A stretch of 64,000 nucleotides of DNA, taken from positions 1-64,000 of the forward strand of contig CALAJV010000016.1 in NCBI GenBank assembly GCA_937922805.1, read 5' to 3'. The stretch is from an uncultured Acidimicrobiales bacterium. GTDB taxonomy: Bacteria; Actinomycetota; Acidimicrobiia; Acidimicrobiales; SZUA-35. The stretch's first letter is position 1, and each line of letters starts with the position of its first letter. Below the pieces are notes generated by a model, which saw only the letters and a list, made by a program, of their open reading frames with translations, did no database searches and was not told the DNA's origin. The position numbers were made by a program, and so were the translations under genes. Of the stretch, positions 1 to 64,000 are shown one piece after another.

Positions 1-82
1 AGTCGTTGGATATGTAGTCGTTGGGAGCATGATTGTTGGATATGTAGTCGTTGGATATGTAGTCGTCGGTGCAGCTACCTGA
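1..82 (+). CDS. 3' end of a possible repeat protein (partial, uncertain)
   Basis: The frame beginning at base 2 is open to a TGA at 80-82 and would encode a hydrophobic C-terminus built from a VVGYV pentapeptide repeated with variation. The opposite strand is also open through the repeat and would give an Asn/Asp/Tyr-rich repeat, so the coding strand is not certain. No homology can be judged from so short a piece. It may be non-coding tandem repeat instead. Confidence 0.25.
   Translation, partial: VVGYVVVGSMIVGYVVVGYVVVGAAT
5..70. repeat. 15-bp tandem repeat at the window edge
   Basis: Four 15-bp units of the type GTTGGATATGTAGTC run from 5 to 64, the second one degenerate, and a fifth is partial. 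The period is a multiple of three, so copy-number change would keep a reading frame. The array probably continues left of the window. Confidence 0.7.
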
Positions 83-540
83 GTCGCTTAGGCCGACTCC
101 TTATAGTGCTGTTGATGGAGTGACCAGCGTTGACAAAGCCGACAGGAGCGGCCGTCGTGCGGTGTTGAGTAGTGTGCGCCTGCTCGTGGTTTGAGATTGG
201 ATTTTCCGATCAGCTCGGATGGTTTGTGTGTACTTGTCGTCTCACGTGTTTCGCCCGTCATGATGGTAATGACGACATAGGGTGAAGAAATGTCGCGGTG
301 AGTGGCAAGATTTGTTGTGAGTAAATCTGACTACTAGTAACTAGCCAGATAGGGCAGAATGGCTAACTGGCAGCTGTGAGCTGGCTCAAGTCCTGCTATC
401 GATGGCATTTCGACGTGGATCGTTGGGTTATGGATCTCTAGTAGGTTCAAGTGGAAATAGCTAGTTGTTCACGTGTCGCTGGAGGGCCAAGCGGCTGCTA
501 TCCACCAAAGTGTCACAGGCAGAGAGGATGATGGATAGAT
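83..540. other. 458-bp stretch without a convincing gene; several short inverted repeats
   Basis: No supported coding region was seen. The stretch contains short inverted repeats: CGTCAT/ATGACG at 256-274 (7-nt spacer), TAGCCA/TGGCTA at 342-365 (12-nt spacer) and CAGCT/AGCTG at 371-383 (3-nt spacer). Together they suggest a structured or regulator-bound leader, but no known RNA family was recognised (no RNase P, tmRNA or SRP signature). The following gene's ribosome-binding sequence is probably GAGAGGA at 522-528. Confidence 0.4.
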
Positions 541-1380
541 ATGGCTGAGCTCCCTACCCACCTGTCACCTTCTTCGGCGACAGCATACGAAGGCTGCGCC
601 CGCCGGTGGAAATTCAAATACGTCGATCGTCAACGTGAACCATCGGGCCAAGCGGCCTTGGTGGGGTCGTTCGCTCATCGAGTTCTTGAATTGCTATGCG
701 AGTTTCCTGCAGTAGAGCGAACCCTTGATCAGGCAAAGATTGTGGCTAAACAGCAATGGCCTGAGTTCGAACAAGACGAAGACTATCAATTGCTTGAACT
801 GGACCAATCGAAGGCCCGGGCGTTTCGATGGCAAGCGTGGCTCGCTGTTTCTGGCCTATGGGACCTTGAAGATCCGGCCAAGGTTGAAGTTGTTGCTACC
901 GAGCAGAAGGTGAACGTCGCCCTCGATGGCGTTCCGTTCGTTGGCATCGTCGATCGGGTCGATCGAGATGCAGGCAAGTTGGTGGTTAGCGATTACAAGT
1001 CTGGGGCGTTGCCAGGGGAGCGATGGCGGAAGGACAAAGTCCAGCAAGTCATGCTATACGCGGCGGCTCTGTGGGCATCAACTGGGGAACTTCCAGACCG
1101 AACTCGTCTTCTTTACCTTGGTCAAAGAATCTTGGATGTGCGAGTCACTGAGCAGCGAATCGAAGAGTCAGTAGCTGATTTGTCTCGGATCTGGGACCAG
1201 ATGGCTATCTCGTGCGACACTGACACGTTCGAGCCCAACACAACAGTATTGTGCGGCTGGTGTCCATTCGTCAATCAGTGCCCTGAAGGCCAAGCGGAGA
1301 TCGATCGGAGAATTCAGGCTGGGACACTGCCCGCCCACGCTCCCGCTGGTTCGATCGCTCTCGAACCGTTGGTGGCGTAG
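541..1380 (+). CDS. RecB-like PD-(D/E)XK nuclease with Fe-S cluster cysteines
   Basis: This is a 279-residue stand-alone nuclease of the PDDEXK_1/RecB C-terminal family. The nuclease core is visible as His46 in GSFAHRVLE, Asp138 in GIVDRVD, Asp151 and Lys153 in SDYKSG, and the following QQVMLY helix motif (about 168-173). Cys19 together with Cys238, Cys241 and Cys247 (CGWCPFVNQC) reproduces the one-plus-three cysteine pattern that clamps a 4Fe-4S cluster in AddB- and Cas4-type nucleases. No helicase domain or cas gene is nearby. Proteins of this size are common in actinobacteria as RecB family exonucleases. The substrate cannot be told from sequence, but a role in DNA end processing is likely. 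Confidence 0.88.
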   Translation: MAELPTHLSPSSATAYEGCARRWKFKYVDRQREPSGQAALVGSFAHRVLELLCEFPAVERTLDQAKIVAKQQWPEFEQDEDYQLLELDQSKARAFRWQAWLAVSGLWDLEDPAKVEVVATEQKVNVALDGVPFVGIVDRVDRDAGKLVVSDYKSGALPGERWRKDKVQQVMLYAAALWASTGELPDRTRLLYLGQRILDVRVTEQRIEESVADLSRIWDQMAISCDTDTFEPNTTVLCGWCPFVNQCPEGQAEIDRRIQAGTLPAHAPAGSIALEPLVA

Positions 1381-1408
1381 CAGAAGCAGTTCTGACGCTC
1401 GAAGGCGG

Positions 1409-2815
1409 CTAGAACCGGCGACCTCCGCTGCTTTTCGGTCGGCGACCGGTGCTACGACCGCCGCTGCCGCGGGTTCGTGAACCACCTCGCCGAAGAACGC
1501 CACCGCGTCCCAGCCCGCCACCGCTACGACCGGTCCCGACGCTGCCTCCCAGACCACCAAGCCCGCCTCCACCAAGCCCGCCTCCGGTCCGTCGACGCTG
1601 AGTTCGCCTCGACATGCCACCTAAGCCGCCGTTGCTGATTGCGCCGACCAGAATGCTGCCGAGGATCCCGCCTAGTCCGCCACCCATGCCGCCAGAACGT
1701 CGATTTGAACGGGTCCGAGACCGTGAATACGAGCGCCCGGTTCGTGGCGAAACGACATCGCCATCTTGCCTGGAAGGTTTCGTTCGATCAGACACATTCG
1801 GGGGTGGAGGAGCGTCGTCGTCGACTGGCATCGGTGGGATCGGGCGACCTTCGAGTTCTGCCTCGATAGATTCGAGCTGCCATTCGGCATAATCTATTCG
1901 GTCGTCCAACGAATCGATCTCTGCTGAAGTTGAGGCTGCATCGACACTCTGGCTGACTTGTTGATAGGTCTCGCTTGCCTCTTCATACTTCGTGATCATG
2001 CCATGGTCACCCTTGACGATTACCCGGTCGCCTAACGACATTATTTTGTCGGCGTTATCGCGTAGCTGCTCTTTTATTTCGGCTCGATCTTGCTCCATAT
2101 CTAGTTTTTGACGCTCGGCTGCTTCTTTGGAAGCCCTCCACCGACGGAACAACCAAAATGCTCCGGCCGCGACCGCTCCGAGAAGTAAGAAAGAGCCGAG
2201 GCCAAACCCACCTCCGTCCGACGAGTTCTGGGGTGAAGTGTTGGTTGAGCCGGAACCAATCGTGGTAGCCGTTGTCGGTGCCGAATTCTGAACTGAGGAG
2301 GTGAACGAGGCCAACCCGGCGGCTTCGTCAGCGTCTCCAAAACCATCAAGGGCGGCGTCAAGGCCAGCGTCGAGCTTCTGCTGGTCATACCGGTTCGAGC
2401 TAGCACCGTAGGAGTTTTCGAAAAGAACCAGTGCGGTGTCGTAGCCCGAGTTACGAGCCTGGAGCTCGTCGACTAAGGATCCGGCTAAGGCGGTAGCTTC
2501 GGTGTCGGAGCCAGACCGTTGTAACCACACAAATGCGATGCCCTGCGATTTGGCGGCGCTGACTGATTGCTCCAACCCAGACGATGTTTGCTCAAGGTAG
2601 CTACCGCTGCTCTCGATCTCATTGGCAATCTCAGTAGCCGACTGCGCTGACCCCGGGCTGGCCAAGCCAAGCACTACAGCTATGGTCAACGCCACCGTCG
2701 CCACGACTCGCACCAGCGTGGGTCGAAGAGTTGCTTGGCCATCAGGCTGATCGGCGAAGTCGTCGTCGCCCGTAAAAGAACGAGTCGGCGCCGTAATCTG
2801 CAGTTGATTCGTCAC
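1409..2815 (-). CDS. TPM-domain-like membrane protein with Gly/Arg-rich tail
   Basis: The 468-residue protein starts with a signal-like segment (about 33-58, ending at a PGSAQS cleavage-type site). An extracytoplasmic domain (about 60-180) resembles the TPM (YgcG/Psb32) fold by its layout. A Ser/Thr linker follows, then a transmembrane helix at about 205-224. The cytoplasmic part has a charged coiled-coil-like region (about 228-320) and ends in a long Gly/Arg/Ser tail (about 340-468) rich in GGLGG and SRSRTRS runs. The tail is typical of actinobacterial members and could bind membrane lipid or nucleic acid. The function is unknown. It lies on the opposite strand from both neighbours. Confidence 0.7.
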   Translation of the reverse strand: MTNQLQITAPTRSFTGDDDFADQPDGQATLRPTLVRVVATVALTIAVVLGLASPGSAQSATEIANEIESSGSYLEQTSSGLEQSVSAAKSQGIAFVWLQRSGSDTEATALAGSLVDELQARNSGYDTALVLFENSYGASSNRYDQQKLDAGLDAALDGFGDADEAAGLASFTSSVQNSAPTTATTIGSGSTNTSPQNSSDGGGFGLGSFLLLGAVAAGAFWLFRRWRASKEAAERQKLDMEQDRAEIKEQLRDNADKIMSLGDRVIVKGDHGMITKYEEASETYQQVSQSVDAASTSAEIDSLDDRIDYAEWQLESIEAELEGRPIPPMPVDDDAPPPPNVSDRTKPSRQDGDVVSPRTGRSYSRSRTRSNRRSGGMGGGLGGILGSILVGAISNGGLGGMSRRTQRRRTGGGLGGGGLGGLGGSVGTGRSGGGLGRGGVLRRGGSRTRGSGGRSTGRRPKSSGGRRF

Positions 2816-2894
2816 ACGACGATTCTACCGGTCGTGATACGTATCGGCCGATTTGCCCATCATGGTCGATTGTTCAGCGACTATCATTCTCTGA

Positions 2895-3809
2895 ATGTGG
2901 CGGCCCGAATCTGACCTAAGCTCGACTTTCGATTGGAATTTTTGGACCTTTTCAGAACCTCGAAGATCAAAACAAGATAGAGGTGCGAGGCTTTGGTCGT
3001 TCAGGCGGGCCTTCCTCGTTGTGATCGTAGTCATTGTCTCAGGTTGTGGGTCTGGGGTCGAAGTTGCTGACGATGACAGAATTGACGTGAGCGGGGTGTC
3101 GATCTTCCAGGAAGAGGAACCCGAGATCGAACCGAATCAAACGGACACCAAGGATCAGGACGAAGATGACGATCTGGATCAAGCTCAACGTGACGAGTTA
3201 GATCCCGACCAGGTTGAAGATCAGGCTGATGTTCAAGATCCGGCTGAGGCTCAAGCCCAGGATGATCTGGAAGGCGCCGCTGAGGCAAGCCAGGAAGCGA
3301 TTCCAGAGAATGCCGATGGGCTCAAAGGAAAAGAGCTCGAAGCCTTTGTCGCCGCTCGCTACGAAGCGTACTGGGACGCGTTTGATACTGCTAGACGATC
3401 ACCGTCTCCTAATCCATCGGCTGATCATCCGTCCTTACTCAACTTGGCTGCCGGTAGCCAGCTCCAGCAAAGTTACGCGCAGGTAATAGCGTTGTTCGAG
3501 ATCGGTGAGGCGTTGCGAGAGTCGAACGAGCCGCTAATCGGTGGAACCGACTCTGATACCGAACACCGAGTCCGGGTCGAGCTTGTTGATGATGCCTTGG
3601 CCACCGTTGTGGCGTGCACGGTTGCTGACGACGAGCGCTATAACGTTGCGACCGATAAGACGGTAGAGCAGAACGTGTTGAGTGTGGAATCAACTTCGAC
3701 GATGGTGATTGCTGACGGTGAATGGAAGATTATTCGGGCCAAAGCAACGGCGATCGAGTCAGGCGTCGGCGGCTGCTGGCTTGAAGGCGACGACGTTTAC
3801 CCGTACTAA
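2895..3809 (+). CDS. Putative lipoprotein with acidic linker and NTF2-like C-terminal domain
   Basis: The frame gives 304 residues. A basic stretch and hydrophobic helix (about 36-50) end in VSGC, a lipobox with Cys51 as the likely lipidated residue. No good start codon lies closer to that segment, so the annotated ATG leaves an unusually long 35-residue N-terminus and the true start is uncertain. Residues 75-140 are a low-complexity Asp/Glu/Gln linker. The last 150 residues (from about YEAYWDAFD) have the helix-then-sheet pattern of NTF2/SnoaL-like or Mce-associated domains. No enzyme motif was seen. It may be a cell-surface accessory protein. Confidence 0.65.
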   Translation: MWRPESDLSSTFDWNFWTFSEPRRSKQDRGARLWSFRRAFLVVIVVIVSGCGSGVEVADDDRIDVSGVSIFQEEEPEIEPNQTDTKDQDEDDDLDQAQRDELDPDQVEDQADVQDPAEAQAQDDLEGAAEASQEAIPENADGLKGKELEAFVAARYEAYWDAFDTARRSPSPNPSADHPSLLNLAAGSQLQQSYAQVIALFEIGEALRESNEPLIGGTDSDTEHRVRVELVDDALATVVACTVADDERYNVATDKTVEQNVLSVESTSTMVIADGEWKIIRAKATAIESGVGGCWLEGDDVYPY

Positions 3810-3812
3810 GAT

Positions 3813-4211
3813 CTAGCTCGGCGAGCGGCGATCAATAGAGTTCCGACGCTGCTTCCAGTCTCGGGCTTCTTGTTTGGCTTCGAGCTCAGCCTCGATTGCG
3901 TGATATGCCGGCATCCAGCGACGCTTTTGTCGTAGGCACGTACCAAAGCATTTGAGGTACCAGGTCAGGTAGCCGAGTACTCCCCGCTGGCTCCACTGGC
4001 GAACGTGGATGAGTTCGTGTGCGAGCAATGCACTTTCACCATCATCAGGAACGTCTCGAGTGAAGAATATCCAGTTCGTCAGACAGATTCCGTGAAATCC
4101 ACCTGGGATGTAGACCGTCCTGAAGATGCGGACCTTTTCTGCTAACTCACGGTCAATTAGGTCATAGGAATCAAGTTCGACTTCGTTTAAGGGTCGACCC
4201 CATGATGGCAT
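3813..4211 (-). CDS. Small zinc-metallopeptidase-like protein (HELIH motif)
   Basis: The protein has 132 residues with a single HExxH motif, HELIHVRQW, at 65-73 (His65, Glu66, His69), preceded by a hydrophobic strand. This is the layout of minimal zinc metallopeptidase-like domains such as DUF4157. A Tyr/Trp-rich segment (YLTWYLKCFG) and a charged tail follow. There is no signal peptide. The gene ends only a few bases from the end of the convergent lipoprotein gene. The third zinc ligand is not obvious, although Glu107 or Glu109 in IEAELEAK are candidates, so activity is not established. Confidence 0.65.
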   Translation of the reverse strand: MPSWGRPLNEVELDSYDLIDRELAEKVRIFRTVYIPGGFHGICLTNWIFFTRDVPDDGESALLAHELIHVRQWSQRGVLGYLTWYLKCFGTCLRQKRRWMPAYHAIEAELEAKQEARDWKQRRNSIDRRSPS

Positions 4212-4387
4212 GCCAAAACAATAGCAAACGGTAGCGGTGATTCTTGGACCAAACCGATTTGGGGTGGCACGAAAGCAGTTTGATTAATCGCTGGCTCGGA
4301 TGGTCGAAAACAACAACGGTGGCCTACGCTAGCCACTGCTAAGGAGCGCAAGAAAGGCTCCAAATTCGGCCCGAAAGATCTCACGTT

Positions 4388-5866
4388 ATGTCGAAGAAAT
4401 TGTCAGTTGCGGCTGGACTAAGTGGCCTCGGGCTGCTGGGCCTGTGGTGGCAATCTAGGTTGTCGGGCCAATCGAAGGCTGGACCAGTGGCAGGTAGCCA
4501 CACCATAAGTCGCAATCTTCGACTGGCGCGCCTAGGGGCCAAAGGTGGTGGCCGTTACGCCGCTCTACAAGCCCGAAAAACGTTTGCTTCGGCGGAGCGA
4601 GCGGAAGAGCTCGACATGGAATTTCAGATGACTACCGCTGAAGATGTCACCGCAGAGCTTGGCAACATGAAGGGGGCGATGATGAAAATCGGGCAAATGG
4701 CCAGTTATCTCGACACCGGTTTGCCTGAAAACGTGCGTACAACCTTGGCATCGCTCCAAAGCAACGCTCCGCCCATGGCGCCGGAACTGGCGGCAGCCCA
4801 GATTGAGAAAAACCTAGGCCAATCGCCGGATGAGCTTTTCGCTGAATGGGACCCGGTGCCGATTGCTGCGGCATCGATTGGGCAAGTGCATCGGGCAATC
4901 ACCAAAGACGGGCGAGCGGTGGCGGTAAAAGTTCAGTACCCCGGCGTGGCCAAAGCGGTAAAGGCAGATTTGGGCAATGCCGGCTGGCTATTCGGAGGAA
5001 TGGCCACCCTGTTCCCCGGAGTTGACCCAGAACCGATTATCGCGGAGATAAAGGATCGGCTTCATGAAGAACTGGATTACCTGCTCGAGGCGGAGAACCA
5101 GCGATACTTTCAAAGTTACTTTGAAGGGCACCCGTATGTGACCGTTCCTGCCGTGGTCGACGAATACTGTTCGTCGGAAATTCTCACGACCGAGCTTGCT
5201 ACTGGAGCACGATTTGAAGAGGTCGTTACTTGGAGCGAAGAAGAACGGAATCTAGCGGCCGAGACGCTCTTTCGTTTCTCGTTCGGTGCCATCTACCAAC
5301 TGCATGCGTTTAACGGCGACCCGCACCCCGGAAACTATCTTTTCAACAAGGGGGGCCATGTCGTCTTTCTTGATTTTGGCTTAGTGAAACGATTTGATCC
5401 GGCCGAGACCAAACTGTTTGAAAGCCTGATCATCGAGATGGTCATCAACAAAGACACTGTGGCGTTCCGTCGGCTAGTCGAGAGTATGGGGATTCTTGCT
5501 CCCGGTGCACCATTCGACGATCAGCTAATTGAGGATTACTTCAGCTACTACTATCAGTACGTCATGGAAGATAAAGTTGTTCCGATTGATTCAACCTATG
5601 CGGCCGATGGCGTAGCCCACTTGTTCGACAACAAGGGCCCGCATGGTGAGCTGATGAAGCAGCTAAACGTTCCACCAGCTTTTGTAGTTGTGCAACGGAT
5701 CACTCTTGGGCTGATGGGCTTGTTCGCAATGCTGGAGGCCGAAGCTAACTGGCATCGTATTGCGAGTGAACTGTGGCCGTTCAGCCTTGGGCCGCCTTCG
5801 ACTCCAATGGGAGAGGAAATCGCGCTATGGATGTCGGAGCGGAGTCTAAAGCAAACACAAAGCTGA
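4388..5866 (+). CDS. ABC1/UbiB-family atypical kinase (AarF-like)
   Basis: This is a 492-residue member of the ABC1/ADCK/UbiB protein-kinase-like family. The family signature KxGQ is present (Lys100-Gln103 in [10 protein letters not shown]). The Ala-rich nucleotide-binding loop AAASIGQVH (about 160-168), the VAVKVQYPG strand, the catalytic-loop motif GDPHPGN and the metal-binding DFG in FLDFGL are also present. One hydrophobic helix lies near the N-terminus (about 6-21). Family members support isoprenoid-lipid (quinone) metabolism through ATPase activity rather than classical protein phosphorylation. It is divergently transcribed from the metallopeptidase and convergent with ferrochelatase. 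Confidence 0.9.
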
Positions 5867-5877
5867 GCAAATCGGCG

Positions 5878-6951
5878 CTAGGTCTGCGCCGGCCTCGACC
5901 GGTTTGCTGATGGCACGAGGCAATGGTTGTCGGGGCAGTTAGATGGCCATGGGCCGTCGGAGCCAAGCCAAAGCTTTTGTGAAGAAGGGTTGATCTGCTC
6001 TTGTAGCAGTTCACGAATCATCGAGATGAACCGGGGAGCAACTCCGACGGTCGGCACTCGTATGTAGTCGAGGCCTAGCTCAGAAGCGGTGTCGGCAGCC
6101 TGGGTGTCGAGGTCGAACAGCACCTCCATATGATCGCTTATGAAACCAAGAGGAACCACGGCGACAGCGGTTGTCCCGCGACTTGCAAGATGGTGTAGAT
6201 GATCATTCACATCGGGTTCGAGCCAAGGCATTGATGGCGGCCCGCTTCGGCTCTGAAAAACTAGATCAAACTCAGGATCCAAGTCAGCTTGGATTACGAC
6301 AAGCCGGGCTGCTTCTTCAAGCTGAGCTTGGTAGGAACATGATTGAGCCATCGAAGATGGTATGGAGTGGGCGGTGAAAACAATTCGCCGGTCGGGAACT
6401 GGTCGTTCAGCCAAACTGGCTATCAGATTGTTGGCGAGTGGCTCGATGAAGCCCGGATGGTTATAGAACAGGCGAAGCTTTTCGAGCTGAGGGGCGCCAT
6501 CGACCTGGCTTTGAGCCTCAACTAGGTTCTCCCGATACTGACGGCACCCCGAGTATGAACCAAATGCTGAGGTTACAAAAACAGCGGCTCGCTTTATCCC
6601 ATCAGAAGCCATTTGCTGAACAGTGTCGCTCAGAAACGGTTCCCAGTTGCGATTTCCCCAGTAGATCGGAAGTTGTATTGCATGGTCCGCCAGTTCTGTG
6701 GTGAGAGCCGAGATGAGCGACCGGCATTGATCGTTTATGGGAGATCTCCCTCCGAACAGCTCGTATTGTTTAGCTACTTCGACTAGTCGTTCGTCAGGCA
6801 CATTGCGACCAGCGGTCACGTTGCGAAGAAACGGCACGACGTCAGCGCTGCGCTCCGGGCCACCAAACGAAAGAACGAGTAGAGCATCGTAAGGGTCAGG
6901 ATCGGCGGCTGGGTCGTTGGCACTAGTAGCGCTGCTTTTCGGGCTAGTCAC
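5878..6951 (-). CDS. hemH: Ferrochelatase (coproporphyrin-type, HemH/CpfC)
   Basis: This 357-residue ferrochelatase inserts ferrous iron into a porphyrin. Recognisable elements are the opening LVLSFGGPE, the ELFGGRSPIN region, VFTAHSIP with the metal-inserting histidine, and FISDHMEVLFDLD near the second active-site acid. In actinobacteria this enzyme normally works on coproporphyrin III. Cysteines in the YSGCRQY segment and the C-terminal CPDNHC could ligate the 2Fe-2S cluster known from mycobacterial enzymes. Only three candidate positions are evident rather than the usual four. The start is GTG with a weak ribosome site. It is convergent with the UbiB-like kinase. Confidence 0.92.
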   Translation of the reverse strand: MTSPKSSATSANDPAADPDPYDALLVLSFGGPERSADVVPFLRNVTAGRNVPDERLVEVAKQYELFGGRSPINDQCRSLISALTTELADHAIQLPIYWGNRNWEPFLSDTVQQMASDGIKRAAVFVTSAFGSYSGCRQYRENLVEAQSQVDGAPQLEKLRLFYNHPGFIEPLANNLIASLAERPVPDRRIVFTAHSIPSSMAQSCSYQAQLEEAARLVVIQADLDPEFDLVFQSRSGPPSMPWLEPDVNDHLHHLASRGTTAVAVVPLGFISDHMEVLFDLDTQAADTASELGLDYIRVPTVGVAPRFISMIRELLQEQINPSSQKLWLGSDGPWPSNCPDNHCLVPSANRSRPAQT

Positions 6952-7074
6952 GGTCTGCAGCGTAGCTGTCGGAACGGCATGAACAGAGATCTTGTTGTTG
7001 GCAGGGCTTACCGGGCTACTTACCGATGTTAAGTTTTGGCCCCTAACCGACGATGGGCAAAGAGCAACTTGTTA

Positions 7075-7099
7075 CTCCGAACGGCGCAGCTGATCGGAG
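7075..7099. promoter_or_regulatory. Inverted repeat between divergent hemH and whiB
   Basis: CTCCGA and TCGGAG are separated by 13 bases in the 280-bp divergent intergenic region. Spacing and position are compatible with a dimeric regulator site controlling hemH, whiB or both. No family-specific consensus was recognised, so this is a weak call. Confidence 0.3.
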
Positions 7100-7230
7100 C
7101 AACGGCTGGTACTAGTGCGGTCGGTTGAACAGCCGAAAACGGCCCTTTTTAAGGTGACCAAGAGCACACAATACTTTTGACCAGTCGCTCAGTTTTTGTG
7201 TTACTTTGGACGACAGAAGAAAGAGTGCAG

Positions 7231-7635
7231 ATGATGACTGGAGTTTCTATGGACACTGAGTTTGCTATCCATCCAGAAACCAATCTCGATTGGGCTGACC
7301 AGGCAATTTGCCAGGGGCTGACCCATGTCTTCTTCGGCCCCGCTGCTGAACGACCAGAGCGGCGAGTAGAACGAGAAGCGATAGCTGGCTCGTACTGCAT
7401 GTCGTGCCCAGTAATGCTTGAATGTCGCGAAACAGCCAGAATGAATCGTGAACACGGATTTTGGGGTTGCGAGAACGACGAGCAGCGAGCGGCGGCCGGA
7501 TACGCGCCGCGATCGCCAAGCCGTCGATCGGTAATCCAAGCCCGTGACGAAGCTCGCGCCCGGCTGGTAGACAATGACCTTGTCGACCCGAGCAACCTCG
7601 ACGAAGGTACCGAGCTAGCAGCCCCGCTGGCGTAG
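7231..7635 (+). CDS. WhiB-family Fe-S transcription factor
   Basis: A WhiB-like regulator of about 134 residues. The four cluster cysteines are present: one in DQAICQG, then C-x2-C-x5-C in SYCMSCPVMLEC. The following turn reads GFWGCEND, a variant of the usual G(V/I)WGG turn with Cys in place of Gly. A basic C-terminal segment (RRSVIQARDEARAR) would contact DNA. The frame extends upstream to a TTG at 7177. ATG at 7231 is preceded by AAGAAAGAG and ATG at 7249 by GGAG, so the start is one of these two. WhiB proteins are confined to actinobacteria and their phages and couple redox state to sigma-factor-dependent transcription. Confidence 0.93.
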   Translation: MMTGVSMDTEFAIHPETNLDWADQAICQGLTHVFFGPAAERPERRVEREAIAGSYCMSCPVMLECRETARMNREHGFWGCENDEQRAAAGYAPRSPSRRSVIQARDEARARLVDNDLVDPSNLDEGTELAAPLA

Positions 7636-7685
7636 CAGTTGGCTTTCCCCCTTTGGCAACACAGCCAGGTCGGGGCTTCCTCGGG

Positions 7686-9062
7686 TTACATTAGGGTTAG
7701 GTAGGCGTCGATTTCGCCTTGAGTAACTTGGTGATGGTGGGCCATAAACTCGGCCCGTTTTATTTCGGCGAAGTACTCGGTGTATCGGCCTGAACGAGTC
7801 ATGCCCAAAGCGGTGCCCAGAACGTCGTTCTTGGCCAAGTTGTCGGCTGCATGCAACAAGGTCGGAGGCAACGTCTCGATGCCTCGGGCTGCGACCTCGG
7901 ACGGGTCTAGCTCGAACAAGTTTGCGGTGTTTGGCTGGCCTGGGTCGATACGTTGTTCGACCCCGTCCATGCCACACGCAAGCATCGCCGCGAACATTAG
8001 GTAAGGATTAGCGGCTCCATCTCCTAACCTCACCTCGAGTCGGTCTGGCTCAGGTACTCGAATCATTTGGGTTCGATTGTTGCCACCGTATGCGGCATAG
8101 GCCGGAGCCCAGGTTGCTCCTGAGTTAGGGGCCCCAACGCCCATCCTTTTGTAGGAGTTCACGATTGGGCATGCGATCGCTACGAGAGCCGACGCATGAT
8201 GAACTAGTCCGCCAGCGAATTGATAAGCCATTTCCGACAAGCCCAACCCCTTAGGATCGTTGTCGTTTCCGACGAACAGCGGTTCATCGGTGTCGGCAGA
8301 CCATAAGCTCATGTGGGTATGGAGGCCATTTCCGGTTCGGTCGGAAAACGGCTTTGGCATGAACGTGGCCCACCGTCCGTCTCGTTGAGCCATGGTGTGA
8401 ATCATGAGGCGGAAGATAATCAGTCGATCAGCTGTGGTCATAGCATCAGCGAATTGCCAGTTCTGTTCGAACTGGCCGTTCGCGTCTTCATGATCATTGG
8501 CGTAATTTCCCCAGCCCATAGTGTTGAGGTGTCGTGATACCTCGGTTAGGTGGGGGAGCATGGTGGTTAAAAGTCGGGCGTCGTAGCATGGCATTGCTTG
8601 GGTGTCTCGGTCGTCGGCTATTCGAAGGGAGCCATCGTCGTTACGATCTACCAGCGAGTATTCAGCCTCGACACCGGTCTTGAGAATCAGGTTCTTAGCT
8701 TTCAACTGATCCAACGCTTGTCGCAAAATTACTCGAGGGGCATATGGCCACAGCTCGCCGTCAACCGTTGGGTCGCACTGCATGGCGGCAACGTTCGGCT
8801 GCCAGGGGAGTTGAACATAAGACGCAGGATCGGGCAGGGCCAAGATATCGGGGTCTGATGGATTCTGGCCCATCGGGCCAGCTGCGAATCCGGCGAATCC
8901 GGCTCCGTCAGCCATCAGACCATCTAAGGCTTCGACCGGAACCAGCTTGGCGCACGGTTTGCCGTGCATCTCGACAAACATGGCGTAGATAAATTCAACA
9001 CCATCCCGTTCGGTCTTGGCCCTAATTTGTTCTAGAACGTCGCCGCCATCTACTTCGCTCAT
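7686..9062 (-). CDS. Glutamine synthetase type III/GlnT-like; candidate gamma-glutamylmethylamide synthetase
   Basis: The 458-residue protein is of the glutamine synthetase fold in the GlnT/GMAS branch. Visible are the N-terminal FVEMHGKPCAKLVPV strand region, the catalytic metal motif GVEAEYSL, NANG-loop-like HEDANGQFEQN, the GNGLHTHMSLW motif, and the arginine-bearing RMGVGAPNSGATWAP and EVRLGDGAANPYL segments. Enzymes of this branch ligate glutamate with ammonia or methylamine using ATP. Here it is divergent from three genes that match N-methylglutamate synthase subunits in size and order, which favours GMAS. Sequence alone does not separate GMAS from GlnT. Confidence 0.85.
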   Translation of the reverse strand: MSEVDGGDVLEQIRAKTERDGVEFIYAMFVEMHGKPCAKLVPVEALDGLMADGAGFAGFAAGPMGQNPSDPDILALPDPASYVQLPWQPNVAAMQCDPTVDGELWPYAPRVILRQALDQLKAKNLILKTGVEAEYSLVDRNDDGSLRIADDRDTQAMPCYDARLLTTMLPHLTEVSRHLNTMGWGNYANDHEDANGQFEQNWQFADAMTTADRLIIFRLMIHTMAQRDGRWATFMPKPFSDRTGNGLHTHMSLWSADTDEPLFVGNDNDPKGLGLSEMAYQFAGGLVHHASALVAIACPIVNSYKRMGVGAPNSGATWAPAYAAYGGNNRTQMIRVPEPDRLEVRLGDGAANPYLMFAAMLACGMDGVEQRIDPGQPNTANLFELDPSEVAARGIETLPPTLLHAADNLAKNDVLGTALGMTRSGRYTEYFAEIKRAEFMAHHHQVTQGEIDAYLTLM

Positions 9063-9147
9063 TGTTCCCCCAAATATTTGTGATGATCCGGATTCGGAAG
9101 TTTCTGCCGCTTTCTGGGCTGTCTACTGTGATTCACCGACGATCAAA

Positions 9148-9162
9148 CGTCAGTAGCTGACG
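9148..9162. promoter_or_regulatory. Perfect palindrome in the GS/mgs divergent promoter region
   Basis: CGTCAG-TAG-CTGACG is a perfect 6-bp inverted repeat, and a second imperfect pair (CTAAC at 9163-9167, GTTAG at 9179-9183) overlaps its downstream side. The 307-bp region 9063-9369 holds no gene and must contain both divergent promoters, so the palindrome is a plausible operator. The regulator is unknown. Confidence 0.4.
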
Positions 9163-9369
9163 CTAACACTGATCCAGCGTTAGTCAAAAAGGTAGTAGTT
9201 GCAAGCGTGTTATCCCTAGGGCGCTGTTGGATTGGCGCCGGAAATGAACTCGATCGGCCCGTCGGCAGTCGTGAACGTGTTTGCTCCGTACCCGGTCGCC
9301 CGTAGAGTTTGCTGAGTTCTGTTCGATCGAGCAAATGATCGAAAGTGAGCGGAAACGAGAGGTCGCATT

Positions 9370-10296
9370 ATGTGTGGCATTGTTGGGTTGTTCTTGAAAA
9401 CCGAAAAGTATCGTTCTGACCTCGGTCGTTTGACCGCGGCCATGCTTCACGAAATGAGAAGTCGGGGGCCAGACAGCGCAGGATTTGCTGTCTATGACCA
9501 AGGAAGCGCAAACAAAACTCGGTTAACGCTGCTCAACAAGGCGACGCAAGACACCTACGACGGTGTTGACAGCGGGAGCGACTGGCGGTCGATGGCGGCC
9601 AGCCTCGAAGGTCACCTGAATGCTGAGGTCGAAGTCCGTCCGCTTGCTGATCATGCTGTTTTGGAAACGTCTGGCGATGGGCGGGCGGCCCGTCAGTGGG
9701 TTATTGACAACGTGGTCGACGTCGATGTCTTGAGCTATGGGCAACAAATCGAATTGTTCAAGTCGGTAGGGGATCCCGACTTGGTAGCCGACCGCTACGA
9801 CCTTGCCGGTCGGTCGGGAACCCATGCTATTGCTCACACTCGAATGGCCACGGAGTCGGCGATAACTACGAGCGGTTCCCACCCGTTCGTCACCGGTTCC
9901 GATACCTGCTTGGTTCACAACGGGTCGTTGTCTAACCACAATCAATTACGCCGAGGCCTGGAGCGTAACGGAGAGTCGTTCCAAACCGAGAACGATTCCG
10001 AAGTAGCAGCTGGATACTTGTCGTGGCGGCTCCGCAACGGCGACACCATTGACGCCGCACTTGAGCAAGCCCTACTCGACCTCGATGGGTTCTACACGTT
10101 TGCCATTGGGATCAAAGATGGGTTCGCCATCTTGCGAGACCCGATCGCTTGCAAACCGGCTGTAGTGGCCGAGACTGATGATTGGGTCGCAATGTCATCT
10201 GAATATCGTGCTATCGCCCAACTACCCGATGTCGAGCATTCATCGTTGTTCGAGCCTGAGCCGGGAAAAGTCTACACATGGAGCCTCACGTCATGA
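9370..10296 (+). CDS. Class II glutamine amidotransferase, MgsA/GlxB-like subunit
   Basis: A 308-residue Ntn-type glutaminase beginning MCGIVGLF, so Cys2 becomes the N-terminal nucleophile. RSRGPDSAGFAVYD and the later HTRMATESAI and VHNGSLSNH segments match the class II glutaminase pocket. There is no synthase domain. This is a free-standing subunit of about 300 residues, as in MgsA of N-methylglutamate synthase and GlxB. It releases ammonia or an amine from an amide donor. An AGAGGT ribosome site precedes the ATG. It overlaps the next gene by ATGA. Confidence 0.88.
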   Translation: MCGIVGLFLKTEKYRSDLGRLTAAMLHEMRSRGPDSAGFAVYDQGSANKTRLTLLNKATQDTYDGVDSGSDWRSMAASLEGHLNAEVEVRPLADHAVLETSGDGRAARQWVIDNVVDVDVLSYGQQIELFKSVGDPDLVADRYDLAGRSGTHAIAHTRMATESAITTSGSHPFVTGSDTCLVHNGSLSNHNQLRRGLERNGESFQTENDSEVAAGYLSWRLRNGDTIDAALEQALLDLDGFYTFAIGIKDGFAILRDPIACKPAVVAETDDWVAMSSEYRAIAQLPDVEHSSLFEPEPGKVYTWSLTS

Positions 10297-10991
10297 GCAC
10301 TATCGATCTGGCCGAAACTACCCTTCGAGAGTTGAACAGGACCCTTCAATCGGCGTCAACTGGTTCGTTTCGGGTCACGAACCCGCGTGGGGCTCACGCC
10401 GTCGCTGCTGGCCTTAATTCCGACATTGAGGTGGAGATCGACGGGCCGGTCGGTTACTACTGCGCCGGAATGCATCAAGTTGGCTCAGTAACGGTTCGAG
10501 GAAACGCCAGCACTGGCTTAGCCGAGAACATAATGTCGGGCACGGTCCGGATCACCGGCAACGCCACGATGTCAGCCGGAGCGACTGGCCACGGCGGCCT
10601 AGTTGTAGTTGAAGGTAACGCCGGGGCTCGGTGTGGGATCTCGATGAAAGGCGTCGACATAGTCGTCGGAGGCAACGTCGGCCACATGACTGGTTTCATG
10701 GCACAGGCCGGCAACCTCGTCGTTCTTGGTGATGCTGCTGCTGACTTAGGCGATTCAATCTATGAAGCAAACATCTTTGTTCGAGGTGCCATCGAATCAC
10801 TCGGTTCAGACTGCATCGAGAAGGAAATGACCGACGACAACTTTGCTGTCCTTGAACGACTTCTGACTGCTTCAGGTTTGACAGCTCGAACCGATGAATT
10901 TAGGCGATTTGGATCAGCCCGCCAGCTATACAACTTTGCTGTCGACGATATTGACGCCGAGCTAGCTAACAACGGAAAGGCGTCAGTATGA
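10293..10991 (+). CDS. GXGXG-domain protein, MgsB/GlxC-like subunit
   Basis: About 232 residues. It is a single right-handed beta-helix domain with repeated Gly-rich rungs (for example VRGNASTGLAEN, ITGNATMSAGATGHGGLV, VVGGNVGHMTGFM), corresponding to the C-terminal GXGXG domain of glutamate synthase made as a separate protein. I chose the ATG at 10293 because it overlaps the previous stop as ATGA. An ATG five codons earlier is also in frame. The domain is structural and helps channel ammonia or amine between glutaminase and FMN domains. Confidence 0.87.
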   Translation: MSTIDLAETTLRELNRTLQSASTGSFRVTNPRGAHAVAAGLNSDIEVEIDGPVGYYCAGMHQVGSVTVRGNASTGLAENIMSGTVRITGNATMSAGATGHGGLVVVEGNAGARCGISMKGVDIVVGGNVGHMTGFMAQAGNLVVLGDAAADLGDSIYEANIFVRGAIESLGSDCIEKEMTDDNFAVLERLLTASGLTARTDEFRRFGSARQLYNFAVDDIDAELANNGKASV

Positions 10992-12358
10992 GCGATCAGA
11001 ATCAACCGCAACCCGAGACCGGCCCTTCCGCTGCGGCGCAAGTTATTGAGCCGTGGAATTTGCGAGAGTCCTATACTTACGACCGGCGGGCAATTGCTGA
11101 AATTCGTCGGGCGGCAAACACCGGGATCTACCGTATTCGTGGTTGGGGAGCAAAGCGGGAACTCCCGACTCTAGACGACTTGGTTTTCTTGGGAGCCTCG
11201 ATGTCGCGTTATCCGCTCGAAGGCTATCGAGAAGCTTGTGGCACCGATATAACTATCGGCGAAGATCGAGCTGAGAACCCGGTCAAGTTAGACATTCCGA
11301 TCACGATTGCCGGCATGAGTTTCGGCTCGCTGTCGGCAAATGCCAAAGAGGCCCTCGGCCGAGGCGCTAGCGAGATGGGGACATCGACCACAACCGGTGA
11401 CGGTGGCATGACGCCCGAAGAGCGCGGTCACTCGTCGAAGCTTGTGTATCAGTACCTGCCAAGCCGTTATGGGATGAATCCCGACGACCTTCGCAAAGCC
11501 GATGCCATCGAGGTTGTGGTTGGGCAAGGGGCCAAGCCGGGTGGCGGCGGGATGCTCATGGGTCAGAAGATCACTGAACGAGTAGCTCAAATGCGAACCT
11601 TGCCTGAAGGGATTGATCAGCGGTCGGCTTGTCGACACCCCGATTGGACCGGTCCTGACGATCTAGAAATTAAGATCATCGAGCTTCGAGAGATTGTTGG
11701 TCATCGAGTTCCGATCTATATCAAGGTGGGAGCGGCCCGCCCCTATTACGACACAGCGCTATCGGTCAAAGCTGGAGCGGACGCAGTCGTAGTCGACGGA
11801 ATGCAAGGCGGAACTGCGGCAACGCAAGATGTATTTATCGAACATGTTGGTATCCCAACGATCGCAGCGATACCGGAAGCGGTACGGGCGTTGCAGGACC
11901 TTGGCGTTCACCGTCAAGTCAAACTAATAGCCGCGGGTGGCATCCGGTCGGGAGCTGATGTGGCTAAAGCGATCGCGCTCGGAGCCGATGCCGTTTCGAT
12001 CGGCACCGCTGCTCTGATCGCAATTGGCGACAACGATCCCCAATACGAGAGCGAGTACAACAAGCTCGGCACCAAGGCTGGTTTCTGGGAAGATTTCCAA
12101 GCTGGCAACGACCCGGCAGGTATAACGACGCAAGATCCAGCCTTGGCCAGTAGGCTTGACCCGATAATTGGCGGTCGCCGCTTGGCCAACTACTTGAAGG
12201 TGCTCTCCGTAGAGGCTCAGACTTTAGCTAGGGCCTGCGGGAAAAGCCATATTACCAATCTGGAACCGGAAGATCTGGCTGCTCTAACTGTGGAAGCGGC
12301 GGCAATGGCGAAAGTACCGTTAGCCGGCACGGGCTGGATTCCCGGGGCTACTGACTAA
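10988..12358 (+). CDS. FMN-binding glutamate synthase-like subunit, MgsC/GlxD-like
   Basis: The 456-residue protein corresponds to the central and FMN-binding part of glutamate synthase. Evidence includes ITIAGMSFGSLSANAKEAL, GMTPEERGHSSKLVYQ, VGQGAKPGGGGML, HPDWTGPDDL and the barrel end strands LIAAGGIRSGADVAKAIALGA and VSIGTAAL. The ATG overlaps the previous stop as ATGA, so the three subunits are translationally coupled. The MgsABC enzyme moves the methylamino group of a donor to 2-oxoglutarate-derived carbon to make N-methylglutamate. The related GlxBCD proteins have no agreed function. No N-methylglutamate dehydrogenase genes are in the window. Confidence 0.88.
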   Translation: MSDQNQPQPETGPSAAAQVIEPWNLRESYTYDRRAIAEIRRAANTGIYRIRGWGAKRELPTLDDLVFLGASMSRYPLEGYREACGTDITIGEDRAENPVKLDIPITIAGMSFGSLSANAKEALGRGASEMGTSTTTGDGGMTPEERGHSSKLVYQYLPSRYGMNPDDLRKADAIEVVVGQGAKPGGGGMLMGQKITERVAQMRTLPEGIDQRSACRHPDWTGPDDLEIKIIELREIVGHRVPIYIKVGAARPYYDTALSVKAGADAVVVDGMQGGTAATQDVFIEHVGIPTIAAIPEAVRALQDLGVHRQVKLIAAGGIRSGADVAKAIALGADAVSIGTAALIAIGDNDPQYESEYNKLGTKAGFWEDFQAGNDPAGITTQDPALASRLDPIIGGRRLANYLKVLSVEAQTLARACGKSHITNLEPEDLAALTVEAAAMAKVPLAGTGWIPGATD

Positions 12359-12401
12359 CGGCTAGGGGCGGTTCGACTTCGAGGTTGGGTCAACGTTGGC
12401 C

Positions 12402-13181
12402 TTAGCCGGGTCGCTGGGCCGGACCTTCCAAGGCAAAATCGATCCCGAACCAGGTGGCCAGGGTTTCCGTCCAATCTTGGTCGGAAACAGTAGTAGCCGT
12501 TTGGGCACCAGAACGCTCGAACTTCAACTCGTTACCTATAAGACTGACTCGATCAGGTCCGCCGTCCAAGAGCCTGGTCGCAACCGCTCGACGGTGCCAG
12601 TGGAGCGACCGGTCTGCTTGAAGAATACGCGAAATAGTCTCGAACTCGTTGAGTTGGTGGTTGACCCGTTTGAACCGATACTCGGCCTTAGGTGCCCCCT
12701 CGCTCCACCGAGTAAGGGTCGTGCCCTTAGCCCCGGTCATTAGCTCGAACGGTGCAGGTCCGCCGTCTTGAGGACCGGTTCGGTTTAACGCTAGCGGGTG
12801 GGAGAAGCTGTCGCCGAAGCCCACATCGACAAGGTACGGTTCATCTAAGCCCACTTCGAGACAGAGATGATCGATAACATCAGACGGCCCATTAGCCAGT
12901 ACCGCGGCGCCGATCCGATACACCTTGAATCCGATCGCTTCTAGCAGCAAGGCAAAGGCGCCGTTTAACTCGAAGCACCATCCACCTCGGTTATTGTCGA
13001 CTATTTTGGCCAACGAATAGTAGGGGTCGGTCGTGACCGCAACGCCGGCATAGACATCGAGATTTTCGAACGGAACGGTGCTTAGGTGAGCACGCTGTAG
13101 CCCGTCGAGGGTGGCCAAGTCCAAGCCTACCGGGCCGTCGTACCCAATTCGGTCGAGGTATCGTTTGACATCCAAGCGCAC
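12402..13181 (-). CDS. nat: Arylamine N-acetyltransferase (NAT)
   Basis: The 259-residue protein has the full NAT catalytic triad: Cys in NRGGWCFELN (about 70), His in VIDHLCLEV (about 108) and Asp in YLVDVGFGDSF (about 123). The N-terminal YLDRIGYDGP and HLSTVPFENLDVY segments are also typical. NATs move acetyl from acetyl-CoA to arylamines or hydrazines. The GTG start lies two bases after the stop of the upstream TGA-containing AhpD-like gene, so the two are probably one transcript with coupled translation. The 43-bp gap to the convergent mgsC-like gene holds no clear terminator. Confidence 0.92.
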   Translation of the reverse strand: MRLDVKRYLDRIGYDGPVGLDLATLDGLQRAHLSTVPFENLDVYAGVAVTTDPYYSLAKIVDNNRGGWCFELNGAFALLLEAIGFKVYRIGAAVLANGPSDVIDHLCLEVGLDEPYLVDVGFGDSFSHPLALNRTGPQDGGPAPFELMTGAKGTTLTRWSEGAPKAEYRFKRVNHQLNEFETISRILQADRSLHWHRRAVATRLLDGGPDRVSLIGNELKFERSGAQTATTVSDQDWTETLATWFGIDFALEGPAQRPG

Positions 13182-13183
13182 AG

Positions 13184-13735
13184 CTAGCGTTTCCAGAGCT
13201 GGTCAGCGGTCACGCCAAGAGCTCGATTGAATCGGGCCGAGGCATTCTCCCAGGCAATAATCTCTGTCAGTATCACGATTTCCTCGGTTGAGAAATAACT
13301 AGCTAGCCGAGCAAACAGGTCGTCTGTGACTGCGTTTTCCTCGGGAGTCGTGGCTGTCATGGCGTCGGCGTAGTCCAATGCGGTCAGGGTCTTAGGGTCA
13401 AAGAGGCTCCGATCGAAGGTTGGGTTGGCAATCGTCAGAAGTTGAGCTTCGGAAATTCCGCATTCGCTGCCGACCGCAGCGTTAATGTCCGCTCAAAAAA
13501 CGCAACCGATTTTGGTCGCCACCCGCCGGTTTATGACAGCGGTCATACTGGGCTCGATACCGCCTGCTTTGTCTAACGCCGACCACATGGCCCGAACCCC
13601 TCGGAAAACATCTTCGTTGTGAGCGTACAAGAGATGATTGCTGAGAGGGGCGCCATAGGTCGTCCGTTGAGCGTCGAGCACAGCCCGGACCCTCGGACTG
13701 AGTGATTCTTCGGAGACTTCAGGAATTCGTGACAT
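13184..13735 (-). CDS. AhpD/CMD-like selenoprotein with CxxU motif (TGA at 13493-13495 read as Sec)
   Basis: Two open stretches (13496-13735 and 13184-13492) lie in the same frame and are separated only by one TGA. Read through, they form a 183-residue protein of the size of carboxymuconolactone-decarboxylase/AhpD-like proteins. The segment VATKIGCVF-(TGA)-ADINAA aligns with the family redox motif GCxxCxD, so the TGA replaces the second cysteine and gives Cys78-Val-Phe-Sec81. A hairpin with a GGUC loop follows at SECIS distance. I chose the ATG at 13735 because GGAG lies six bases upstream; another ATG is at 13747. The stop is followed after two bases by nat. Such CxxU AhpD-like selenoproteins are known from marine metagenomes. 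The alternative is a nonsense-mutated pseudogene or sequencing error. Confidence 0.75.
13461..13487 (-). promoter_or_regulatory. Candidate bacterial SECIS hairpin
   Basis: Starting 11 nt after the TGA on the minus strand is a perfect 6-bp stem CGCTGC/GCAGCG (13476-13481 with 13465-13470) closed by the 5-nt loop GGTCG. A further 4-bp lower stem CATT/AATG is separated from it by a 2-nt AA bulge on the 5' side. The loop GGUC begins 17 nt after the TGA. In the well-studied E. coli fdhF element, a GGUC apical loop lies about 18 nt after the UGA. Both placement and loop fit recognition by SelB. The element lies wholly inside the coding frame, as bacterial SECIS elements do. Confidence 0.65.
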
Positions 13736-13882
13736 CAGGTTCTCCATAGTTGTGGCTGTGCAGCCTTAGGGTCGCGAATATAGTCGAAACGTAGCCGGTG
13801 GGTCGGTGAGATTGCTGGCGAGTAGATCACATGGATACGTCACATTGTTGGGTCTAGGAAGTTCTGGTGGCACGATCATAGA

Positions 13883-14740
13883 GTGCGTTTACTTACCTGG
13901 AACCTCTGGTGGCAATTTGGTCCGTGGGAGGCCCGACAACCGGCCATAGTTCACGAGGTTGAACGTATCAATCCGGACGTGGTGTTTTGTCAAGAGGTGT
14001 TCTGCGTAGACGGACGAGATCAGGCGGAAGAGATAGCGGCTCAACTCGGCTACCACATGGTCCGCAGTCGAGATAGCGAAGGCAACGCGCACAAGTTCGG
14101 TAACGCAGTTCTATCCCGATGGCCGATAGCGCTGCTCGAAACGTTCGCGTTGCCCGGCCACGATGACGCCCCATCGCACCGAAATGCCGTCGTCGCCAAA
14201 GTGGAGACTCCACGGGGGCCCCAGCTAATGGTCTCGACCCACTTGTCCTGGCAATACAACGCCACCGTGCTGCGTACGGCACAACTCGAATCGGTGGTGA
14301 ACCTGATCTACAAACATCTGCCGTCAGTTGGTTCTGATCTTCCGCCGATTTTGGCCGGCGATCTGAACGCCACACCAGAATCTAATGAAATCCGCAAGCT
14401 AACCGGCATCGACGTACCCTACGGGTACAGCGATCAGGCGTCGAAAATACCAGCCGAGGAGCTCATGGTGTTTACCGACTGCTGGGCCGCGGTTGGTGAT
14501 GGCCCCGGTCATACGTGGAGCCGCGAGAATCCTCATGCCGCTAATGCCCTGTGGCCCCGCCGACGATTGGACTACGTGTTTGTTGGCTGGCCTCGCGCCA
14601 AACCCTACTGCAATCCGATGTCTGCCTGGCTGGCCGGGGTGGACCCGTCGGGACCGAACAAAGGTGCGACAATCGTGGCCTCTGACCACTATGCAGTAGT
14701 TGTTGAGCTCGATGACCGGCAGACTCTTGTAAATGACTGA
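13883..14740 (+). CDS. Endonuclease/exonuclease/phosphatase family hydrolase
   Basis: The 285-residue protein has the EEP signature: LTWNLWW at the start, PDVVFCQEV with the metal-binding Glu, VSTHLSWQ with a catalytic His, LAGDLNATPES, RLDYVFVG and a final ASDHYAVVVEL with the base histidine. There is no signal peptide, so it acts in the cytoplasm. The substrate could be DNA ends, a phosphoester or a phospholipid. It starts with GTG. Its end overlaps the start of the DUF2510 membrane protein by 8 bp. Confidence 0.85.
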   Translation: MRLLTWNLWWQFGPWEARQPAIVHEVERINPDVVFCQEVFCVDGRDQAEEIAAQLGYHMVRSRDSEGNAHKFGNAVLSRWPIALLETFALPGHDDAPSHRNAVVAKVETPRGPQLMVSTHLSWQYNATVLRTAQLESVVNLIYKHLPSVGSDLPPILAGDLNATPESNEIRKLTGIDVPYGYSDQASKIPAEELMVFTDCWAAVGDGPGHTWSRENPHAANALWPRRRLDYVFVGWPRAKPYCNPMSAWLAGVDPSGPNKGATIVASDHYAVVVELDDRQTLVND

Positions 14741-15812
14741 GGAACCTCCCCCATCTGAGACACCAATTCCCGGCTGGTACCAAGACCCATCAGGTGACCC
14801 TGGATACCGCTGGTGGGATGGATCAGACTGGACAGCCAGCGTGGCTCCCCCTGGAAGTCCAGGCGACCCTCCACCGCCAAACGCGGTCAGACCAGCCCAT
14901 AGTCTCGGACTGGTGGGAGAGTGGATGCAAGAGACCATTCGATCTGTCGTTGCCCGGGCTGGTCATTTCCTTCCCATGGTTCTCGTTTTGGCTTTGCCGC
15001 TCGGGCTCGCATCGGCTGTTCCGACCTGGTTCGCCCTACGAGATGTCGTTATGATCTCCGACCCTGAAGCACAGACGTTTGAAGTGCAGAATTTCAGCTG
15101 GTCGGTCGCCATGATGGGCTTGATCGGCATTAACGTTGCGACGATGCTGGCATCGTTTCTACTTAGCGGTGCCGCTAGCCACCACGTCGTCCCAACGTCC
15201 GATGACGAAAAGCAATATCAATGGTCGGTATCGGTCCGTCACGCCATCAGTCGGGCCCCGCGAATCATCGGTTACTCGTTCGCCCGAACGCTAACTTATC
15301 TTGGCCCGACGATCCTTCTCGGCGTTCTTATCGTGACCGTCTCCCCGGCATTTATCCTCGGTTTGTTCATGCTGGCCCCAGTGTTCGCCTTTCTTTGGGT
15401 TCGGCTTTGCTTGGTCGATGTCTCGGCGTCGATTGGTCCCCAGAGCGTGAATCCGTTTAAGGCGAGCTGGGCTATGACCGGGCCGGTCTTTTTCCCGTTG
15501 CTTGGTCGGCTATTACTTCTGCTTCTCATCGGATTCACTGCGCTGTTCATGTTCGTGATTCTTGGTCAACCGTTTATTGCCATCGCCGGAGGCGATTCGG
15601 GAACGGTTGAACCTGTTCAAGACATCGTCAGGTTTGAAGACATACTCGGACCTAGCCTTGCTCTGCTGGCACTCTCGACGTTCTTCAGTACGCTTGGATC
15701 CGGTTTCCGAGACATCATCTTCGCCGCCGGAGGTACCAAGTTGTATCAGCGGCTCAACGGAACGGTTGACGAAGCAATAACGGATGTTGCCGAGAAGGTA
15801 GCAGCGACCTAA
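14733..15812 (+). CDS. DUF2510-domain multi-pass membrane protein
   Basis: In this 359-residue protein the first 35 residues match the DUF2510 motif (PGWYQDPSGDPGYRWWDGSDWT), a small Trp-rich module common in actinobacterial membrane proteins. After a Pro-rich linker come about six hydrophobic segments (roughly 78-103, 128-148, 180-200, 203-225, 250-278 and 305-325). No transporter or enzyme motif was recognised. The ATG lies inside the end of the upstream EEP hydrolase gene, so the two are probably co-expressed. Confidence 0.75.
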   Translation: MTEEPPPSETPIPGWYQDPSGDPGYRWWDGSDWTASVAPPGSPGDPPPPNAVRPAHSLGLVGEWMQETIRSVVARAGHFLPMVLVLALPLGLASAVPTWFALRDVVMISDPEAQTFEVQNFSWSVAMMGLIGINVATMLASFLLSGAASHHVVPTSDDEKQYQWSVSVRHAISRAPRIIGYSFARTLTYLGPTILLGVLIVTVSPAFILGLFMLAPVFAFLWVRLCLVDVSASIGPQSVNPFKASWAMTGPVFFPLLGRLLLLLLIGFTALFMFVILGQPFIAIAGGDSGTVEPVQDIVRFEDILGPSLALLALSTFFSTLGSGFRDIIFAAGGTKLYQRLNGTVDEAITDVAEKVAAT

Positions 15813-15873
15813 CCCTGAGGTAGCAGATCACGGCTGCATGTTGGCCAAGCGGAGCTGGCCAAGTCTGACGCTG

Positions 15874-16044
15874 CTAGCAGTCTGGTTTGGTGATGTTGCC
15901 GTCGACCTTGGAGGCCACGTTGTCTACCGCAGTGCCAGGGTCGACAGGGTCCAGATCCGAGGGCAAGGTAAAGCAGCCCTTCACATCGAACTCGATTTCG
16001 GAGGTATCTTCCTTCCAAAACATCAGTTTGTCTAGCAATCCCAT
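15874..16044 (-). CDS. Small hypothetical protein
   Basis: A 56-residue candidate starting MGLLDKLMFWKED, with an acidic body and two cysteines. The frame is open further upstream to 16116, but the ATG at 16044 gives the more natural small-protein N-terminus. It lies directly downstream of parE on the same strand. No family was recognised, and the ribosome site is weak. It could be spurious. Confidence 0.4.
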   Translation of the reverse strand: MGLLDKLMFWKEDTSEIEFDVKGCFTLPSDLDPVDPGTAVDNVASKVDGNITKPDC

Positions 16045-16122
16045 TGTCTCAGTTTGCCACGTCATGGGCCCAATACCCCTACCCGGCAATTGATAGGCCG
16101 TGCATTGGCTACGCACCCGTTG

Positions 16123-18345
16123 CTAAATGTCGAGCAGGTCGTGATCGATCAAACTTGAGTTTGAAACGATGTATTCCTTACGGGTCGCCACATCGTTCCC
16201 CATCAGAATTTGGAAAAGCTCTCCCGCCTTCTTCGCTCGCTTGGCATCATCCATACCCATCCGCTTGAGCACCCTTGTGGCTGGATTGAGCGTCGTTTCA
16301 GCTAATTCGTCAACATTCATCTCGCCGAGACCCTTGAACCGCTTCCACTTCTCGAACGGAACATTTATCTTCTTGGCGATCTTGTCCCGCTCCTCATCGG
16401 TGTAAGCGTAAACCATCTCACCTTTGTGCTTTGTTGCGAACAACGGGGGCTGAGCGGCGTACACCATTCCTTCTTCCAAAAGCGGACGCATGTGGTGGTA
16501 AATGAGGGTAAGGAGAAGACAGCGAATGTGGCTTCCGTCAACGTCAGCGTCGCACAAAATGATGATTCGACCGTAACGGCTAGCGGCAACATCAAAGTCG
16601 GGCCCAGAGCCTCCACCGATAGCGGTGATGAGAGCCTGCGCTTCAGTATTTTCGATTACCTGTTTGAGGCTTGCTTTACCGGCGTTTACAACTTTGCCTC
16701 GTAGGGGCAATACTGCCATCGTTTCGGAGTCGCGCCCTTGCTTGGCCGGTCCAGCGGCCGAGTTTCCTTCAACGATAAGTAGCTCGGAGTCCATCCCGTG
16801 AAGGCGGCAATCAGCCAGTTTGTCTGGCATTCCGGTGGAGCTTAGGGTGGCAGCCTTGCGTCGAAGATCAAGTTGTTGCTTGGCCGCAACCCGATTCAGA
16901 ATGGCTTGGGTCATCTTCTCTCGAAGAGCATTTATTTGCGACTTTTTGCCGCCGCCACTGACCCAATCAGCGACCCCAGCTTTTACCGACTCGTAGACCA
17001 GATTTTGGATGGCTGGAGTACCGAGCTCTTGCTTTGTCTGCCCCTTGAACTGGGGTTCAGGAAAGGTAACTTTGACCGCAGCGACAAGGCCTTCTTGAAT
17101 ATCGTTTGGCGTTGCCCGATCGTTGCCTTGTTTCGCTAGCTTTTTGAGCTTCTTCGTTTCGGACAGGAGTTGCTCATTAGCGACCCGAGATAGGGCCCGT
17201 TCAAAACCAGCCACGTGGGTGCCGCCATCAGAGGTAGGAATTGTGTTCACGAAGCTAACGATGGTTGTTTCGAACCCTTTGACCCACCGCACGGCTACAT
17301 CGATAGTGCATTGCCGATTGACCATCGTCACTTTGCCATCGACTGGCACCTTCTCTTCAAACGATGCCTCATCGTGGATGGTGACGATATCGGTAACGGT
17401 CTCGCCGATTGAGAGATAATCGACGTAGTCAGCCAAGCCCCCGGCCGCGACGAACTCCTCAGCCTTTCGCCCCTTGCCTCGCTTGTCGTGAAGCTTGATA
17501 TTTAGACCAGGGACCAGGAAACAAACTCGGGCTACGTGATCTCGGACCTGCTCATATTCGATTGATGCTTCAGGGTCGAACACATCCAGGTCAGGCCAGA
17601 ACCGAACCCTTGTACCGGTCCGGCTGCCTGGCACTTTCTTCACCTTGGCCAGCTTGGAGGTGCCTTTGAACTTGCCGGACGAAAGGTAGTTGCCCGGCTC
17701 GCGGTCGAGAAAGACGAGTCGCCAGGTGGCGCCATCTCGATCGACTTCAGCAACAAGTTTTGACGACAGCGCGTTGACCACCGATGCTCCAACTCCGTGG
17801 AGGCCACCTGAGGCGCTGTATGCTCCAGAGCCAAATTTGCCGCCGGCGTGAAGTTCGGTGAACACAACTTCTAGCGCCGTGCGGCCGTCAGACTTTTTGC
17901 CAATTGGAATGCCGCGACCATTATCTGTAACTTCGATCGAGCCATCTTTGTGGAGCAGGACTTCCACGTGAGAGGCATACCCAGCGGCGGCCTCATCAAC
18001 GGCATTATCGATTATCTCCCAAACAAGATGGTGGAGGCCTTCAGTGCCGGTGCCCCCGATATACATACCCGGCCGTTTGCGGACGGCATCAAGACCTTCC
18101 AGGACTTGGATCTTCGATTGATCGTAATCGCTAGAGCGCTTGCTGGCTCGTTGCGCTGGCGACTTCGTTGCTGCCTTCTTTGACACCTTGTTGACCCCTG
18201 GCTTCTTTGCCGCCGCCGACGAACCCGTCTTTTTCTTCGAGGTCGCCGTTGCGCCCTTCCGGGCAGTCGTTTTGGCTGTTTTCTTGACCGCCTTTTTGAC
18301 TGGCTTTTTGGTTGTCTTTTTGGTTGTCTTTTTTGCTGCTGCCAT
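16123..18345 (-). CDS. parE: DNA topoisomerase IV subunit B (ParE) with basic N-terminal tail
   Basis: The 740-residue protein is a type IIA topoisomerase ATPase subunit. The GHKL ATPase region has RKRPGMYIGGTG, EIIDNAVDEAAAG, TDNGRGIPIG and GGLHGVGASVVNALS. The TOPRIM region has LLIVEGNSAAGPAKQGRD and ILCDADVDGSHI. The C-terminal GLGEMN region closes it. About 70 extra N-terminal residues are almost entirely Lys, Ala, Thr and Ser with KKTTKK-type repeats, like a histone H1 or HupB tail. It forms the decatenating enzyme with the parC product, whose gene ends six bases upstream, so both are one operon. GyrB is the alternative name. The pairing with a lone GyrA-like subunit favours ParE. Confidence 0.88.
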   Translation of the reverse strand: MAAAKKTTKKTTKKPVKKAVKKTAKTTARKGATATSKKKTGSSAAAKKPGVNKVSKKAATKSPAQRASKRSSDYDQSKIQVLEGLDAVRKRPGMYIGGTGTEGLHHLVWEIIDNAVDEAAAGYASHVEVLLHKDGSIEVTDNGRGIPIGKKSDGRTALEVVFTELHAGGKFGSGAYSASGGLHGVGASVVNALSSKLVAEVDRDGATWRLVFLDREPGNYLSSGKFKGTSKLAKVKKVPGSRTGTRVRFWPDLDVFDPEASIEYEQVRDHVARVCFLVPGLNIKLHDKRGKGRKAEEFVAAGGLADYVDYLSIGETVTDIVTIHDEASFEEKVPVDGKVTMVNRQCTIDVAVRWVKGFETTIVSFVNTIPTSDGGTHVAGFERALSRVANEQLLSETKKLKKLAKQGNDRATPNDIQEGLVAAVKVTFPEPQFKGQTKQELGTPAIQNLVYESVKAGVADWVSGGGKKSQINALREKMTQAILNRVAAKQQLDLRRKAATLSSTGMPDKLADCRLHGMDSELLIVEGNSAAGPAKQGRDSETMAVLPLRGKVVNAGKASLKQVIENTEAQALITAIGGGSGPDFDVAASRYGRIIILCDADVDGSHIRCLLLTLIYHHMRPLLEEGMVYAAQPPLFATKHKGEMVYAYTDEERDKIAKKINVPFEKWKRFKGLGEMNVDELAETTLNPATRVLKRMGMDDAKRAKKAGELFQILMGNDVATRKEYIVSNSSLIDHDLLDI

Positions 18346-18351
18346 TTTAGA

Positions 18352-20763
18352 TCACCACCGTAGGGAGCCGACGCCGAGAATGCGTCGACTGGTTGGGTTG
18401 CTGGCGCCGTCTCGGCGCGTGCTTCGGAGCTTGAGCGGCTCCGGCTTATTGTCGGGTTTCGAGGGAGCGTCTTGTTGGCCGACGACACACATTGTTCGGT
18501 CCGGTTCACCTACCCAAGCGAACTCGATTCGTTGCTCGTCCTTGAACTTTGTTATTCGAACCCCGCCTCCACCACGGCCTTTACTTGGAACTTCTTCAGT
18601 CGAGGTGGCTTTGGCCGTCCCACGATCGGTCACCGAAACGATGATCGAGGCTTTGCTGGCAACTCCGGCCCCGACGACCCGAGCTTTGCCCTTGAGCTTG
18701 ATACCGACAACACCCTTTGCCGCCGGCCCCTGGATACTTATACCTTTTACCGGTGTGCGTAGCGACTGAGCGTCTGAACTGACGAATACGACTTCTTCTT
18801 TTTCGGTTACGGCGAAAGCGGCAACAATTCTGTCGGTGGAGACCAGTTTCATTACCGGGCGACCAGAGCGGAGCTCGGTTAGCGCTTGTCGGTCGATTCG
18901 TTTTGTCATGCCCTGAGCCGAAACAAGTAGGAGCGGATCACCCTCGGTGCCGCAAATGGCAACGACGGAGTCTCCCCGGTCGGCTCCAAGTGCTTCGTTG
19001 CCGGCCTTTCCTCTTGTTCGTCCACCAACTTCAGGGATGTCGACAGCGTTGATCTTGGCCAACTTTCCGGACCCGGTAATGCCGAGTACCGACCCTCGCA
19101 AGGTTGTTACCACTACGTCGGTGATGATGTCGTGACGAGTTGGTGCGTAACTCTTCGATGTGCCTCGTGGCTCTCGTCCTACCAAGCCGGACGCGGTCAG
19201 GCTGACGACACACGGATCATCTGGTAAGTCGGCGATGACCTGTTGTTCCATCTCAGCCAAGTCGGGAATGGAATCGGAGCCTATTATCTTGGTCGCTCTC
19301 GGTTTACCGTATTTGTCGACTACTTCTTTCAGTTCGGTGAGAACAATGGTTCGTCTTCGCTGCTCCGAAGCAAGAATTTTCTTTAGCTCTTTGATGGTGC
19401 CAAGAAGTTCTTTCTTCTCCGCTACCAACTCGTCGTAAGCCAATGCTGTGAGCCGTCGTAGGCGGAGTTCGAGAACGTACTCGGCTTGGATATCGCTTAG
19501 CTTCAGTTTCTTCATCAGCTTGGCTTTAGCCTCGCCTGAATCCTTCGAACCCCGGATGATGGCGATCACTTCGTCGATGTGATCGATGGCAATCAGGAGA
19601 CCTTCGACCAAATGAAGGCGAGCTTCGGCTTTTCGGAGTCGAAACTCGGTTCGTTTGGTAACAACGTCGAGACGGTGCTCTACATAGTGGTGGCAGAGAT
19701 CATACAACCCCAGCGTGGTCGGAACTCCGTTCACTAGAACCACGTTGTTGATACCGAAGGTCTCCTCCAGCGGGGTCAACCTATAGAGTTGCTCCAGTAG
19801 AACCTCTGGACTAACACCGGTTTTGCATTCAATAACAATCTTGAGTCCAGAATGGCGATCAGTGAGATTTTTGACGTCGCTGATACCTGATATTCGGTTG
19901 TTGTTTAGAAGATCTTTGATTTTGGCAATGACTCGCTCAGGGCCCACCAGGTAGGGGAGTTCGGTTACCTCGATGCCCTTTCGAGCCCTTGTGACCGACA
20001 CGATCTCAGCCTTAGCCCGTATTCGAATGGTGCCTCGGCCTGTTTGGTAGGCGTCTTTGATTCCTTCGTCGATAACCATTCCCCCCGACGGGAAGTCGGG
20101 ACCGGGAACCTTTGCCATTAGCTCATCAAGAGTGGGCTTTGGCCGTCGTTTGGTCATCACTAGCTTGATTGCTTCGTAGATCTCTCCCAGGTTGTGGGTT
20201 GGCATGTTGGTGGCCATGCCAACTGCGATGCCTGAGGTTCCGTTGACCAGCAGGTTAGGTAGAAGGCCAGGAAGGTAGGCGGGTTCTTCGGTTTCACCGT
20301 CATAGGTTGGGCGAAACTCGACTGTTTCCTCGTCTATTTCGCCCAGCAGGTCGAGAGCGGCTGGCGTTAACCGACACTCGGTGTAGCGGTAGGCGGCCGG
20401 CGGATCATCAAGGCTGCCGAAGTTTCCCTGGGGGTCGATAACGGTTACGGGACGAGCAAAATCTTGGCCAAGCCGAACTAGCGTGTCGTAAATGGCGCTG
20501 TCGCCGTGAGGGTGGAACTTTGCCATCACATCGCCTACCACGTGAGCACATTTGCGATGGGGGCGATCTGGCATCAGGCGCATCTCACGCATCGAGTAAA
20601 GAATTCGACGCTGCACTGGTTTTAGGCCGTCACGTACATCAGGAATTGCTCGTGAGGTGATAACCGACAACGAGTAGGCCAGAAACGACTCACCTAGCTC
20701 TTCGTCTACTGGGACGTCCACCACTTCTCTGGCAAAGGGAAGCAACTCGCCTTGTTTCGCCAT
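18352..20763 (-). CDS. parC: DNA topoisomerase IV subunit A (ParC)
   Basis: The cleavage-religation subunit of a type IIA topoisomerase, about 803 residues. The N-terminal part has [10 protein letters not shown]-like [30 protein letters not shown], and the active-site Tyr is in [23 protein letters not shown], the coiled coil and a C-terminal beta-pinwheel with repeats near 500-770 follow. I chose ATG 20763 (AGAAAGG upstream) over the adjacent GTG at 20766. It is the first gene of the parC-parE operon, and a LexA-box-like palindrome lies about 95 bp upstream. Confidence 0.87.
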
Positions 20764-20856
20764 CACAGGCCTTTCTTATTCATGAACATTGATTACACAC
20801 AAAAATCGTAGAGTCTTCGAGCACGACCCAGAAGATGGACTTCTCAGGAGTGTAAC

Positions 20857-20870
20857 CGAACAAACGTTCG
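20857..20870. promoter_or_regulatory. LexA (SOS) box-like palindrome upstream of parC
   Basis: CGAAC-AAAC-GTTCG fits the Gram-positive/actinobacterial SOS box (CGAAC-N4-GTTCG) at every half-site position, and the flanking bases extend the symmetry to CCGAAC/GTTCGG. On the minus strand a TACACT -10-like element follows directly, so LexA bound here would block a promoter reading into parC-parE. The divergent AAA ATPase gene starts 158 bp to the right and could also be affected. Confidence 0.6.
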
Positions 20871-21028
20871 GATTCGTCGGGCTGGGCTCTGGCTCGGAAC
20901 CGCTTGTAGAACCAGAAACACAATAGGAGTCGCCTAGTCGATAATGGCCTGAATGTGGCCAAGAATGGTGGCAATCGTAATTTTGGCCTAATCCCCCACC
21001 AATCGGGCAAACCACCTAGAGTGATCGG

Positions 21029-21997
21029 GTGCCTCGGCGAATCGATGATCTGAGGAAAAAGCTGATAGAGGCAGGCGACGTGGTTAAAACCGCGGCGGCC
21101 GATCGCGGCCTCGATGAGCGGCTGGAAAAGCTACCACTTCCAACCTCGCCAAAGGTGCGCCCGATGGCTGAGATCCAAGCGGACCTCGACGGTCTCGTCG
21201 GGCTGGAACTGGTTAAGGAGCAAATACGAACACAGGTAGCCTTCCTTCAGATCCAAGCCAAACGAAAAGAGCATGGATTGGCTGAAGTGCCAACAAGTCA
21301 ACACCTTGTATTTCTAGGTAATCCCGGCACTGGCAAAACAACCGTGGCCCGACTTTTGGCCGAGATGTACCAATCGATCGGATTGCTTAAGAAAGGGCAT
21401 CTGGTTGAGGTGGATCGAGCTGGCCTGGTAGGCCAATATGTTGGTCACACCGCCACCAAAACCAATCGAGCGATTAAACGAGCGCTTGACGGGGTGCTGT
21501 TTATCGACGAGGCCTATGCTCTTGCCCCGGGAGGGCCGGTTGGTACCGATTTCGGTGCCGAGGCAGTCGAAACGCTACTAAAAAGAATGGAAGATTACCG
21601 AGATCGTCTCGTTGTTATCGTGGCTGGCTATCCCGCCCTGATGGAGAAGTTTCTCCAATCAAACCCTGGTCTACGCTCACGATTTTCTCGAGAAATCGAG
21701 TTTCCCGACTATGGGGCAGTCGAGCTTCGCTCCATTCTGTTGAAGATGGCCGATGACGCCGACTACGCCTTGGATAGTGATGCCGAAGCAACCCTGGATG
21801 ATTTGCTCCGGACTGCAGTTAGAACATCTGGATTCGGAAACGCTCGCTACGCCCGAACCTTGTTTGAGCAAGCCATCAATCGGCAAGCCTTTCGACTAGC
21901 CAAATTGCAGGCTGACTCATTTGGGCAAGACACGCTCGGCAAACAGGCGGTATCAACGATCACCGCTAGAGATTTGCTTGAAGCTGCCAATCGCTGA
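21029..21997 (+). CDS. CbxX/CfqX-type AAA+ ATPase
   Basis: The 322-residue protein has one AAA+ module: Walker A GNPGTGKTTVARLLAEM, AGLVGQYVGHT pore-region motif, Walker B GVLFIDEAYAL, sensor 1 VVIVAGYP, arginine finger GLRSRFSREIEFPDY and a C-terminal lid with GNARYARTLFEQA. The family includes rubisco activase CbxX, SpoVK and the ESX protein EccA C-domain. No rubisco or ESX genes are nearby, so the client is unknown. It starts with GTG. Confidence 0.85.
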   Translation: MPRRIDDLRKKLIEAGDVVKTAAADRGLDERLEKLPLPTSPKVRPMAEIQADLDGLVGLELVKEQIRTQVAFLQIQAKRKEHGLAEVPTSQHLVFLGNPGTGKTTVARLLAEMYQSIGLLKKGHLVEVDRAGLVGQYVGHTATKTNRAIKRALDGVLFIDEAYALAPGGPVGTDFGAEAVETLLKRMEDYRDRLVVIVAGYPALMEKFLQSNPGLRSRFSREIEFPDYGAVELRSILLKMADDADYALDSDAEATLDDLLRTAVRTSGFGNARYARTLFEQAINRQAFRLAKLQADSFGQDTLGKQAVSTITARDLLEAANR

Positions 21998-22294
21998 TTC
22001 GAAGTGATTGGGGCGACCGGAATTTGGCCTCCAGCGCCAGTTCGTGACGCTCGGTTAGGTCAACGCCTGCTGAGGAGCCGGACGCCGAAAAAGTAGATCC
22101 TGTCGGATGTGGTTGCTTGGCTCGGCATCACTAACTATGGTCATTCATGGAGCGGGAAGCTATTGCTGGGTGGCCGACCGTTGATTGGGCTTTTGTCTCG
22201 CCCCGTAACCGCAAGAGCCTGAACACTGATTTGCAGTAGGTTCACGCCCTCGATCTCGACCAAGTTCACCGTCTGGGTGGGCGAGGAGAAAAAC

Positions 22295-22510
22295 ATGTTG
22301 CTCAAGCGAATCGTGTCATCGCAGATACAACTTCGGGAAGCTCGTAAGACTTTGCACACCACGTTGCGAGAGATGGTCGGCGACGAGACCGGGAGTGTTT
22401 CAACCATTGCCGGCATCGCGGCACTAACCATCGGAGTTCTCGCCGCAGCTGCCATCGTCGTCGGGGTAATGACAGATCACGCAAATGCCATTCCGGGGCC
22501 AACCGAGTAG
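22295..22510 (+). CDS. Small single-pass protein, Flp/TadE-like pilin candidate
   Basis: The protein has 71 residues from the ATG at 22295, which has GAGGAGA six bases upstream; a GTG at 22277 is also in frame. A charged amphipathic N-terminus leads to a glycine-containing hydrophobic helix (STIAGIAALTIGVLAAAAIVVGVM) near the C-terminus. It heads a four-gene run of TadE/TadG-like small membrane proteins, which suggests a Flp-type pilin or a short exported component. Its stop overlaps the next GTG start by one base. Confidence 0.6.
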   Translation: MLLKRIVSSQIQLREARKTLHTTLREMVGDETGSVSTIAGIAALTIGVLAAAAIVVGVMTDHANAIPGPTE

Positions 22511-22953
22511 TGCTTTTCTCGACGGCGGATCATCTGGAACCGCCATCAGAAGTTGAGGTTGACGCTAGTTGTGACCGAGGGGATGGCCCCATTGGGCTCA
22601 TTATCGGAGCTGGGGTTTTCCTCGCCGGATTTATGATGGTGATCTACCTGGCCTTGGCCTACCACGGGCAGCAGATCTTGGCTGGCGCTACCCAAGAAGG
22701 CGCCGTTTTCGCGGCGCGACTAGATGGCGACCCAAACGATGGCAAGGCTCTGACCAGCCAGCTAATTTCGTCGTCCGGTGGGTCGTTGATCGACAACCTG
22801 CAGGTCTCGGGTCCACGATTCGAGACGAACGCAGCTGGCGATGAATGGGTTGTCATCGAGGCGACAGGTGATGTCGCCGGTCCGCTGGGACCGTGGTCGA
22901 TCTCAGCGACCGGGTCCGCTCCGGTCGAACAATTCGCGCCACAACCGGGGTAG
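22510..22953 (+). CDS. TadE-like pilus assembly protein
   Basis: This 147-residue protein has an acidic N-terminus followed by one helix (GPIGLIIGAGVFLAGFMMVIYLALAY, given in parts at about 27-52) and the GATQEGAVFAARLDGD segment that is typical of TadE: a helix then AxxGAxxAA. The C-terminal domain is extracytoplasmic beta-rich. The GTG start overlaps the previous stop (TAGTG). Confidence 0.65.
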   Translation: MLFSTADHLEPPSEVEVDASCDRGDGPIGLIIGAGVFLAGFMMVIYLALAYHGQQILAGATQEGAVFAARLDGDPNDGKALTSQLISSSGGSLIDNLQVSGPRFETNAAGDEWVVIEATGDVAGPLGPWSISATGSAPVEQFAPQPG

Positions 22954-22957
22954 AGAG

Positions 22958-23374
22958 TTGAAGAAACCGAGTCAAGAACGCGGATCTGCTGGCATTGGCT
23001 TAGCCATGGGAGCGACCGTCTTGGTGATCATGATGATGTTCGCTGCCGGAGCCCTTCGAGTGACGACTACTAGGGGAGATGTGGCGGTCTCGGCCCGAGC
23101 TGGCGCTCGAGCTGCCTCCAATTCATACAATCAGGCCAGTGGTGAGGCTGCAGCCAGTCAAGTGGTTCAAGAAATTCTGATGGAGCGAGGAGTGGCCTGT
23201 CCGGCCCCGCTGGTTGACGCTGCCGGTGATTGGTCACCCGGTGGATTTATCGAGGTGACCGTAACTTGTACAGTCGATCTGAGCGATGTGACGCTCGCTG
23301 GTTTTGGGGGTTCAGAGACCATTGTTCGGTCGGCAACCGAGCGGGTTGATTTGCTCCGCGGCGAATCGAACTAG
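22958..23374 (+). CDS. TadE/TadG-like pseudopilin (secreted helix-anchored)
   Basis: About 138 residues from a TTG at 22958 (TAGAGAG upstream). The N-terminus ERGSAGIGLAMGATVLVIMMMF matches the RGS-anchored helix of TadE-like minor pilins, followed by ARAGARAASN and a beta-rich domain with two cysteines (CPAP and VTCT). It sits between two further Tad-like genes with spacing of only a few bases, which supports one operon. Confidence 0.65.
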   Translation: MKKPSQERGSAGIGLAMGATVLVIMMMFAAGALRVTTTRGDVAVSARAGARAASNSYNQASGEAAASQVVQEILMERGVACPAPLVDAAGDWSPGGFIEVTVTCTVDLSDVTLAGFGGSETIVRSATERVDLLRGESN

Positions 23375-23376
23375 CG

Positions 23377-23895
23377 ATGAAATCTGGTTGCTCAAATCGT
23401 CGTTCCCGGCAGTTGTCATTGGCAACAAAGAATCTTGTTCGCCATTTGGTCAACGTTAGAACTGGCGCCGATCGCGGCGATGTCATGCTCTGGGTCGTCG
23501 TCGCTGCTCCATTCTTGCTGGTCGGCACCATTGCTTTGGTGTCGGCATCAGAGAACTGGGAGGCTCGACGTGAGGCCCACGCAGTCGCAGCGGCGGCCTC
23601 GCGGTCGGCGGCCCAAGCTGATCCTTTGCTTACCCGAACGAACAACTCAGGAGCATCTCCCGACGCCAGGACGAGTGCTCAGCAGCGGGCGTTTGACTAT
23701 GTCGCTAGCCAGAGTGGTGACACAAGCTACTCGGCAACCGTTGATGTCAGCGAGTATCCGAATTCAGTGTCGGTTACCGTCGAATCAACAGTCGATTACA
23801 CCTTCTCTGGATTCGGCATGCCGCTAGTTGTACGAGGGACAGCTTCAGCCACAGCTCTTGAAGGCGTAACAGATGGTGAACAGTTCGAGGGGTGA
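23377..23895 (+). CDS. TadG/TadE-like pilus protein
   Basis: The protein has 172 residues. After a basic leader comes DRGDVMLWVVVAAPFLLVGTIALV as a single helix (about 33-56), then REAHAVAAAASRSAAQAD, the Ala-rich helix that TadE-like proteins use for assembly, and a beta-rich end. It starts two bases after the previous stop. No TadA ATPase, TadB/C platform or prepilin peptidase is in the window, so these four genes are only the minor-pilin part of a system. Confidence 0.6.
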   Translation: MKSGCSNRRSRQLSLATKNLVRHLVNVRTGADRGDVMLWVVVAAPFLLVGTIALVSASENWEARREAHAVAAAASRSAAQADPLLTRTNNSGASPDARTSAQQRAFDYVASQSGDTSYSATVDVSEYPNSVSVTVESTVDYTFSGFGMPLVVRGTASATALEGVTDGEQFEG

Positions 23896-24016
23896 TTTGG
23901 GCCATCTTCTCAGCGGGAGAACACTGAGACGTTTTGCGCTTTTGAGTTTCGCCAGCCTGTTTAGCGAATTTGTGTATTGCAGGCGTTTTGCTTTCAATCG
24001 GTTGATGTAGAGAGAT

Positions 24017-24054
24017 CTTCCAAAGAACGTCGGCCAAATCGACGCCTTTGGAAG
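24017..24054. terminator. Strong two-part hairpin between convergent genes
   Basis: A 9-bp perfect stem CTTCCAAAG/CTTTGGAAG encloses a second perfect stem CGTCG/CGACG with a 7-nt loop. It lies between the last Tad-like gene (plus strand) and the small minus-strand gene at 24130. No T-run follows on either strand, so it may be a factor-dependent bidirectional terminator or a stable RNA end. A weaker TCTCAG/CTGAGA hairpin lies near 23907. Confidence 0.5.
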
Positions 24055-24129
24055 CCAACTCTAAAATTCAGAGGACTAAAGATTTTTGCCGTTTGGAGTA
24101 CAAACGGTTCGCCCGTTCCTCTGCTCTCC

Positions 24130-24366
24130 CTAACGTCGCCGACGGCGTCGTTGGGCATCAATCCTTCGCGCTGACTTAACCACGGTATTTAGTCGTTGGC
24201 CAAGCTGTTCGTGACTTAGCGCATGATCCATGTTCAGCTCAGGTGCTAGAGCTTCTAGGATCGCGCTGACACTAACACCTTGCTCGGCAGCGAAGCCGTG
24301 CCAGTGGTCGTGTGCGTCATCACTAACGTAAGCGTGAAGGGCTTTTCGTCCGGCATCATCAGACAT
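24130..24366 (-). CDS. Small ribbon-helix-helix-like protein
   Basis: This 78-residue protein has a short strand (HAYVSDDAHDHWHGFAAEQG), a helix-turn-helix-like VSVSAILEALAPEL and a strongly basic end (RRRRRR). This resembles CopG/Arc-type DNA-binding proteins known as small actinobacterial regulators. No toxin partner is adjacent. It is flanked on both sides by large hairpins. The identification as DNA-binding is inference. Confidence 0.6.
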   Translation of the reverse strand: MSDDAGRKALHAYVSDDAHDHWHGFAAEQGVSVSAILEALAPELNMDHALSHEQLGQRLNTVVKSARRIDAQRRRRRR

Positions 24367-24698
24367 TTATTGATCACCTTTATGTTTTCTCAGTGCGGCG
24401 GGTTACTGACCTGGCGACAACGAATCGAAGTCGCATGAACATTAGGGCAGGTTCCCAATGCAACTTGATTTCGCCAAAGCGGTGTCGCCGCTTTCCCAAG
24501 CATCAAGTTGCTGCGCTACTTCTGCCCCATGCATCAAGCCAGCAATCAGGACAGTAGCGGCCCTTTGGAGCAATCTCAAGACCCAATCTTGGGAATAGTC
24601 TTCCCACCTTCGCCCCGAATGGTTCTCGATGCACAAGCGCGATCGTTGGACCAGAACACCTTAGGTTGTTAAGGGATGTAAGAAACCCTCTTGGCTAG
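24367..24698. other. 332-bp non-coding region with a long perfect hairpin
   Basis: No supported gene. From 24460 to 24511 a 10-bp perfect stem GCAACTTGAT/ATCAAGTTGC encloses a 7-bp perfect stem AAAGCGG/CCGCTTT with a 5-nt loop. A third hairpin follows at 24578-24602 (CCCAA/TTGGG within AAGA/TCTT). The region is downstream of the mycoredoxin gene and upstream of the small regulator gene, so it may be a 3' end or 5' leader structure or a separate RNA. No T-run marks it as an intrinsic terminator. Confidence 0.5.
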
Positions 24699-25025
24699 CT
24701 ATGAAACGAGATGTGGGGCAACCTCAGACAACAAAGATGTAACTTCGCCCGCACTCGGGTTGACCATTGAACGGCCACCTACAGAAATTGTTGGAACAGT
24801 TTCGTTGCCGCTAGCGACTGACCGTACGAATTCCGCAGCCGACGGATCATCCCAGATGTTTTTCTTGGCCAACGGGATACCTTGCTTGACCAACTTCTTT
24901 TCCAACATCATCGAGAAGGGACATCCGGGCCGCCAATAAAAGTCAACGGCGTCGATTTGCTCGCCGCCATTCGATCCGGATTCGTTAGTCACACCGTCAC
25001 TCATATTCATACATGGTACGAACAC
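24699..25025 (-). CDS. Mycoredoxin-like glutaredoxin
   Basis: The 108-residue protein has a thioredoxin-fold domain of the actinobacterial mycoredoxin type. The active site is WRPGCPFS, a CxxS monothiol variant of the usual CxxC, followed by the VPTISVGG cis-Pro loop (TVPT) and NPSAGEV near the end, both typical of mycoredoxin-1. It would reduce mycothiol mixed disulfides. The GTG at 25025 and ATGs at 25010 and 25004 are all possible starts, and the domain begins after the last one. Confidence 0.82.
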   Translation of the reverse strand: MFVPCMNMSDGVTNESGSNGGEQIDAVDFYWRPGCPFSMMLEKKLVKQGIPLAKKNIWDDPSAAEFVRSVASGNETVPTISVGGRSMVNPSAGEVTSLLSEVAPHLVS

Positions 25026-25073
25026 ACGAACGGTCCAAAATGTTCCCGTCGACGCTTGAGTAGCCCAATCGAC

Positions 25074-26249
25074 CTAGTTCGGCGTGGCGATATCGCGTCC
25101 CCAAATGTCAGGAGGCTGAAGAATCGGGGCGATCTGCGCTTCTGCTACTGTCCCGACCACACTTCCCGAGGTCGGGTCGTGGATCACTACAACTAAGTCA
25201 TCGGTCGCGTTCTGCCGCTCTAATACCGAATCGATTGCTTCGGTTGCCCAGGCTCGCGCCACGTCGGCGTCAGGACGCATTAGGTCTTGAACCTTTGTCC
25301 AGCTTCTCTGGGGAACATCAAGACTCGCCGCCTGCTGTGGAACTACGTAACCGATTGGGTCGGCGGTCCACCGAACAACTGGGATAGCGGTTCCGACCGT
25401 GGATTTGTTGACATTTCGCAGCAGCTGTTCGGCGGTGAGCGAGTCCGATACTGGGGCCAACTCACCCTTCATTACATGGGCCGACGTGGTATCTCGTAGT
25501 CGGCGTCGAATAACGGCGCTGGCGATTTCGGACCGAGCTCCACTGACTAAGAACACACCAACGACAACCAAAATGAGGCCTTCCCAGCGCTGCTGTAAGG
25601 CCTGATAGACCCCGGCCACCGATAGCAGGGCTCCAACGATCAGCCCGACCCGGCCGGAGATAACTCGAGCTTTCTCGGCATCGTTGAGTCGACGCCACAA
25701 CACCGCAGTCAGAACCCGACCGCCATCGAGTGGTGCCGCTGGGAATAGGTTCAGGACCGCTAAAACAATGTTCATCCCGGCCAACCAAGACAAAGCCGCA
25801 TAAATGAGCGTTGGGCTAGGAGCGATAGCTTCGGTTGGGCGGGTGAAATACAGCGCTGTGGTCAAGGCTGCGCCGAGAAAAATGTTCACGGCCGGTCCAG
25901 CCGCAGCGATGAGAAATTCGGCCTTTGGTGTGTCAGCTTGGCGATCTAACTTGGCGTACCCGCCAAGGAGGGTCAGGTTGATTCCAAGCACGCCGATTCC
26001 ATACCGGCGAGCAGTAAAGGCGTGTCCGAGTTCGTGACCAAGAATTGATAACAAGAACGCGGCGACAGTGAAGCCGGCCACGACCAGTCGACTCGAAATT
26101 GCTGCGTTAGGAACAAGAACCGGCAGGACTTGGAACGTAAGCACGAGAAGAAAAAGCGAAGCCAGTACGGCTAGACCGGCGTCGACGGCCAGTGGCATAC
26201 CTGCGATCCGGCCGGCCCGAACTGATTTGCCCACGGCGAATCTCCTCAC
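25074..26249 (-). CDS. Site-2 protease family (M50) membrane metallopeptidase
   Basis: This 391-residue polytopic protease has zinc ligands in GHELGHAFTARRYG (HExxH, about 72-76) and the third ligand in FPAAPLDGGRVL (about 168-180). Hydrophobic segments surround these, which is the SpoIVFB-like/Rip3 layout. The C-terminal cytoplasmic part (about 230-391) has a CBS-domain-like arrangement (VMKGELAPVSDSLTAEQLL, then DLMRPD). Such proteases cut membrane-bound anti-sigma factors. It is on the same strand as, and downstream of, the HEPN protein gene. Confidence 0.88.
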   Translation of the reverse strand: MRRFAVGKSVRAGRIAGMPLAVDAGLAVLASLFLLVLTFQVLPVLVPNAAISSRLVVAGFTVAAFLLSILGHELGHAFTARRYGIGVLGINLTLLGGYAKLDRQADTPKAEFLIAAAGPAVNIFLGAALTTALYFTRPTEAIAPSPTLIYAALSWLAGMNIVLAVLNLFPAAPLDGGRVLTAVLWRRLNDAEKARVISGRVGLIVGALLSVAGVYQALQQRWEGLILVVVGVFLVSGARSEIASAVIRRRLRDTTSAHVMKGELAPVSDSLTAEQLLRNVNKSTVGTAIPVVRWTADPIGYVVPQQAASLDVPQRSWTKVQDLMRPDADVARAWATEAIDSVLERQNATDDLVVVIHDPTSGSVVGTVAEAQIAPILQPPDIWGRDIATPN

Positions 26250-26333
26250 TACGTCATCACTAGTGCGTCTTCATTGGCTGCTCACTGGTAGTGAACACCG
26301 CTGTCAACATCACAATTAAGCACTTGCTAAACC

Positions 26334-26351
26334 CAACCCTATACCGGGTTG
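26334..26351. terminator. Small hairpin between the HEPN gene and the site-2 protease gene
   Basis: CAACCC and GGGTTG form a 6-bp stem with a 6-nt loop. It lies in the 140-bp gap between two minus-strand genes. There is no T-run. It may lower read-through from the HEPN gene. Confidence 0.3.
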
Positions 26352-26389
26352 ATCACGAAGTCGCACCGGGGCACCGGGTTGGGACGTCA

Positions 26390-27340
26390 CTACCAACGAC
26401 CCAGAACCAGCATTAGCAACAGCAACCCAGCAAGCAATCCGACGAAGAGCCATTCGATCCGATCGCGAGTGGTGCGCTCGTCTGCTAGCACCGCTTGAGC
26501 GGCCATAGCCCGAGTCTCAATTTCCACCAGCTGTCGCTCCAAGGTCGCCAACCGAAGTTGCTTCTTGGCCGCGTTCTGGCGTGATTTCGAGAGCTCGTCG
26601 ACGACGTCATCGTATTCCTGATGCAGCTCAGCGAACACCGATTCGGTTTCCGACAACTGCGCTTCTAGCTGAGCCACGTCGATTGAGTAGGAATCTGCGA
26701 GTTGAGTATCGACACGATCGTCATTCGTCGGCATGTCACCAGCGTCGTCAGTGAGGCCGCGGTCAACCGAGCCACGTTCGCTGAGGTTGCTGTCGGTCAG
26801 TCCAGGGTCGTTTTGCTGCGCGAACTGGTTTGCGGTCTGAGGTTCATCCTCAACGGAAAGAGTAGGGCTGGTCGGCTGGGTCTCGGGCGCCGCCGAGGGG
26901 TTTTCGACGCGAGCTCTTAGTTGTCGAAGCGGTCCGGTGCTTTCAGGCGCGATCGGCGCCGACAATCGTTCCATGGCCAAGATTGCTGATCTCAGTTCGC
27001 CAGCGTCAGAAGTTAGATTGAAGTGGGCCCACTGATTACGGGTTTCGATCAACTCACCAATTAGCGGCCGGAGATCTTGGCCAAAGAAGTCTGAGAATAC
27101 GGGCCCCCAAAAACGTCGAAGAACCAGCAGTTGAAACAAGGGGTCGGTGGCGCCGTGCTCGCTTGGTCGCCCCAATCGGTTCGCCGCAGCGTCGAGCCAC
27201 GATGGTTCGCCAGAAAAATATACGGCCATTCGATCATCGATGAATGGACCGAGATGACGGGCTAGCAGCTCGAACGCGTCAGCCAGTAGGGCATGTCTGC
27301 CGACAAGAAGCTGTGGGGAGTTGGAAGATTCGGTCGCCAT
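26390..27340 (-). CDS. HEPN-domain (Swt1-like) protein with coiled coil and C-terminal membrane anchor
   Basis: In this 316-residue protein the N-terminal 120 residues are helical and end in ETRNQWAHFN, matching the HEPN R-x4-6-H motif (RNxWAH) of the Swt1-like group, in which the Arg and His form a possible RNase site. An acidic variable linker follows (about 130-220), then a heptad-rich coiled coil (about 225-285, VAQLEAQLSETESVF) and a single helix LFVGLLAGLLLLMLVLG at the C-terminus. Tail-anchoring would place a possible ribonuclease at the membrane. No partner toxin or antitoxin is adjacent. The RNase role is inference from the motif. Confidence 0.65.
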   Translation of the reverse strand: MATESSNSPQLLVGRHALLADAFELLARHLGPFIDDRMAVYFSGEPSWLDAAANRLGRPSEHGATDPLFQLLVLRRFWGPVFSDFFGQDLRPLIGELIETRNQWAHFNLTSDAGELRSAILAMERLSAPIAPESTGPLRQLRARVENPSAAPETQPTSPTLSVEDEPQTANQFAQQNDPGLTDSNLSERGSVDRGLTDDAGDMPTNDDRVDTQLADSYSIDVAQLEAQLSETESVFAELHQEYDDVVDELSKSRQNAAKKQLRLATLERQLVEIETRAMAAQAVLADERTTRDRIEWLFVGLLAGLLLLMLVLGRW

Positions 27341-27443
27341 GACTGGGGGCCTATCGGCTCTAAATGTTCCAACTTGAGCGCAGAAAATGGAAGTTATACC
27401 GCCAGTAGCTCAAGAACAGGGGGCAACTGCCGTTTGAGAAGGA

Positions 27444-29045
27444 GTGGGCCAACCGACCAACATATCTTCGCCGCCAGCCGTCCTGTTCTCAGGGCTTTTT
27501 GGTGGTGTGTGCTGGGTTGTCGGACTCAACTTTCTCTACGATCTTCTCCCGCTCTACTTGATCTTGCTAATAACTACGTGCGCGTTCACGGCGGTTTGCG
27601 CTGCTGTCGCTGCCTTGGCCCTCTCATTCATGACGCGACGGGACAGAGAAAAGCAAGATGCTGCCGAACACGCAGCCCGACATGACAACCTTACTGGGCT
27701 CAAAAATAGAGCCGAACTTTTCCGGCTGCTTGAAGAATCGTTGGAGCACTCCAACAGGAACAACACGGTCCTTGGAGTTCTATTTCTTGACCTAGATCGG
27801 TTCAAAGCTATCAATGACTCGATGGGCCACGATGCCGGCGATGAGCTCTTGCGCAGCGTCGCTAATCGGCTGCGCTCATCGGTACGAAGCACCGATATCG
27901 TCGCTCGGCTTGGCGGAGATGAATTTGTCGTCCTTTGTCGAGATCTGATCTCGGCCGACTCGGTCGAAGCGGCAGCCAGACAAATCCAAAAGCAGTTCAA
28001 GGACCCTGTCGATCTGAATGGCAGAGATCATCTTGTTTCTACCAGCATTGGTGTCGCCATCGCTGGAGGCAACGACGATCGCGATGCCGACGAATTACTC
28101 AGAGATGCTGATGCCGCCATGTACCGAGCGAAGCGAACCAGATCGGGATACGCCATCTTTGACGAGGCCCACCGATTGAGGGTTCTCAACCGCCTTGATA
28201 TCGAGCGAGAGCTGGTCGAGGCGCTTGATAAAGGACAGCTAATCGTTTACTACCAACCGATTGTCGATACGTCATCGCAGTCTCTCTACGCGTTTGAAGC
28301 CTTGATTAGATGGAACCATCCTGAACAGGGAATTGTTGGACCCGGCTACTTCTTAGATGTGGCCGAAGAGGCAGGAATGATGAGCGATATCGGCGAGATG
28401 GTTCTCCGCGAAGCGTGCGCCCAGGCGGCCGTTTGGAACCACATTTCTCCAGCCGCCCGAAACGTGAAGATGAGCGTCAATTTAGCTGAGCAACAATTGA
28501 TCGACAGCCAGTTTCCTCGCAAGGTCGGAGAGGTTCTGAAATGGTCTGGACTTGATCCTCAGCAGCTGGTTTTGGAAATCACCGAGAACGTGATTGTCGA
28601 ACACTTGGCTGGTCTGACAAGCCTTCGAGAGCTCGAAAACATGGGAATCTACCTAGCTATCGATGATTTTGGCACCGGCCAGTCTGGTCTTAGCTACATC
28701 AAACAATTCGACATGGTGTCTACTATCAAGATCGATCAAGCGTTCGTCCGAGATATGCGATCGGGCGATGCAGACCGGGCAATCATAGAAGCAGTGGTAG
28801 CTATGGCCGGAGCCCTCGATTTGCGAGTCGTTGCTGAAGGGGTTGAATTCGAGGATCAAAAAGCCCAGCTCAACGCCTTAGGAATAGACCACATGCAGGG
28901 TTATCTTTTCAACAGCCCGGTATCCCCAGAATCCATTGATCCGAAAGTGTGGTTCCCCGATCGGGTAGAAGCTCGAGAGGTAGGTTTGAGTTCGGACGAG
29001 GTCAAACAAGGATTTGCTCGAGCGGCCAAACAATCAACCGACTAA
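27444..29045 (+). CDS. GGDEF-EAL cyclic-di-GMP turnover protein
   Basis: The protein has 533 residues with two transmembrane helices (about 12-33 and 37-62) and no sensor domain. The GGDEF domain has an intact active site (RLGGDEF, 157-161) and an intact RxxD inhibition site (Arg148-Asp151) five residues before it. The EAL domain has an intact EAL signature (285-287 in YAFEALIRW) and DDFGTG metal loop. Both catalytic activities are thus possible. The start is GTG. Confidence 0.92.
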   Translation: MGQPTNISSPPAVLFSGLFGGVCWVVGLNFLYDLLPLYLILLITTCAFTAVCAAVAALALSFMTRRDREKQDAAEHAARHDNLTGLKNRAELFRLLEESLEHSNRNNTVLGVLFLDLDRFKAINDSMGHDAGDELLRSVANRLRSSVRSTDIVARLGGDEFVVLCRDLISADSVEAAARQIQKQFKDPVDLNGRDHLVSTSIGVAIAGGNDDRDADELLRDADAAMYRAKRTRSGYAIFDEAHRLRVLNRLDIERELVEALDKGQLIVYYQPIVDTSSQSLYAFEALIRWNHPEQGIVGPGYFLDVAEEAGMMSDIGEMVLREACAQAAVWNHISPAARNVKMSVNLAEQQLIDSQFPRKVGEVLKWSGLDPQQLVLEITENVIVEHLAGLTSLRELENMGIYLAIDDFGTGQSGLSYIKQFDMVSTIKIDQAFVRDMRSGDADRAIIEAVVAMAGALDLRVVAEGVEFEDQKAQLNALGIDHMQGYLFNSPVSPESIDPKVWFPDRVEAREVGLSSDEVKQGFARAAKQSTD

Positions 29046-29116
29046 CGTCTCTTCATGTAACGACCTCTTTCAACCCCCACAATCGATCGAGGGCTGTTCG
29101 CCGGTCGTGGACGGGC

Positions 29117-30004
29117 TCAATCGTCAAAGTCTGGTGGGGGAGCAACAAAGTCGATAAGCTCCTCGACCGCGCCAATGAGGACTGGTTCCAGATCTTTGTA
29201 CGTTGACACGCGGGCTAAAAACACCTTCCAAAGTTCGCCTGGACTGCCCCCGAAACCGAGCGCTTTGCAAATGCCAGTCTTCCAATCTTGACCCATTGGG
29301 ATCTCAGGCCAACGATCAATGCCGACCACCTGGGGCCGAATCGCTTGCCAAATATCGACGAAGTCGTGGCCTCGGATCATGACCGACGCTTCACCCCCTC
29401 CTCGTTCGACCTCGGTCGCAATTCGAGTCTCTTTCGACCCTGCTACCAGGTGATCGAGCAGGATTCCGAGTCTCCGGTCGGGCGAAGGGCCGAATTCGTC
29501 AATTACGCCTTGTAGATCTTCAATCCCATGTAGTGGTTCAACTACGACTCCGACGTCACGAAGGTCGGCACCCCAAATACGTTCAACTAGTTCGGCATCA
29601 TGGACGCCCTCGACCAGAATACGACTGGCTACTGCGACTTTGGCCTGCTCCTTAGGAGCAGCGACCGAGCCCGAGGCCGTTATTGACGGGCCCGACGACG
29701 AGGATTTTTGTGGCTTTACCAGTGTGACTGTCGCCCCGCCAACCGAGAACGCTCCCGGAGCGTTCGGCAATGCATGCTCCCGCCCAGCCTTGTCTCGCAC
29801 ACTAACTTGTGATCCGGCGAAGCGGGTTACTTTGCCGGTCACCCCGGTAGTTCTGTGACGGACAGCGAGACCACTAGTCGCTGGTTGTTGAGGCCACGAA
29901 GGCCGTCGCTTCCCGCCATCTTCCATCTCTGACGGGTCGGTCATAAGTCCTGGCTGGCGTGAGCTGGGAGGCATTAGCTGAACCGTAGCGGACGCAGTGT
30001 TCAT
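29117..30004 (-). CDS. DUF3097 family conserved actinobacterial protein
   Basis: This 295-residue protein has an N-terminal KOW/SH3-like region (VTGKVTRFAGSQVSVRDKAG, about 52-75). The conserved core has ILVEGVHDAELVERIWG, a TOPRIM-like acidic strand, then LLDHLVAGSKE and RGHDFVDIWQAIRP. This pattern is that of DUF3097, found throughout actinobacteria with no established role. The TOPRIM resemblance suggests nucleic acid handling, which is inference. The true start may be a later Met (for example MTDPSEM). Confidence 0.82.
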   Translation of the reverse strand: MNTASATVQLMPPSSRQPGLMTDPSEMEDGGKRRPSWPQQPATSGLAVRHRTTGVTGKVTRFAGSQVSVRDKAGREHALPNAPGAFSVGGATVTLVKPQKSSSSGPSITASGSVAAPKEQAKVAVASRILVEGVHDAELVERIWGADLRDVGVVVEPLHGIEDLQGVIDEFGPSPDRRLGILLDHLVAGSKETRIATEVERGGGEASVMIRGHDFVDIWQAIRPQVVGIDRWPEIPMGQDWKTGICKALGFGGSPGELWKVFLARVSTYKDLEPVLIGAVEELIDFVAPPPDFDD

Positions 30005-30040
30005 GTTGGATGATGGTGCTGCTTGGATGAGTGATTGTGA

Positions 30041-30766
30041 TTAGGAGAAGTTGGTGAGGTCAGCTGCTTCACAGCCAAGTTGCCGCAAAAACGGTTGGGA
30101 CATTAACGCGTAACCAAGATCGTTAGGATGAAACCGGTCTGATGATAGACGCTGCCGATACTCGGGCCCCGGTTCAGACCAGGGCTGCACGAGATCAAGC
30201 TGTTGTTCGACCGCAGCGTTTCGAATAGCCCGGTTGGCCATGCGAGTCCGGGGTGACTCGCCACCCAGTTCACAAACAATCGCCGGCGGCACCAGGTTGG
30301 CAACCAACAGTTGTATTTCGGTTCGGAGCTTGAACACTTCCCGCCCCCACACAAGATCGTTGGCCCCGATACAACTGATTATCAGGTCTGGGTTTGGTCC
30401 GCGTTCGAAAAGTTGCTGAACAATTGGTAGTTGACGGGTAACTCCATCACTGACTCTGGCCCCAGATTGGGCCAGGTTAATAACTCGCCACTGTTCACCG
30501 TCTCGTTCTGAAAGGCCCCGAACGACGTTGCTGACGTAGCCCCGTTCCGGACTCGACGCCCCAATTCCGATGGCGGTCGAATCACCAATTACCACTAAAA
30601 GTGGGCCCGATTGGCCGAGGGCCTGTTGGTTTCCAACGTTCCACCACTCGGTGTACGGTTCGATTTGGTTCAGAACGGACCGCACACCGTCGAGAGCGAG
30701 CCCGATCGATCTAATCCCGATACCCGGTTTCTTGGCTTCGAGCGTCGGAATTTCAGTGAGCACCAA
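30041..30766 (-). CDS. SGNH/GDSL hydrolase
   Basis: A 241-residue lipase/esterase-like SGNH hydrolase. Block I is VVIGDSTAIGIG with the nucleophile Ser, block III is CIGANDLV, and block V is DRFHPNDLGY with the Asp and His. There is no signal peptide. It is immediately downstream of the promoter region shared with the ABC-F gene and ends 37 bp before the DUF3097 gene on the same strand. Confidence 0.88.
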   Translation of the reverse strand: MVLTEIPTLEAKKPGIGIRSIGLALDGVRSVLNQIEPYTEWWNVGNQQALGQSGPLLVVIGDSTAIGIGASSPERGYVSNVVRGLSERDGEQWRVINLAQSGARVSDGVTRQLPIVQQLFERGPNPDLIISCIGANDLVWGREVFKLRTEIQLLVANLVPPAIVCELGGESPRTRMANRAIRNAAVEQQLDLVQPWSEPGPEYRQRLSSDRFHPNDLGYALMSQPFLRQLGCEAADLTNFS

Positions 30767-30802
30767 CCCAGATTATCGGCAGAACCGGGTTAGCCTCAGC
30801 TA

Positions 30803-32635
30803 GTGATCCTCGTTGACGTGACTGCGGTAACCGTTGAGAGGCCCGACCGAGCGTTGTTCAAGAACGTGTCGTTAACAGCCTCGACTGGTGATCGTATTGG
30901 TGTGGTTGGAATCAACGGCACCGGAAAATCAACTCTGCTGCGAGTGATCGCCGGAATCAACAAGGCTGAAAGTGGCGAAGTCCGTTTCGGTCGTGGCGTT
31001 CGAGTGGTGCTACTCGACCAAGAAGCACCATTGCCACCGGGAACCGTCAGCGCTGCGGTTACCTCAGTTTGTCCGGCGGGGGCCGAATGGGAGGCCGCCT
31101 CTGTCCTAGACAAGCTCGGCATGGGGGCCCACGGAGATCGCGATGTTTCGTCGTTATCTGGAGGCGAAGCTAAGCGGGTTGCTTTGGCCCGGTCGTTGGT
31201 GGCCCCATCAGATCTGCTTATTCTTGATGAGCCAACGAACCATCTTGACCTCGATTCAATCGAATGGCTCGAGAACCGGCTGCACCGACACCCCGGAGGG
31301 GTAATGGTTGTAACCCACGATCGGCACTTGTTGGATCGCGTTACGTCGCGGATTCTTGAGCTTGATCGAGGATCAAGCTACGTCCATGAAGGCGGCTATG
31401 CCAGCTATCTGGAAGGGCGAAAGGATCGGGAAGAAGCGGCCGCGAATGCGGAGACGGTCCGACGAAACCTAGCTCGGTCCGAATTAGCATGGCTCCGGCG
31501 GGGTGCCCCCGCACGAACATCTAAGCCGAAATACCGGATCGATCAGGCTCGCGAGCTTGTTGATCGACGGCCCGATGCGCCCGCCCGTCCATCTGAGCTA
31601 CATCTTGAGTTCCCTACCCCCCGTCTCGGAGAGGTGGTCATCGAGCTGACCGACGTGACTGTCGAGTCGCCGGATCATCGAGTTTTGGCTTCTGCGGTGA
31701 ATCTCGCTCTCGATCCCCGGGAAAGGCTCGGGATTGTCGGTCCAAACGGTGTGGGGAAAACATCACTACTCAATATTTTGGCTGGGCGAACCCAACCGGC
31801 GTCCGGCCAAGTCAAGATTGGGTCGACAGTCGAACTTGGCTACTTCGACCAACTTGGCGCCTCGCTAGATGAAAATGCTCGAGTGCGAGAAGTGGTTGCT
31901 GGTCCGCATCGCGAAGCCGATTGGACCGACGCAAGATTGTTGGAGGCGTTCTGGTTCGACTCCGATGCCCAATGGGCTCAAGTGTCGACGTTGTCGGGTG
32001 GAGAGCGACGCCGTCTACAGCTCCTAAGGGTGTTGGCCGATCGACCGAACGTATTGCTCTTGGATGAGCCAACCAACGATCTAGATCTGGAAACGCTCCG
32101 TTCGCTGGAATCGTTTCTTGAAGAGTGGCCCGGAGCGGTTGTGGTCGTAAGCCACGATCGCGCCTTTCTTGAACGGGTTGTAGCCGATGCGCTCATAATG
32201 GATGGCTCCGGCACGGCTAAACGCTGGCCCGGTGGATTCGGTGCCTGGGATAGCGCTCGTAAAGATAAGACGAAAAAACATGATGCGATTCGACCCACGA
32301 CTCACTCTGGTCTTACCAATCCGGCCCGGCCTGGCAAAGAAACCGGGAATCCCGAGACGGTGAAATCTAAAGACAAAGCACCGCCAGAAAAAGACGGTGG
32401 CCAACCTGTAAAGAAGCGATCAGCTAGCACTATTGGATTCTTAATCCGGGATCTAGAGAAGAAGATGGCTCGCTTAGAGACTCAAAAGGCCCGGCTGGAA
32501 CAGGAATTGTTGGCTACTGTCGACAACCACGCCAAGATGGCTGATTTGGGCCAAGAGTTGACGGTCGTGTCAAGCGAGCTGGACGAAGCCGAAGAGCAGT
32601 GGCTCGGTCTGGCCGAAGAAAGAGAACAGCGTTAG
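30803..32635 (+). CDS. ABC-F family ATPase (Uup-like)
   Basis: This 610-residue protein carries two ABC ATPase domains and no transmembrane segment. Each has Walker A (GINGTGKST; GPNGVGKTS), a signature (LSGGE) and Walker B with the ABC-F catalytic glutamate (LLILDEPTNHLDLDS; VLLLDEPTNDLDLE). A linker between them and a C-terminal coiled coil (about 545-610) match Uup. These act on ribosomes or DNA structures. The GTG start follows a gap of 36 bp from the divergent hydrolase. Confidence 0.9.
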   Translation: MILVDVTAVTVERPDRALFKNVSLTASTGDRIGVVGINGTGKSTLLRVIAGINKAESGEVRFGRGVRVVLLDQEAPLPPGTVSAAVTSVCPAGAEWEAASVLDKLGMGAHGDRDVSSLSGGEAKRVALARSLVAPSDLLILDEPTNHLDLDSIEWLENRLHRHPGGVMVVTHDRHLLDRVTSRILELDRGSSYVHEGGYASYLEGRKDREEAAANAETVRRNLARSELAWLRRGAPARTSKPKYRIDQARELVDRRPDAPARPSELHLEFPTPRLGEVVIELTDVTVESPDHRVLASAVNLALDPRERLGIVGPNGVGKTSLLNILAGRTQPASGQVKIGSTVELGYFDQLGASLDENARVREVVAGPHREADWTDARLLEAFWFDSDAQWAQVSTLSGGERRRLQLLRVLADRPNVLLLDEPTNDLDLETLRSLESFLEEWPGAVVVVSHDRAFLERVVADALIMDGSGTAKRWPGGFGAWDSARKDKTKKHDAIRPTTHSGLTNPARPGKETGNPETVKSKDKAPPEKDGGQPVKKRSASTIGFLIRDLEKKMARLETQKARLEQELLATVDNHAKMADLGQELTVVSSELDEAEEQWLGLAEEREQR

Positions 32636-32673
32636 TAGGGCCTCGCTGCTATCCCGGTTGGAATTGACACAGT

Positions 32674-34023
32674 TTGAGAAAGTTGGTCGATTTTGATCGA
32701 ACGGCTCCATTCGACAAACTGGCGCTAGATTCGGTGGCTGTGAGCGGAACACAAACTCCGTCGGACGAGCCACTTTTTCTCCCATCGCCCGATCGATACC
32801 AAAAATCTAAGAGCCTATTCCCGACCACTGCCGACGTGATCGTTGTTGGCGGCGGTCTTGTCGGCCTGTCCACCGCAGTCGAGCTAGCAAATCGAGGGCG
32901 GCGAGTTTCGGTGATTTGCCAGTCTCTGCAAGGCAATCAGACAACTAACGGCTTGGGAATAGTGTTGTCCTACCTGCCGGTAACCCCGTCAGAGGTCGAA
33001 CTAGCCCACGGTTCTGACTCCCCATCGGTTGTGCAGTCAGCGGATGATGCTTATCGATGGACTCTGGACAAACTGGCCATGATAGATCGGCGGTTCCCCT
33101 GTCGGATTGCTGGGCATCTCATCTGTGGTCACCATTCGGACAGCGCCTCCGACATGAAGCGGTTAGCCGAGTTCGAACAGCAACGAAAAGGAAAGGCTTC
33201 CTTTCTAAGTCGACAAGACGTCGTATCGAGAGAAATTGGTTCCGAGAAGTTCAACGGAGCCCTAATCGTTCCCGACGCTGCGGTTGTTGACCCTGGAAAA
33301 GTTCACGTTGGTTTTCATCACGTCGCCCGAATGTTCGAAATTCCAATTTTCGATGCGACACGGGTCGTGCGGATTGGCAAACTTCCTCGCGGCGGCTTTG
33401 AATTGCGAACTAACCACGGGCGCGTTCGAGCCAATGATGTGATCGTTTGCGCTGGCCATGAAACTGGCAAACTACTTCCGGCGCTCCGAACCCGAATCGG
33501 AGTGCAGCGCACCATTACTTTGGCCACTCCGAGCCTCGACGTCGAGATGCAGCAACGGATCGCTCCAACTAATCGAATCATGAGCACCAATACGGCGCAA
33601 CGCACCTTCTGGTACCTCGACCCAGACCGAGGCCGACTGCTATTCTCCACGCCGGCCATTAGCGACGATCTCGAACTCGAGCGTGAACGAGCAACCGGCC
33701 GTCTAACCGAGATATATCCGGAGCTGAGGCAACTTGCGATAGATCGAGCTTGGTTCGCTGAGGCTCCACTGTTGCGCGACCGTCTTCCTCGGGTTGGGGT
33801 ATCGAACGGAATCGGATTTGCGATTAAGGGCGACGCCCATCAGCTGGCCTATTCATCGTGGCTTGGTCATCAGGCGAGCGAATTAGTCGAAGCCGGTAGC
33901 CCACACCGAGGCAGCACTAGGCCGTGGGCGAACGTTGATGTACCTGGCGGCTATCAAATCGGGTTAGTGGGTAACTTGATTACTAGCGCATCGGCGTTGC
34001 TGGCCAGAGACAAAGCAAAATGA
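32674..34023 (+). CDS. FAD-dependent oxidoreductase (DAO family)
   Basis: The 449-residue protein has a GxGxxG-type dinucleotide site IVVGGGLVGLSTAVELANRG at about residue 55. TTNGLGIVLSY follows, and a second FAD contact VIVCAGHETGKLLP occurs near residue 260. The C-terminal GYQIGLVGNLITSASALLA completes the D-amino acid oxidase/glycine oxidase fold. The substrate is an amine or amino acid and cannot be fixed. The TTG start leaves about 50 extra residues before the FAD site, so a later start is possible. Confidence 0.78.
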   Translation: MRKLVDFDRTAPFDKLALDSVAVSGTQTPSDEPLFLPSPDRYQKSKSLFPTTADVIVVGGGLVGLSTAVELANRGRRVSVICQSLQGNQTTNGLGIVLSYLPVTPSEVELAHGSDSPSVVQSADDAYRWTLDKLAMIDRRFPCRIAGHLICGHHSDSASDMKRLAEFEQQRKGKASFLSRQDVVSREIGSEKFNGALIVPDAAVVDPGKVHVGFHHVARMFEIPIFDATRVVRIGKLPRGGFELRTNHGRVRANDVIVCAGHETGKLLPALRTRIGVQRTITLATPSLDVEMQQRIAPTNRIMSTNTAQRTFWYLDPDRGRLLFSTPAISDDLELERERATGRLTEIYPELRQLAIDRAWFAEAPLLRDRLPRVGVSNGIGFAIKGDAHQLAYSSWLGHQASELVEAGSPHRGSTRPWANVDVPGGYQIGLVGNLITSASALLARDKAK

Positions 34024-34159
34024 CCAACCGTGTGCCTACCGGGGTTCAGCCGAATTCGATCGTTTTTTGCTCTAGCCCCAAACGGTGCCATGCTGGAGCA
34101 GCGCTAAAATTTTGAAATGGCGACACGTTCGCTGAATGATCTGGCTAGAGGAGCTACAC

Positions 34160-35308
34160 GTGACCGGTCTTCCGGAACTGCGATCAGAGCATGAACTACG
34201 GAAACTAACCGGCATCAAATGGACCAAGTATGGCCAAGACGTTTTGCCCGCCTGGGTAGCTGATATGGATCTGAAGCCGCCTGATTTTGCCTCCGAGGCT
34301 GTTCAGGGAGTCATCGACCGATTGGACTTCGGGTATAACTTTGCCGCCGCGAATCGACTGCCTGAATTGTTTAGCGACTGGCAGGATCGCTATCACGGTT
34401 GGAGGCCTGACCCAGACCATGTGATGACGTTCAACGATGTGCTTCACGCCATTGAAGTGAGCCTGTGGCTTCATACTTCCCCCGCCAGCAGCGTGGTTTT
34501 GCTCACTCCGATTTACCCGCCGTTTCTAAAGTCTCTGGATGGAGCCAACCGGACGCTAGTTGATGTGGCGCTCGATCCGGATGGCTGGCGGTTGGACGCC
34601 GACCGTTTGGCGTCGGCGATAGATAGCAACACAGAGGCGATCTTGTTGTGCAACCCACACAACCCGACGGGTCGGGTTTTCGACCAGGCTGAACGCCAAG
34701 CAATCGCTGACGTGGTGGTTGAGCATGATTTAGTACTGATTAGCGACGAAGTCTGGGCCGACCTTACCCACCCTGGGGCGAAGCATGTCCCGATGGCGAC
34801 GGTGAGCGATGAGTTGGCCGCCCGAACCATTACTATTTCCTCGGCTAGCAAATCCTTTAGCCTGGCCGGTTTGCGATGCGCCGTCGCTCATGCAGGCCAG
34901 AAGTTGCGGCCGAAGTTTGATGAGTTACCTGAGCACTTTATAGGAGCCGTCAGCTCGCCTGGGGCTGAGGCGACTGCCGCCTGTTGGGAACACGGCGACA
35001 TCTGGATCGAAGCTACCAGATCCTATTTGACCGACCGTCGAGATCAAGTGGTGGCGAGAGTGGAATCTGACTTGCCGCAGGTCAAGGCAATGACTCCACA
35101 AGCAACGTACCTAGCCTGGTTAGATTTTGAGGCCGTTGAGATTGGCTCGAACCCAGCTCGTTGGTTGCTCGAAAACGCTTCCGTTGCCCTTTCTCCTGGA
35201 CCCGATTTCGGGAGCGGTGGTTCAGGCTTCGCCCGAATGAACTTTGCAACGTCTGCCGAACTAGTCAACGAGATTCTCGATCGGATCGTTGATGCCATCA
35301 ACCAGTAA
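34160..35308 (+). CDS. PatB/MalY-type PLP-dependent C-S lyase or aminotransferase
   Basis: The 382-residue protein is a fold-type I PLP enzyme. WVADMDLKPPDFASEAV is the diagnostic N-terminal PatB/MalY motif. The core has LLCNPHNPTGRVF, ISDEVWADL, the PLP lysine in SSASKSFSLAGLR, and ARMNFA with the substrate Arg. Family members act as cystathionine beta-lyase or modulate regulators. I chose the GTG at 34160, which has GAGGAG seven bases upstream, over the ATG at 34136. Its end overlaps the next gene by about 20 bp. Confidence 0.9.
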   Translation: MTGLPELRSEHELRKLTGIKWTKYGQDVLPAWVADMDLKPPDFASEAVQGVIDRLDFGYNFAAANRLPELFSDWQDRYHGWRPDPDHVMTFNDVLHAIEVSLWLHTSPASSVVLLTPIYPPFLKSLDGANRTLVDVALDPDGWRLDADRLASAIDSNTEAILLCNPHNPTGRVFDQAERQAIADVVVEHDLVLISDEVWADLTHPGAKHVPMATVSDELAARTITISSASKSFSLAGLRCAVAHAGQKLRPKFDELPEHFIGAVSSPGAEATAACWEHGDIWIEATRSYLTDRRDQVVARVESDLPQVKAMTPQATYLAWLDFEAVEIGSNPARWLLENASVALSPGPDFGSGGSGFARMNFATSAELVNEILDRIVDAINQ

Positions 35309-37694
35309 TGGGGGTGGGGTCGGCTCGCAGGGCAATTGGTTAGGAACGTTTCTCGTCAATTTCCCGTCGCTAACTGCTGGACCGTTTTCTGTTGGCGTAC
35401 TCGGTTTTCTAGCGTCATGCTTGGTCGTTCTCGGTGGTTCCTTAGCGGGCGCTGCTGGGGTAGACGGCGGTTGGTTGATTTGGTCGGCCCCGAAAATCCC
35501 GGTAGAGCCAGCTGTCCCGATCCTTCTTGCGCTCATCGTCTATTTCGGGGGTTTGTTGCTTCTAGTGCGAGCTTGGCTGCTGTTGCGCCGAACCCACCTA
35601 GCCGCCCGAGCCGATGAGCTTGCTATAGCTGAATCCACTCCATCGACCCAGATCTCACCCGAGGCTGGCCTGGCTCGATGGACTGTTCTTTTGATAATTG
35701 CCGCCTGGGCGTTGCCGATGATTCTGGGGCCCCCGCTTGCTAGCCGCGACGTATACGCCTACGGGGCGCAAGGTCGCCTAGCGGAACAGGGGTACGACGT
35801 GTACGAGGTCGGTCCGGCCGCACTCGGCAGCGACGACCCGATTTTGGCCCCGGTCGATCCGCTGTATCGAGAAACGCCAGTCTTGTATGGCCCAGCCTTT
35901 GTTTCCCTTTCTTCAGTCGGAGCAGCCATAACCGGGTCGAGTCCCGAGTCAGCAGTAGTCTTTTATCGACTGCTAGCGGTCGCCAGTTTGATCGCCGCCG
36001 CGTTCGGAATTTTTGATACTGCGAAATCTTTGCGGATCGATCCAGTCGACGCGTTAATCCTCGGGGTCGCTAACCCCCTGGTGCTGCTCCACCTAGTGTC
36101 GGGGGCCCACAACGACGCGATAATGCTGGGTTTCCTTCTGGTCGGGATTGCAGCCGGACTCCGAATGAAGCGACCGCACCTAGCCGTCGTGCTGTGCGCC
36201 ATAGCAGCAGCAATAAAGTTGCCAGCGATGCTGGCCGTAGCCTTTATTGGTTGGCCATGGGTCACCAGTGCCGATGGGTTTTTTGTGCGAGCTCGGCGCC
36301 TGATCATTATTGGGGTGGAAGCTCTGGCAGTTTTGGCCATTGCTGGACAACTGACCGGGTGGGGGTGGAGCTGGGTTCGGGCTCTGGCTGGTCAGGAGCA
36401 TGTCGAGGCCTACTTGAGCGTCACCACCTTGATTGGCAGCGGATTGTCGTACCTTCCAGGAGTCGAATTCGACGACGCATTGCCAGTGAGCCGACTCGTT
36501 GGAGTAGTAATGGCCATAGGCCTAACCGCGATGCTGCTCTTTCGTCCTTCCCGAGGTTGGGTCAGCACGTTAGCGTGGAGTTTCTTGTGTTGGGCCGTGC
36601 TCCACCCGACGACACAACCGTGGTATTTGACTTGGGGCATGCTTGTGCTGGCTGCCACGGCGTCCGGCCACCGAAATCGCTTGTACATCGCAACCTCAGC
36701 GATAGGAATTTTCGCGGTTCTGCCGATAGGCCCTCAGTTAGGGATTGTCCTGCTCGACTCAACCACATGGATTGCGCTTCTTGGTGCGATCGCAATCATG
36801 TTTTGTTTAACGTTTAGCTTTGGTCGACCAGCATCGCCGGTTAGCCGGTCGGGTGCGATCGATACCTCAATGGTTTCTGTAGTCGTGCCGACGCGAAACG
36901 AGGCCCTGAACGTCGAGCCCTTTGTCGACAGCCTTCACCACGTCGTTGACCGTGCAGGCGAGTTCGGGGAGCGGTCGGTCGAGATCCTTTTCGTCGATGA
37001 CAGCCATGACGATACGCCTAATCGAATAAGTGTTTTGGCCAAAAAACACCGTCAGCCCGGTCGACTTGTTCGTGGCGATCATCGGCATTCGAACCGGCGT
37101 TGGGGCGGGCTTGGTGGCGCCGTCGTCGACGGGCTGGTTCAAACCCAAGGCGGCATTGTGGTGGTAATGGATGGAGATTTGCAGCACCCGCCGAGTCTCG
37201 TTCCAGAACTTGTGGCCGAGATTGATCGAGGCGCTGACTTAGCAGTAGCGAGCCGACGGCTTGGCAATGGTAGCGACCATGAGGGACTGACCAAGACCCG
37301 CCACCGCCTATCGATCATCGCCACCGCTATCGCTCAACGGTTGTTCCCATCTTCGGTCGGCGAAATAACCGATCCGTTGTCTGGCTACTTCGCCGTTCGT
37401 CTCGATCGACTGAACGTAGCTTTGCTGCAACCAGACGGATTCAAAATCTTGATTGAACTGCTTGTGACGCACCCAGAATTGAAAGCTACCGAGTTGCCTT
37501 TCACGTTCGGGGGCCGAGTCCAAGGAGTGTCGAAAGCGTCTGGATCTGAGGGGCTAAGGTTCCTCGGTCATTTACTCGACCTTTGGTTCCGTCGTTCTCG
37601 ACTATGGGCGGGCGCCCGAATGCCACAGAAGTACTTCACTGGTCAGGTCGTGGCTGCCGGACTACAGCATGAACAGACCCCGGTCAGGGACTGA
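35292..37694 (+). CDS. Fusion of MptB-like GT-C mannosyltransferase and GT2 polyprenol-phosphate mannose synthase
   Basis: An 800-residue two-part protein. Residues about 30-500 carry about 13 hydrophobic helices with SRDVYAYGAQGRL, the acidic motif region of MptA/MptB-type alpha-1,6-mannopyranosyltransferases that use polyprenol-phosphomannose. From about residue 527 a soluble GT2 domain begins (SVVVPTRNEALNVEPFV), with DDSHDDT, the DxD in VMDGDLQHPPSLV and SGYFAVR, as in DPM1/Ppm1. The fusion would make and use the same donor. The start overlaps patB. Confidence 0.85.
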   Translation: MPSTSNGGGVGSQGNWLGTFLVNFPSLTAGPFSVGVLGFLASCLVVLGGSLAGAAGVDGGWLIWSAPKIPVEPAVPILLALIVYFGGLLLLVRAWLLLRRTHLAARADELAIAESTPSTQISPEAGLARWTVLLIIAAWALPMILGPPLASRDVYAYGAQGRLAEQGYDVYEVGPAALGSDDPILAPVDPLYRETPVLYGPAFVSLSSVGAAITGSSPESAVVFYRLLAVASLIAAAFGIFDTAKSLRIDPVDALILGVANPLVLLHLVSGAHNDAIMLGFLLVGIAAGLRMKRPHLAVVLCAIAAAIKLPAMLAVAFIGWPWVTSADGFFVRARRLIIIGVEALAVLAIAGQLTGWGWSWVRALAGQEHVEAYLSVTTLIGSGLSYLPGVEFDDALPVSRLVGVVMAIGLTAMLLFRPSRGWVSTLAWSFLCWAVLHPTTQPWYLTWGMLVLAATASGHRNRLYIATSAIGIFAVLPIGPQLGIVLLDSTTWIALLGAIAIMFCLTFSFGRPASPVSRSGAIDTSMVSVVVPTRNEALNVEPFVDSLHHVVDRAGEFGERSVEILFVDDSHDDTPNRISVLAKKHRQPGRLVRGDHRHSNRRWGGLGGAVVDGLVQTQGGIVVVMDGDLQHPPSLVPELVAEIDRGADLAVASRRLGNGSDHEGLTKTRHRLSIIATAIAQRLFPSSVGEITDPLSGYFAVRLDRLNVALLQPDGFKILIELLVTHPELKATELPFTFGGRVQGVSKASGSEGLRFLGHLLDLWFRRSRLWAGARMPQKYFTGQVVAAGLQHEQTPVRD

Positions 37695-37764
37695 CCGTCG
37701 CCGGGCACATGGCAGGAATTCTGTCAGGTTCGCTTGATGCTGCAGTCAGGCGAAAATGGCCAGA

Positions 37765-39036
37765 CTAGTTCTCCTTAGTACGGCGGAGAGCCTGGAAGCA
37801 GAGTCCAACCAGCCCGGCCAGGGCCAGGTTGCGTAGAACCAGTAGGGCGGCCGGAACCGTATCAGCAACTCCAGAGGGCCCAAAGATCGCCAGCGTTGCT
37901 CCGGTCACGACAGCAATGGCCCCGGTTAGATAAATCAAGTATCGCAGATCCTGCTCAGGTGAGCGCTGAGCGCTAGCGAGCAACGCAGCCCACGGCGTTA
38001 GCCACAAAATGAATTGAGGCGACAGCAGCGGCGCTGTTACCAGGAGGCTAGCTGTGCAGCCAAGGGAAACGACCGCTCCAACCTGGACCGTCGTTAATGT
38101 CGTGTTAGCCGCTGACTTCGTTCGAGCTAGCCCGACAATGATGAGCCCAAACATCGAGCCGACGGAGAGAACGCGGCCCGCAAACACTAGTGGCGGGACA
38201 AGAGTGCCGATTCGAAATGCGTTGAGCTCTAGCCGGGGACTACTTGTAGAAAATAGGGCAACAATCGAACCCGGCGTGCTCTCAACATGCCAACCACTAG
38301 CGCCACGCAACGACAACACTTGTTCAACAGGGGCCAACCCGTCACCGGCCCAGAGCAGCCAAGTCGTGCCGCTAATCGCTAAGGCTGTGATTGCAACACC
38401 TACACGACTTATCCGTCGTAGCGAAACGGCGGCTGCTACCACTAAGCCGGGCCAGATCTTTATCATGGCACCTGACGTTACGCTAACGGCGAAGATGACG
38501 TAACTGTAGAGGGCGCCCCGCAGATAATAGAGGCGAGTGTTGGAGCCGAACCGATCTGAGTTGTTGTTTCTGTCGTCCGTTTTTCCCGGTGGTCGGACCA
38601 ACGCCCAGAAAGCAGCCGAAGCGAAGAAGGCGGCCACGAGATCTAAGCGCAACAAACCCATTGGCACCAGCGGGAGCCCAAGAAGCAAGTAGGTTTTGGC
38701 CGACCGGGCGCCAGCAATCAGTAGGATTACTCCGGCGGTCGCTAGGTCGGCAACCAGGCTGAGAACGAGGAGCGCCCGGTGCATACCAACCACGCCGATT
38801 GGCGAGCCCAGTGGTTTTGACAGTCCTTCGAACATGACCACTGAACCAGGTGGGTATTCAACTTCGAAATCGATGTACGGTTGCCCTTCGGCCTCGGCGA
38901 TTTCATGGAATCGTTCGATGTCCCAACCAGCTAGTTCGTCTGGCGAGTCGGCCCACGGCCCGAAAAAGAGAATGCTCGTTGCCAGCACCCGAACGATGAT
39001 AGAAACGAGCCACAACCTTGCCGCTAATGCGCTCAT
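37765..39036 (-). CDS. GT87-like (DUF2029) membrane glycosyltransferase
   Basis: The 423-residue protein has about 10 hydrophobic helices. The first loop has GWDIERFHEIAEAEGQPYIDFEVEYPPGS, which fits the DUF2029/GT87 pattern (an acidic pair and a YPP segment) of polyprenol-linked mannosyltransferases such as PimE. The gene is convergent with the MptB-GT2 fusion, so both probably serve the same lipoglycan or glycan pathway. Confidence 0.75.
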   Translation of the reverse strand: MSALAARLWLVSIIVRVLATSILFFGPWADSPDELAGWDIERFHEIAEAEGQPYIDFEVEYPPGSVVMFEGLSKPLGSPIGVVGMHRALLVLSLVADLATAGVILLIAGARSAKTYLLLGLPLVPMGLLRLDLVAAFFASAAFWALVRPPGKTDDRNNNSDRFGSNTRLYYLRGALYSYVIFAVSVTSGAMIKIWPGLVVAAAVSLRRISRVGVAITALAISGTTWLLWAGDGLAPVEQVLSLRGASGWHVESTPGSIVALFSTSSPRLELNAFRIGTLVPPLVFAGRVLSVGSMFGLIIVGLARTKSAANTTLTTVQVGAVVSLGCTASLLVTAPLLSPQFILWLTPWAALLASAQRSPEQDLRYLIYLTGAIAVVTGATLAIFGPSGVADTVPAALLVLRNLALAGLVGLCFQALRRTKEN

Positions 39037-39300
39037 ATCCGATGAGCCCTCGGATTCAATCCGTAGGTGCTGGACAGCATCACTTGACTCGACGGAGGGA
39101 TTGTTCGAGCTGGTGTGGTCAACGTCACGATTCTGAGATTGGGGTCGGAAGCAGCGCTTGGAGGTAGTGATTAGAGGCAGTGATTGGTCAGGTATTGATT
39201 AAAGGTGTCAGTCAAGAGTAGTGACTGTGAGTAGGAATTGAGGGTATTGCCAGATTGCGATTGGCAGATTGAGTGCGTAACGACAGTATCCTTAACAGCT

Positions 39301-40089
39301 ATGAGTTCAGAGTCGACCAGCCCAGCAACACGCGAAATTGATGAATCGATGGACGAGGTCGGCGGCGATGCTACTACCGATGAAACAGTGACAGCGAACG
39401 GCGGGCAAGAAGCCAGTTCCGATGCCGATCTTGCTGACAGTATCGACACTAAATCCGATGAGACCAACCCGGGCGACCCTAACGCTCCGCTTTCGGTTTC
39501 CGGAGAGGCTCTAGCCACTGTGTTAGATGTTCGAGCTAGCGAGGACGACCCTGGCAATACGGCTCTACGAGTAGCCGTGACCGGCTCTACGATGACCGAG
39601 TTCGCTTACGCGCTTGACTTGGTTTCGATTGATGAAAAAGCTGACGATGATTTGGTGTACACCCAAGGAACCCACGATGAGCTGACGGTTATCATTCCCG
39701 CTTTGTCGGTTGAGAATATGATTGGTTCCGTTCTCGACGTTCCTGCCAACAGCGCCTCCGGCGGGCTTGTTATCAGAAACCCGAACACCCCAGATCCGTT
39801 GGCTGGTCTCGACCTCGATCTCAGTGGGGAGCTGCCCCAGAGAGTTCAGGCGGTGCTCGACCAAGCTGTGAACCCAGCGTTAGCGTCTCATGGTGGCTAT
39901 GCCGCCCTCGTCAACATCGAAGGTTCGACCGTTCATGTCACGATGGGTGGAGGTTGCCAAGGCTGTGCCGCGAGCGCCATGACGCTACGAGACGGCATCA
40001 AGACAATGTTGATGAACGCACTTCCAGAGATCGACGATGTAGTCGACGCCACTGATCATGCTGCTGGCGAAAATCCCTTTTATACCTAA
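39301..40089 (+). CDS. NfuA-like Fe-S cluster carrier protein
   Basis: The protein has about 262 residues from the ATG at 39301; the upstream frame from 39238 is improbable. After an acidic, Ser/Thr-rich leader (about 60 residues) comes an A-type/HesB-like degenerate domain (AYALDLVSIDEKADDD) without its cysteines. The NifU C-terminal domain follows with VTMGGGCQGCAAS, the CxxC pair that binds a 4Fe-4S cluster at a dimer interface. This is the NfuA layout. It carries clusters to apo-proteins, possibly to MoaA or the nuclease in this window. Confidence 0.88.
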   Translation: MSSESTSPATREIDESMDEVGGDATTDETVTANGGQEASSDADLADSIDTKSDETNPGDPNAPLSVSGEALATVLDVRASEDDPGNTALRVAVTGSTMTEFAYALDLVSIDEKADDDLVYTQGTHDELTVIIPALSVENMIGSVLDVPANSASGGLVIRNPNTPDPLAGLDLDLSGELPQRVQAVLDQAVNPALASHGGYAALVNIEGSTVHVTMGGGCQGCAASAMTLRDGIKTMLMNALPEIDDVVDATDHAAGENPFYT

Positions 40090-40238
40090 GACAGATCGAT
40101 CGCTAACGCCCGAAACTAGATCAGTAGTTGTCCGTTGGGTGGTAAGGGATTACTTAGCGCTCTGACGTCAAGGTTCGACAATTTCAGTTCCCGTTGCTCG
40201 GCAGGCTACAATTTTTGCAATCGAGCCCAGGGGGTCTT

Positions 40239-41666
40239 ATGCAAAACGGCGCTAATGATCGAGGCATTCTCGCCTACGGGGCGTATCTACCGTACTACCG
40301 GCTAGAAAAGGCTGCGATAACCGCAGCGCTTGGCAGCGGTGGCGGCCGAGGAACACGATCAGTAGCTTCGTATGACGAAGACGCAACGTCAATGGCAGTT
40401 GAAGCGTGCCGACTGACGCTTAGAGATTCAGACGTCACGCCCGACTCTGTCTACTTCGCCTCCGCTACGCCGCCGTACCTCGATAAAACTAACGCCAACG
40501 CCATTCATGCCGCTCTCGATTTGCCGTCCCGAGTTTTCGCTGGGGACGTTGGTGGTTCGCCAAGGTCGGTGAACGCCGCGTTGCGGTCGGCGCTCGACGC
40601 CAGCCGCCCAACTTTGGTTGTCGCCAGCGATGTTCGTAGCGGCCGTCCCGGGTCATCTGATGAAGCCAACACTGGTGACGCAGCAGTGGCTTGGCTCATC
40701 GGAAGTGAGGAAGACGGCCCGGTGATTGCATCATGGAGGGGCGGAGCATCTGCTACCGCTGAGTTCTTGGACCGGTGGCGACAGCCAGAATGGAACTATT
40801 CCCGAGTTTGGGAGGAGCGATTTGGTGAGCATGCCTACCTCCCGCTGGTCACCGAGGCGGCTGAAGCAGCGTTCAAAGAGTGCCAAATTGATCCGGCCGA
40901 CGTCGACGTTGTGGTCCTTACTGGTCTTCATGCTCGGGCAGTTAGAGGGGCTGCTCGAGCCGCTGGTGTTGAGGGGGCCAAAATCGCCTCCGATCTTACC
41001 GACGTTGTCGGCAACACCGGAACACCCCACGCCGGACTGATCCTCAGCTCGGTCCTCGACAACGCCAGCCCGGATACCACGATTATGGTGATCCATTTGG
41101 CCGACGGGGTTGACGTTGGTTTCTACACTACAACCCCGTCGATCGAGCAGTATCAGAGCGATCGTCCGTTGGAGATGCAACTCGAAGGGGCCACCTCGCC
41201 GTTGGACTACAACACCTTCCTCACCTGGCGAGGCATGCTTGATCGAGAACCACCCCGACGCCCTGATCCCGAATCTCCGGCCGCTCCACCGTCGCTTCGA
41301 TCGCAACGATGGAAATACGCCTTCGTCGGTTCGAAAGATAGAAGTTCGGGCGCCATTCATCTTCCTCCTCAGCGAGTCTCGGTTAGAGGCGGAGCCGTCG
41401 ATGAGATGGAGCCAGTTCCAATGGCTGATGTCGAAGCGACGGTTGTTACTTTCACTATCGATCGACTGGCCTACTCACTATCTCCGCCGGTCATAGCGGT
41501 CGTGATCGACTTCGACGGCGGAGGCCGGTTTCAATGCCAACTGACCGACGCCAATCCTGATGACGTCAAGATTGGTGATCGAGTCGCAATGACGTTTCGC
41601 CGTTTGGGTACTGCCAACGGCATCCACAACTACTTCTGGAAGGCTCGGCCAGTGGCCAAGCCCTAA
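40239..41666 (+). CDS. HMG-CoA synthase-like/thiolase-fold protein fused to a DUF35 OB-fold domain
   Basis: The protein has 475 residues from the ATG at 40239, which has a GGGGG ribosome site; an upstream ATG at 40194 is less likely. Residues 1-330 have the HMG-CoA-synthase-like ketosynthase fold: RGILAYGAYLPYYRL, EDATSMAVEA, VVASDVRSG, DAAVAWLIG and GNTGTPHAGLIL. The cysteine nucleophile expected near DVGGSPRSVNAAL is absent, and a Ser stands there. From about 350 an OB-fold of the DUF35 type follows (VVTFTIDRLAY, GDRVAMTFRRLG), though the usual zinc cysteines are not obvious. It sits 56 bp upstream of an SCP-x thiolase gene. Confidence 0.75.
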   Translation: MQNGANDRGILAYGAYLPYYRLEKAAITAALGSGGGRGTRSVASYDEDATSMAVEACRLTLRDSDVTPDSVYFASATPPYLDKTNANAIHAALDLPSRVFAGDVGGSPRSVNAALRSALDASRPTLVVASDVRSGRPGSSDEANTGDAAVAWLIGSEEDGPVIASWRGGASATAEFLDRWRQPEWNYSRVWEERFGEHAYLPLVTEAAEAAFKECQIDPADVDVVVLTGLHARAVRGAARAAGVEGAKIASDLTDVVGNTGTPHAGLILSSVLDNASPDTTIMVIHLADGVDVGFYTTTPSIEQYQSDRPLEMQLEGATSPLDYNTFLTWRGMLDREPPRRPDPESPAAPPSLRSQRWKYAFVGSKDRSSGAIHLPPQRVSVRGGAVDEMEPVPMADVEATVVTFTIDRLAYSLSPPVIAVVIDFDGGGRFQCQLTDANPDDVKIGDRVAMTFRRLGTANGIHNYFWKARPVAKP

Positions 41667-41722
41667 ACCGAATCTCTAAATCAAATCTCGAATCAGAACA
41701 CCGCGTAGATAGGGGAACGAAA

Positions 41723-42925
41723 ATGGCTTCAAGAGGAATCAAAGACCAAGTTGCGATCGTTGGAATGGGTTGTACCCCATTCGGGGAGCACTGGGATAAG
41801 TCAGTCGAGGACATGTTGGTTGAATCTTCGACCGCAGCCTACGAAAGCGCTGGGATAGACCAAGACGATGTCGACGCCTATTGGTTTGGAACGCTTGGCT
41901 CTGGCGTTTCTGGCCTAACGCTGAGTCGCGCGCTGAAGATCGACTACAAGCCAGTCACCCGAGTTGAGAACATGTGTGCTACCGGTTCGGAAGCGTTTCG
42001 AAACGCCTGCTACGCAGTTGCCTCCGGGGCATACGACTTAGTCGCGGCGGTCGGCGTGGAGAAGTTGAAAGACAACGGTATGTCGGGCCTGACCGGGACC
42101 AGTATCCCCGATGACGGAACTCGTCCTGATCTCACTGCTCCGGCCATGTTTTCGCTGTTGGCTCCGGCCTATTCGAAGAAGTACGGCGTCGACGAAGAAG
42201 AAATGAAGGACGTTCTCACTCGTATTGCGTGGAAGAACCACTACAACGGTGCTAGGAATCCTCGGGCTCAATTTCGCAAAGAAGTCGGTAAAGAGACCAT
42301 TTGCAATGCGCCCTTGATCGCCGGCCAGCTCGGCATCTTCGACTGCTCCGGTGTATCAGATGGTTCAGCGGCCGCCATTATCTGTCGGGCCGAGGACGCT
42401 CACAAGTACACAGACAACCCGCTGTATGTAAAGGCCCTTGCTTTCGCTGCTGGTCCGGCCGCAGGACCGATTGACCCCGATTACGACTACACGACGTTCA
42501 ACGAAGTAGTTGCCAGCGTGGCCGACGCCTACGCCCAGGCCGGAGTAACTGACCCTCGGTCAGAAATCGCCATGGCCGAAGTTCACGATTGCTTTACCCC
42601 AACCGAGTTGGTCCTGATGGAAGATCTCGGGTTTGCTGAGCGAGGACTGGGTTGGAAAGAGGTCTTGGCCGGAACCTTTGACTTAGATGGTGATCTACCG
42701 GTGAACCCTGATGGTGGCCTAAAGAGTTTCGGTCACCCGATTGGCGCATCAGGGCTACGAATGTTGTTCGAGTGCTGGTTGCAGCTTCGCCAGGAGGCTC
42801 CGCAGGATCGCCAAATCGCATCGGTAGCTGACGCAGGAAAGACGCTAGGCATGACCCATAACTTGGGCGGAGCGCCAGGGGAGTGCGTGAGCTTCGTCTC
42901 AATCGTCGGCAGCGAGCTGGGCTAG
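41723..42925 (+). CDS. SCP-x-type thiolase (acetyl-CoA acetyltransferase family)
   Basis: The 400-residue thiolase of the lipid-transfer/SCP-x branch has an intact catalytic set: the nucleophile Cys in RVENMCATGSEAFRNA (about 88), His in HDCFTPTE and GHPIGASGLR near the C-terminus. The opening VAIVGMGCTPFGE is also typical. It cleaves or forms 3-ketoacyl-CoA. Together with the upstream HMGCS-like/DUF35 fusion it forms a two-gene unit. An AGGGGAA ribosome site precedes the ATG. Confidence 0.9.
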   Translation: MASRGIKDQVAIVGMGCTPFGEHWDKSVEDMLVESSTAAYESAGIDQDDVDAYWFGTLGSGVSGLTLSRALKIDYKPVTRVENMCATGSEAFRNACYAVASGAYDLVAAVGVEKLKDNGMSGLTGTSIPDDGTRPDLTAPAMFSLLAPAYSKKYGVDEEEMKDVLTRIAWKNHYNGARNPRAQFRKEVGKETICNAPLIAGQLGIFDCSGVSDGSAAAIICRAEDAHKYTDNPLYVKALAFAAGPAAGPIDPDYDYTTFNEVVASVADAYAQAGVTDPRSEIAMAEVHDCFTPTELVLMEDLGFAERGLGWKEVLAGTFDLDGDLPVNPDGGLKSFGHPIGASGLRMLFECWLQLRQEAPQDRQIASVADAGKTLGMTHNLGGAPGECVSFVSIVGSELG

Positions 42926-43002
42926 TTTTTCACTGCGTTCTATCACAGGGGTCCGCCAGCGCCGGACTCTTGGTTCGGTTGGCCGTTCCACCGACCATCG
43001 AA

Positions 43003-43902
43003 CTATCTGCAACCTAAAGGACTTGGCGTCACGTTGTCCTCAGATTCTTCGAGCGCGGTCGTAAGTTCTTCGGTCGCGATCGCCCAGCCGCGGTCGGTGC
43101 CGCGTTCGGTGGCGAACACCATTCCAACTACTCGACCTGACTCGTTGACAACAGGAGCTCCTGAATCACCAGCTTCGATGTCGGCGTCAAGCTTGATAGC
43201 TGCTCGCCTTCCCTCGCCATCTAAGGTGGCTGTTACCAACCGAGTGATTTGGCCTTCCTTCTCTTCGGGCCCATCCGGGCTGGCGAAGCTAATCACTGTT
43301 ACGGCTTCGTCTTCAGTTGGCGCTTCGAATGAGAGTGGAACGATGGACGGGTCTAACCAGCCAGGCTCAAGAGAAAGTAGGGCGATGTCTTTGTCTCGGT
43401 CGACATAAGTTACCTCCGCTTGCGTTGTTGCTCCAACGGACGAGCGGAGCTGAACGTTTTTGATTCCGTCGAACGTATGGGCAACTGTCAACGCGGTGGT
43501 GGGCCCGACGACGACCGCCGTCGCCAGCTGATTGACTTGCCCGAGACACGGAGTGGCCTCGATCCTAAGCACAGCAGCAGATGATGGCCCGGTTTCGGCT
43601 GAACAACTGGCCACGCCGAACAGAGTACTTGCTAGAAGAATTGCGGCCCGAAGAATTGGTTGGCTCACGATAGGAATTTTCGTGACTTGTTTGGCCTGGA
43701 TCGAGCACTCATCAGCGCTGCCGCCAATGACTGAGAGCGCTTGATACGAGAGTTCGAAGTACAGGTGCGAGAAAAGTTTTCGTAATAACTGTGAGAGTAT
43801 CGGGCCTCGCCCGGCATTTCCGGTTCTGGAAGTTGCAATCCAGTGAGAAATTCCGGCAACCTCACAACGTGTCGTCGCAACCCCCCAACTACGATTCTGC
43901 AT
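43003..43902 (-). CDS. Trypsin-like serine protease, probably secreted lipoprotein
   Basis: The frame gives 299 residues and holds the trypsin triad: His in ALTVAHTFDG, Asp in DRDKDIALLSL and Ser in EAGDSGAPVVNESGRVVGM. A hydrophobic segment with VASC (about 86-100) precedes the domain and looks like a lipobox. No ATG, GTG or TTG lies just before that segment, so the true start is unclear; the ATG at 43902 leaves about 70 extra residues. The 5' end overlaps the divergent gene at 43791. Confidence 0.8.
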   Translation of the reverse strand: MQNRSWGVATTRCEVAGISHWIATSRTGNAGRGPILSQLLRKLFSHLYFELSYQALSVIGGSADECSIQAKQVTKIPIVSQPILRAAILLASTLFGVASCSAETGPSSAAVLRIEATPCLGQVNQLATAVVVGPTTALTVAHTFDGIKNVQLRSSVGATTQAEVTYVDRDKDIALLSLEPGWLDPSIVPLSFEAPTEDEAVTVISFASPDGPEEKEGQITRLVTATLDGEGRRAAIKLDADIEAGDSGAPVVNESGRVVGMVFATERGTDRGWAIATEELTTALEESEDNVTPSPLGCR

Positions 43903-44513
43903 CTGAAACGGAGCCGATCAGAGCTTCAGCGACCGAGTCGGAAAGCGACGGTCCATCCAGCGACAGCGAAGAGATCAGTTCAGCTGCTTTCAATGGCATC
44001 TCGAAAGGCCCGGTCCGGATGATCGGTTCTTCAGCCTCAGAGATGGGTTTGTCGACCTGGCTCCCCGATGATCCAACCAGCTGGTCTCGGATAATTAAGG
44101 CCAAAGGGGAATTCAACGGAGCGTTTGTGCCGCTAGTGCTGCACGAGCCGGGGTTAGCCGAGCGGTCGATTGACGCCGCTGAGTGGGCCTGCGACTTAAT
44201 CTCGTCAGAAAAGGGGTCGATTCTGTGCATTGCCCCGTTCGCTCGTCGGGATTTGGGCCCGGTTGGTGAACTGACAGTCCGGCAATGGAATCACACCGCA
44301 GCAATGATTGAACGGCTCGATGATGTGACGAACCGATTCAAACTGGAGATCTTCGTAAAAGATGTTGTGGGCGACGTTGCCGCTCGCGACGAACTTGGGC
44401 TTGAACCAAAGCTTCCAGTCGGCTACGCCCTCGATACTGGGAATTTCTTACCAGAGAGCTTTATCCCAACTGTTCTTGTAAGCCCTCGGCCCGATTCTAT
44501 TGATCCGAACTAG
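43791..44513 (+). CDS. Hypothetical protein
   Basis: The 240-residue protein has an acidic Ser-rich N-terminal third (about 30-70) and a globular C-terminal domain from about 75. The latter has GLSTWLPDDPTSW, GAFVPLVLHEPGLAERSID and AMIERLDDVTNRFKLEIFVKD. No family was recognised. The GTG start at 43791 lies inside the divergent protease frame; a GTG at 43869 is an alternative. It is probably cytoplasmic. Confidence 0.5.
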   Translation: MRVSGLARHFRFWKLQSSEKFRQPHNVSSQPPNYDSASETEPIRASATESESDGPSSDSEEISSAAFNGISKGPVRMIGSSASEMGLSTWLPDDPTSWSRIIKAKGEFNGAFVPLVLHEPGLAERSIDAAEWACDLISSEKGSILCIAPFARRDLGPVGELTVRQWNHTAAMIERLDDVTNRFKLEIFVKDVVGDVAARDELGLEPKLPVGYALDTGNFLPESFIPTVLVSPRPDSIDPN

Positions 44514-44620
44514 TTAGTTCAGCAGCAAAAATTGCAAGGATGGCCAGAACGAGCCACTGTTTTCGCAGCGACTTACATAGCTGGACTACCCTTACTTTCA
44601 ATCAAGAATAGGGGTCACCT

Positions 44621-45559
44621 TTGAAGCCTGTGATGCATATCGATCGGCCAGTCGGTCCGGTTGAACATTGGACAAACGGTGTTGTGGACGTCGCCGGTCC
44701 GGGCGATGAACGCTTAGGTGAGGCTACTGCGGCCATCGTCGGCGGTGTTGGTTGGGATGCCAAGCGGTTCGACCTCGCACCGAACCTGCTAGTTCTTGCT
44801 CGCACCGGGATTGGTTTCGATGCGGTCGACCTCGACGAGGCAACAAAACGGGGAGTCATGGTCGTTAATACTCCAGATGGCCCCTCAGTCTCGACCGCGG
44901 AGCACACAGCGGCTTTGTTACTGTCGGTGGCTAAGACCATAGGAGTACATCAACAACGACTGCGCGAAGCTAGCGGGAGTTATCACACTCGGAGCGAGGG
45001 CATCGAACTCCACGGATTGACCTTCGGAGTGCTTGGCTTTGGCCGAATCGGAACTCGGGTGGCGAGAATTGCGGCCGGATTGGGGATGAAGGTCATAGCT
45101 TGCGACCCATATATTCCAGGTGAGGCGTTACAAGCCAACGACGTCGAGCCTGTTAGCTTTGAACAGCTTTTAGAGCGTTCCGACGTTGTGTCGCTTCACG
45201 CTCCGCTGACTTCAGAAACTAGGAATCTCTTCGACGACAACACGTTCAATCAATGTAAGCCGGGAGCGATCTTTTTGAATGCAGCCCGGGGTGGACTCGT
45301 TGATCACGACTCGTTGGTGCGAGCTCTGGATGACGGACGCTTGAGAGGAGCCGGGCTTGACGTTACTGACCCAGAACCGCTTGATCCGAGTCACACGTTG
45401 CTTACTAGGACAAATGTTGTTGTAACGCCCCATGTTGCTTCTGGTACCCAAACAGGCAGAGACCGGATGTTGTCGATGGCTATTGAGCGAGCTCTGGCTG
45501 CGATGGCCGGGGAACGGCCGGACGACCTGTTGAATCCGGCGGTTTTAGAACAGGGCTAG
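44621..45559 (+). CDS. 2-hydroxyacid dehydrogenase (PGDH-like family)
   Basis: The 312-residue NAD-dependent D-isomer-specific dehydrogenase has an NAD fold VLGFGRIGTRVARIAAGLGM at about 143-162. The catalytic residues lie in NAARGGLVD (Arg), DVTDPEPLDP (Glu) and VVVTPHVASGT (His). STAEHTAALLL precedes the domain. It has no ACT domain, so it is shorter than SerA. It may reduce a 2-ketoacid or act in D-3-phosphoglycerate metabolism. The TTG start has AGGGG upstream; ATG at 44633 is possible. Confidence 0.85.
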   Translation: MKPVMHIDRPVGPVEHWTNGVVDVAGPGDERLGEATAAIVGGVGWDAKRFDLAPNLLVLARTGIGFDAVDLDEATKRGVMVVNTPDGPSVSTAEHTAALLLSVAKTIGVHQQRLREASGSYHTRSEGIELHGLTFGVLGFGRIGTRVARIAAGLGMKVIACDPYIPGEALQANDVEPVSFEQLLERSDVVSLHAPLTSETRNLFDDNTFNQCKPGAIFLNAARGGLVDHDSLVRALDDGRLRGAGLDVTDPEPLDPSHTLLTRTNVVVTPHVASGTQTGRDRMLSMAIERALAAMAGERPDDLLNPAVLEQG

Positions 45560-45565
45560 AAGGAA

Positions 45566-46354
45566 CTATGCGGCGCCGCCGTCAATCTTAAGAATAGAGC
45601 CGGTGGTGTAGCTCGACGCGTCAGAGGCGAAGTAAAGTGCGGCACCAACTACCTCATCTGGTTGCCCACCCCGCTGCAACGGAATCTGGCTCTTCGCAGT
45701 TTTTTCGAACGCGTCTAGATCCCAAGCCTTGCTGATATCGGTCATAAATGGACCAGGCATGATGGTGTTGACCCGCACGGTTGGGCCAAACGCTTGAGCG
45801 AATGACGCGGTCATGTTGTTAACGCCGGCCTTTGCCGCTCCATAGACTGCTTCGGCCGGGCTCGGACGGACAGCCGCAATCGAGCTGACGTTGATGATAG
45901 AGCCACCGCCGTCTTCGACCATTTTTTCACCAAATCGAGCTGAAAGACGAAACGGGCCTTTGACGTTCACATCGACTACTTTTTGAAACAGCGCTTCTGA
46001 TACTCCGCCAAGCGACGGATACAACGGCGACATGCCAGCGTTGTTTACTAAGATGTCGCATCGCCCGAACGTTTGGTAGACAAAGTCGAACAGGGCATCG
46101 CACTGGTCCCAGTGGCCGACGTGGCACATTGTGCCGACCACTTTGCGACCAGTTGATTCCGACACTGTTTGGGCCAACATCTCACATGCTGGCAATTTGC
46201 GAGACGCTATCACGACGTCAGCGCCGTGCCGAGCGAAGGCCTCGACCATCGACCGACCGAGGCCTCGGCTCCCGCCGGTGACAACTGCGACTTTGCCGGT
46301 CAGGTCAAATAAGTTTTCGGGGCTCGGGCTTTGCTCTTGTGTTGTATCGCTCAC
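45566..46354 (-). CDS. Short-chain dehydrogenase/reductase
   Basis: The SDR has 262 residues: the cofactor site TGGSRGLGRSM, NNAG in LVNNAGMSPLY, catalytic Ser in INVSSIAAV and YGAAK for Tyr and Lys. The C-terminal FMTDI and TGSILKIDGGAA are typical of classical NAD(P)H SDRs. I chose the GTG at 46354 (GGAG upstream) because the longer frame overlaps the upstream MDR gene. The substrate is unknown. Confidence 0.9.
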   Translation of the reverse strand: MSDTTQEQSPSPENLFDLTGKVAVVTGGSRGLGRSMVEAFARHGADVVIASRKLPACEMLAQTVSESTGRKVVGTMCHVGHWDQCDALFDFVYQTFGRCDILVNNAGMSPLYPSLGGVSEALFQKVVDVNVKGPFRLSARFGEKMVEDGGGSIINVSSIAAVRPSPAEAVYGAAKAGVNNMTASFAQAFGPTVRVNTIMPGPFMTDISKAWDLDAFEKTAKSQIPLQRGGQPDEVVGAALYFASDASSYTTGSILKIDGGAA

Positions 46355-46379
46355 GATTCTCCAAGCTAGCGCTAAGTCG

Positions 46380-47354
46380 TTACGGTGAAACGATAATTTT
46401 TCCGGTCGTTTTTCGATCACCGATATCGACCAGAGCTTGCACGCCCTCGTCCAATGGTCTGACAGCCGAAATAAGTGGATCAACGTGCCCGGTTCCGAAT
46501 AGCTCGACGATTCGATCCCAGTTCCGGCGAAGCTGGCTTGGGTCTCGGGCCAAACTCGCTCCCCAGTGCACTCCGACGATGGAGTAGTTCTTCAATAGCA
46601 CGTGATTAGTCGGTGCATCGGCGATACGGCCGCTCGTGAAGCCGATAATCAGTAGACGGCCATCCCAAGCTACAACCCGGCGGACTTGATCGAAAATGTC
46701 GCCGCCGACGGCGTCGTAGACAACGTCGACGCCTTTGCCGCCGGTGGCAGCCCGAATCTCTTCAACTATGTCGACCTTGAGGTAGTCGAATGCTTTGTCG
46801 GCGCCTAACGACAAGACCGTCTCGACTTTCTCAGGCCCGCCCGCCAAACCGTAGACAGTAGCCCCCTTTGCCTTAGCTAGTTGTATAGCAGCGGAGCCGA
46901 CACCACCGGCCGCTGCCGTCACCAGTACTGATTCGCCGGCCTGTAGGTTGGCCCGATCTTCAAGGGCGAACACGGTGGTTCCATAGTTGGTTAACATGGC
47001 GGCCGCTTGAGGAAAACTCATAGCGTCGGGCACCGGGAAGCATTCTCCGGCGGGAGCGGCCACATAGTCGGCTAGCCCTCCTTGGCCCATCCATAACACC
47101 CGGTCGCCGACAGCAACACTTGATACATCGGCGCCAATTGCTTCAACCGTTCCCGCTACTTCACCGCCGGGGATAAACGGCATCTTGGGTGTGACCTGAT
47201 ACCCGCCCCTAATTTGAAGCAGATCAGGAAACTTCAAACCGACCGCCGCAACCTTTATGAGCGCTTGATCGGCCCGAGGTTCAGGTTCTGGAATTTCAAC
47301 CAGTTCCAAGACATCTAGTGGTTCGCCAGTTTCTTCCATTTGCCATGCTCGCAT
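46380..47354 (-). CDS. Zinc-free quinone oxidoreductase-like MDR protein
   Basis: A 324-residue medium-chain dehydrogenase/reductase. It has the N-terminal PFIPGGEVAGTVEAIG catalytic domain and a Rossmann fold with VLVTAAAGGVGSAAIQLAKA. The C-terminal LLIIGFTSGRIADAP resembles NADPH:quinone oxidoreductase. No zinc-binding cysteines. It lies 25 bp before the SDR gene on the same strand, so the two may form an operon. Confidence 0.9.
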   Translation of the reverse strand: MRAWQMEETGEPLDVLELVEIPEPEPRADQALIKVAAVGLKFPDLLQIRGGYQVTPKMPFIPGGEVAGTVEAIGADVSSVAVGDRVLWMGQGGLADYVAAPAGECFPVPDAMSFPQAAAMLTNYGTTVFALEDRANLQAGESVLVTAAAGGVGSAAIQLAKAKGATVYGLAGGPEKVETVLSLGADKAFDYLKVDIVEEIRAATGGKGVDVVYDAVGGDIFDQVRRVVAWDGRLLIIGFTSGRIADAPTNHVLLKNYSIVGVHWGASLARDPSQLRRNWDRIVELFGTGHVDPLISAVRPLDEGVQALVDIGDRKTTGKIIVSP

Positions 47355-47459
47355 CGAGCTATCTTCACTGGTTTAGTGCTCTAAAAGCAAACTGGATGCG
47401 AGGCTTCGGCTTGATCGGCATTGCAAACGACCGCGTACGTTGCCATGATTTCGTCGCTG

Positions 47460-48389
47460 CTATTTGCCGTTGGCCGAAAAGTGTTGGTAATCCTTGAGCG
47501 ACCGCCATTTCCCGCCCCAGCCCCAGCCGATGTCTGCAAAGGCACGATGGACAACATCGCCTTCGGTCACCATCCCAAGTCGTAGATCATCTCGATCGAG
47601 GTAGGTGGTGGCCAGTTCGGGCAGTACAAGGGCCCCCCGCTGGTAAGGGTTGTGGAACGGATTGACGTCTATGGCGAGGCCATATGCGTGTTGAGAGAAT
47701 GAAGACCCGTTGGTCACGTTCCGACAGACAAATGCTGATGTGTTGTTCCCGTCGCCGGTTGGTTTAGCAGAGACATCTTCGTCGGTCACGACCCGCATCT
47801 CCTCAATCGGAAACCGAGCTTCGTGAAGTTTACCAAAGACCGAAACTATGTCTTCGGCTGAGTCGGCGTGCACGATCATCTCACCTTGGTGGTGCAGTCC
47901 GTCGAATCCCCAGAACGAAAGTCGGAGGTAGCGAAGCTGATCGAGCGTAACGGGGCAGTCCGGATTCCAGGTTGACCGCTCCGCTAATTGGTCATCCATC
48001 GTTTGGATTTGGCCGACAAAGGCGTCGGATGGGGGAGGAGGCAACGTGTCGAGAGTTATCAGCTTGCGGTCAACCAGCTCTTCTGGGGTGGTTTGGGGCG
48101 TTACCGAACCGTCGGGGGCAGTGGGCAGAACTCGCGAGCCCAACCAGTTTGGTGGGGCAGCGGCATCGGAACTCGGGTCGACTGGTCGAGTCGTCGATGC
48201 TGAGTTGGCCGATACCGACGTAGTCGATGTAGCCGTTGGCTCCGCTGTGTTCGCCGAGTCCGCAGGGGCGGTGGTGAGCGAAGCAACGGTGGTAGTTACC
48301 TGAAGCTCGGACTGTGGTGAACTCGCAGCGCAAGCAGCGAGCAAGAATGCCACTAGTAGTGGGGCGAAGACGGTCCGCGAACGATTCAC
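47460..48389 (-). CDS. M15-family D-alanyl-D-alanine carboxypeptidase-like lipoprotein
   Basis: The protein has about 309 residues from the GTG at 48389. A signal segment ends in LLAACAAS with a lipobox Cys. A Thr/Ser-rich linker follows. The C-terminal domain has SFSQHAYGLAIDVNPFHNPY, the SxHxxGxAxD zinc motif of the M15_4 group, and a final HRAFADIGWGWGGKWRS with the further His and Trp positions. It probably trims peptidoglycan. Confidence 0.85.
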   Translation of the reverse strand: MNRSRTVFAPLLVAFLLAACAASSPQSELQVTTTVASLTTAPADSANTAEPTATSTTSVSANSASTTRPVDPSSDAAAPPNWLGSRVLPTAPDGSVTPQTTPEELVDRKLITLDTLPPPPSDAFVGQIQTMDDQLAERSTWNPDCPVTLDQLRYLRLSFWGFDGLHHQGEMIVHADSAEDIVSVFGKLHEARFPIEEMRVVTDEDVSAKPTGDGNNTSAFVCRNVTNGSSFSQHAYGLAIDVNPFHNPYQRGALVLPELATTYLDRDDLRLGMVTEGDVVHRAFADIGWGWGGKWRSLKDYQHFSANGK

Positions 48390-48436
48390 TTGAATGCCTG
48401 CACCTCCGTGGTCAACTTCGGGCACACTGGATGCCT

Positions 48437-48805
48437 ATGTCGTTGAATGTACTAGGTTCTGAACTTCGACCGTGTTCACTCGATCCGCTCACCGGGTTCT
48501 ATCGCGACGGCTGTTGTAACACCGGTGGCGACGACGTTGGCGTACATGTTGTTTGTGCCGAAATGACCGAGAAGTTTCTCGAGTTCAGCGCCGGTCGAGG
48601 AAATGACCTAATCACACCAATGCCCGGCTACGGCTTTAATGGATTGAAGGCCGGAGATCGGTGGTGCTTGTGTGCCTCTCGATGGAAAGAAGCGTTCGAC
48701 GCTGGCGTTGCGCCGCCGGTCTATTTGGAAGGCACCCACATGGGGGCGCTCGAATACGCCAGTCTGGCTGAACTGCAAGAGCACCGCGCCGAAGATAAGC
48801 CATGA
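48437..48805 (+). CDS. DUF2237 family protein
   Basis: The protein has 122 residues from MSLNVLGSEL. It matches DUF2237 throughout: SLDPLTGFYRDGCCNTGGDD, MTEKFLEFS and GDRWCLCASRWKEA, with conserved cysteines that could bind metal. No function is known for the family. It overlaps tesB by ATGA, so the two are coupled. Confidence 0.9.
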   Translation: MSLNVLGSELRPCSLDPLTGFYRDGCCNTGGDDVGVHVVCAEMTEKFLEFSAGRGNDLITPMPGYGFNGLKAGDRWCLCASRWKEAFDAGVAPPVYLEGTHMGALEYASLAELQEHRAEDKP

Positions 48806-49704
48806 CAACTAGGCCGACTTCTAGCGAGGGAGGTAGCGGCGGTGCTCGACCGACCACCGTTGGTATGAGTATCGGCGATGTGAGTTTCGCTGACCTAATG
48901 GCGCTTGAGCCTCACGGACCCGATATTTCGGTGGCCATTGCGCCCCGTTACCCGTGGGGTCGGTTGTTCGGCGGCCAAGTAGTCGCTCAGGGTTTGCGGG
49001 CCGCTCAGGCCACTGTTGATCCGAAGTACCAGGTTCATTCGATTCACGCTTACTTCATTCGAGGCGGAACCCACGACGAGCCGGTCCGATACGAGGTTGA
49101 CCGGATCCGCAACGGTCGTTCTTTCACTACCAGGCGAGTTGTCGCCCGACAATCAAGCGGAGCGATTCTGAACCTGTCGGCTTCGTTCCAAGTCGCCGAA
49201 GCCCAAGTCGATGTGCAGTCGATGTCGGCCCCGCCTGAGGTACCATCACCGGACGATCTAGCTGACACCGGCTGGGGAGACTTGATGCAACGGCGGCTTG
49301 CCGTGACCGAATTTGGACGGACAATCAGTTGGGTGCGCCTCAACGATGACCTGGACGGTAACGATCAGATGAAGGCCTGTGCGTTGGCCTTCGTGTCAGA
49401 TGCAGTGCCGACAGGTGCGGTACGCGCCGCTCACCCCATACAAGTACCCCGATCAAAAATCCGGGAGACCTTTAGCGGAGCCAGCCTTGATCACGTGGTC
49501 TACTTCCATCGACCGGTGCCAGCGAACCAGTGGCTGCTATGCGATACCCGATGCCACGGCCTGGTAGGAGGCCGAGGCGTTTCTGTCGGGAATGTTTTCG
49601 ATAGCGACGGAGTGCATTCGCTGACCATCGTTCAAGAAGTGCTCCTTCGGGAGCGAAACAAACCTAACGGCGGAGAAACCGGGCTCGGCGGCAAAGTCGA
49701 CTAG
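48802..49704 (+). CDS. tesB: Acyl-CoA thioesterase II (TesB-like)
   Basis: The 300-residue double-hotdog thioesterase has RYPWGRLFGGQVVAQGLRAA and VHSIHAYFIRGG in the first hotdog, and LDHVVYFHRPVPANQWLLCDT with RGVSVGNVFDSDG near the end. These are the TesB hallmarks with the Asp-Thr-Gln type active site. It hydrolyses acyl-CoA. A second start (MSIGDVSF) about 22 codons in is possible. Confidence 0.92.
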   Translation: MTTRPTSSEGGSGGARPTTVGMSIGDVSFADLMALEPHGPDISVAIAPRYPWGRLFGGQVVAQGLRAAQATVDPKYQVHSIHAYFIRGGTHDEPVRYEVDRIRNGRSFTTRRVVARQSSGAILNLSASFQVAEAQVDVQSMSAPPEVPSPDDLADTGWGDLMQRRLAVTEFGRTISWVRLNDDLDGNDQMKACALAFVSDAVPTGAVRAAHPIQVPRSKIRETFSGASLDHVVYFHRPVPANQWLLCDTRCHGLVGGRGVSVGNVFDSDGVHSLTIVQEVLLRERNKPNGGETGLGGKVD

Positions 49705-49723
49705 CTGTAGGTAGCCTGGCCTC

Positions 49724-50020
49724 GTGCTCTTTGTGGTTCGATTCACTGACCGGTCAGACAAGTTCGACGTTCGGCAAGCGCATATGCAGGCTCACCTCGA
49801 CTGGCTTGACGACAACAGTGACCAGGTACTGATCGGTGGAGGTCTACGAGAATCGTTAGATGATCGAGCGATCGGTGGGTTGTGGATAGCGCAGTCCGAG
49901 TCAAAGGCTGACGTTGTGTCGCTTCTTGAAACCGATCCGTTCTGGATCGAGGGACTACGCGAAAACGTCGAAATACTCCATTGGACAAAAGCATTCGAGG
50001 ACCGCCAAGTTCAGATCTAA
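49724..50020 (+). CDS. YCII-family protein
   Basis: The 98-residue protein has the YCII ferredoxin-like fold: MLFVVRFTD, HMQAHLDWLDDN with the conserved His and Asp, GGGLRE and DPFWIEGLRENVEI. It starts with GTG just after tesB. Its role is unknown; related proteins act as small-molecule binding or dehydratase-like proteins. Confidence 0.85.
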   Translation: MLFVVRFTDRSDKFDVRQAHMQAHLDWLDDNSDQVLIGGGLRESLDDRAIGGLWIAQSESKADVVSLLETDPFWIEGLRENVEILHWTKAFEDRQVQI

Positions 50021-50049
50021 CTGTCTGATCAGGCCATACTCGCCATCGA

Positions 50050-51888
50050 TCACGACACAGAAAGCTGCTCTCGGATTGTCTTGGCTACGCCTGCGCCATC
50101 AAGACCGAGCGACGCCAAAATGGCATCGGCTTTGCCGTGCGGGATGTACTCGGTTGGAATGCCGAGTACTTGCACCCGGGGCCCGTTCGCCTTGCCTAGC
50201 TCAAGGGCAATGTTTGACCCAATGCCGCCCTCAGCCAGGCCATCTTCGATTGTTACCACCAGTTTGTGGTGATGGGCTTGGTCCAACATGTTGGGGTCGA
50301 GAGGCTTGGCTGCCCGTGGATCCCAGACGGTGACAGAGATTCCGTCAGACGCGAGTTCATCGGCGGCTTGTTCGGCCGCAGCTAGCATCTTGCCAACTCC
50401 GATAATGCACACGTCAGAACCTTCTCGCACCATCCGAGCGTTAAGCCCATGCCCTACTGATTCGTCGCCGACCGAAGGAGCCGGAGTCTTTGGCCAACGT
50501 ATACAAACCGGTCCATCGGTGATCTCGTAAGCATCCTGCATCATTTGTTGAAGTTCTTGATACGACGACGGGACTAGAATCGTCATACCCGGGACCTTGG
50601 ACATCAGCACCAGATCGAGAATGCCATGATGAGATGGTCCGTCGTCACCGGTGATTCCAGCTCGGTCCAGACAGAAAATAACCGGCTGGCCATGCAATCC
50701 GACATCGAGATTCGCTTGATCGATAGCTCGAGTAAGGAACGTTGCATACAAAGCAATTACTGGCCGAAGTCCTCCCATAGCCATACCAGCAGCCATCGTG
50801 ACTGCGTGCTGTTCGGCAATACCAACATCGATCATTTGCGACGGGAAGCGATCGCGGAAAGGTAGCAGGCCGGTCGAGTCGGGCATTGCCGCGGTGATGG
50901 CGACAAGCTCTTCGTGCTCTTCGCCTAGCTTGATTAAACTCTCGGTAAACGCGGCGGTGTAGCTTTCCGGCTTCACCGCTCCGACGTCGTGTAGATGTTT
51001 GATTGGGTCGTTCTCGGCCGGCGCATAGCCGCGGCCCTTTTGGGTTTGCACATGCAAAACGACGGGTCCGGCAAACTCATTGGCGTTTTGCAACGCCTTT
51101 TCGATCTCACCAATGTCATGGCCGTCGAACGGCCCCATATAGCGGATGCCAAGCGGCTCGAAGAACGTTTGTGGTTCGAACGCTTCTCGAATGGCTGCTT
51201 TCGATGCTTTGATACCGGTGCTTGAAAGGTTGCCGACAAGGGGAAGCTTGGCGGTAAAGCTCTCAAACCGGCGTTGGCGATCCATGTATACCGGGTTTGA
51301 TCTGATCTTGACCAGGCTCTCAGACAACAACGAAACGGTTGGCGCATACGACCGGCCGTTGTCGTTGAAAATGATGGTGACGTTAGCGCCAGAGACGCCC
51401 AAGTTGTTCAAACCTTCGAAGGCCATGCCGCCAGTAAGCGAGCCGTCACCGAGAACCGCCACGACCCGCCGATCGGCCTGATCACTGTCAGCAGCAAATG
51501 CGCTGGCCAAGCCGTGAGCATAACCAAGCACAGTCGACGCATGCGAATTCTCGATCCAGTCGTGAGGTGACTCTTCCTGAGATGGGTAACCAGACATGCC
51601 ACCAGCCTCACGTAACGTGTCGAAACCATCCTGGCGACCGGTCAGAATCTTGTGCACGTAGGCCTGATGGCCAGTGTCGAACAACAACACATCGCGGGGC
51701 GAGTCGAGGACACGGTGCAAAGCAACCGTTAGCTCAACAATGCCAAGATTGGAGCCAAGGTGACCACCGGACTTGCTCTGGTTCACCTTGTCGACGATGA
51801 ACTGGCGAATTTCTTCACAGACATCGTCGAGCTCTTTTTCGTCTAAATCACGCAGATCAGCTGGCCCGCTGACATTTTCCAAGATCAT
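50050..51888 (-). CDS. dxs: 1-deoxy-D-xylulose-5-phosphate synthase
   Basis: The 612-residue thiamine diphosphate enzyme makes DXP, the first step of the MEP isoprenoid pathway. It has GGHLGSNLG, FDTGHQAYVHKILTG, the ThDP motif GDGSLTGGMAFEGLNNLG through NDN, the transketolase Pyr domain MIDVGIAEQHAVTMAAGMA and the C-terminal GLAEGGIGSNIA. Length is that of the family. Its presence indicates that isoprenoids come from the MEP route here. Confidence 0.95.
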   Translation of the reverse strand: MILENVSGPADLRDLDEKELDDVCEEIRQFIVDKVNQSKSGGHLGSNLGIVELTVALHRVLDSPRDVLLFDTGHQAYVHKILTGRQDGFDTLREAGGMSGYPSQEESPHDWIENSHASTVLGYAHGLASAFAADSDQADRRVVAVLGDGSLTGGMAFEGLNNLGVSGANVTIIFNDNGRSYAPTVSLLSESLVKIRSNPVYMDRQRRFESFTAKLPLVGNLSSTGIKASKAAIREAFEPQTFFEPLGIRYMGPFDGHDIGEIEKALQNANEFAGPVVLHVQTQKGRGYAPAENDPIKHLHDVGAVKPESYTAAFTESLIKLGEEHEELVAITAAMPDSTGLLPFRDRFPSQMIDVGIAEQHAVTMAAGMAMGGLRPVIALYATFLTRAIDQANLDVGLHGQPVIFCLDRAGITGDDGPSHHGILDLVLMSKVPGMTILVPSSYQELQQMMQDAYEITDGPVCIRWPKTPAPSVGDESVGHGLNARMVREGSDVCIIGVGKMLAAAEQAADELASDGISVTVWDPRAAKPLDPNMLDQAHHHKLVVTIEDGLAEGGIGSNIALELGKANGPRVQVLGIPTEYIPHGKADAILASLGLDGAGVAKTIREQLSVS

Positions 51889-52107
51889 TGCGCACCTCTC
51901 TTACTTAACCACAGTAGCTGCCCCCGGCCGATTCGGTGAGATTGATGGTCTGTAGATTTGGTGCAGATCATGATTTGAGATCGTGATACGTAGGTCACAA
52001 CGAATCGATGCCAGATCCATCGGCACTTAATTACATCTCTGTATGGGTTTCGCCGATGTGCGGCTCAGTTAGGTCGTACCCACTGTTATTTAGCTACTCT
52101 GGCGGAT

Positions 52108-53586
52108 GTGAGCCACCAAGACGCCAAAGACAGCACCACACAAGACATCATCACGAACGTCAGCGCCACTGGCGCCAGCAGTCGAGACGCCGCCATGATC
52201 GTTGATCCTGGTTTAGTCGAACAAACGATTTCTGCTGCCCTAGGCCAGGGAGCTGAGTTTGCCGAGTTGTTCGCCGAGGACGTAAAAAGAAGCTCGGTTC
52301 ATCTCGATGACGGGCGAATCGAGAGTTTGGCGTCGGCCCGGGATCGAGGGGTCGGTATTCGCGTCGTATCGGGCGAATCCACTGGATTTGCTCATACCGC
52401 CAATCTGACCGAACAAGGTCTTTTGTCGGCAGCAAAGGCAGCGGCCGACGCGGCTCGAACTTCAGGAGCGCCGTCGAGTAGCCGTCCAACTCTTGAATTC
52501 GCGGAGGCTGATGTGGCGTCGGTTGGAGTCCGTCCCGGCGACATCGACAAAGAGACAAAGGTGGGTTTGCTACAACGAGCCAACGAGACGGCCCGGTCTA
52601 GCGGCGCCGCTATCTCTCAGGTAAGTGCTCGCTACGCCGACAACCGCCGCCGAATACTGGTAGCTAACTCCGACGGTGTGCTCACTGGCGACGATCAAAC
52701 TCGAACCATGTTCTCAATCAGCTGTGTGGCTTCGGGCGATGCCGGCCTGCAAACCGGTAGCGAGTCGATTGGGCTGTCAATGGGATTCGAGCTGTTCGAC
52801 CAATACGACGTCGAAGAGCTGGCGCGGCGAGCGGCTCAACGTGCTCTAACTAAGCTTGAAGCCCGCCCGGCACCGTCGGGGACACTCCCGGTCGTTATCG
52901 GTCCTGGGTCTGGCGGCGTGTTGTTCCACGAAGCCTGTGGTCACGGACTTGAAGCTGATTTGGTCAAAAAGGGAGCGTCGGCTTTCGCTGGAAAGATGGG
53001 GGAGCAGGTCGCATCGCCGTTAGTAACACTGATTGATGATGGAACGATGAGCGACGAGTGGGGCCGATACGCCATCGACGACGAAGGCAATCCTGCCCGA
53101 CGCAACGTACTGATTGAAGACGGCGTGTTGGTCGACTACCTCTGGGACGGGCTGCGAGCCAAAGCCGAAGGCCGTCCGAGTTCTGGCAACGGTAGGCGTC
53201 AAAGCTACCGGCACCTCCCGATGGTCCGCATGACGAACACCTACCTGGCCGGAGGGCAGACCGACCCAGCTGACATCATTGGCAGCGTTGACCACGGTGT
53301 CTACGTTGCTCGCCTTGGTGGTGGTCAGGTGAATACTGCCTCCGGAGACTTTGTGTTCGGAATGGTCGAGGCATACATGATCGAGGACGGCAAGCTTGGA
53401 GCTCCGCTGCGAGAGGGGCAGTTGATCGGTAACGGCCCGAAGGTTCTGCAACAGATCGAAGCGGTTGGAAACGACTTTGAAATGGGCCCTCCTGGAACCT
53501 GCGGTAAAGATGGGCAAGGGGTTCCGGTAGGGGATGGGGTACCGACCCTGAAGGTACAGGAACTGACCATTGGGGGAATGGCCTAA
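52108..53586 (+). CDS. tldD: TldD-like zinc metalloprotease
   Basis: The 492-residue subunit has the metal motif FHEACGHGLEADLVKKGAS, an HExxxH pattern. The N-terminal DDGRIESLASARDRGVGIRV and the C-terminal GGGQVNTASGDFVFG and GLQTGSES segments match. TldD cuts unfolded peptides as a heterodimer with TldE and matures some RiPP leaders. The GTG start is followed by about 30 residues before the domain. The next gene starts in its stop codon. Confidence 0.93.
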   Translation: MSHQDAKDSTTQDIITNVSATGASSRDAAMIVDPGLVEQTISAALGQGAEFAELFAEDVKRSSVHLDDGRIESLASARDRGVGIRVVSGESTGFAHTANLTEQGLLSAAKAAADAARTSGAPSSSRPTLEFAEADVASVGVRPGDIDKETKVGLLQRANETARSSGAAISQVSARYADNRRRILVANSDGVLTGDDQTRTMFSISCVASGDAGLQTGSESIGLSMGFELFDQYDVEELARRAAQRALTKLEARPAPSGTLPVVIGPGSGGVLFHEACGHGLEADLVKKGASAFAGKMGEQVASPLVTLIDDGTMSDEWGRYAIDDEGNPARRNVLIEDGVLVDYLWDGLRAKAEGRPSSGNGRRQSYRHLPMVRMTNTYLAGGQTDPADIIGSVDHGVYVARLGGGQVNTASGDFVFGMVEAYMIEDGKLGAPLREGQLIGNGPKVLQQIEAVGNDFEMGPPGTCGKDGQGVPVGDGVPTLKVQELTIGGMA

Positions 53587-54935
53587 TGAACCCAGAGGAA
53601 CTCCTGACCACGGCTCGAAGCGTTGTCCAACAGGCCAAACCGGGGGAACAGATTGAGGTGGCGTGCTCCCACGGGACCTCGACGACGGTTCGGGCCTACG
53701 AAGGCGACGTCGAATCCATGACAACGGCCGAAAATCACGCCATCGGGATCCGAGTTCTGGCTGATGGCCGAGAAGGCTTTGCCAGCGCGGGAACGTTGAC
53801 TCCCGACGTGATCGCCGACATGCTAGCCGAGGCCCGAGATAACACTCGTTTTTCTGAGGCTGACCCGCACGTTGGTATCGCCCAACCGGATGGCGTTGAA
53901 CCAGTCACGATAGATCTTTGGCGATCAGCAATAGGGGAGACGACTAGTCAAGCCAAAATTGATATTGCGCTCGAACTAGAAGAACGGGTTCGATCAGCCG
54001 ACGATCGCATTACCGGGGTACGCGTCGCCAGCTACGGTGATAGCGCTGGAGCGTTTGCGTTGGCCAGCACTTCTGGGATCGAAGCTTCAACCAAGGCCAC
54101 CTCGTGCTCTGTCTCAGTCCAAGCCTTGGCCCTAGATGGTGACCGGACTCAGACTGGCTACGCCTACGACGGGGCTCGCGAGCCGAGCGAACTCGACATA
54201 GACAAAGTGGTAAATAGAGCCGTCGGACGAACCGTTGATTTACTCGGAGCAGGAAAACCCAAAAGCGCAACGGTCGATCTAGTGCTCGATCCCCAGGTGG
54301 CGGCAACAGTACTGGGCCTGATTGCTGGGACGTTGACCGGCGACCGAGTATTGAAGGGCCGCTCACCGTTCGTTGACCGGGTCGGAGAGACAGTGGCAAC
54401 CCCGCTGCTCAGCTTCGTCGATGACGCAACCGACCCAAATTCTCTTGGCGCTGATTCTCACGACGGTGAAGGCCTTGCTTGTCGTCGAGTTTCGCTAGTT
54501 GAAGACGGTGTATTGCAGGGCTTCCTGCACGACTCGTATACCGGCCGTCGTTCGGGATCCGGATCAACCGGTTCAGCGTTACGCGGCACTCGTGGTCTTC
54601 CGTCGCCAGGGCTTCAGGCGTTAGCTGTTGCTCCTGGTTCTGGATCGCTCGATGATTTCGTTTCTGGTGTCGAGCTTGGCCTGCTGGTATTTAACTTGGC
54701 TGGACTCCACTCGGGAGTTAACGCAGTATCCGGTGACTTTTCGGTTGGGGTTGAAGGTCGAATGATACGAGACGGACGACTAGCAGAACCGGTCGGGGAA
54801 TGTACGATTGCCTCAACACTGCAGCGTATGCTTCTCGACATCTCAGCGGTTGGAGACGACCTTGTTCACCTGCCGAGCGGGGTTTCGACTCCATCAGTTG
54901 TGGTTGGTGGTGTCGCTTTGTCTGGAGCGGCATGA
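53586..54935 (+). CDS. TldE/PmbA-like subunit
   Basis: The 449-residue partner of TldD. The N-terminal EVACSHGTSTTVRAYEGDVES and the NAIGIRVLADGREGFASAGTL strands match. The C-terminal SGVNAVSGDFSVGVEGRMIR is typical, and no HEACGH metal motif is present, as expected for TldE. Its ATG overlaps the tldD stop by one base. It joins TldD in the peptidase complex. Confidence 0.93.
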   Translation: MNPEELLTTARSVVQQAKPGEQIEVACSHGTSTTVRAYEGDVESMTTAENHAIGIRVLADGREGFASAGTLTPDVIADMLAEARDNTRFSEADPHVGIAQPDGVEPVTIDLWRSAIGETTSQAKIDIALELEERVRSADDRITGVRVASYGDSAGAFALASTSGIEASTKATSCSVSVQALALDGDRTQTGYAYDGAREPSELDIDKVVNRAVGRTVDLLGAGKPKSATVDLVLDPQVAATVLGLIAGTLTGDRVLKGRSPFVDRVGETVATPLLSFVDDATDPNSLGADSHDGEGLACRRVSLVEDGVLQGFLHDSYTGRRSGSGSTGSALRGTRGLPSPGLQALAVAPGSGSLDDFVSGVELGLLVFNLAGLHSGVNAVSGDFSVGVEGRMIRDGRLAEPVGECTIASTLQRMLLDISAVGDDLVHLPSGVSTPSVVVGGVALSGAA

Positions 54936-55648
54936 GTCAAGCATCAGCCGAAGCAATTGATCGGCATCCCCACCTCGGTGATCCAATTCCAACTGGTTGG
55001 ATTCGAGTGGATTGCCACAGCCACACCATGTGGTCAGGAGATTGCACAACCACTCCTGATGAGCTTGTCGAAGCAGTCGAAAGCTCGGGGATTGATGTTC
55101 TTTGTATTACCGATCATTCGGTGATAGCCGGTGCGGTCGAGCTTCAAGACTCGTTGCCATGCCGAGTGGTAGTAGGAGAAGAAGTTCGGGTCGGCCAAGG
55201 CGAGTTGATTGGGTTATTCCTGACCGAACGTATCGCGGCTGGCCTGTCCCCAACTGAGGCAGCAAAACGGATTAGGGCTCAAGGTGGACTTGTGTATGTC
55301 CCTCACCCCTTTGATCCGATGCGGAACTGTTTGAGCCCGGTCGAGATCGACCAACTTAGCGCTGCTGGTTTACTCGACGGTATAGAAGGTCGAAACGCGA
55401 AAACAAGCTTGCTCTCACTGAATCAAAGAGGAGAGAAATTTGGTATCGCCAACGATTTATTCGTCGGGGCTGGGAGCGACGCCCACGTTCCGTCCGCAGT
55501 GGGTGCAGCCTACATAGCGATGCCTGATTTCGACTCCCCGCAGGAGTTCGCTGCTTCGGCTCGCCAGGGAGAACTGGTTTGGCACCACTACGATGCGGCC
55601 AGACCGTGGACACCACGAATTATTCCGTCGATGCCCGATCCGACCTGA
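54932..55648 (+). CDS. PHP-domain phosphoesterase
   Basis: The protein has 238 residues. VDCHSHTMWSGDCTTTPDELVE gives the first PHP metal motif, followed by LCITDHSVIAGA, VVVGEEVRV, VPHPFDPMR and GAGSDAHVPSAVG, which supply the metal-binding His and Asp residues. I chose the ATG at 54932, which overlaps the TldE stop as ATGA, over the out-of-context ATG at 54800. The PHP family includes phosphatases such as those for 3',5'-bisphosphates. Its coupling to tldDE is unusual. Confidence 0.88.
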   Translation: MSQASAEAIDRHPHLGDPIPTGWIRVDCHSHTMWSGDCTTTPDELVEAVESSGIDVLCITDHSVIAGAVELQDSLPCRVVVGEEVRVGQGELIGLFLTERIAAGLSPTEAAKRIRAQGGLVYVPHPFDPMRNCLSPVEIDQLSAAGLLDGIEGRNAKTSLLSLNQRGEKFGIANDLFVGAGSDAHVPSAVGAAYIAMPDFDSPQEFAASARQGELVWHHYDAARPWTPRIIPSMPDPT

Positions 55649-55718
55649 TTCGGATGCTCGAAAGCCCAGGACCGGAGCGTTCTGCGCCCCAGTCCCGATC
55701 AGTCGATCTGGCTGGCCT

Positions 55719-56969
55719 TTAATCTCGAGGTCTTCGTCCGGGTTGTCCGAGCAAAGTTGGAGCGCTGGATCCACACGTTGCCCCAGGTACGTTCTCGGGA
55801 GTGACAACTAGAACTCCCTCATAGCAATGGTCGGCTACTGCGGTGTCGGTCACAAACGATTCACCAATTCGAACTCCTTCTTTGGCGAGTAGCAGTTGGT
55901 GACACGGAAAGGCATTGCCGTTAGTTACCGCTGGGTCGAGAACCTCGAGTCCCCAAGTGTCGGATGCAACTAATGCGACCCGTTGATCAGCGAAGTATCG
56001 AGCCTCTTCCAAATAAATTCCAGGCTGCGCTTGTAAATATCGACCAGGGTCGGAACGGACAAGGTGTGTCCACCCGGTGTGGATAATCGGTACTTCGCCC
56101 GCGCCGGCAGCTCGAACCCGCTGCCGGCGCGCACAAGCCTGAAGATCGTTGAGGGTAATTCGATAATTGTCGTTCAAGACTGGCTGCCCGTTCTCTGCGG
56201 TGAAGAAGTCGTCGGTCTGGCCGGCTGCTACCTTCAAGCCGATGACGTCGTAGATAACACCCCTGGTGGCTACTGGCCCCATAGTTTCGTTACCCAACGC
56301 CGAGGTTCCGGTTGGCGTTGCTATCTCCGAGCCTCGGTGGCCTCCGTAGAACACGTCACCGACGCCGATGTGGTTGAGACCATCGATTTGGGTGGCGATC
56401 TGAAAGGTAAAGTTCTCAGAGAACCGTTCTTCGAACACGCTGACCTTGTTCTGGCCGATGGGGTCGACGCTATTGACTATTCCGCCCCCGTCTTCGAAGC
56501 CAGGCGGAGGCTCTACCCCGATCGAGTAAAGAAACATATCGTGGAGCCGGGCTGGCTCGCTGGGGAAAGCAGGGAATCCATTGAACATCTCCTCCCCAAG
56601 TTGGTAAGTTTTGACGGCTCGCCCTCGGTTCAAACCTTTTAGCGAGGCGCCGGTCTTTCGAGCGGTCAGCTCATTGAATGTGCCTCGCTGATCCCCTCGG
56701 CCGTAGCGAGGTTCATCCCAACCTCCGGCCAGTACGGCCTCAACGTCGAACATCTCATCAGAGTAGGTTCCCGAAGATGGCCCGAAACGGCCGTTCCGTT
56801 TCGTTGATTTGTGATCATCGGAATCATGATCCGACTCGGTAGCAGCGCCAGCGGGACTGGTCCCGACGGCGGCTGATGCGGCGACAGCGGCAGCGGCTCC
56901 GGCACCGATTTGGATTGCTCTTCGACGGCTTAACTGATCCTGGTGGTAGTGAAGAAACTCAGGTTTCAT
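55719..56969 (-). CDS. Tat-exported cyclase-family (kynurenine-formamidase-like) hydrolase
   Basis: The protein has 416 residues from the ATG at 56969 (GAGGAAC upstream). A twin-arginine leader SRRRAIQIGAGAAAAVAAS begins at about residue 15. The core matches the cyclase family (pfam04199) by FQIATQIDGLNHIG, with GVIYDVIGLK and the late HTGWTHLVRSD, but the common HxGTHxD metal motif appears as QIATQID. It has a final GLEVLDP segment. The substrate is unknown. Confidence 0.75.
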   Translation of the reverse strand: MKPEFLHYHQDQLSRRRAIQIGAGAAAAVAASAAVGTSPAGAATESDHDSDDHKSTKRNGRFGPSSGTYSDEMFDVEAVLAGGWDEPRYGRGDQRGTFNELTARKTGASLKGLNRGRAVKTYQLGEEMFNGFPAFPSEPARLHDMFLYSIGVEPPPGFEDGGGIVNSVDPIGQNKVSVFEERFSENFTFQIATQIDGLNHIGVGDVFYGGHRGSEIATPTGTSALGNETMGPVATRGVIYDVIGLKVAAGQTDDFFTAENGQPVLNDNYRITLNDLQACARRQRVRAAGAGEVPIIHTGWTHLVRSDPGRYLQAQPGIYLEEARYFADQRVALVASDTWGLEVLDPAVTNGNAFPCHQLLLAKEGVRIGESFVTDTAVADHCYEGVLVVTPENVPGATCGSSAPTLLGQPGRRPRD

Positions 56970-57084
56970 CGTTCCTCGATTTGCTCGGACCGCCACACCC
57001 CGATTAACCAGAATCTAATCACTGGATTCGACGAGCGCAAAAGCTAGGTCGATAGTTGAGATCACAATGGGATCTCTCGCTCGA

Positions 57085-57645
57085 TCAATCAACCGGTTCC
57101 CCGACGGCGAGAAGCGCTACCGAACCGAGCGCTTGGCTCTCAAGAATTTCGAGGGCTTCGAACTCAGTTACCAAAAGACTAGCCGTGGTATCAGAGCGAG
57201 CTACGACCAAAGCACCCGAAGCAATGGGAACCGCGGAAATCGTGCCTTCACCGTTTCCGATACGGACGACTTCAACGATTGCTCCCTCATGAGCGAGGCC
57301 AAGTCCACCAGGGCGGTCGATTTCCACGATGCGCTGACCGGCGTCGATAGCTGAGTCTTCGAGGTAGTTGAGCTCTTCGTCCGGAACCTGATTGGCACGC
57401 TTGTGCGTTTCGGATTGTAGACCTTGGGCTTGGATAGTCGGTGAATCGGCTGGCGTGACGACGCCTAGTCTGAGCGCGAATTGGATCGTCAAGGCTATCG
57501 CAAGTGCAATTGGCACTGCCATGCGCCAACGACGTCGAAAGCGGACGCTACGTGGCCGAAGCGAATAGGCTCGCTTCGATAGCGCCGGTCGATGCAAGCG
57601 TTCTTTTGGTCGATCGATCGGTCGGTGGCTGGTGGATGCAGGCAT
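57085..57645 (-). CDS. Membrane-anchored SAF/CpaB-like protein
   Basis: This 186-residue protein has a basic N-terminus, then one helix (MAVPIALAIALTIQFAL) at about 42-58. The C-terminal VPIASGALVVARSDTTASLLVTEFEALEILESQALG is compatible with the SAF/RcpC domain end found in CpaB Flp-pilus proteins. It may belong to the Tad system seen at 22-24 kb. The identification is weak. Confidence 0.5.
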   Translation of the reverse strand: MPASTSHRPIDRPKERLHRPALSKRAYSLRPRSVRFRRRWRMAVPIALAIALTIQFALRLGVVTPADSPTIQAQGLQSETHKRANQVPDEELNYLEDSAIDAGQRIVEIDRPGGLGLAHEGAIVEVVRIGNGEGTISAVPIASGALVVARSDTTASLLVTEFEALEILESQALGSVALLAVGEPVD

Positions 57646-57711
57646 TGATCTCTCGCAGGTAGAGCATTACGAGCGGCCAAGGCCAACGATGATTCGAGCG
57701 AGGAGAACTCG

Positions 57712-58143
57712 CTATGACGACGGAGCGGCCGTTTTAGTAGGACTTGAATCTGATGACGAGCTGGAAGACTTTGTCTTCGATTCGGACGAACCGCTAGATG
57801 AACTGGCACTGCTAGATGATTCGCTACTCGACGAACCGCTATCAGACGAAGTGCTGCTCGATGAATCGTTACTCGATGAGTTGCCGCTATCCGAATTCGA
57901 CGACGAATCAGAGGTTTTACTTGGCGGCGAGCTCGCAGAGTTCTTGCCTGAACGGGAATCGTTTCGGTAAAAACCTTCGCCCTTAAACGAGATACCAACT
58001 GCGCTGAACACTTTGCGTAGAACGTGGTCACCAGAGTCAGCCTGTTGACACCCTTCGAGGGTTGTCAACGCGTCATCGGAAAACGACTGTTCGACTTCGA
58101 ACCGCTCTTCACAGACTTTACATTTGTATTCGTAGACCGGCAC
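57712..58143 (-). CDS. FmdB-family zinc-ribbon protein with Ser-rich tail
   Basis: The 143-residue protein starts MPVYEYKCKVCEERFEVEQ, the FmdB zinc ribbon with the first CxxC. The second cysteine pair is reduced to GCQQAD. After KVFSAVGISFKGEGFYRND the C-terminal 80 residues are almost wholly Ser, Asp and Lys. FmdB-type genes are often next to galU in actinobacteria. The role is unknown, perhaps regulatory. Confidence 0.85.
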   Translation of the reverse strand: MPVYEYKCKVCEERFEVEQSFSDDALTTLEGCQQADSGDHVLRKVFSAVGISFKGEGFYRNDSRSGKNSASSPPSKTSDSSSNSDSGNSSSNDSSSSTSSDSGSSSSESSSSASSSSGSSESKTKSSSSSSDSSPTKTAAPSS

Positions 58144-58409
58144 GTACTACTCCAGGGGTTCTAGCTACTGCGTGTCGACCGATCCTAGGGTAGCGGTTGA
58201 CTACTTCTACGGTGCCTGTCGTTGCTGGCCGTAACGAAGGTTCCGCAATAATTTTGCCCGAACCAGTAAATAGGGCGCCTTTTTAGGCGACCATGTAACT
58301 AGTGTCCTAGTAGCACGCCACATTCACTGGCCGCCCGAATAGCGAAATTTGTTGTTTCGGCTCTATAACGAGGCTGCCCACTACCGAAATAGACCCCGAG
58401 GTGCCTGAT

Positions 58410-59312
58410 ATGTCGAAACCCTCTACTTCTCCCAAGCCCGTCCGAAAGGCCGTTATTCCGGCTGCTGGATTGGGCACAAGGTTTCTCCCGTTCACAAAGG
58501 CAGTACCGAAAGAGATGTTGCCAGTCGTCGATCAGCCAGTAATTCAGTATGTGGTTGAAGAAGCAGTGGCCGCTGGAATCGAAGATATTCTCATCGTAAC
58601 TTCTAAGCACAAGAAGGTAATCGAAGATCACTTCGACCGGCTCCACGAACTCGAAGATCAGCTCGGAGCAAAAGGAAAGTCGGCTGAGGCCACTCAGGTC
58701 CGCGAACTTGCTGAACTGGCTCAGCTTCACTACGTACGTCAGGGCGAGGCGCTCGGCCTCGGTCACGCGATCGGCGTCGCAAAAAACCACATTGGTGATG
58801 AGCCGTTCGTTGTTCTACTCGGCGACGACATCATGCACAAAGAGGCAGGAGTCTTGTCCGGAATGATCGAGGCCTACAACGAGCATCAATGTTCGGTAGT
58901 CGCCTTAATGGAAGTTCCAAAAGAAGATATCTCGTTGTACGGATGCGCTGCGGCCACCGAAGTCAGTGAACGGCTAGTAAAAGTCTCGGAACTAGTAGAG
59001 AAGCCGGCGGCGGAAGTAGCGCCGTCGAACTTGGCGATCATGGGTCGTTATCTGTTTACACCCGAGATCTTCACCCACATCGAATCAACCGAACCTGGCG
59101 TTGGGGGAGAGATTCAGATAACCGACGCTATGTCCAGTCTGCTAAACAGCCAAGACATGTTGGGTTTCACCTTCAAAGAAGGACGATTCGACACCGGCAA
59201 GAAGCTCGACTATCTCCGAGCCGTAGTCGAGCTTGCGCTCGAGCGGGATGATCTCGGCGAAGACTTCCGCGAAATCTTGGCTGAGATCACGACTCGGCAC
59301 GAGATTTGCTAG
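58410..59312 (+). CDS. galU: UTP-glucose-1-phosphate uridylyltransferase
   Basis: The 300-residue GalU has VIPAAGLGTRFLPFTKAVPKEMLP (nucleotide-binding), QYVVEEAVAAGIEDILIVT, FVVLLGDDIM, LVEKPAAE and GRFDTGKKLDYL. It makes UDP-glucose for polysaccharide and glycolipid synthesis. I chose the ATG at 58410, which has GAGGTG seven bases upstream; the GTG at 58401 is also in frame. Confidence 0.94.
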   Translation: MSKPSTSPKPVRKAVIPAAGLGTRFLPFTKAVPKEMLPVVDQPVIQYVVEEAVAAGIEDILIVTSKHKKVIEDHFDRLHELEDQLGAKGKSAEATQVRELAELAQLHYVRQGEALGLGHAIGVAKNHIGDEPFVVLLGDDIMHKEAGVLSGMIEAYNEHQCSVVALMEVPKEDISLYGCAAATEVSERLVKVSELVEKPAAEVAPSNLAIMGRYLFTPEIFTHIESTEPGVGGEIQITDAMSSLLNSQDMLGFTFKEGRFDTGKKLDYLRAVVELALERDDLGEDFREILAEITTRHEIC

Positions 59313-59380
59313 GGCGTCACGACTCGCTTCCAACCTAAGCAATTTTCTCGGCCCGACAACGCGGGTAAGGTCAACTACAT

Positions 59381-60586
59381 ATGATGGCCCTCGAAGAAGC
59401 AGTTGCTCGCGTCAATAGAGAATTGACCGTTCTACCCACCGCTGAAGTGCCTGTGCCTCAAGCGTTGGGCATGGTTTTGGCCGAAACGGTGGTGGCCGAC
59501 GAAGCCATCCCGCCTTTTGCCAATACGGCCATGGACGGTTTCGCCATCAGAGCGGCTGACTCGGTTGGCGCGTCAGAGCAATCGCCGGTGACTCTGCCAG
59601 TCGTGGCTACCATTCCGGCCGGGGCGGTCGCTCCCCGCGCTCTCGAATCGGGCGAAGCGATGAGGATCATGACCGGCGCCCCAATCCCTGATGGTGCCGA
59701 CGCAATTATCATGGTTGAGCTAACCAAACCGGCTGGGTTCGATGTGAACATACTGGCTGAGGTTGCGGAGAAGAACCACATTCGACCTGCCGGTGACGAC
59801 GTTAAGATCGGCGAGGAGATCTTCCATCCTGGCACGGTCCTTGGCGCTGGTCACCTTGGCGTTCTTGCCAGCCTTGGTCGTCAATCGATCCGGGCCTACC
59901 GGAGACCTCGAGTTGGTGTGATGTCGACTGGCGACGAGCTTGTCGAAGGGGCAGACGAACTGCGCCCAGGCCAAATTCGTGACTCCAATCGGATAACGCT
60001 TCTGTCTTTGGTGAAAGAAGCTGGTTTGGAGCCGGTCGATCTGGGCTTAATCCGCGATAACGAACAACAGATCCGAGCCGCCCTCGAACGGGGAGTCGAG
60101 AGCTGTGACGCCGTCATCACCTCGGGAGGGGTGAGCATGGGAGACTTCGACTACGTGAAGGCTGTTCTGACCCAGCTCGGCGATTTCTCTTGGATGCAGA
60201 TCGCGATCAAGCCAGCCAAGCCGTTGGTATTTGGGGTGCTCAATGCCACGCCAATATTTGGTCTTCCCGGTAATCCGGTGTCATCAATGGTGAGCTTCGA
60301 GCTCTTCGCCCGCCCCGGATTACGACGAATGATGGGCTTGCTCGATGCCGAGCGGGCCCAAGTAGACGCAATCGTTGATGAACCACTTCCTAGAAACAAA
60401 GACGGCAAAACACATTTCCTGAGAGTTATGGCTCGAGTCAACGACACCGGCACATGGATTGTCCGCTCCGCCGGTGGACAGGGCTCTCACCAACTCACCG
60501 GAATGGCGTCGGCTAATGCGTTGGCCATCTTGCCGGACGGCCCGGGCCTCGAACAGGGCGACACAGTTCGAGTGATGTTGCTCTGA
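59381..60586 (+). CDS. moeA: MoeA / gephyrin-like molybdopterin molybdotransferase
   Basis: The 401-residue protein has the MoeA domains. The N-terminal ANTAMDGFAIRA contains the conserved MDG. The central domain has PRVGVMSTGDELVE and ITSGGVSMGDFDYVK. IFGLPGNPVSSMVSFELFARP and domain IV follow. It inserts molybdate into molybdopterin-AMP. In corynebacteria the homologue Glp also works in division with the membrane receptor GLPR, a counterpart of which is four genes downstream here. The start is one of two tandem ATGs at 59381 and 59384. Confidence 0.93.
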   Translation: MMALEEAVARVNRELTVLPTAEVPVPQALGMVLAETVVADEAIPPFANTAMDGFAIRAADSVGASEQSPVTLPVVATIPAGAVAPRALESGEAMRIMTGAPIPDGADAIIMVELTKPAGFDVNILAEVAEKNHIRPAGDDVKIGEEIFHPGTVLGAGHLGVLASLGRQSIRAYRRPRVGVMSTGDELVEGADELRPGQIRDSNRITLLSLVKEAGLEPVDLGLIRDNEQQIRAALERGVESCDAVITSGGVSMGDFDYVKAVLTQLGDFSWMQIAIKPAKPLVFGVLNATPIFGLPGNPVSSMVSFELFARPGLRRMMGLLDAERAQVDAIVDEPLPRNKDGKTHFLRVMARVNDTGTWIVRSAGGQGSHQLTGMASANALAILPDGPGLEQGDTVRVMLL

Positions 60587-60712
60587 CCCGGAGACTTTCG
60601 TGAACGTTGGAATCAGGCATTGACGATTCGCTGTCGTCGGTAGAAAGTTGGCTTCGCTGCTAGTTTCGGGCGCGATTGCTTTCCAGAGAGCCAGTGGCTG
60701 TAGGCTAGATGG

Positions 60713-61696
60713 ATGTCGAGGGAGCTAATTGACAAGTTCGGGCGAGTCCACACCGATCTTCGGATCTCGGTTACCGACCGATGCAATTTTCGCTGCCAGT
60801 ACTGCATGCCTGAGGAAGGGCTCGATTGGCTCAACCGTTCCGATTTATTGTCCTTCGAGGAAATCGAGCGTTTGTCAAGGGTGCTGATTGAAAGAGCTGG
60901 CGTCACCTCGATCCGACTAACTGGTGGCGAGCCGACGGTGCGGGCTCGATTGTCCGAGCTAGTGAAGCGTTTGGCCGCATTCGACGTTGATTTGTCGATG
61001 ACCACCAATGGTGCCACCCTCGACCTGCTAGCGACCGAACTGAAATCGGCTGGTCTAAACCGAATCAATATCAGTCTTGACACGTTGCAGCGAGAGCGGT
61101 TTATCGAACTAACTCGGCGCGATGAATTAGCAAGTGTTCTTTCCGGGATCGACGCTGCTGTCGACGCTGGCTTTAGCCCGGTCAAGGTCAACGCGGTTCT
61201 GATGCGAGGAATCAACGACGATGAAATCGTCGACTTCTTGAAGCTCGGACGAGAAAAGGGTGTGACCATTCGATTCATCGAGTTCATGCCCCTTGACGCC
61301 CAAGGCGAATGGTCGAATAACCGGGTTGTTACTTACAACGAAATTCTCGAACGAGCATCCGAGCACTTCGAGTTTGAGCCGGTAAAACGAGGATCAAGCC
61401 CCGCTGAACGGTTTGCTTACACCGATGGACAGGGTGAGTTCGGCGTAATCGCAAGCGTAACGGAACCTTTCTGCGACAGTTGCGACCGCATTCGATTAAC
61501 TGCCGATGGCCAAGTTCGGAACTGCCTGTTCGGGTTGGATCACGTTGATGTGAGAGCATTACTTCGCGGGGGAGCGACGGATGACGAACTGGTCACCGCC
61601 GTCGCCGGTGAAGTCGATCGCAAATGGGCCGGTCACGCTATCGGGCAAGTTCACTTCCTTCGGCCTTCAAAGTCGATGAGTCAGCTCGGCGGCTAG
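60713..61696 (+). CDS. moaA: GTP 3',8-cyclase
   Basis: The 327-residue radical SAM enzyme performs the first step of Moco synthesis. The SAM cluster cysteines are Cys24, Cys28 and Cys31 in TDRCNFRCQYCMPEEG. The second cluster has CDSCDRIRLTADGQVRNC. The C-terminal Gly-Gly (SQLGG) that completes the active site is intact. TGGEPTVR is also present. It works with MoaC to make cyclic pyranopterin. Confidence 0.95.
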   Translation: MSRELIDKFGRVHTDLRISVTDRCNFRCQYCMPEEGLDWLNRSDLLSFEEIERLSRVLIERAGVTSIRLTGGEPTVRARLSELVKRLAAFDVDLSMTTNGATLDLLATELKSAGLNRINISLDTLQRERFIELTRRDELASVLSGIDAAVDAGFSPVKVNAVLMRGINDDEIVDFLKLGREKGVTIRFIEFMPLDAQGEWSNNRVVTYNEILERASEHFEFEPVKRGSSPAERFAYTDGQGEFGVIASVTEPFCDSCDRIRLTADGQVRNCLFGLDHVDVRALLRGGATDDELVTAVAGEVDRKWAGHAIGQVHFLRPSKSMSQLGG

Positions 61697-61865
61697 CGAG
61701 GCTCATCTCGCGACGGAGTATTTGCCTAACAAGCGTGACCCGGTTTGACGGCCGCGCTGGCAATTGTTGGGCGACTAATTTCAGCGCTGCGTTGAGATTC
61801 AAAACCTGTCACCAAATACTGGCGCTATTCGCCCTTCGAGGAGCAAAAAGCACTACGTTTAGAGT

Positions 61866-62381
61866 GTGGCAGAGCGCGAGTTAACTCATTTGGATCCCCT
61901 GGGGCGGGCACGTATGGTTGACGTCACCCCAAAGGAAGCAACCTTTCGGCGAGCAGTGGCCCGAGGCCGTGTTTACATGGAGCCCTACACCACCGCATTG
62001 GTGGCCCGGGGAGCGGTAACGAAGGGCGACGTTTTGGCGGTCGCTCGAGTGGCGGCGATTCAAGCTGCTAAGCGAACAGCAGATCTATTGCCGCTGTGTC
62101 ACTCCGTGATGATCGGCGCAATCATCGTCAACTTTGACATCAAGGACGACTTCATCGAAGTCGAGGCCTCAGTCGACAGTGTCGACCGAACCGGGGTTGA
62201 GATGGAGGCGCTGACTGCATGCTCAATTGCCACCCTGACGATTTACGACATGTGTAAGTCAGCTGATAAATCGATGGTTATCGGCGAAATCGCACTATGG
62301 GAGAAGACGGGCGGAAAGTCTGGCCCGTATCGACGAACTGCAGATGCCACTCAGAGCGGTGATCGGAGCTCATCGATGTGA
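61866..62381 (+). CDS. moaC: Cyclic pyranopterin monophosphate synthase
   Basis: The 171-residue MoaC has ARMVDVTPKEATFR, KRTADLLPLCHSVMI with the conserved His, and DRTGVEMEALTACSIATLTIYDMCKS with the active-site region. It converts the MoaA product to cyclic pyranopterin. It starts with GTG and overlaps the next gene as GTGA. It lies after a gap of 169 bp from moaA. Confidence 0.95.
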   Translation: MAERELTHLDPLGRARMVDVTPKEATFRRAVARGRVYMEPYTTALVARGAVTKGDVLAVARVAAIQAAKRTADLLPLCHSVMIGAIIVNFDIKDDFIEVEASVDSVDRTGVEMEALTACSIATLTIYDMCKSADKSMVIGEIALWEKTGGKSGPYRRTADATQSGDRSSSM

Positions 62382-63517
62382 GCACCTCCACCTTGCAGTA
62401 CGCAATTGCCGGGTTGCTAGGAATCGCTTGGGTCTGGATGTTGGGACGTCCACTGCTGATTAGTGCCCTCAAAAAGTCTCGACGGAACTCGATCGGCTAT
62501 TACCGGGAGCAGCAGGCCGCGTTGGCATCGGCCGGGGAATACCCGGAGCCCGAATTGTCGTTTTGGGAGCGTCGACCACGGCCTGTTTCAACTTGGTTGG
62601 ACCAACCAACAGAGAAGCGTCGGTTGCAGACACTTTTGGGATCAGCTTCGGCCACCTTCGGCACATTGCTTCTGGCGATCGCGTTGAAGGGGATCTTTTG
62701 GTCGCTTTTCATCGTTGCTGCCATTTGCTTAGCCGTCTACATCTCGTTCGCTGCCTATGTCGGCGCTTCGAGGCTGCGGCATCATGAAGCACAGAACCGA
62801 GTTCGACGACAAGCAGCTATTTCTGCCGAACAGGAGCGACGTCTGCTTATAGCTCAGTCGATCGTCGATACTGCACCCGAAGCGTTTGAACAGGAAAGTA
62901 TCTTCCACCAGCAGAGTCTTTTCGCAACGGTAGATACTGACAAAGCTCAACTCGACCAGTACGAAGCAGACATTTATTTGCCCGATGACGACTTTGTTGC
63001 TGAAGAGTTTGTTGCTGAAGAGTTTGTTGCTGAAGAGTTTGTTGCTGAAGAGTTTGTTGCTGAAGAGTTTGTTGCTGAAGAGTTTGTTGCTGAAGAGTTT
63101 GTTGCTGAAGAGTTTGCTGACGACGAGTTTGTTGATGAGCCTTTTGCCGTCGGCAACCATGAGTCCGATAATGAAGACAACAGCTCCAGCACCTATCCGT
63201 TAGCCATGAAGGAAGTCGTCCCTTCGGAGGTCCAAGGACCGGCCGCCATTGACGATTCTTTCTTCGAGCCAATACCTGAATTCAGCGTGGCTCCCCTTGA
63301 CGTTCACGCAGTTGTCGCCGAGATGATGGCAACCGGGAACGAGAGCGACAAGTTCCCGGCTGATTTTGCTCCGGACCCGACCAGCGAGCTACTTATCGAT
63401 CCCCTTGACGTCCGCGACCGGGTGTCAAAGCCGCTCCGCCCCAAGTCGGGATCACGACCGATCTACATCGAATCACAACTCGACGATGTCGACAATCGCA
63501 GGGCCGTCAACGACTAA
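62378..63517 (+). CDS. SepX/GlpR-like membrane protein with acidic repeat tail
   Basis: The 379-residue protein has an N-terminal helix (about 8-28), then a basic/aromatic cytoplasmic loop with SFWERRPRPVSTWLD. Two further helices follow at about 84-105 and 106-128 after EKRRLQTLLGSASATF. The long acidic tail starts after about 150 and contains eight exact VAEEF repeats. Topology and the galU-moeA neighbourhood match the divisome protein SepX of Streptomyces and GLPR of corynebacteria. It starts with GTG overlapping moaC. The match is by architecture and context, not by a strong motif. Confidence 0.6.
   Translation: MSTSTLQYAIAGLLGIAWVWMLGRPLLISALKKSRRNSIGYYREQQAALASAGEYPEPELSFWERRPRPVSTWLDQPTEKRRLQTLLGSASATFGTLLLAIALKGIFWSLFIVAAICLAVYISFAAYVGASRLRHHEAQNRVRRQAAISAEQERRLLIAQSIVDTAPEAFEQESIFHQQSLFATVDTDKAQLDQYEADIYLPDDDFVAEEFVAEEFVAEEFVAEEFVAEEFVAEEFVAEEFVAEEFADDEFVDEPFAVGNHESDNEDNSSSTYPLAMKEVVPSEVQGPAAIDDSFFEPIPEFSVAPLDVHAVVAEMMATGNESDKFPADFAPDPTSELLIDPLDVRDRVSKPLRPKSGSRPIYIESQLDDVDNRRAVND
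62996..63115 (+). repeat. Eight perfect 15-bp tandem repeats inside the SepX/GlpR-like gene
   Basis: GTTGCTGAAGAGTTT occurs eight times without a mismatch, encoding VAEEF each time. Degenerate units flank it on both sides (for example GACGACGAGTTT after). Lack of synonymous change indicates recent slippage expansion. The 15-bp period keeps the frame. Confidence 0.97.
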
Positions 63518-63840
63518 TTTCGCAGTCGGCTCGACCGCTGGATTTGACCTATCCGCTTAGCGTCGGAGGCGGCGCTATCTACGTGTCGTGACCTGATTAT
63601 CGGGGTTGCACGCTTCTACGGGACTCTTGGGGTCGAATAACGACAGCTGAGACCTGGGAAAACGTCCCTATCTCGCCTCAGCACATAGGTTTTGGCCCCT
63701 TGGCGACGCCGAGATGATGCCAGAACGTTCTATACTGATGTGTTGCCGAGTGGATCGGTTGACCTCCGAAACGTTGAGCTTTTGTCGGCGTTGAGTAGCG
63801 ACGCCCAGAGGGCCAGTTTTATGAGAGAACGCAGCACGAC
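63518..63840. other. 323-bp intergenic region, no gene seen
   Basis: It separates the SepX/GlpR-like gene from the partial heparinase-like gene and must hold the latter's promoter. I see no convincing reading frame, tRNA or terminator in it. Confidence 0.4.
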
Positions 63841-64000
63841 GTGACACCCGAGTGGTACCTAAAGCGCCTCGCATCGATGAGTGGGCAAGAAGTAGTAGGT
63901 CGTTCCCGAGATGCCGTGATTCGTCGGCTTTGGCGGCATCGACCACCGGCAGCACCTAACCCGGTGTCTGCCGGCCGGACTTTAGTGGTGCCAGCAGGCC
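63841..64000 (+). CDS. Heparinase II/III-like protein, N-terminus (partial)
   Basis: The frame from GTG at 63841 runs off the window after 53 codons without a stop. The protein begins MTPEWYLKRLASMSGQEVV, continuing GRSRDAVIRRLWR. This matches the N-terminal WYLrRLrrMsPxEv motif of heparinase II/III (alginate-lyase-like) family proteins, which cleave or bind uronic-acid-containing polysaccharides. An 11-bp hairpin within it at 63946-63974 is likely incidental. Confidence 0.65.
   Translation, partial: MTPEWYLKRLASMSGQEVVGRSRDAVIRRLWRHRPPAAPNPVSAGRTLVVPAG

Follow-up and report, generated by a model that had tools for sequence, protein, structure and literature searches.

AhpD-like proteins of COG2128 (YciW) with a CxxU motif have long been listed among the selenoproteins (PMC1794560, PMC2398784, PMC9312934 (Table 1), PMC13188914). 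One of them, 'AhpD-like 1', is among the commoner marine selenoprotein families, with 299 sequences in the Global Ocean Sampling data (PMC2398784); a sequence-only reading of the DNA analysed here had named CxxU AhpD-like proteins as a family reported from marine metagenomes, and this source bears it out. The relay of M. tuberculosis AhpD consists of Glu118, Cys130, His132, Cys133 and His137, and the Cys-Cys-His set is invariant across the AhpD-like structures compared in the same work (PMC3141380). The published limits for a bacterial SECIS hairpin are an apical loop of 3-9 nt, a stem of 4-16 bp, a G in the first two loop positions, a distance of 16-37 nt from the UGA and an MFE of at most -7.5 kcal/mol (PMC13188914). 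According to a recent review, aerobic bacteria rarely keep selenoproteins.

The window (the whole stretch of 64,000 nucleotides that was analysed, from an uncultured Acidimicrobiales bacterium) contains a gene of this kind. Minus-strand translation from 13747 to 13184 met only one internal stop, the TGA at 13495-13493, before the terminal TAG at 13186-13184. This agrees with the two frames that the sequence-only reading had joined through a single TGA, with no other stop over 183 codons; its coordinates stood, and the strand, which it had not given, is minus. As it had also expected, a plain ORF caller split the gene, into pieces of 84 aa (13493-13747) and 64 aa (13184-13378). The features of the locus are as follows.

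13184..13735, minus: AhpD-like selenoprotein gene, 183 aa, Sec81, identified by the in-frame TGA, full-length homologues and third-position bias before and after the TGA
13184..13747, minus: the same gene from the alternative upstream ATG at 13747 (187 aa, Sec85)
13742..13745, minus: Shine-Dalgarno sequence GGAG, 6 nt 5' of the ATG at 13735, read from the sequence
13493..13504, minus: redox motif C-V-F-U (CxxU)
13493..13495, minus: UGA codon predicted to be read as selenocysteine, with TGA in the same column of the close homologous loci and Cys in some distant ones
13465..13481, minus: predicted bacterial SECIS hairpin with a 6-bp stem (CGCUGC/GCAGCG) and the apical loop GGUCG at 13471-13475, from folding, covariation and RNAalifold
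12402..13181, minus: arylamine N-acetyltransferase family gene (Pfam PF00797, 141.5 bits), the next gene, 2 nt after the selenoprotein stop codon

The start at 13735 is better than the ATG at 13747, judging from the spacing of the GGAG and from the homologues, most of whose close members begin with M-x-R-I. Both observations favour the 183-aa form with Sec81 that had been proposed before. The residue numbers used below (Cys82, Sec85, Asp87 and so on) follow the longer form starting at 13747; counted from 13735, the TGA is codon 81.

Homologues came from a single scan across species genomes of bacteria and archaea, and from searches of the window's relatives and of the phylum. Two pairs of identical proteins (L021/L037 and L024/L053), each pair apparently one genome entered in two collections, were each counted once. 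The close homologous loci (46-63% identity) numbered 24 with 22 distinct sequences, and all 24 carried TGA at the codon aligned to codon 85. They come from four phyla (Actinomycetota, Acidobacteriota, Chloroflexota and Eremiobacterota): Acidimicrobiales, Rubrobacter and other Actinomycetota, Ktedonobacteria and another Chloroflexi MAG, more than one group of Acidobacteria, and Eremiobacterota. No Cys form was observed at residue 85 among the 22 distinct close sequences. Some of the distant homologues also have TGA, and TGC (Cys) stands there in L035 (Kluyvera), L061, L063, L064 and L068. Thus the position at which the sequence-only reading had advised looking for Cys is occupied by Sec, or by Cys in some distant homologues, exactly as the alignment of the TGA with the second Cys of the family motif (GCVF-U) had implied. 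Cys82, Cys/Sec85, Asp87, Ile164, Asn168 and Asn174 were invariant in the 34 aligned homologues.

Differences between homologues concentrate at third codon positions before and after the TGA, as between the window and L021. Over the 80 codons upstream, the differences at codon positions 1/2/3 were 26/20/52, and over the 102 codons downstream they were 24/20/63. This concentration at third positions on both sides indicates that the part after the TGA is translated and selectively constrained. The shared TGA and the downstream third-position bias are far beyond chance.

A SECIS hairpin, which lay outside the checks proposed by the sequence-only reading, was present and covarying. Its stem begins after 11 nt from the UGA, and the spacing from UGA to loop is 17 nt. 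The UGA with the 37 nt that follow it folded with an MFE of -13.2 kcal/mol and the hairpin alone with -10.1 kcal/mol, so that with the loop GGUCG and the 6-bp stem all values fall within the published limits. The RNAalifold consensus supports the hairpin. The folding energy of the window sequence alone was not significant (z -1.3 to -1.7), and the case for the element, made on aligned sequences, rests on comparison rather than on single-sequence folding energy. The outer stem pair (columns 15-31) changes from C-G to U-A in 5 of the 22 sequences, a compensatory change. The loop columns 21-24 are C-G in 15 sequences and G-C in 7, with zero exceptions. This swap (GCG-GTC versus GCC-GTG) is double-synonymous and perfectly coupled, and on the tree it needs about four changes (3-4 in bootstrap trees), at least one of which is forced by well-supported branches. 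Since columns 21 and 24 are the wobble positions of an invariant Ala-Val, the coupling cannot be explained by protein constraint. In this swap, nature supplies a clean test of the pairing proposed within the loops of bacterial SECIS elements. In the hairpin alignment, pairing held in 96.8% of the cells; shuffles reached 88.2%, and sliding the structure gave 59.1% at most. The stem's first Ala codon was GCT in 22/22 sequences, a codon used for only 90 of 517 Ala residues in these genes. In L021, two changed residues move the 3' arm by one base; according to the alignment, the hairpin is kept with the loop GGUC. The window was also searched for TGA codons that lie in frame beside a redox-type residue and are accompanied by a SECIS-like hairpin, which gave 13 sites. 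The Sec85 TGA had the second-lowest hairpin energy, and it was the only one linked to a conserved protein family.

The selenocysteine machinery was also detected in the genome. As had been predicted, selA (416 bits, cut-off 268), selB (301 bits joined, cut-off 242), selC (tRNA-Sec, 65.4 bits, cut-off 47, anticodon TCA) and selD (364 bits, cut-off 125) are all there above the curated cut-offs. selA and selB form an operon on contig C4 with a 4-base overlap, and SelB has the C-terminal SelB-wing_3 domain. The selD gene (L049, C4:6795-7718) is itself a selenoprotein gene, with its own UGA in GAG-U-GCK. tRNA-Sec was found in 41/61 of the window's relatives and in 206/396 sampled genomes of the phylum. 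Among TGA-bearing genomes it was present in 9/10 versus 32/51 of the others for the relatives, and in 10/13 versus 196/383 phylum-wide. The co-occurrence had the expected direction but was not significant in either sample, given how widespread the Sec trait is in the group and how many of the genomes are drafts. The TGA-bearing genomes without a tRNA-Sec match (1/10 and 3/13, respectively) are probably due to draft genomes and strict filters.

These data were weighed against two other readings of the TGA. An isolated TGA inside a gene is often the mark of a pseudogene or a sequencing error, and TGA is one base away from TGC and TGT, so a Cys codon might have been lost or misread here. This reading was excluded, with a probability close to nil: independent, unrelated genomes have TGA at the same codon in all the close loci, coding constraint continues downstream of it, the hairpin covaries and the Sec machinery is in the genome. 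Some termination at a Sec-UGA is usual, which gives a little room to a real stop with an N-terminal product of 80-84 aa, or else to readthrough as another residue such as Trp. Both are very improbable as the main fate of the codon, though slightly less so than a dead gene. The part after the TGA is conserved as protein, the Sec-less homologues have Cys rather than Trp, and elsewhere in this genome TGA terminates genes in the usual way, the paralogue L046 among them. Selenocysteine insertion, as proposed from the sequence, is supported by the conserved TGA, the covarying SECIS and the full machinery, and we infer that the internal UGA is almost certainly read as selenocysteine. Overall, we give a probability of about 0.95 that the gene encodes an AhpD-like (COG2128/YciW) selenoprotein whose UGA is decoded as Sec through SelB and the hairpin, with Cys82 and Sec85 as a redox pair. 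In this mechanism, SelB with Sec-tRNA-Sec and GTP would bind the hairpin just 3' of the UGA, which would then be decoded as selenocysteine.

The AlphaFold2 model built on the 34 homologues had a pLDDT of 94.0. Its Foldseek matches were AhpD-like proteins: 2prr (TM 0.84), 3c1l, 6k40, 2gmy, PA0269 and the debrominase Bmp8. Both the fold and the CxxU/CxxC motif of the broad AhpD-like/COG2128 CxxU family are thus present. The relay of AhpD in the strict sense (Glu118/His132/His137) is absent, and the model matched the fold of 1knc only weakly. By its predicted fold and redox pair the enzyme is AhpD-like, and by its relay residues it is not AhpD. With the relay residues replaced (Ala70, Phe84 and Asn89), the catalytic chemistry may differ from that of AhpD.

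In the folded protein, Cys82 and Sec85 sit at a helix start. They would most likely shuttle between the reduced thiol/selenol form and a selenenylsulfide; Sec occupies the second CxxC position, which in M. tuberculosis AhpD belongs to Cys133. Judged by its family, the protein would most likely act on peroxides or disulfide partners as a reductase in an aerobic setting; the genome has cytochrome oxidase (COX1) genes, so the host is probably an aerobe. A selenol would be ionised without a relay, which makes a role as peroxidase or disulfide reductase plausible, and its low pKa may do the work of the absent Glu and His. The idea that Sec specifically replaces the lost proton relay was weakened by the Cys homologues of the same broad family, which also lack the relay His.

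Alternatively, the Sec may be real and the protein no peroxidase, acting as a reductive dehalogenase (Bmp8-like) or as a thiol-disulfide reductase on a protein partner. In favour of this, Bmp8 (6ohi, 6ohj) ranks with the closest structures found, the protein lacks the peroxidase relay Glu and His of AhpD, and Sec is suited to dehalogenation chemistry, as in deiodinases. We regard this as unlikely, although it deserves far more weight than the two readings rejected above. No sequence match to Bmp8 was found, other AhpD-like folds (2prr, 3c1l, 6k40) match better, the immediate neighbour genes suggest no halogen metabolism, and loss of the relay His in Cys homologues means that it is not special to Sec. 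More doubtful still is the broader proposal that this clade of AhpD-like enzymes, from presumably aerobic bacteria, has fixed Sec, lacks the AhpD relay and uses the selenol for non-AhpD chemistry such as reductive dehalogenation. Deriving the function from operon neighbours was also tried and rejected. The N-acetyltransferase gene is possibly co-transcribed with the selenoprotein gene, but it was not found beside other homologues, which argues against a conserved functional link; the homologue loci examined had unrelated genes around them and no conserved gene neighbour.

The genome has a second AhpD-like selenoprotein (C27:33689-34126; L046, L048) with the motif GCMW-U-HD, and a number of genomes within the genus and family have this selenoprotein too. 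It shares 35% identity with the window protein and has Sec at the same position, whereas it belongs to a separate clade (100/100) and has another SECIS sequence. The C27-type loci carry TGA at the same codon in 7/7 cases, followed by an identical TCGGCCGTGAGCTGGG and a possible hairpin with a CGUGA loop.

The dedicated NCBIfam model NF053654 (GroundWater_YciW, 'YciW-related (seleno)protein') matched the window protein over residues 5-187 on profile positions 1-179 with 201.8 bits (E 6.9e-60), below its equivalog cut-off of 310 bits. Two Acidimicrobiales relatives scored 201.5 and 202.5, and members from Ktedonobacter, Rubrobacter, Pyrinomonadaceae, Acidobacteria gp7 and Eremiobacterota exceeded the cut-off. 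All 34 aligned homologues matched the model (E up to 1e-5). TIGR01926 and PF02627 matched the window protein only below their cut-offs. In the tree, the window protein and the two Acidimicrobiales relatives form their own branch (support 100/99). Judged by these profile scores, the window protein is outside the equivalog in the strict sense and belongs to the wider group of AhpD-like selenoproteins. What is confirmed here is a gene that standard gene callers break in two and whose protein does not reach the cut-off of the model made for it.

In comparison with the known proteins, the window protein shares its fold with 2prr, 3c1l, 6k40, PA0269 (2o4d) and Bmp8 (6ohi) at TM 0.66-0.85. By sequence alignment, 2o4d and 2gmy have CxxC at the place of its CxxU, and the solved AhpD-like proteins and Bmp8 have Cys where it has Sec. 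The relay residues of M. tuberculosis AhpD correspond to Ala70, Cys82, Phe84, Sec85 and Asn89, and PA0269 and its structural relatives carry a His at the fourth residue past the second Cys (PMC3141380), where the window protein has Asn89. The CxxU AhpD-like family is already catalogued, and the gene is a well-supported but ordinary addition to it. With it the family gains an Acidimicrobiales branch, from a bacterium that is presumably aerobic, and the general picture of selenium use is unchanged. As in the COG2128 CxxU family 'AhpD-like 1', Sec takes the second Cys position; the likeness to the marine sequences lies in this CxxU motif, and the member described here sits in an Acidimicrobiales genome.

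Follow-up and report, generated by a model that had tools for sequence, protein, structure and literature searches.

A fused HMG-CoA-synthase-like/DUF35 protein and its adjacent SCP2-type thiolase in an uncultured Acidimicrobiales bacterium

The two genes and their domains

The 64,000-nucleotide stretch of DNA from an uncultured Acidimicrobiales bacterium that was analysed here (the window) contains two adjacent genes, one for a protein that joins an HMG-CoA-synthase (HMGCS)-like domain to a DUF35 domain and one for a thiolase. These genes, their domains and two neighbours are located as follows:

39238-40089, forward strand: NfuA-like Fe-S carrier gene, the upstream neighbour (PF01106 above cut-off; TIGR03341)
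40239-41666, forward strand: HMGCS-like/DUF35 fusion gene, 475 amino acids, ATG at 40239 and TAA at 41666 (open reading frame, family and structure matches)
40260-41243, forward strand: HMG-CoA-synthase-like domain, predicted to be catalytically dead, residues 8-335 (NF003274, 6esq_I, AlphaFold model)
41244-41663, forward strand: DUF35 domain, residues 336-475 (PF01796; profile and Foldseek matches)
41415-41600, forward strand: OB-fold stretch, residues 393-454 (PF01796, E 4e-13, above cut-off)
41723-42925, forward strand: SCP2-type thiolase gene, 400 amino acids, ATG at 41723 and TAG at 42925 (NF004810, 6esq_A)
50050-51888, reverse strand: MEP-pathway gene dxs, located 8.4 kb downstream of the fusion gene (PF13292, E 2e-97)

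The initial annotation had described a two-gene unit with the HMGCS-like and DUF35 parts fused and the thiolase adjacent; both genes are where it had placed them, and the family matches agree. Residues 8-335 of the fusion protein match the archaeal HMG-CoA synthase family NF003274 (E 6e-44) with 150 bits, which is below the naming cut-off of 244 bits, and chain 6esq_I of the archaeal thiolase/HMGCS/DUF35 complex by sequence (E 2e-22). In the AlphaFold model of the fusion protein (mean pLDDT 88, pTM 0.91), the best structural match of the HMGCS-like domain is again 6esq (VIA Z 41.1, rmsd 2.2, 329 residues). PhlA and the HMGCS-like chain of MucABC are likewise among its best structural matches. 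Profile matches of the DUF35 domain include 6esq_E (E 5e-14), PhlB and ChsH2-DUF35, and the 21 Foldseek matches at E<=0.001 all come from entries that contain DUF35, in each case from a small chain of 118-146 residues; the DUF35 chains of the archaeal, Phl and Muc complexes are among the best matches of this domain. The PF01796 match in the fusion is the sole one in the genome, and no separate DUF35 gene was found there. The thiolase gene starts after a gap of 56 bases on the same strand, and its product scores 596 bits against NF004810, above the cut-off of 403, and matches 6esq_A with E 4e-60. The sequence and structure matches to the 6esq chains bear out the previously suggested relation to the archaeal complex, which has the same three parts with their genes together and gives the best sequence match for all three.

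Catalytic and zinc-binding residues

The residues considered below lie at the following positions, those of the HMGCS-like domain being placed by alignment to 6esq_I:

40464-40466, forward strand: Ala76, opposite the catalytic Glu82 of the archaeal enzyme
40557-40559, forward strand: Ser107, the residue before Pro108
40560-40562, forward strand: Pro108, opposite the catalytic Cys114 of the archaeal enzyme
40920-40922, forward strand: Thr228, opposite His238 of the archaeal enzyme
41316-41414, forward strand: rubredoxin-like ribbon, residues 360-392, lacking the four cysteines that bind zinc (no Cys)
41975-41977, forward strand: nucleophilic Cys85 of the thiolase
42584-42595, forward strand: HDCF motif of the thiolase, residues 288-291
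42734-42736, forward strand: His338 in the GHP motif of the thiolase

Across the 109 rows of the family alignment, Glu is absent from the Ala76 column, Cys from the Pro108 column, where one row has a gap, and His from the Thr228 column, so that no row keeps a catalytic residue at its own column. As a point against a non-catalytic partner, nine of the 109 rows carry a Cys at some other position of columns 104-112, though never at the catalytic column. As far as the alignment can tell, the HMGCS-like domain of the fusion has lost all three catalytic residues and is dead, in agreement with the non-catalytic partner that the initial annotation had suggested. That annotation had seen Ser instead of Cys: the lack of a catalytic Cys holds, but in the alignment to 6esq_I Cys114 is opposite Pro108, one residue after the Ser in question, Ser107. 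The domain is under purifying selection, with pN/pS values of 0.20-0.33 in a comparison of five close relatives where synonymous sites are near saturation.

A working HMG-CoA synthase of the mevalonate or a related pathway is extremely improbable, even though the archaeal HMG-CoA synthase is the nearest relative with a solved structure. All three catalytic residues are lost, and neither HMG-CoA reductase (PF00368; control search positive in 5 of 14 genomes) nor the HMG_CoA_synt_C domain was found in the genome, which is 94% complete. Consistently, dxs is present as had been noted, and the earlier view that a mevalonate role is unlikely is upheld.

The cysteines of the DUF35 zinc ribbon are all gone in 81 of 109 rows, including the window protein. 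The zinc-ribbon model PF12172 scores above its cut-off in two relatives with four cysteines (L116 and L068), and the window protein gives no match to it up to E 1. Placed on the tree, the loss of zinc takes at least four changes, on a topology that contains unresolved forks and joins long branches to each other. The zinc-less motif hardly varies throughout, which makes a single loss on a badly resolved tree just as likely, and we therefore make no claim on the number of losses.

The thiolase, on the other hand, has intact motifs. Cys85 is conserved in 85 of the 86 rows aligned, with a gap in the remaining one, while the HDCF motif and His338 are each found in 83 of the 86 and fall in gaps in the remaining three. 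HDCF is a mark of SCP2 thiolases according to an excerpt of PMC12329534. These residues bear on a retro-aldolase that would act on steroids or branched side chains like Ltp2-ChsH2 or Sal-Shy, which are the same sort of thiolase-fold and DUF35 pair, with ChsH2 and Shy among the DUF35 structural matches. The aldolases have YDHF or YDCY and a Gly where the window thiolase has HDCF and a nucleophilic Cys, and their partner is a MaoC hydratase rather than an HMGCS-like protein. The steroid-ring oxygenase domain KshA_C had no match in the genome, with a weak control in which 1 of 14 genomes matched, below cut-off. Such an activity is very improbable, and the steroid-type substrate suggested initially does not fit the thiolase motifs; a branched acyl-CoA, the other suggestion, is a possible substrate.

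Gene pairing and genomic neighbourhoods

The fusion was found in 90 of the 296 genomes of the class that were searched, and all 90 also contain the thiolase; we therefore conclude that the pairing is not due to chance. The two genes are tightly linked. A fusion gene lies within 1.5 kb upstream and on the same strand at 97 of 104 thiolase places, 94 of these within 150 bases, and a thiolase follows within 1.3 kb downstream of the fusion at 78 of 80 named loci (within 120 bases at 72). The five paralogues in two genomes each have their own thiolase. The distance correlation between fusion and thiolase was r 0.95 over 82 rows (0.97 in the DXS subset and 0.94 in the NfuA subset), but control comparisons of either protein with NfuA or DXS gave 0.92-0.98. 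Co-evolution was dropped as evidence, since correlations no higher than those of the controls give no separate support for the pairing.

The NfuA-like gene, which matches TIGR03341 NfuA with E 2e-28 and is below its cut-off, is a conserved upstream neighbour at some of the loci in Acidimicrobiia. Of the 80 named loci, 34 have it in the range from -6 to +8 kb and 17 have dxs there. At 35 named loci nfuA or dxs is nearby, and a label of CoA metabolism is missing from 32 of these. This locus might point to a biosynthetic acetoacetyl-CoA thiolase that serves a housekeeping need beside nfuA and dxs, as it recurs in Acidimicrobiia and as NCBI names NF004810, with its 596-bit match, "acetyl-CoA acetyltransferase". 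That name is an annotation and not a tested function, however, and six other thiolase_N genes occur in the genome, so that the paired thiolase is not its sole thiolase. The 206 of 296 genomes of the class with no fusion match argue against a general need as well, and such a role is quite unlikely.

The neighbours of related pairs on plasmids are often of β-oxidation type. In 14 annotated contexts among the 38 plasmid records matched, which were hand-picked, are in some cases closely related and have incomplete gene tables, the thiolase was always adjacent (14/14). A hydratase is present in 12 of these contexts, as is a CoA ligase or transferase, while 13 have a short-chain or hydroxyacyl-CoA dehydrogenase and nine have an acyl-CoA dehydrogenase; a second annotated thiolase was absent from the stretch shown in 11 of the 14. 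Gene sets similar to ipfDE surround the fusion in five of the 14 contexts. Excerpts of PMC9195938, PMC11347016 and PMC6063337 describe the ibuprofen ipfDE set as comprising a CoA ligase, a Rieske oxygenase, an SCP2-like thiolase and an OB-fold protein, and it may serve as a precedent by analogy. Further candidates for comparison are the vanilloyl acetic acid enzymes vceA/vceB and the haloarchaeal two-part ketothiolases.

Known systems and the proposed function

We suggest, with a probability of roughly 0.7, that both genes encode one two-subunit acyl-CoA enzyme, likely thiolytic, in which a live thiolase is served by a non-catalytic pseudo-synthase/DUF35 dock. The neighbours of the pair in the window itself do not form a β-oxidation operon, which counts against this explanation. 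In the proposed mechanism, the thiolase would carry out the chemistry with Cys85, His288, Cys290 and His338. The HMGCS-like domain, with its Glu, Cys and His lost, and the DUF35 domain would dock on the thiolase, and, like HMGCS and DUF35 of the archaeal complex, the docked fusion may help to shape the CoA/acyl pocket. The likeliest reaction would be the thiolytic cleavage of a 3-ketoacyl-CoA; as thiolysis is reversible, condensation would also be possible.

The pair differs in several ways from the archaeal complex, for which we drew on excerpts of PMC6392133, PMC12329534 and PMC6996347. It joins HMGCS and DUF35 in one chain, has an apparently dead synthase and no zinc site, and comes from a genome in which no HMG-CoA reductase was found. 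The Friedel-Crafts acylase PhlACB (PDB 5M3K, 5MG5; relatives 9SKH/9SKM) is closer in this respect, as an excerpt of PMC6392133 describes a likewise dead HMGCS-like subunit, PhlA, without the Cys and Glu. PhlACB also combines an active thiolase subunit with a DUF35 subunit, and the window thiolase keeps the catalytic Cys and the GHP His. The docked fusion would parallel PhlA and PhlB serving PhlC, but in one chain. The DUF35 subunit of PhlACB is zinc-binding according to part of PMC6996347, whereas that of the window lacks the zinc cysteines, and each of the three PhlACB subunits has its own gene within an antibiotic operon that also encodes a polyketide synthase (PMC6392133, in part), whereas DUF35 is fused here. 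The losses of Glu and His, the loss of the zinc site and PhlACB as the closest functional precedent go beyond the initial annotation.

PhlACB transfers acyl groups without CoA-activated reagents, as stated in the same excerpt of PMC6392133. An alternative is a multicomponent C-acyltransferase of this type, whose thiolase would hand an acyl group to a carbon nucleophile rather than use CoA to cleave a 3-ketoacyl-CoA. The dead HMGCS-like part, the live thiolase and the DUF35 parts resemble both PhlACB and MucABC, a multicomponent acyltransferase from Streptococcus macacae (PDB 9VBO, 9VBT). The plasmid relatives, however, are found among hydratases, acyl-CoA and hydroxyacyl dehydrogenases and CoA ligases, and a Pfam scan of 22 genes of the window found no polyketide synthase domain in them, which makes this alternative unlikely. 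The HMGCS-like chain of MucABC matches with VIA Z 36.7 and its small chain resembles the window DUF35 domain (Z 10.4), but MucABC, as identified by its PDB titles, has separate chains and is more distant from the fusion (20% identity in the structural alignment). The literature search found no paper on MucABC.

Benzoylsuccinyl-CoA thiolase, BbsAB, belongs to the anaerobic toluene pathway, and we know of no HMGCS-like subunit in this enzyme. Its thiolase has a DUF35-type subunit, with matches here (PDB 7PXP, 7PYT), and the role of that subunit is treated in an excerpt of PMC12329534. From the same source, the DUF35 domain holds the thiolase-fold enzyme in Ltp2-ChsH2 and Sal-Shy (PDB 6OK1, 9MYR). 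More generally, DUF35 homologues occur fused to members of the thiolase superfamily, of which PhlA is an inactive member (PMC2954200, in part).

Beyond the two-subunit enzyme proposed here, it is possible, though doubtful, that such pairs form a widespread bacterial class of thiolases with a one-chain dead HMGCS and DUF35 as an obligate CoA dock. Zinc would have been lost in many Acidimicrobiia, and some pairs would have moved from catabolic operons to the nfuA...dxs locus to perform an unrecognised acyl-CoA step there.

No description of a fused HMGCS-like/DUF35 and thiolase pair was found among the matches listed in the literature searches, as judged from titles and the starts of abstracts. 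The general kind of system is known, and the fused, often zinc-free form appears to be little studied. In public records the fusion is named "OB-fold domain-containing protein", "hydroxymethylglutaryl-CoA synthase", "zinc ribbon domain-containing protein" or "3-oxoacyl-ACP synthase III C-terminal domain protein", and the thiolase "acetyl-CoA acetyltransferase" or "thiolase domain-containing protein". If the pair is one enzyme, these names hide a thiolase subunit, and to call one of these genes HMG-CoA synthase, as is done in Streptomyces cathayae, is probably misleading. The clusters in which ring-hydroxylating oxygenases occur together with CoA ligases may aid the search for pathways of aromatic-acid degradation, and the zinc-less branch offers a chance to test the purpose of the DUF35 zinc ribbon. 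Because the apparently dead domain has been retained, is under selection and almost always comes with a thiolase, the family would be a clean case for the service of a dead domain to a live partner.

The fused protein and its thiolase

The two genes are separated by 56 bases, and a gene for an iron-sulfur carrier precedes them.

39238-40089, NfuA-like Fe-S carrier, N-terminal part IscA-like, immediately before the fusion
40239-41666, plus strand, fusion of an HMG-CoA-synthase-like (HMGCS-like) and a DUF35 domain, 475 aa
41723-42925, plus strand, thiolase, 400 aa

Family and PDB sequence matches identify residues 8-335 of the fusion as HMG-CoA-synthase-like, with the archaeal type nearest. This part matches NF003274 (E 6e-44) and TIGR00748 (E 5e-29), both below the naming cut-off, and 6esq_I (E 2e-22). 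The OB-fold part is PF01796, above the cut-off, and no further PF01796 domain was found in the genome. The thiolase is of the SCP2 type (NF004810, 596 bits, cut-off 403) and matches 6esq_A (E 4e-60). Among the matches listed, the closest named relatives come from Acidimicrobiales metagenome genomes, with a top identity of 82% (L040), and on this basis the window is assigned to the class Acidimicrobiia. Since the 80 named loci are the best 80 of at least 493 confirmed relatives, they lean towards close kin.

The adjacent thiolase reported in the initial annotation accompanies the fusion in other genomes of the class. In 296 class genomes (fusion E<=1e-40, thiolase E<=1e-110, top five or six candidates scored per genome), the fusion was identified in 90 and the thiolase in 93, including all 90 with a fusion; in each of the three genomes with the thiolase alone, the gene lies at most 150 bases from a contig start. 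At 97 of the 104 thiolase places, a fusion precedes the thiolase on the same strand by no more than 1.5 kb (94 of these within 150 bases; median gap 34), and five of the remaining seven begin no more than 150 bases from a contig start. No thiolase lies behind four of the 103 fusion places, some of which are gene fragments. Multiple pairs are present in two genomes, three in G274 and two in G121, each fusion having its own thiolase. Among the named loci, the thiolase follows the fusion within 1.3 kb on the same strand in 78/80 (within 120 bases in 72/80) and 2.2-2.3 kb past the end of the fusion in the other two. A phylum-wide sample contained matches in 50 of 296 genomes (E<=1e-10), four of them weak and restricted to the HMGCS-like part.

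Active site and zinc ribbon of the fusion

Sequence alignment places Ala76, Pro108 and Thr228 of the fusion at Glu82, Cys114 and His238 of the Methanothermococcus enzyme, the last of which is also a catalytic residue, and a profile of 48 relatives, picked among the 80 named loci plus the window, gave the identical pairing. Glu82 and Cys114 are described as key residues of the archaeal HMG-CoA synthase (PMC6392133). A serine had been read in place of the catalytic cysteine; the cysteine is indeed absent, but Ser107 sits one residue ahead of the true position, Pro108. Besides the window, the family alignment of 109 rows draws on 80 named genome loci, 8 plasmid loci and 20 of the 30 phylum-sample loci; the ten omitted were a second entry for the window, a broken copy and eight relatives close to retained rows, and the corresponding regions were displayed for all 30. 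None of the 109 rows contains Glu, Cys or His at the respective column, one row being gapped at the Cys column, which supports the suggestion of a non-catalytic partner. The sole counterpoint is a cysteine at other positions within columns 104-112 in nine rows. In five close relatives, with synonymous sites near saturation, pN is 0.14-0.25 against a pS of 0.68-0.75 in this catalytically dead domain, and 0.06-0.12 in the DUF35 domain. By these values, both domains are maintained by selection, the dead domain less tightly.

The AlphaFold model of the fusion, built from 48 sequences (mean pLDDT 88, pTM 0.91), has the archaeal HMG-CoA synthase 6ESQ as its top match (VIA Z 41.1; 329 residues at an rmsd of 2.2). 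Further matches are PhlA-type subunits (Z 39-40) and, in the MucABC complex 9VBO, the HMGCS-like chain (Z 36.7). A separate model of the C-terminal 140 residues is weaker (pLDDT 76, pTM 0.63). All 21 of its Foldseek matches at E<=0.001 are small chains from DUF35-containing entries, as are the top 11 VIA rows (Z 8.3-11.0), after which Z falls to 6.2. Sequence matches of this part are 6esq_E, PhlB-type chains and ChsH2-DUF35.

All DUF35 structures solved by 2019 are reported to bind zinc at one common place (PMC6996347). The ribbon cysteines of the family are all-or-none, with none in 81 of the 109 rows, the window among them, four or five in 28, and one to three in no row. The loop itself (window 41316-41414; L040-L119) is nonetheless retained. 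The Pfam zinc-ribbon model PF12172 detects the four-Cys relatives L116 and L068 above the cut-off and gives no match in the window fusion. Of the 80 named loci, the eight with cysteines have neither nfuA nor dxs nearby, and the zinc-less ones are divided into 35 with and 37 without these genes. On these counts, loss of the zinc site does not track with the nfuA locus.

Thiolase residues and gene neighborhoods

The thiolase alignment contains 86 sequences, one shorter match being excluded; 85 have the nucleophilic Cys85 and 83 the HDCF and GHP motifs, the remainder being gaps in both cases. HDCF is described as the mark of SCP2 thiolases; steroid aldolases carry YDHF or YDCY in its place, and in Sal a Gly occupies the position of the nucleophilic Cys (PMC12329534). 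Because the window enzyme instead contains HDCF and Cys85, its residues point to a thiolase and not to an aldolase of the steroid kind, and the steroid-type substrate suggested earlier is not supported. KshA_C was not found in the genome (the control was weak), which encodes six other thiolase_N genes and one additional, weaker Thiolase_C_1 match (29 bits). Neither HMG-CoA reductase nor HMG_CoA_synt_C was found in the genome, which does contain dxs; together with the dead synthase, this makes a mevalonate role, already considered improbable in the initial annotation, unlikely.

A tblastn search against plasmids matched 38 records from Rhodococcus, Mycobacterium, Sphingobium and other Sphingomonadaceae, Azoarcus, Variovorax, Streptomyces, haloarchaea and others. 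Fourteen were examined, hand-picked and including some near copies of each other, with incomplete gene tables. The thiolase adjoins the fusion in all 14, accompanied by an SDR or 3-hydroxyacyl-CoA dehydrogenase (13/14), a hydratase (12/14), a CoA ligase or transferase (12/14), an acyl-CoA dehydrogenase (9/14) and a Rieske ring-hydroxylating oxygenase (5/14); in 11/14, the incomplete tables list no second thiolase within the stretch. The Halostagnicola cluster, whose fusion was excluded from the residue counts, combines the pair with CoA ligase, acyl-CoA dehydrogenase, hydratase and hydroxyacyl-CoA dehydrogenase, by annotation a complete beta-oxidation set. On the haloarchaeal plasmids L039 and L128, the thiolase gene is placed in front of a similar fused protein rather than behind it. 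Five clusters (L033, L034, L038, L130, L133) contain a Rieske oxygenase, a CoA ligase or CoA transferase and the pair, and mostly hydratases too; in content they are similar to the ibuprofen ipf gene set, and they may serve aromatic acid degradation via CoA esters.

Labels at the named loci reflect similarity to annotated neighbors, and many loci are truncated at contig ends. With these labels, nfuA or dxs lies between -6 and +8 kb in 35/80 (32 of the 35 with no CoA-metabolism label), CoA-metabolism labels occur in the absence of both genes in 29/80, and 16/80 fall in neither group. In the window, nfuA immediately precedes the fusion gene and dxs follows 8.4 kb behind it, which places this locus in the nfuA group. 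The nfuA-fusion order recurs in many Acidimicrobiia loci (NfuA nearby in 34/80), with no evident functional tie to the thiolase. Elsewhere in the window, an 801 aa protein (35289-37694) has a glycosyltransferase family 2 domain at residues 530-700, preceded by a long N-terminal part that is hydrophobic as judged by eye.

Proposed role of the pair

A dead HMGCS-like subunit is already known from PhlA of PhlACB, and a 2010 paper mentioned in general terms that DUF35 homologues occur fused to members of the thiolase superfamily (PMC2954200). No description of a fused, thiolase-paired and often zinc-less family was found in the titles and abstract openings of part of the search results, and this form appears little studied.

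In the proposed mechanism, the acyl group would be bound on Cys85 of the thiolase, which would cleave or make the C-C bond, with the fusion chain seated on it like HMGCS and DUF35 in the archaeal complex or PhlA and PhlB in PhlACB. Given the gene neighbors in the plasmid relatives, the likeliest reaction of the pair is thiolysis of a 3-ketoacyl-CoA. The CoA site of the archaeal complex is described as lying at a junction built by all three proteins (PMC6392133). By analogy, the dead synthase domain may still complete the CoA site, which may be the reason why it has been retained.
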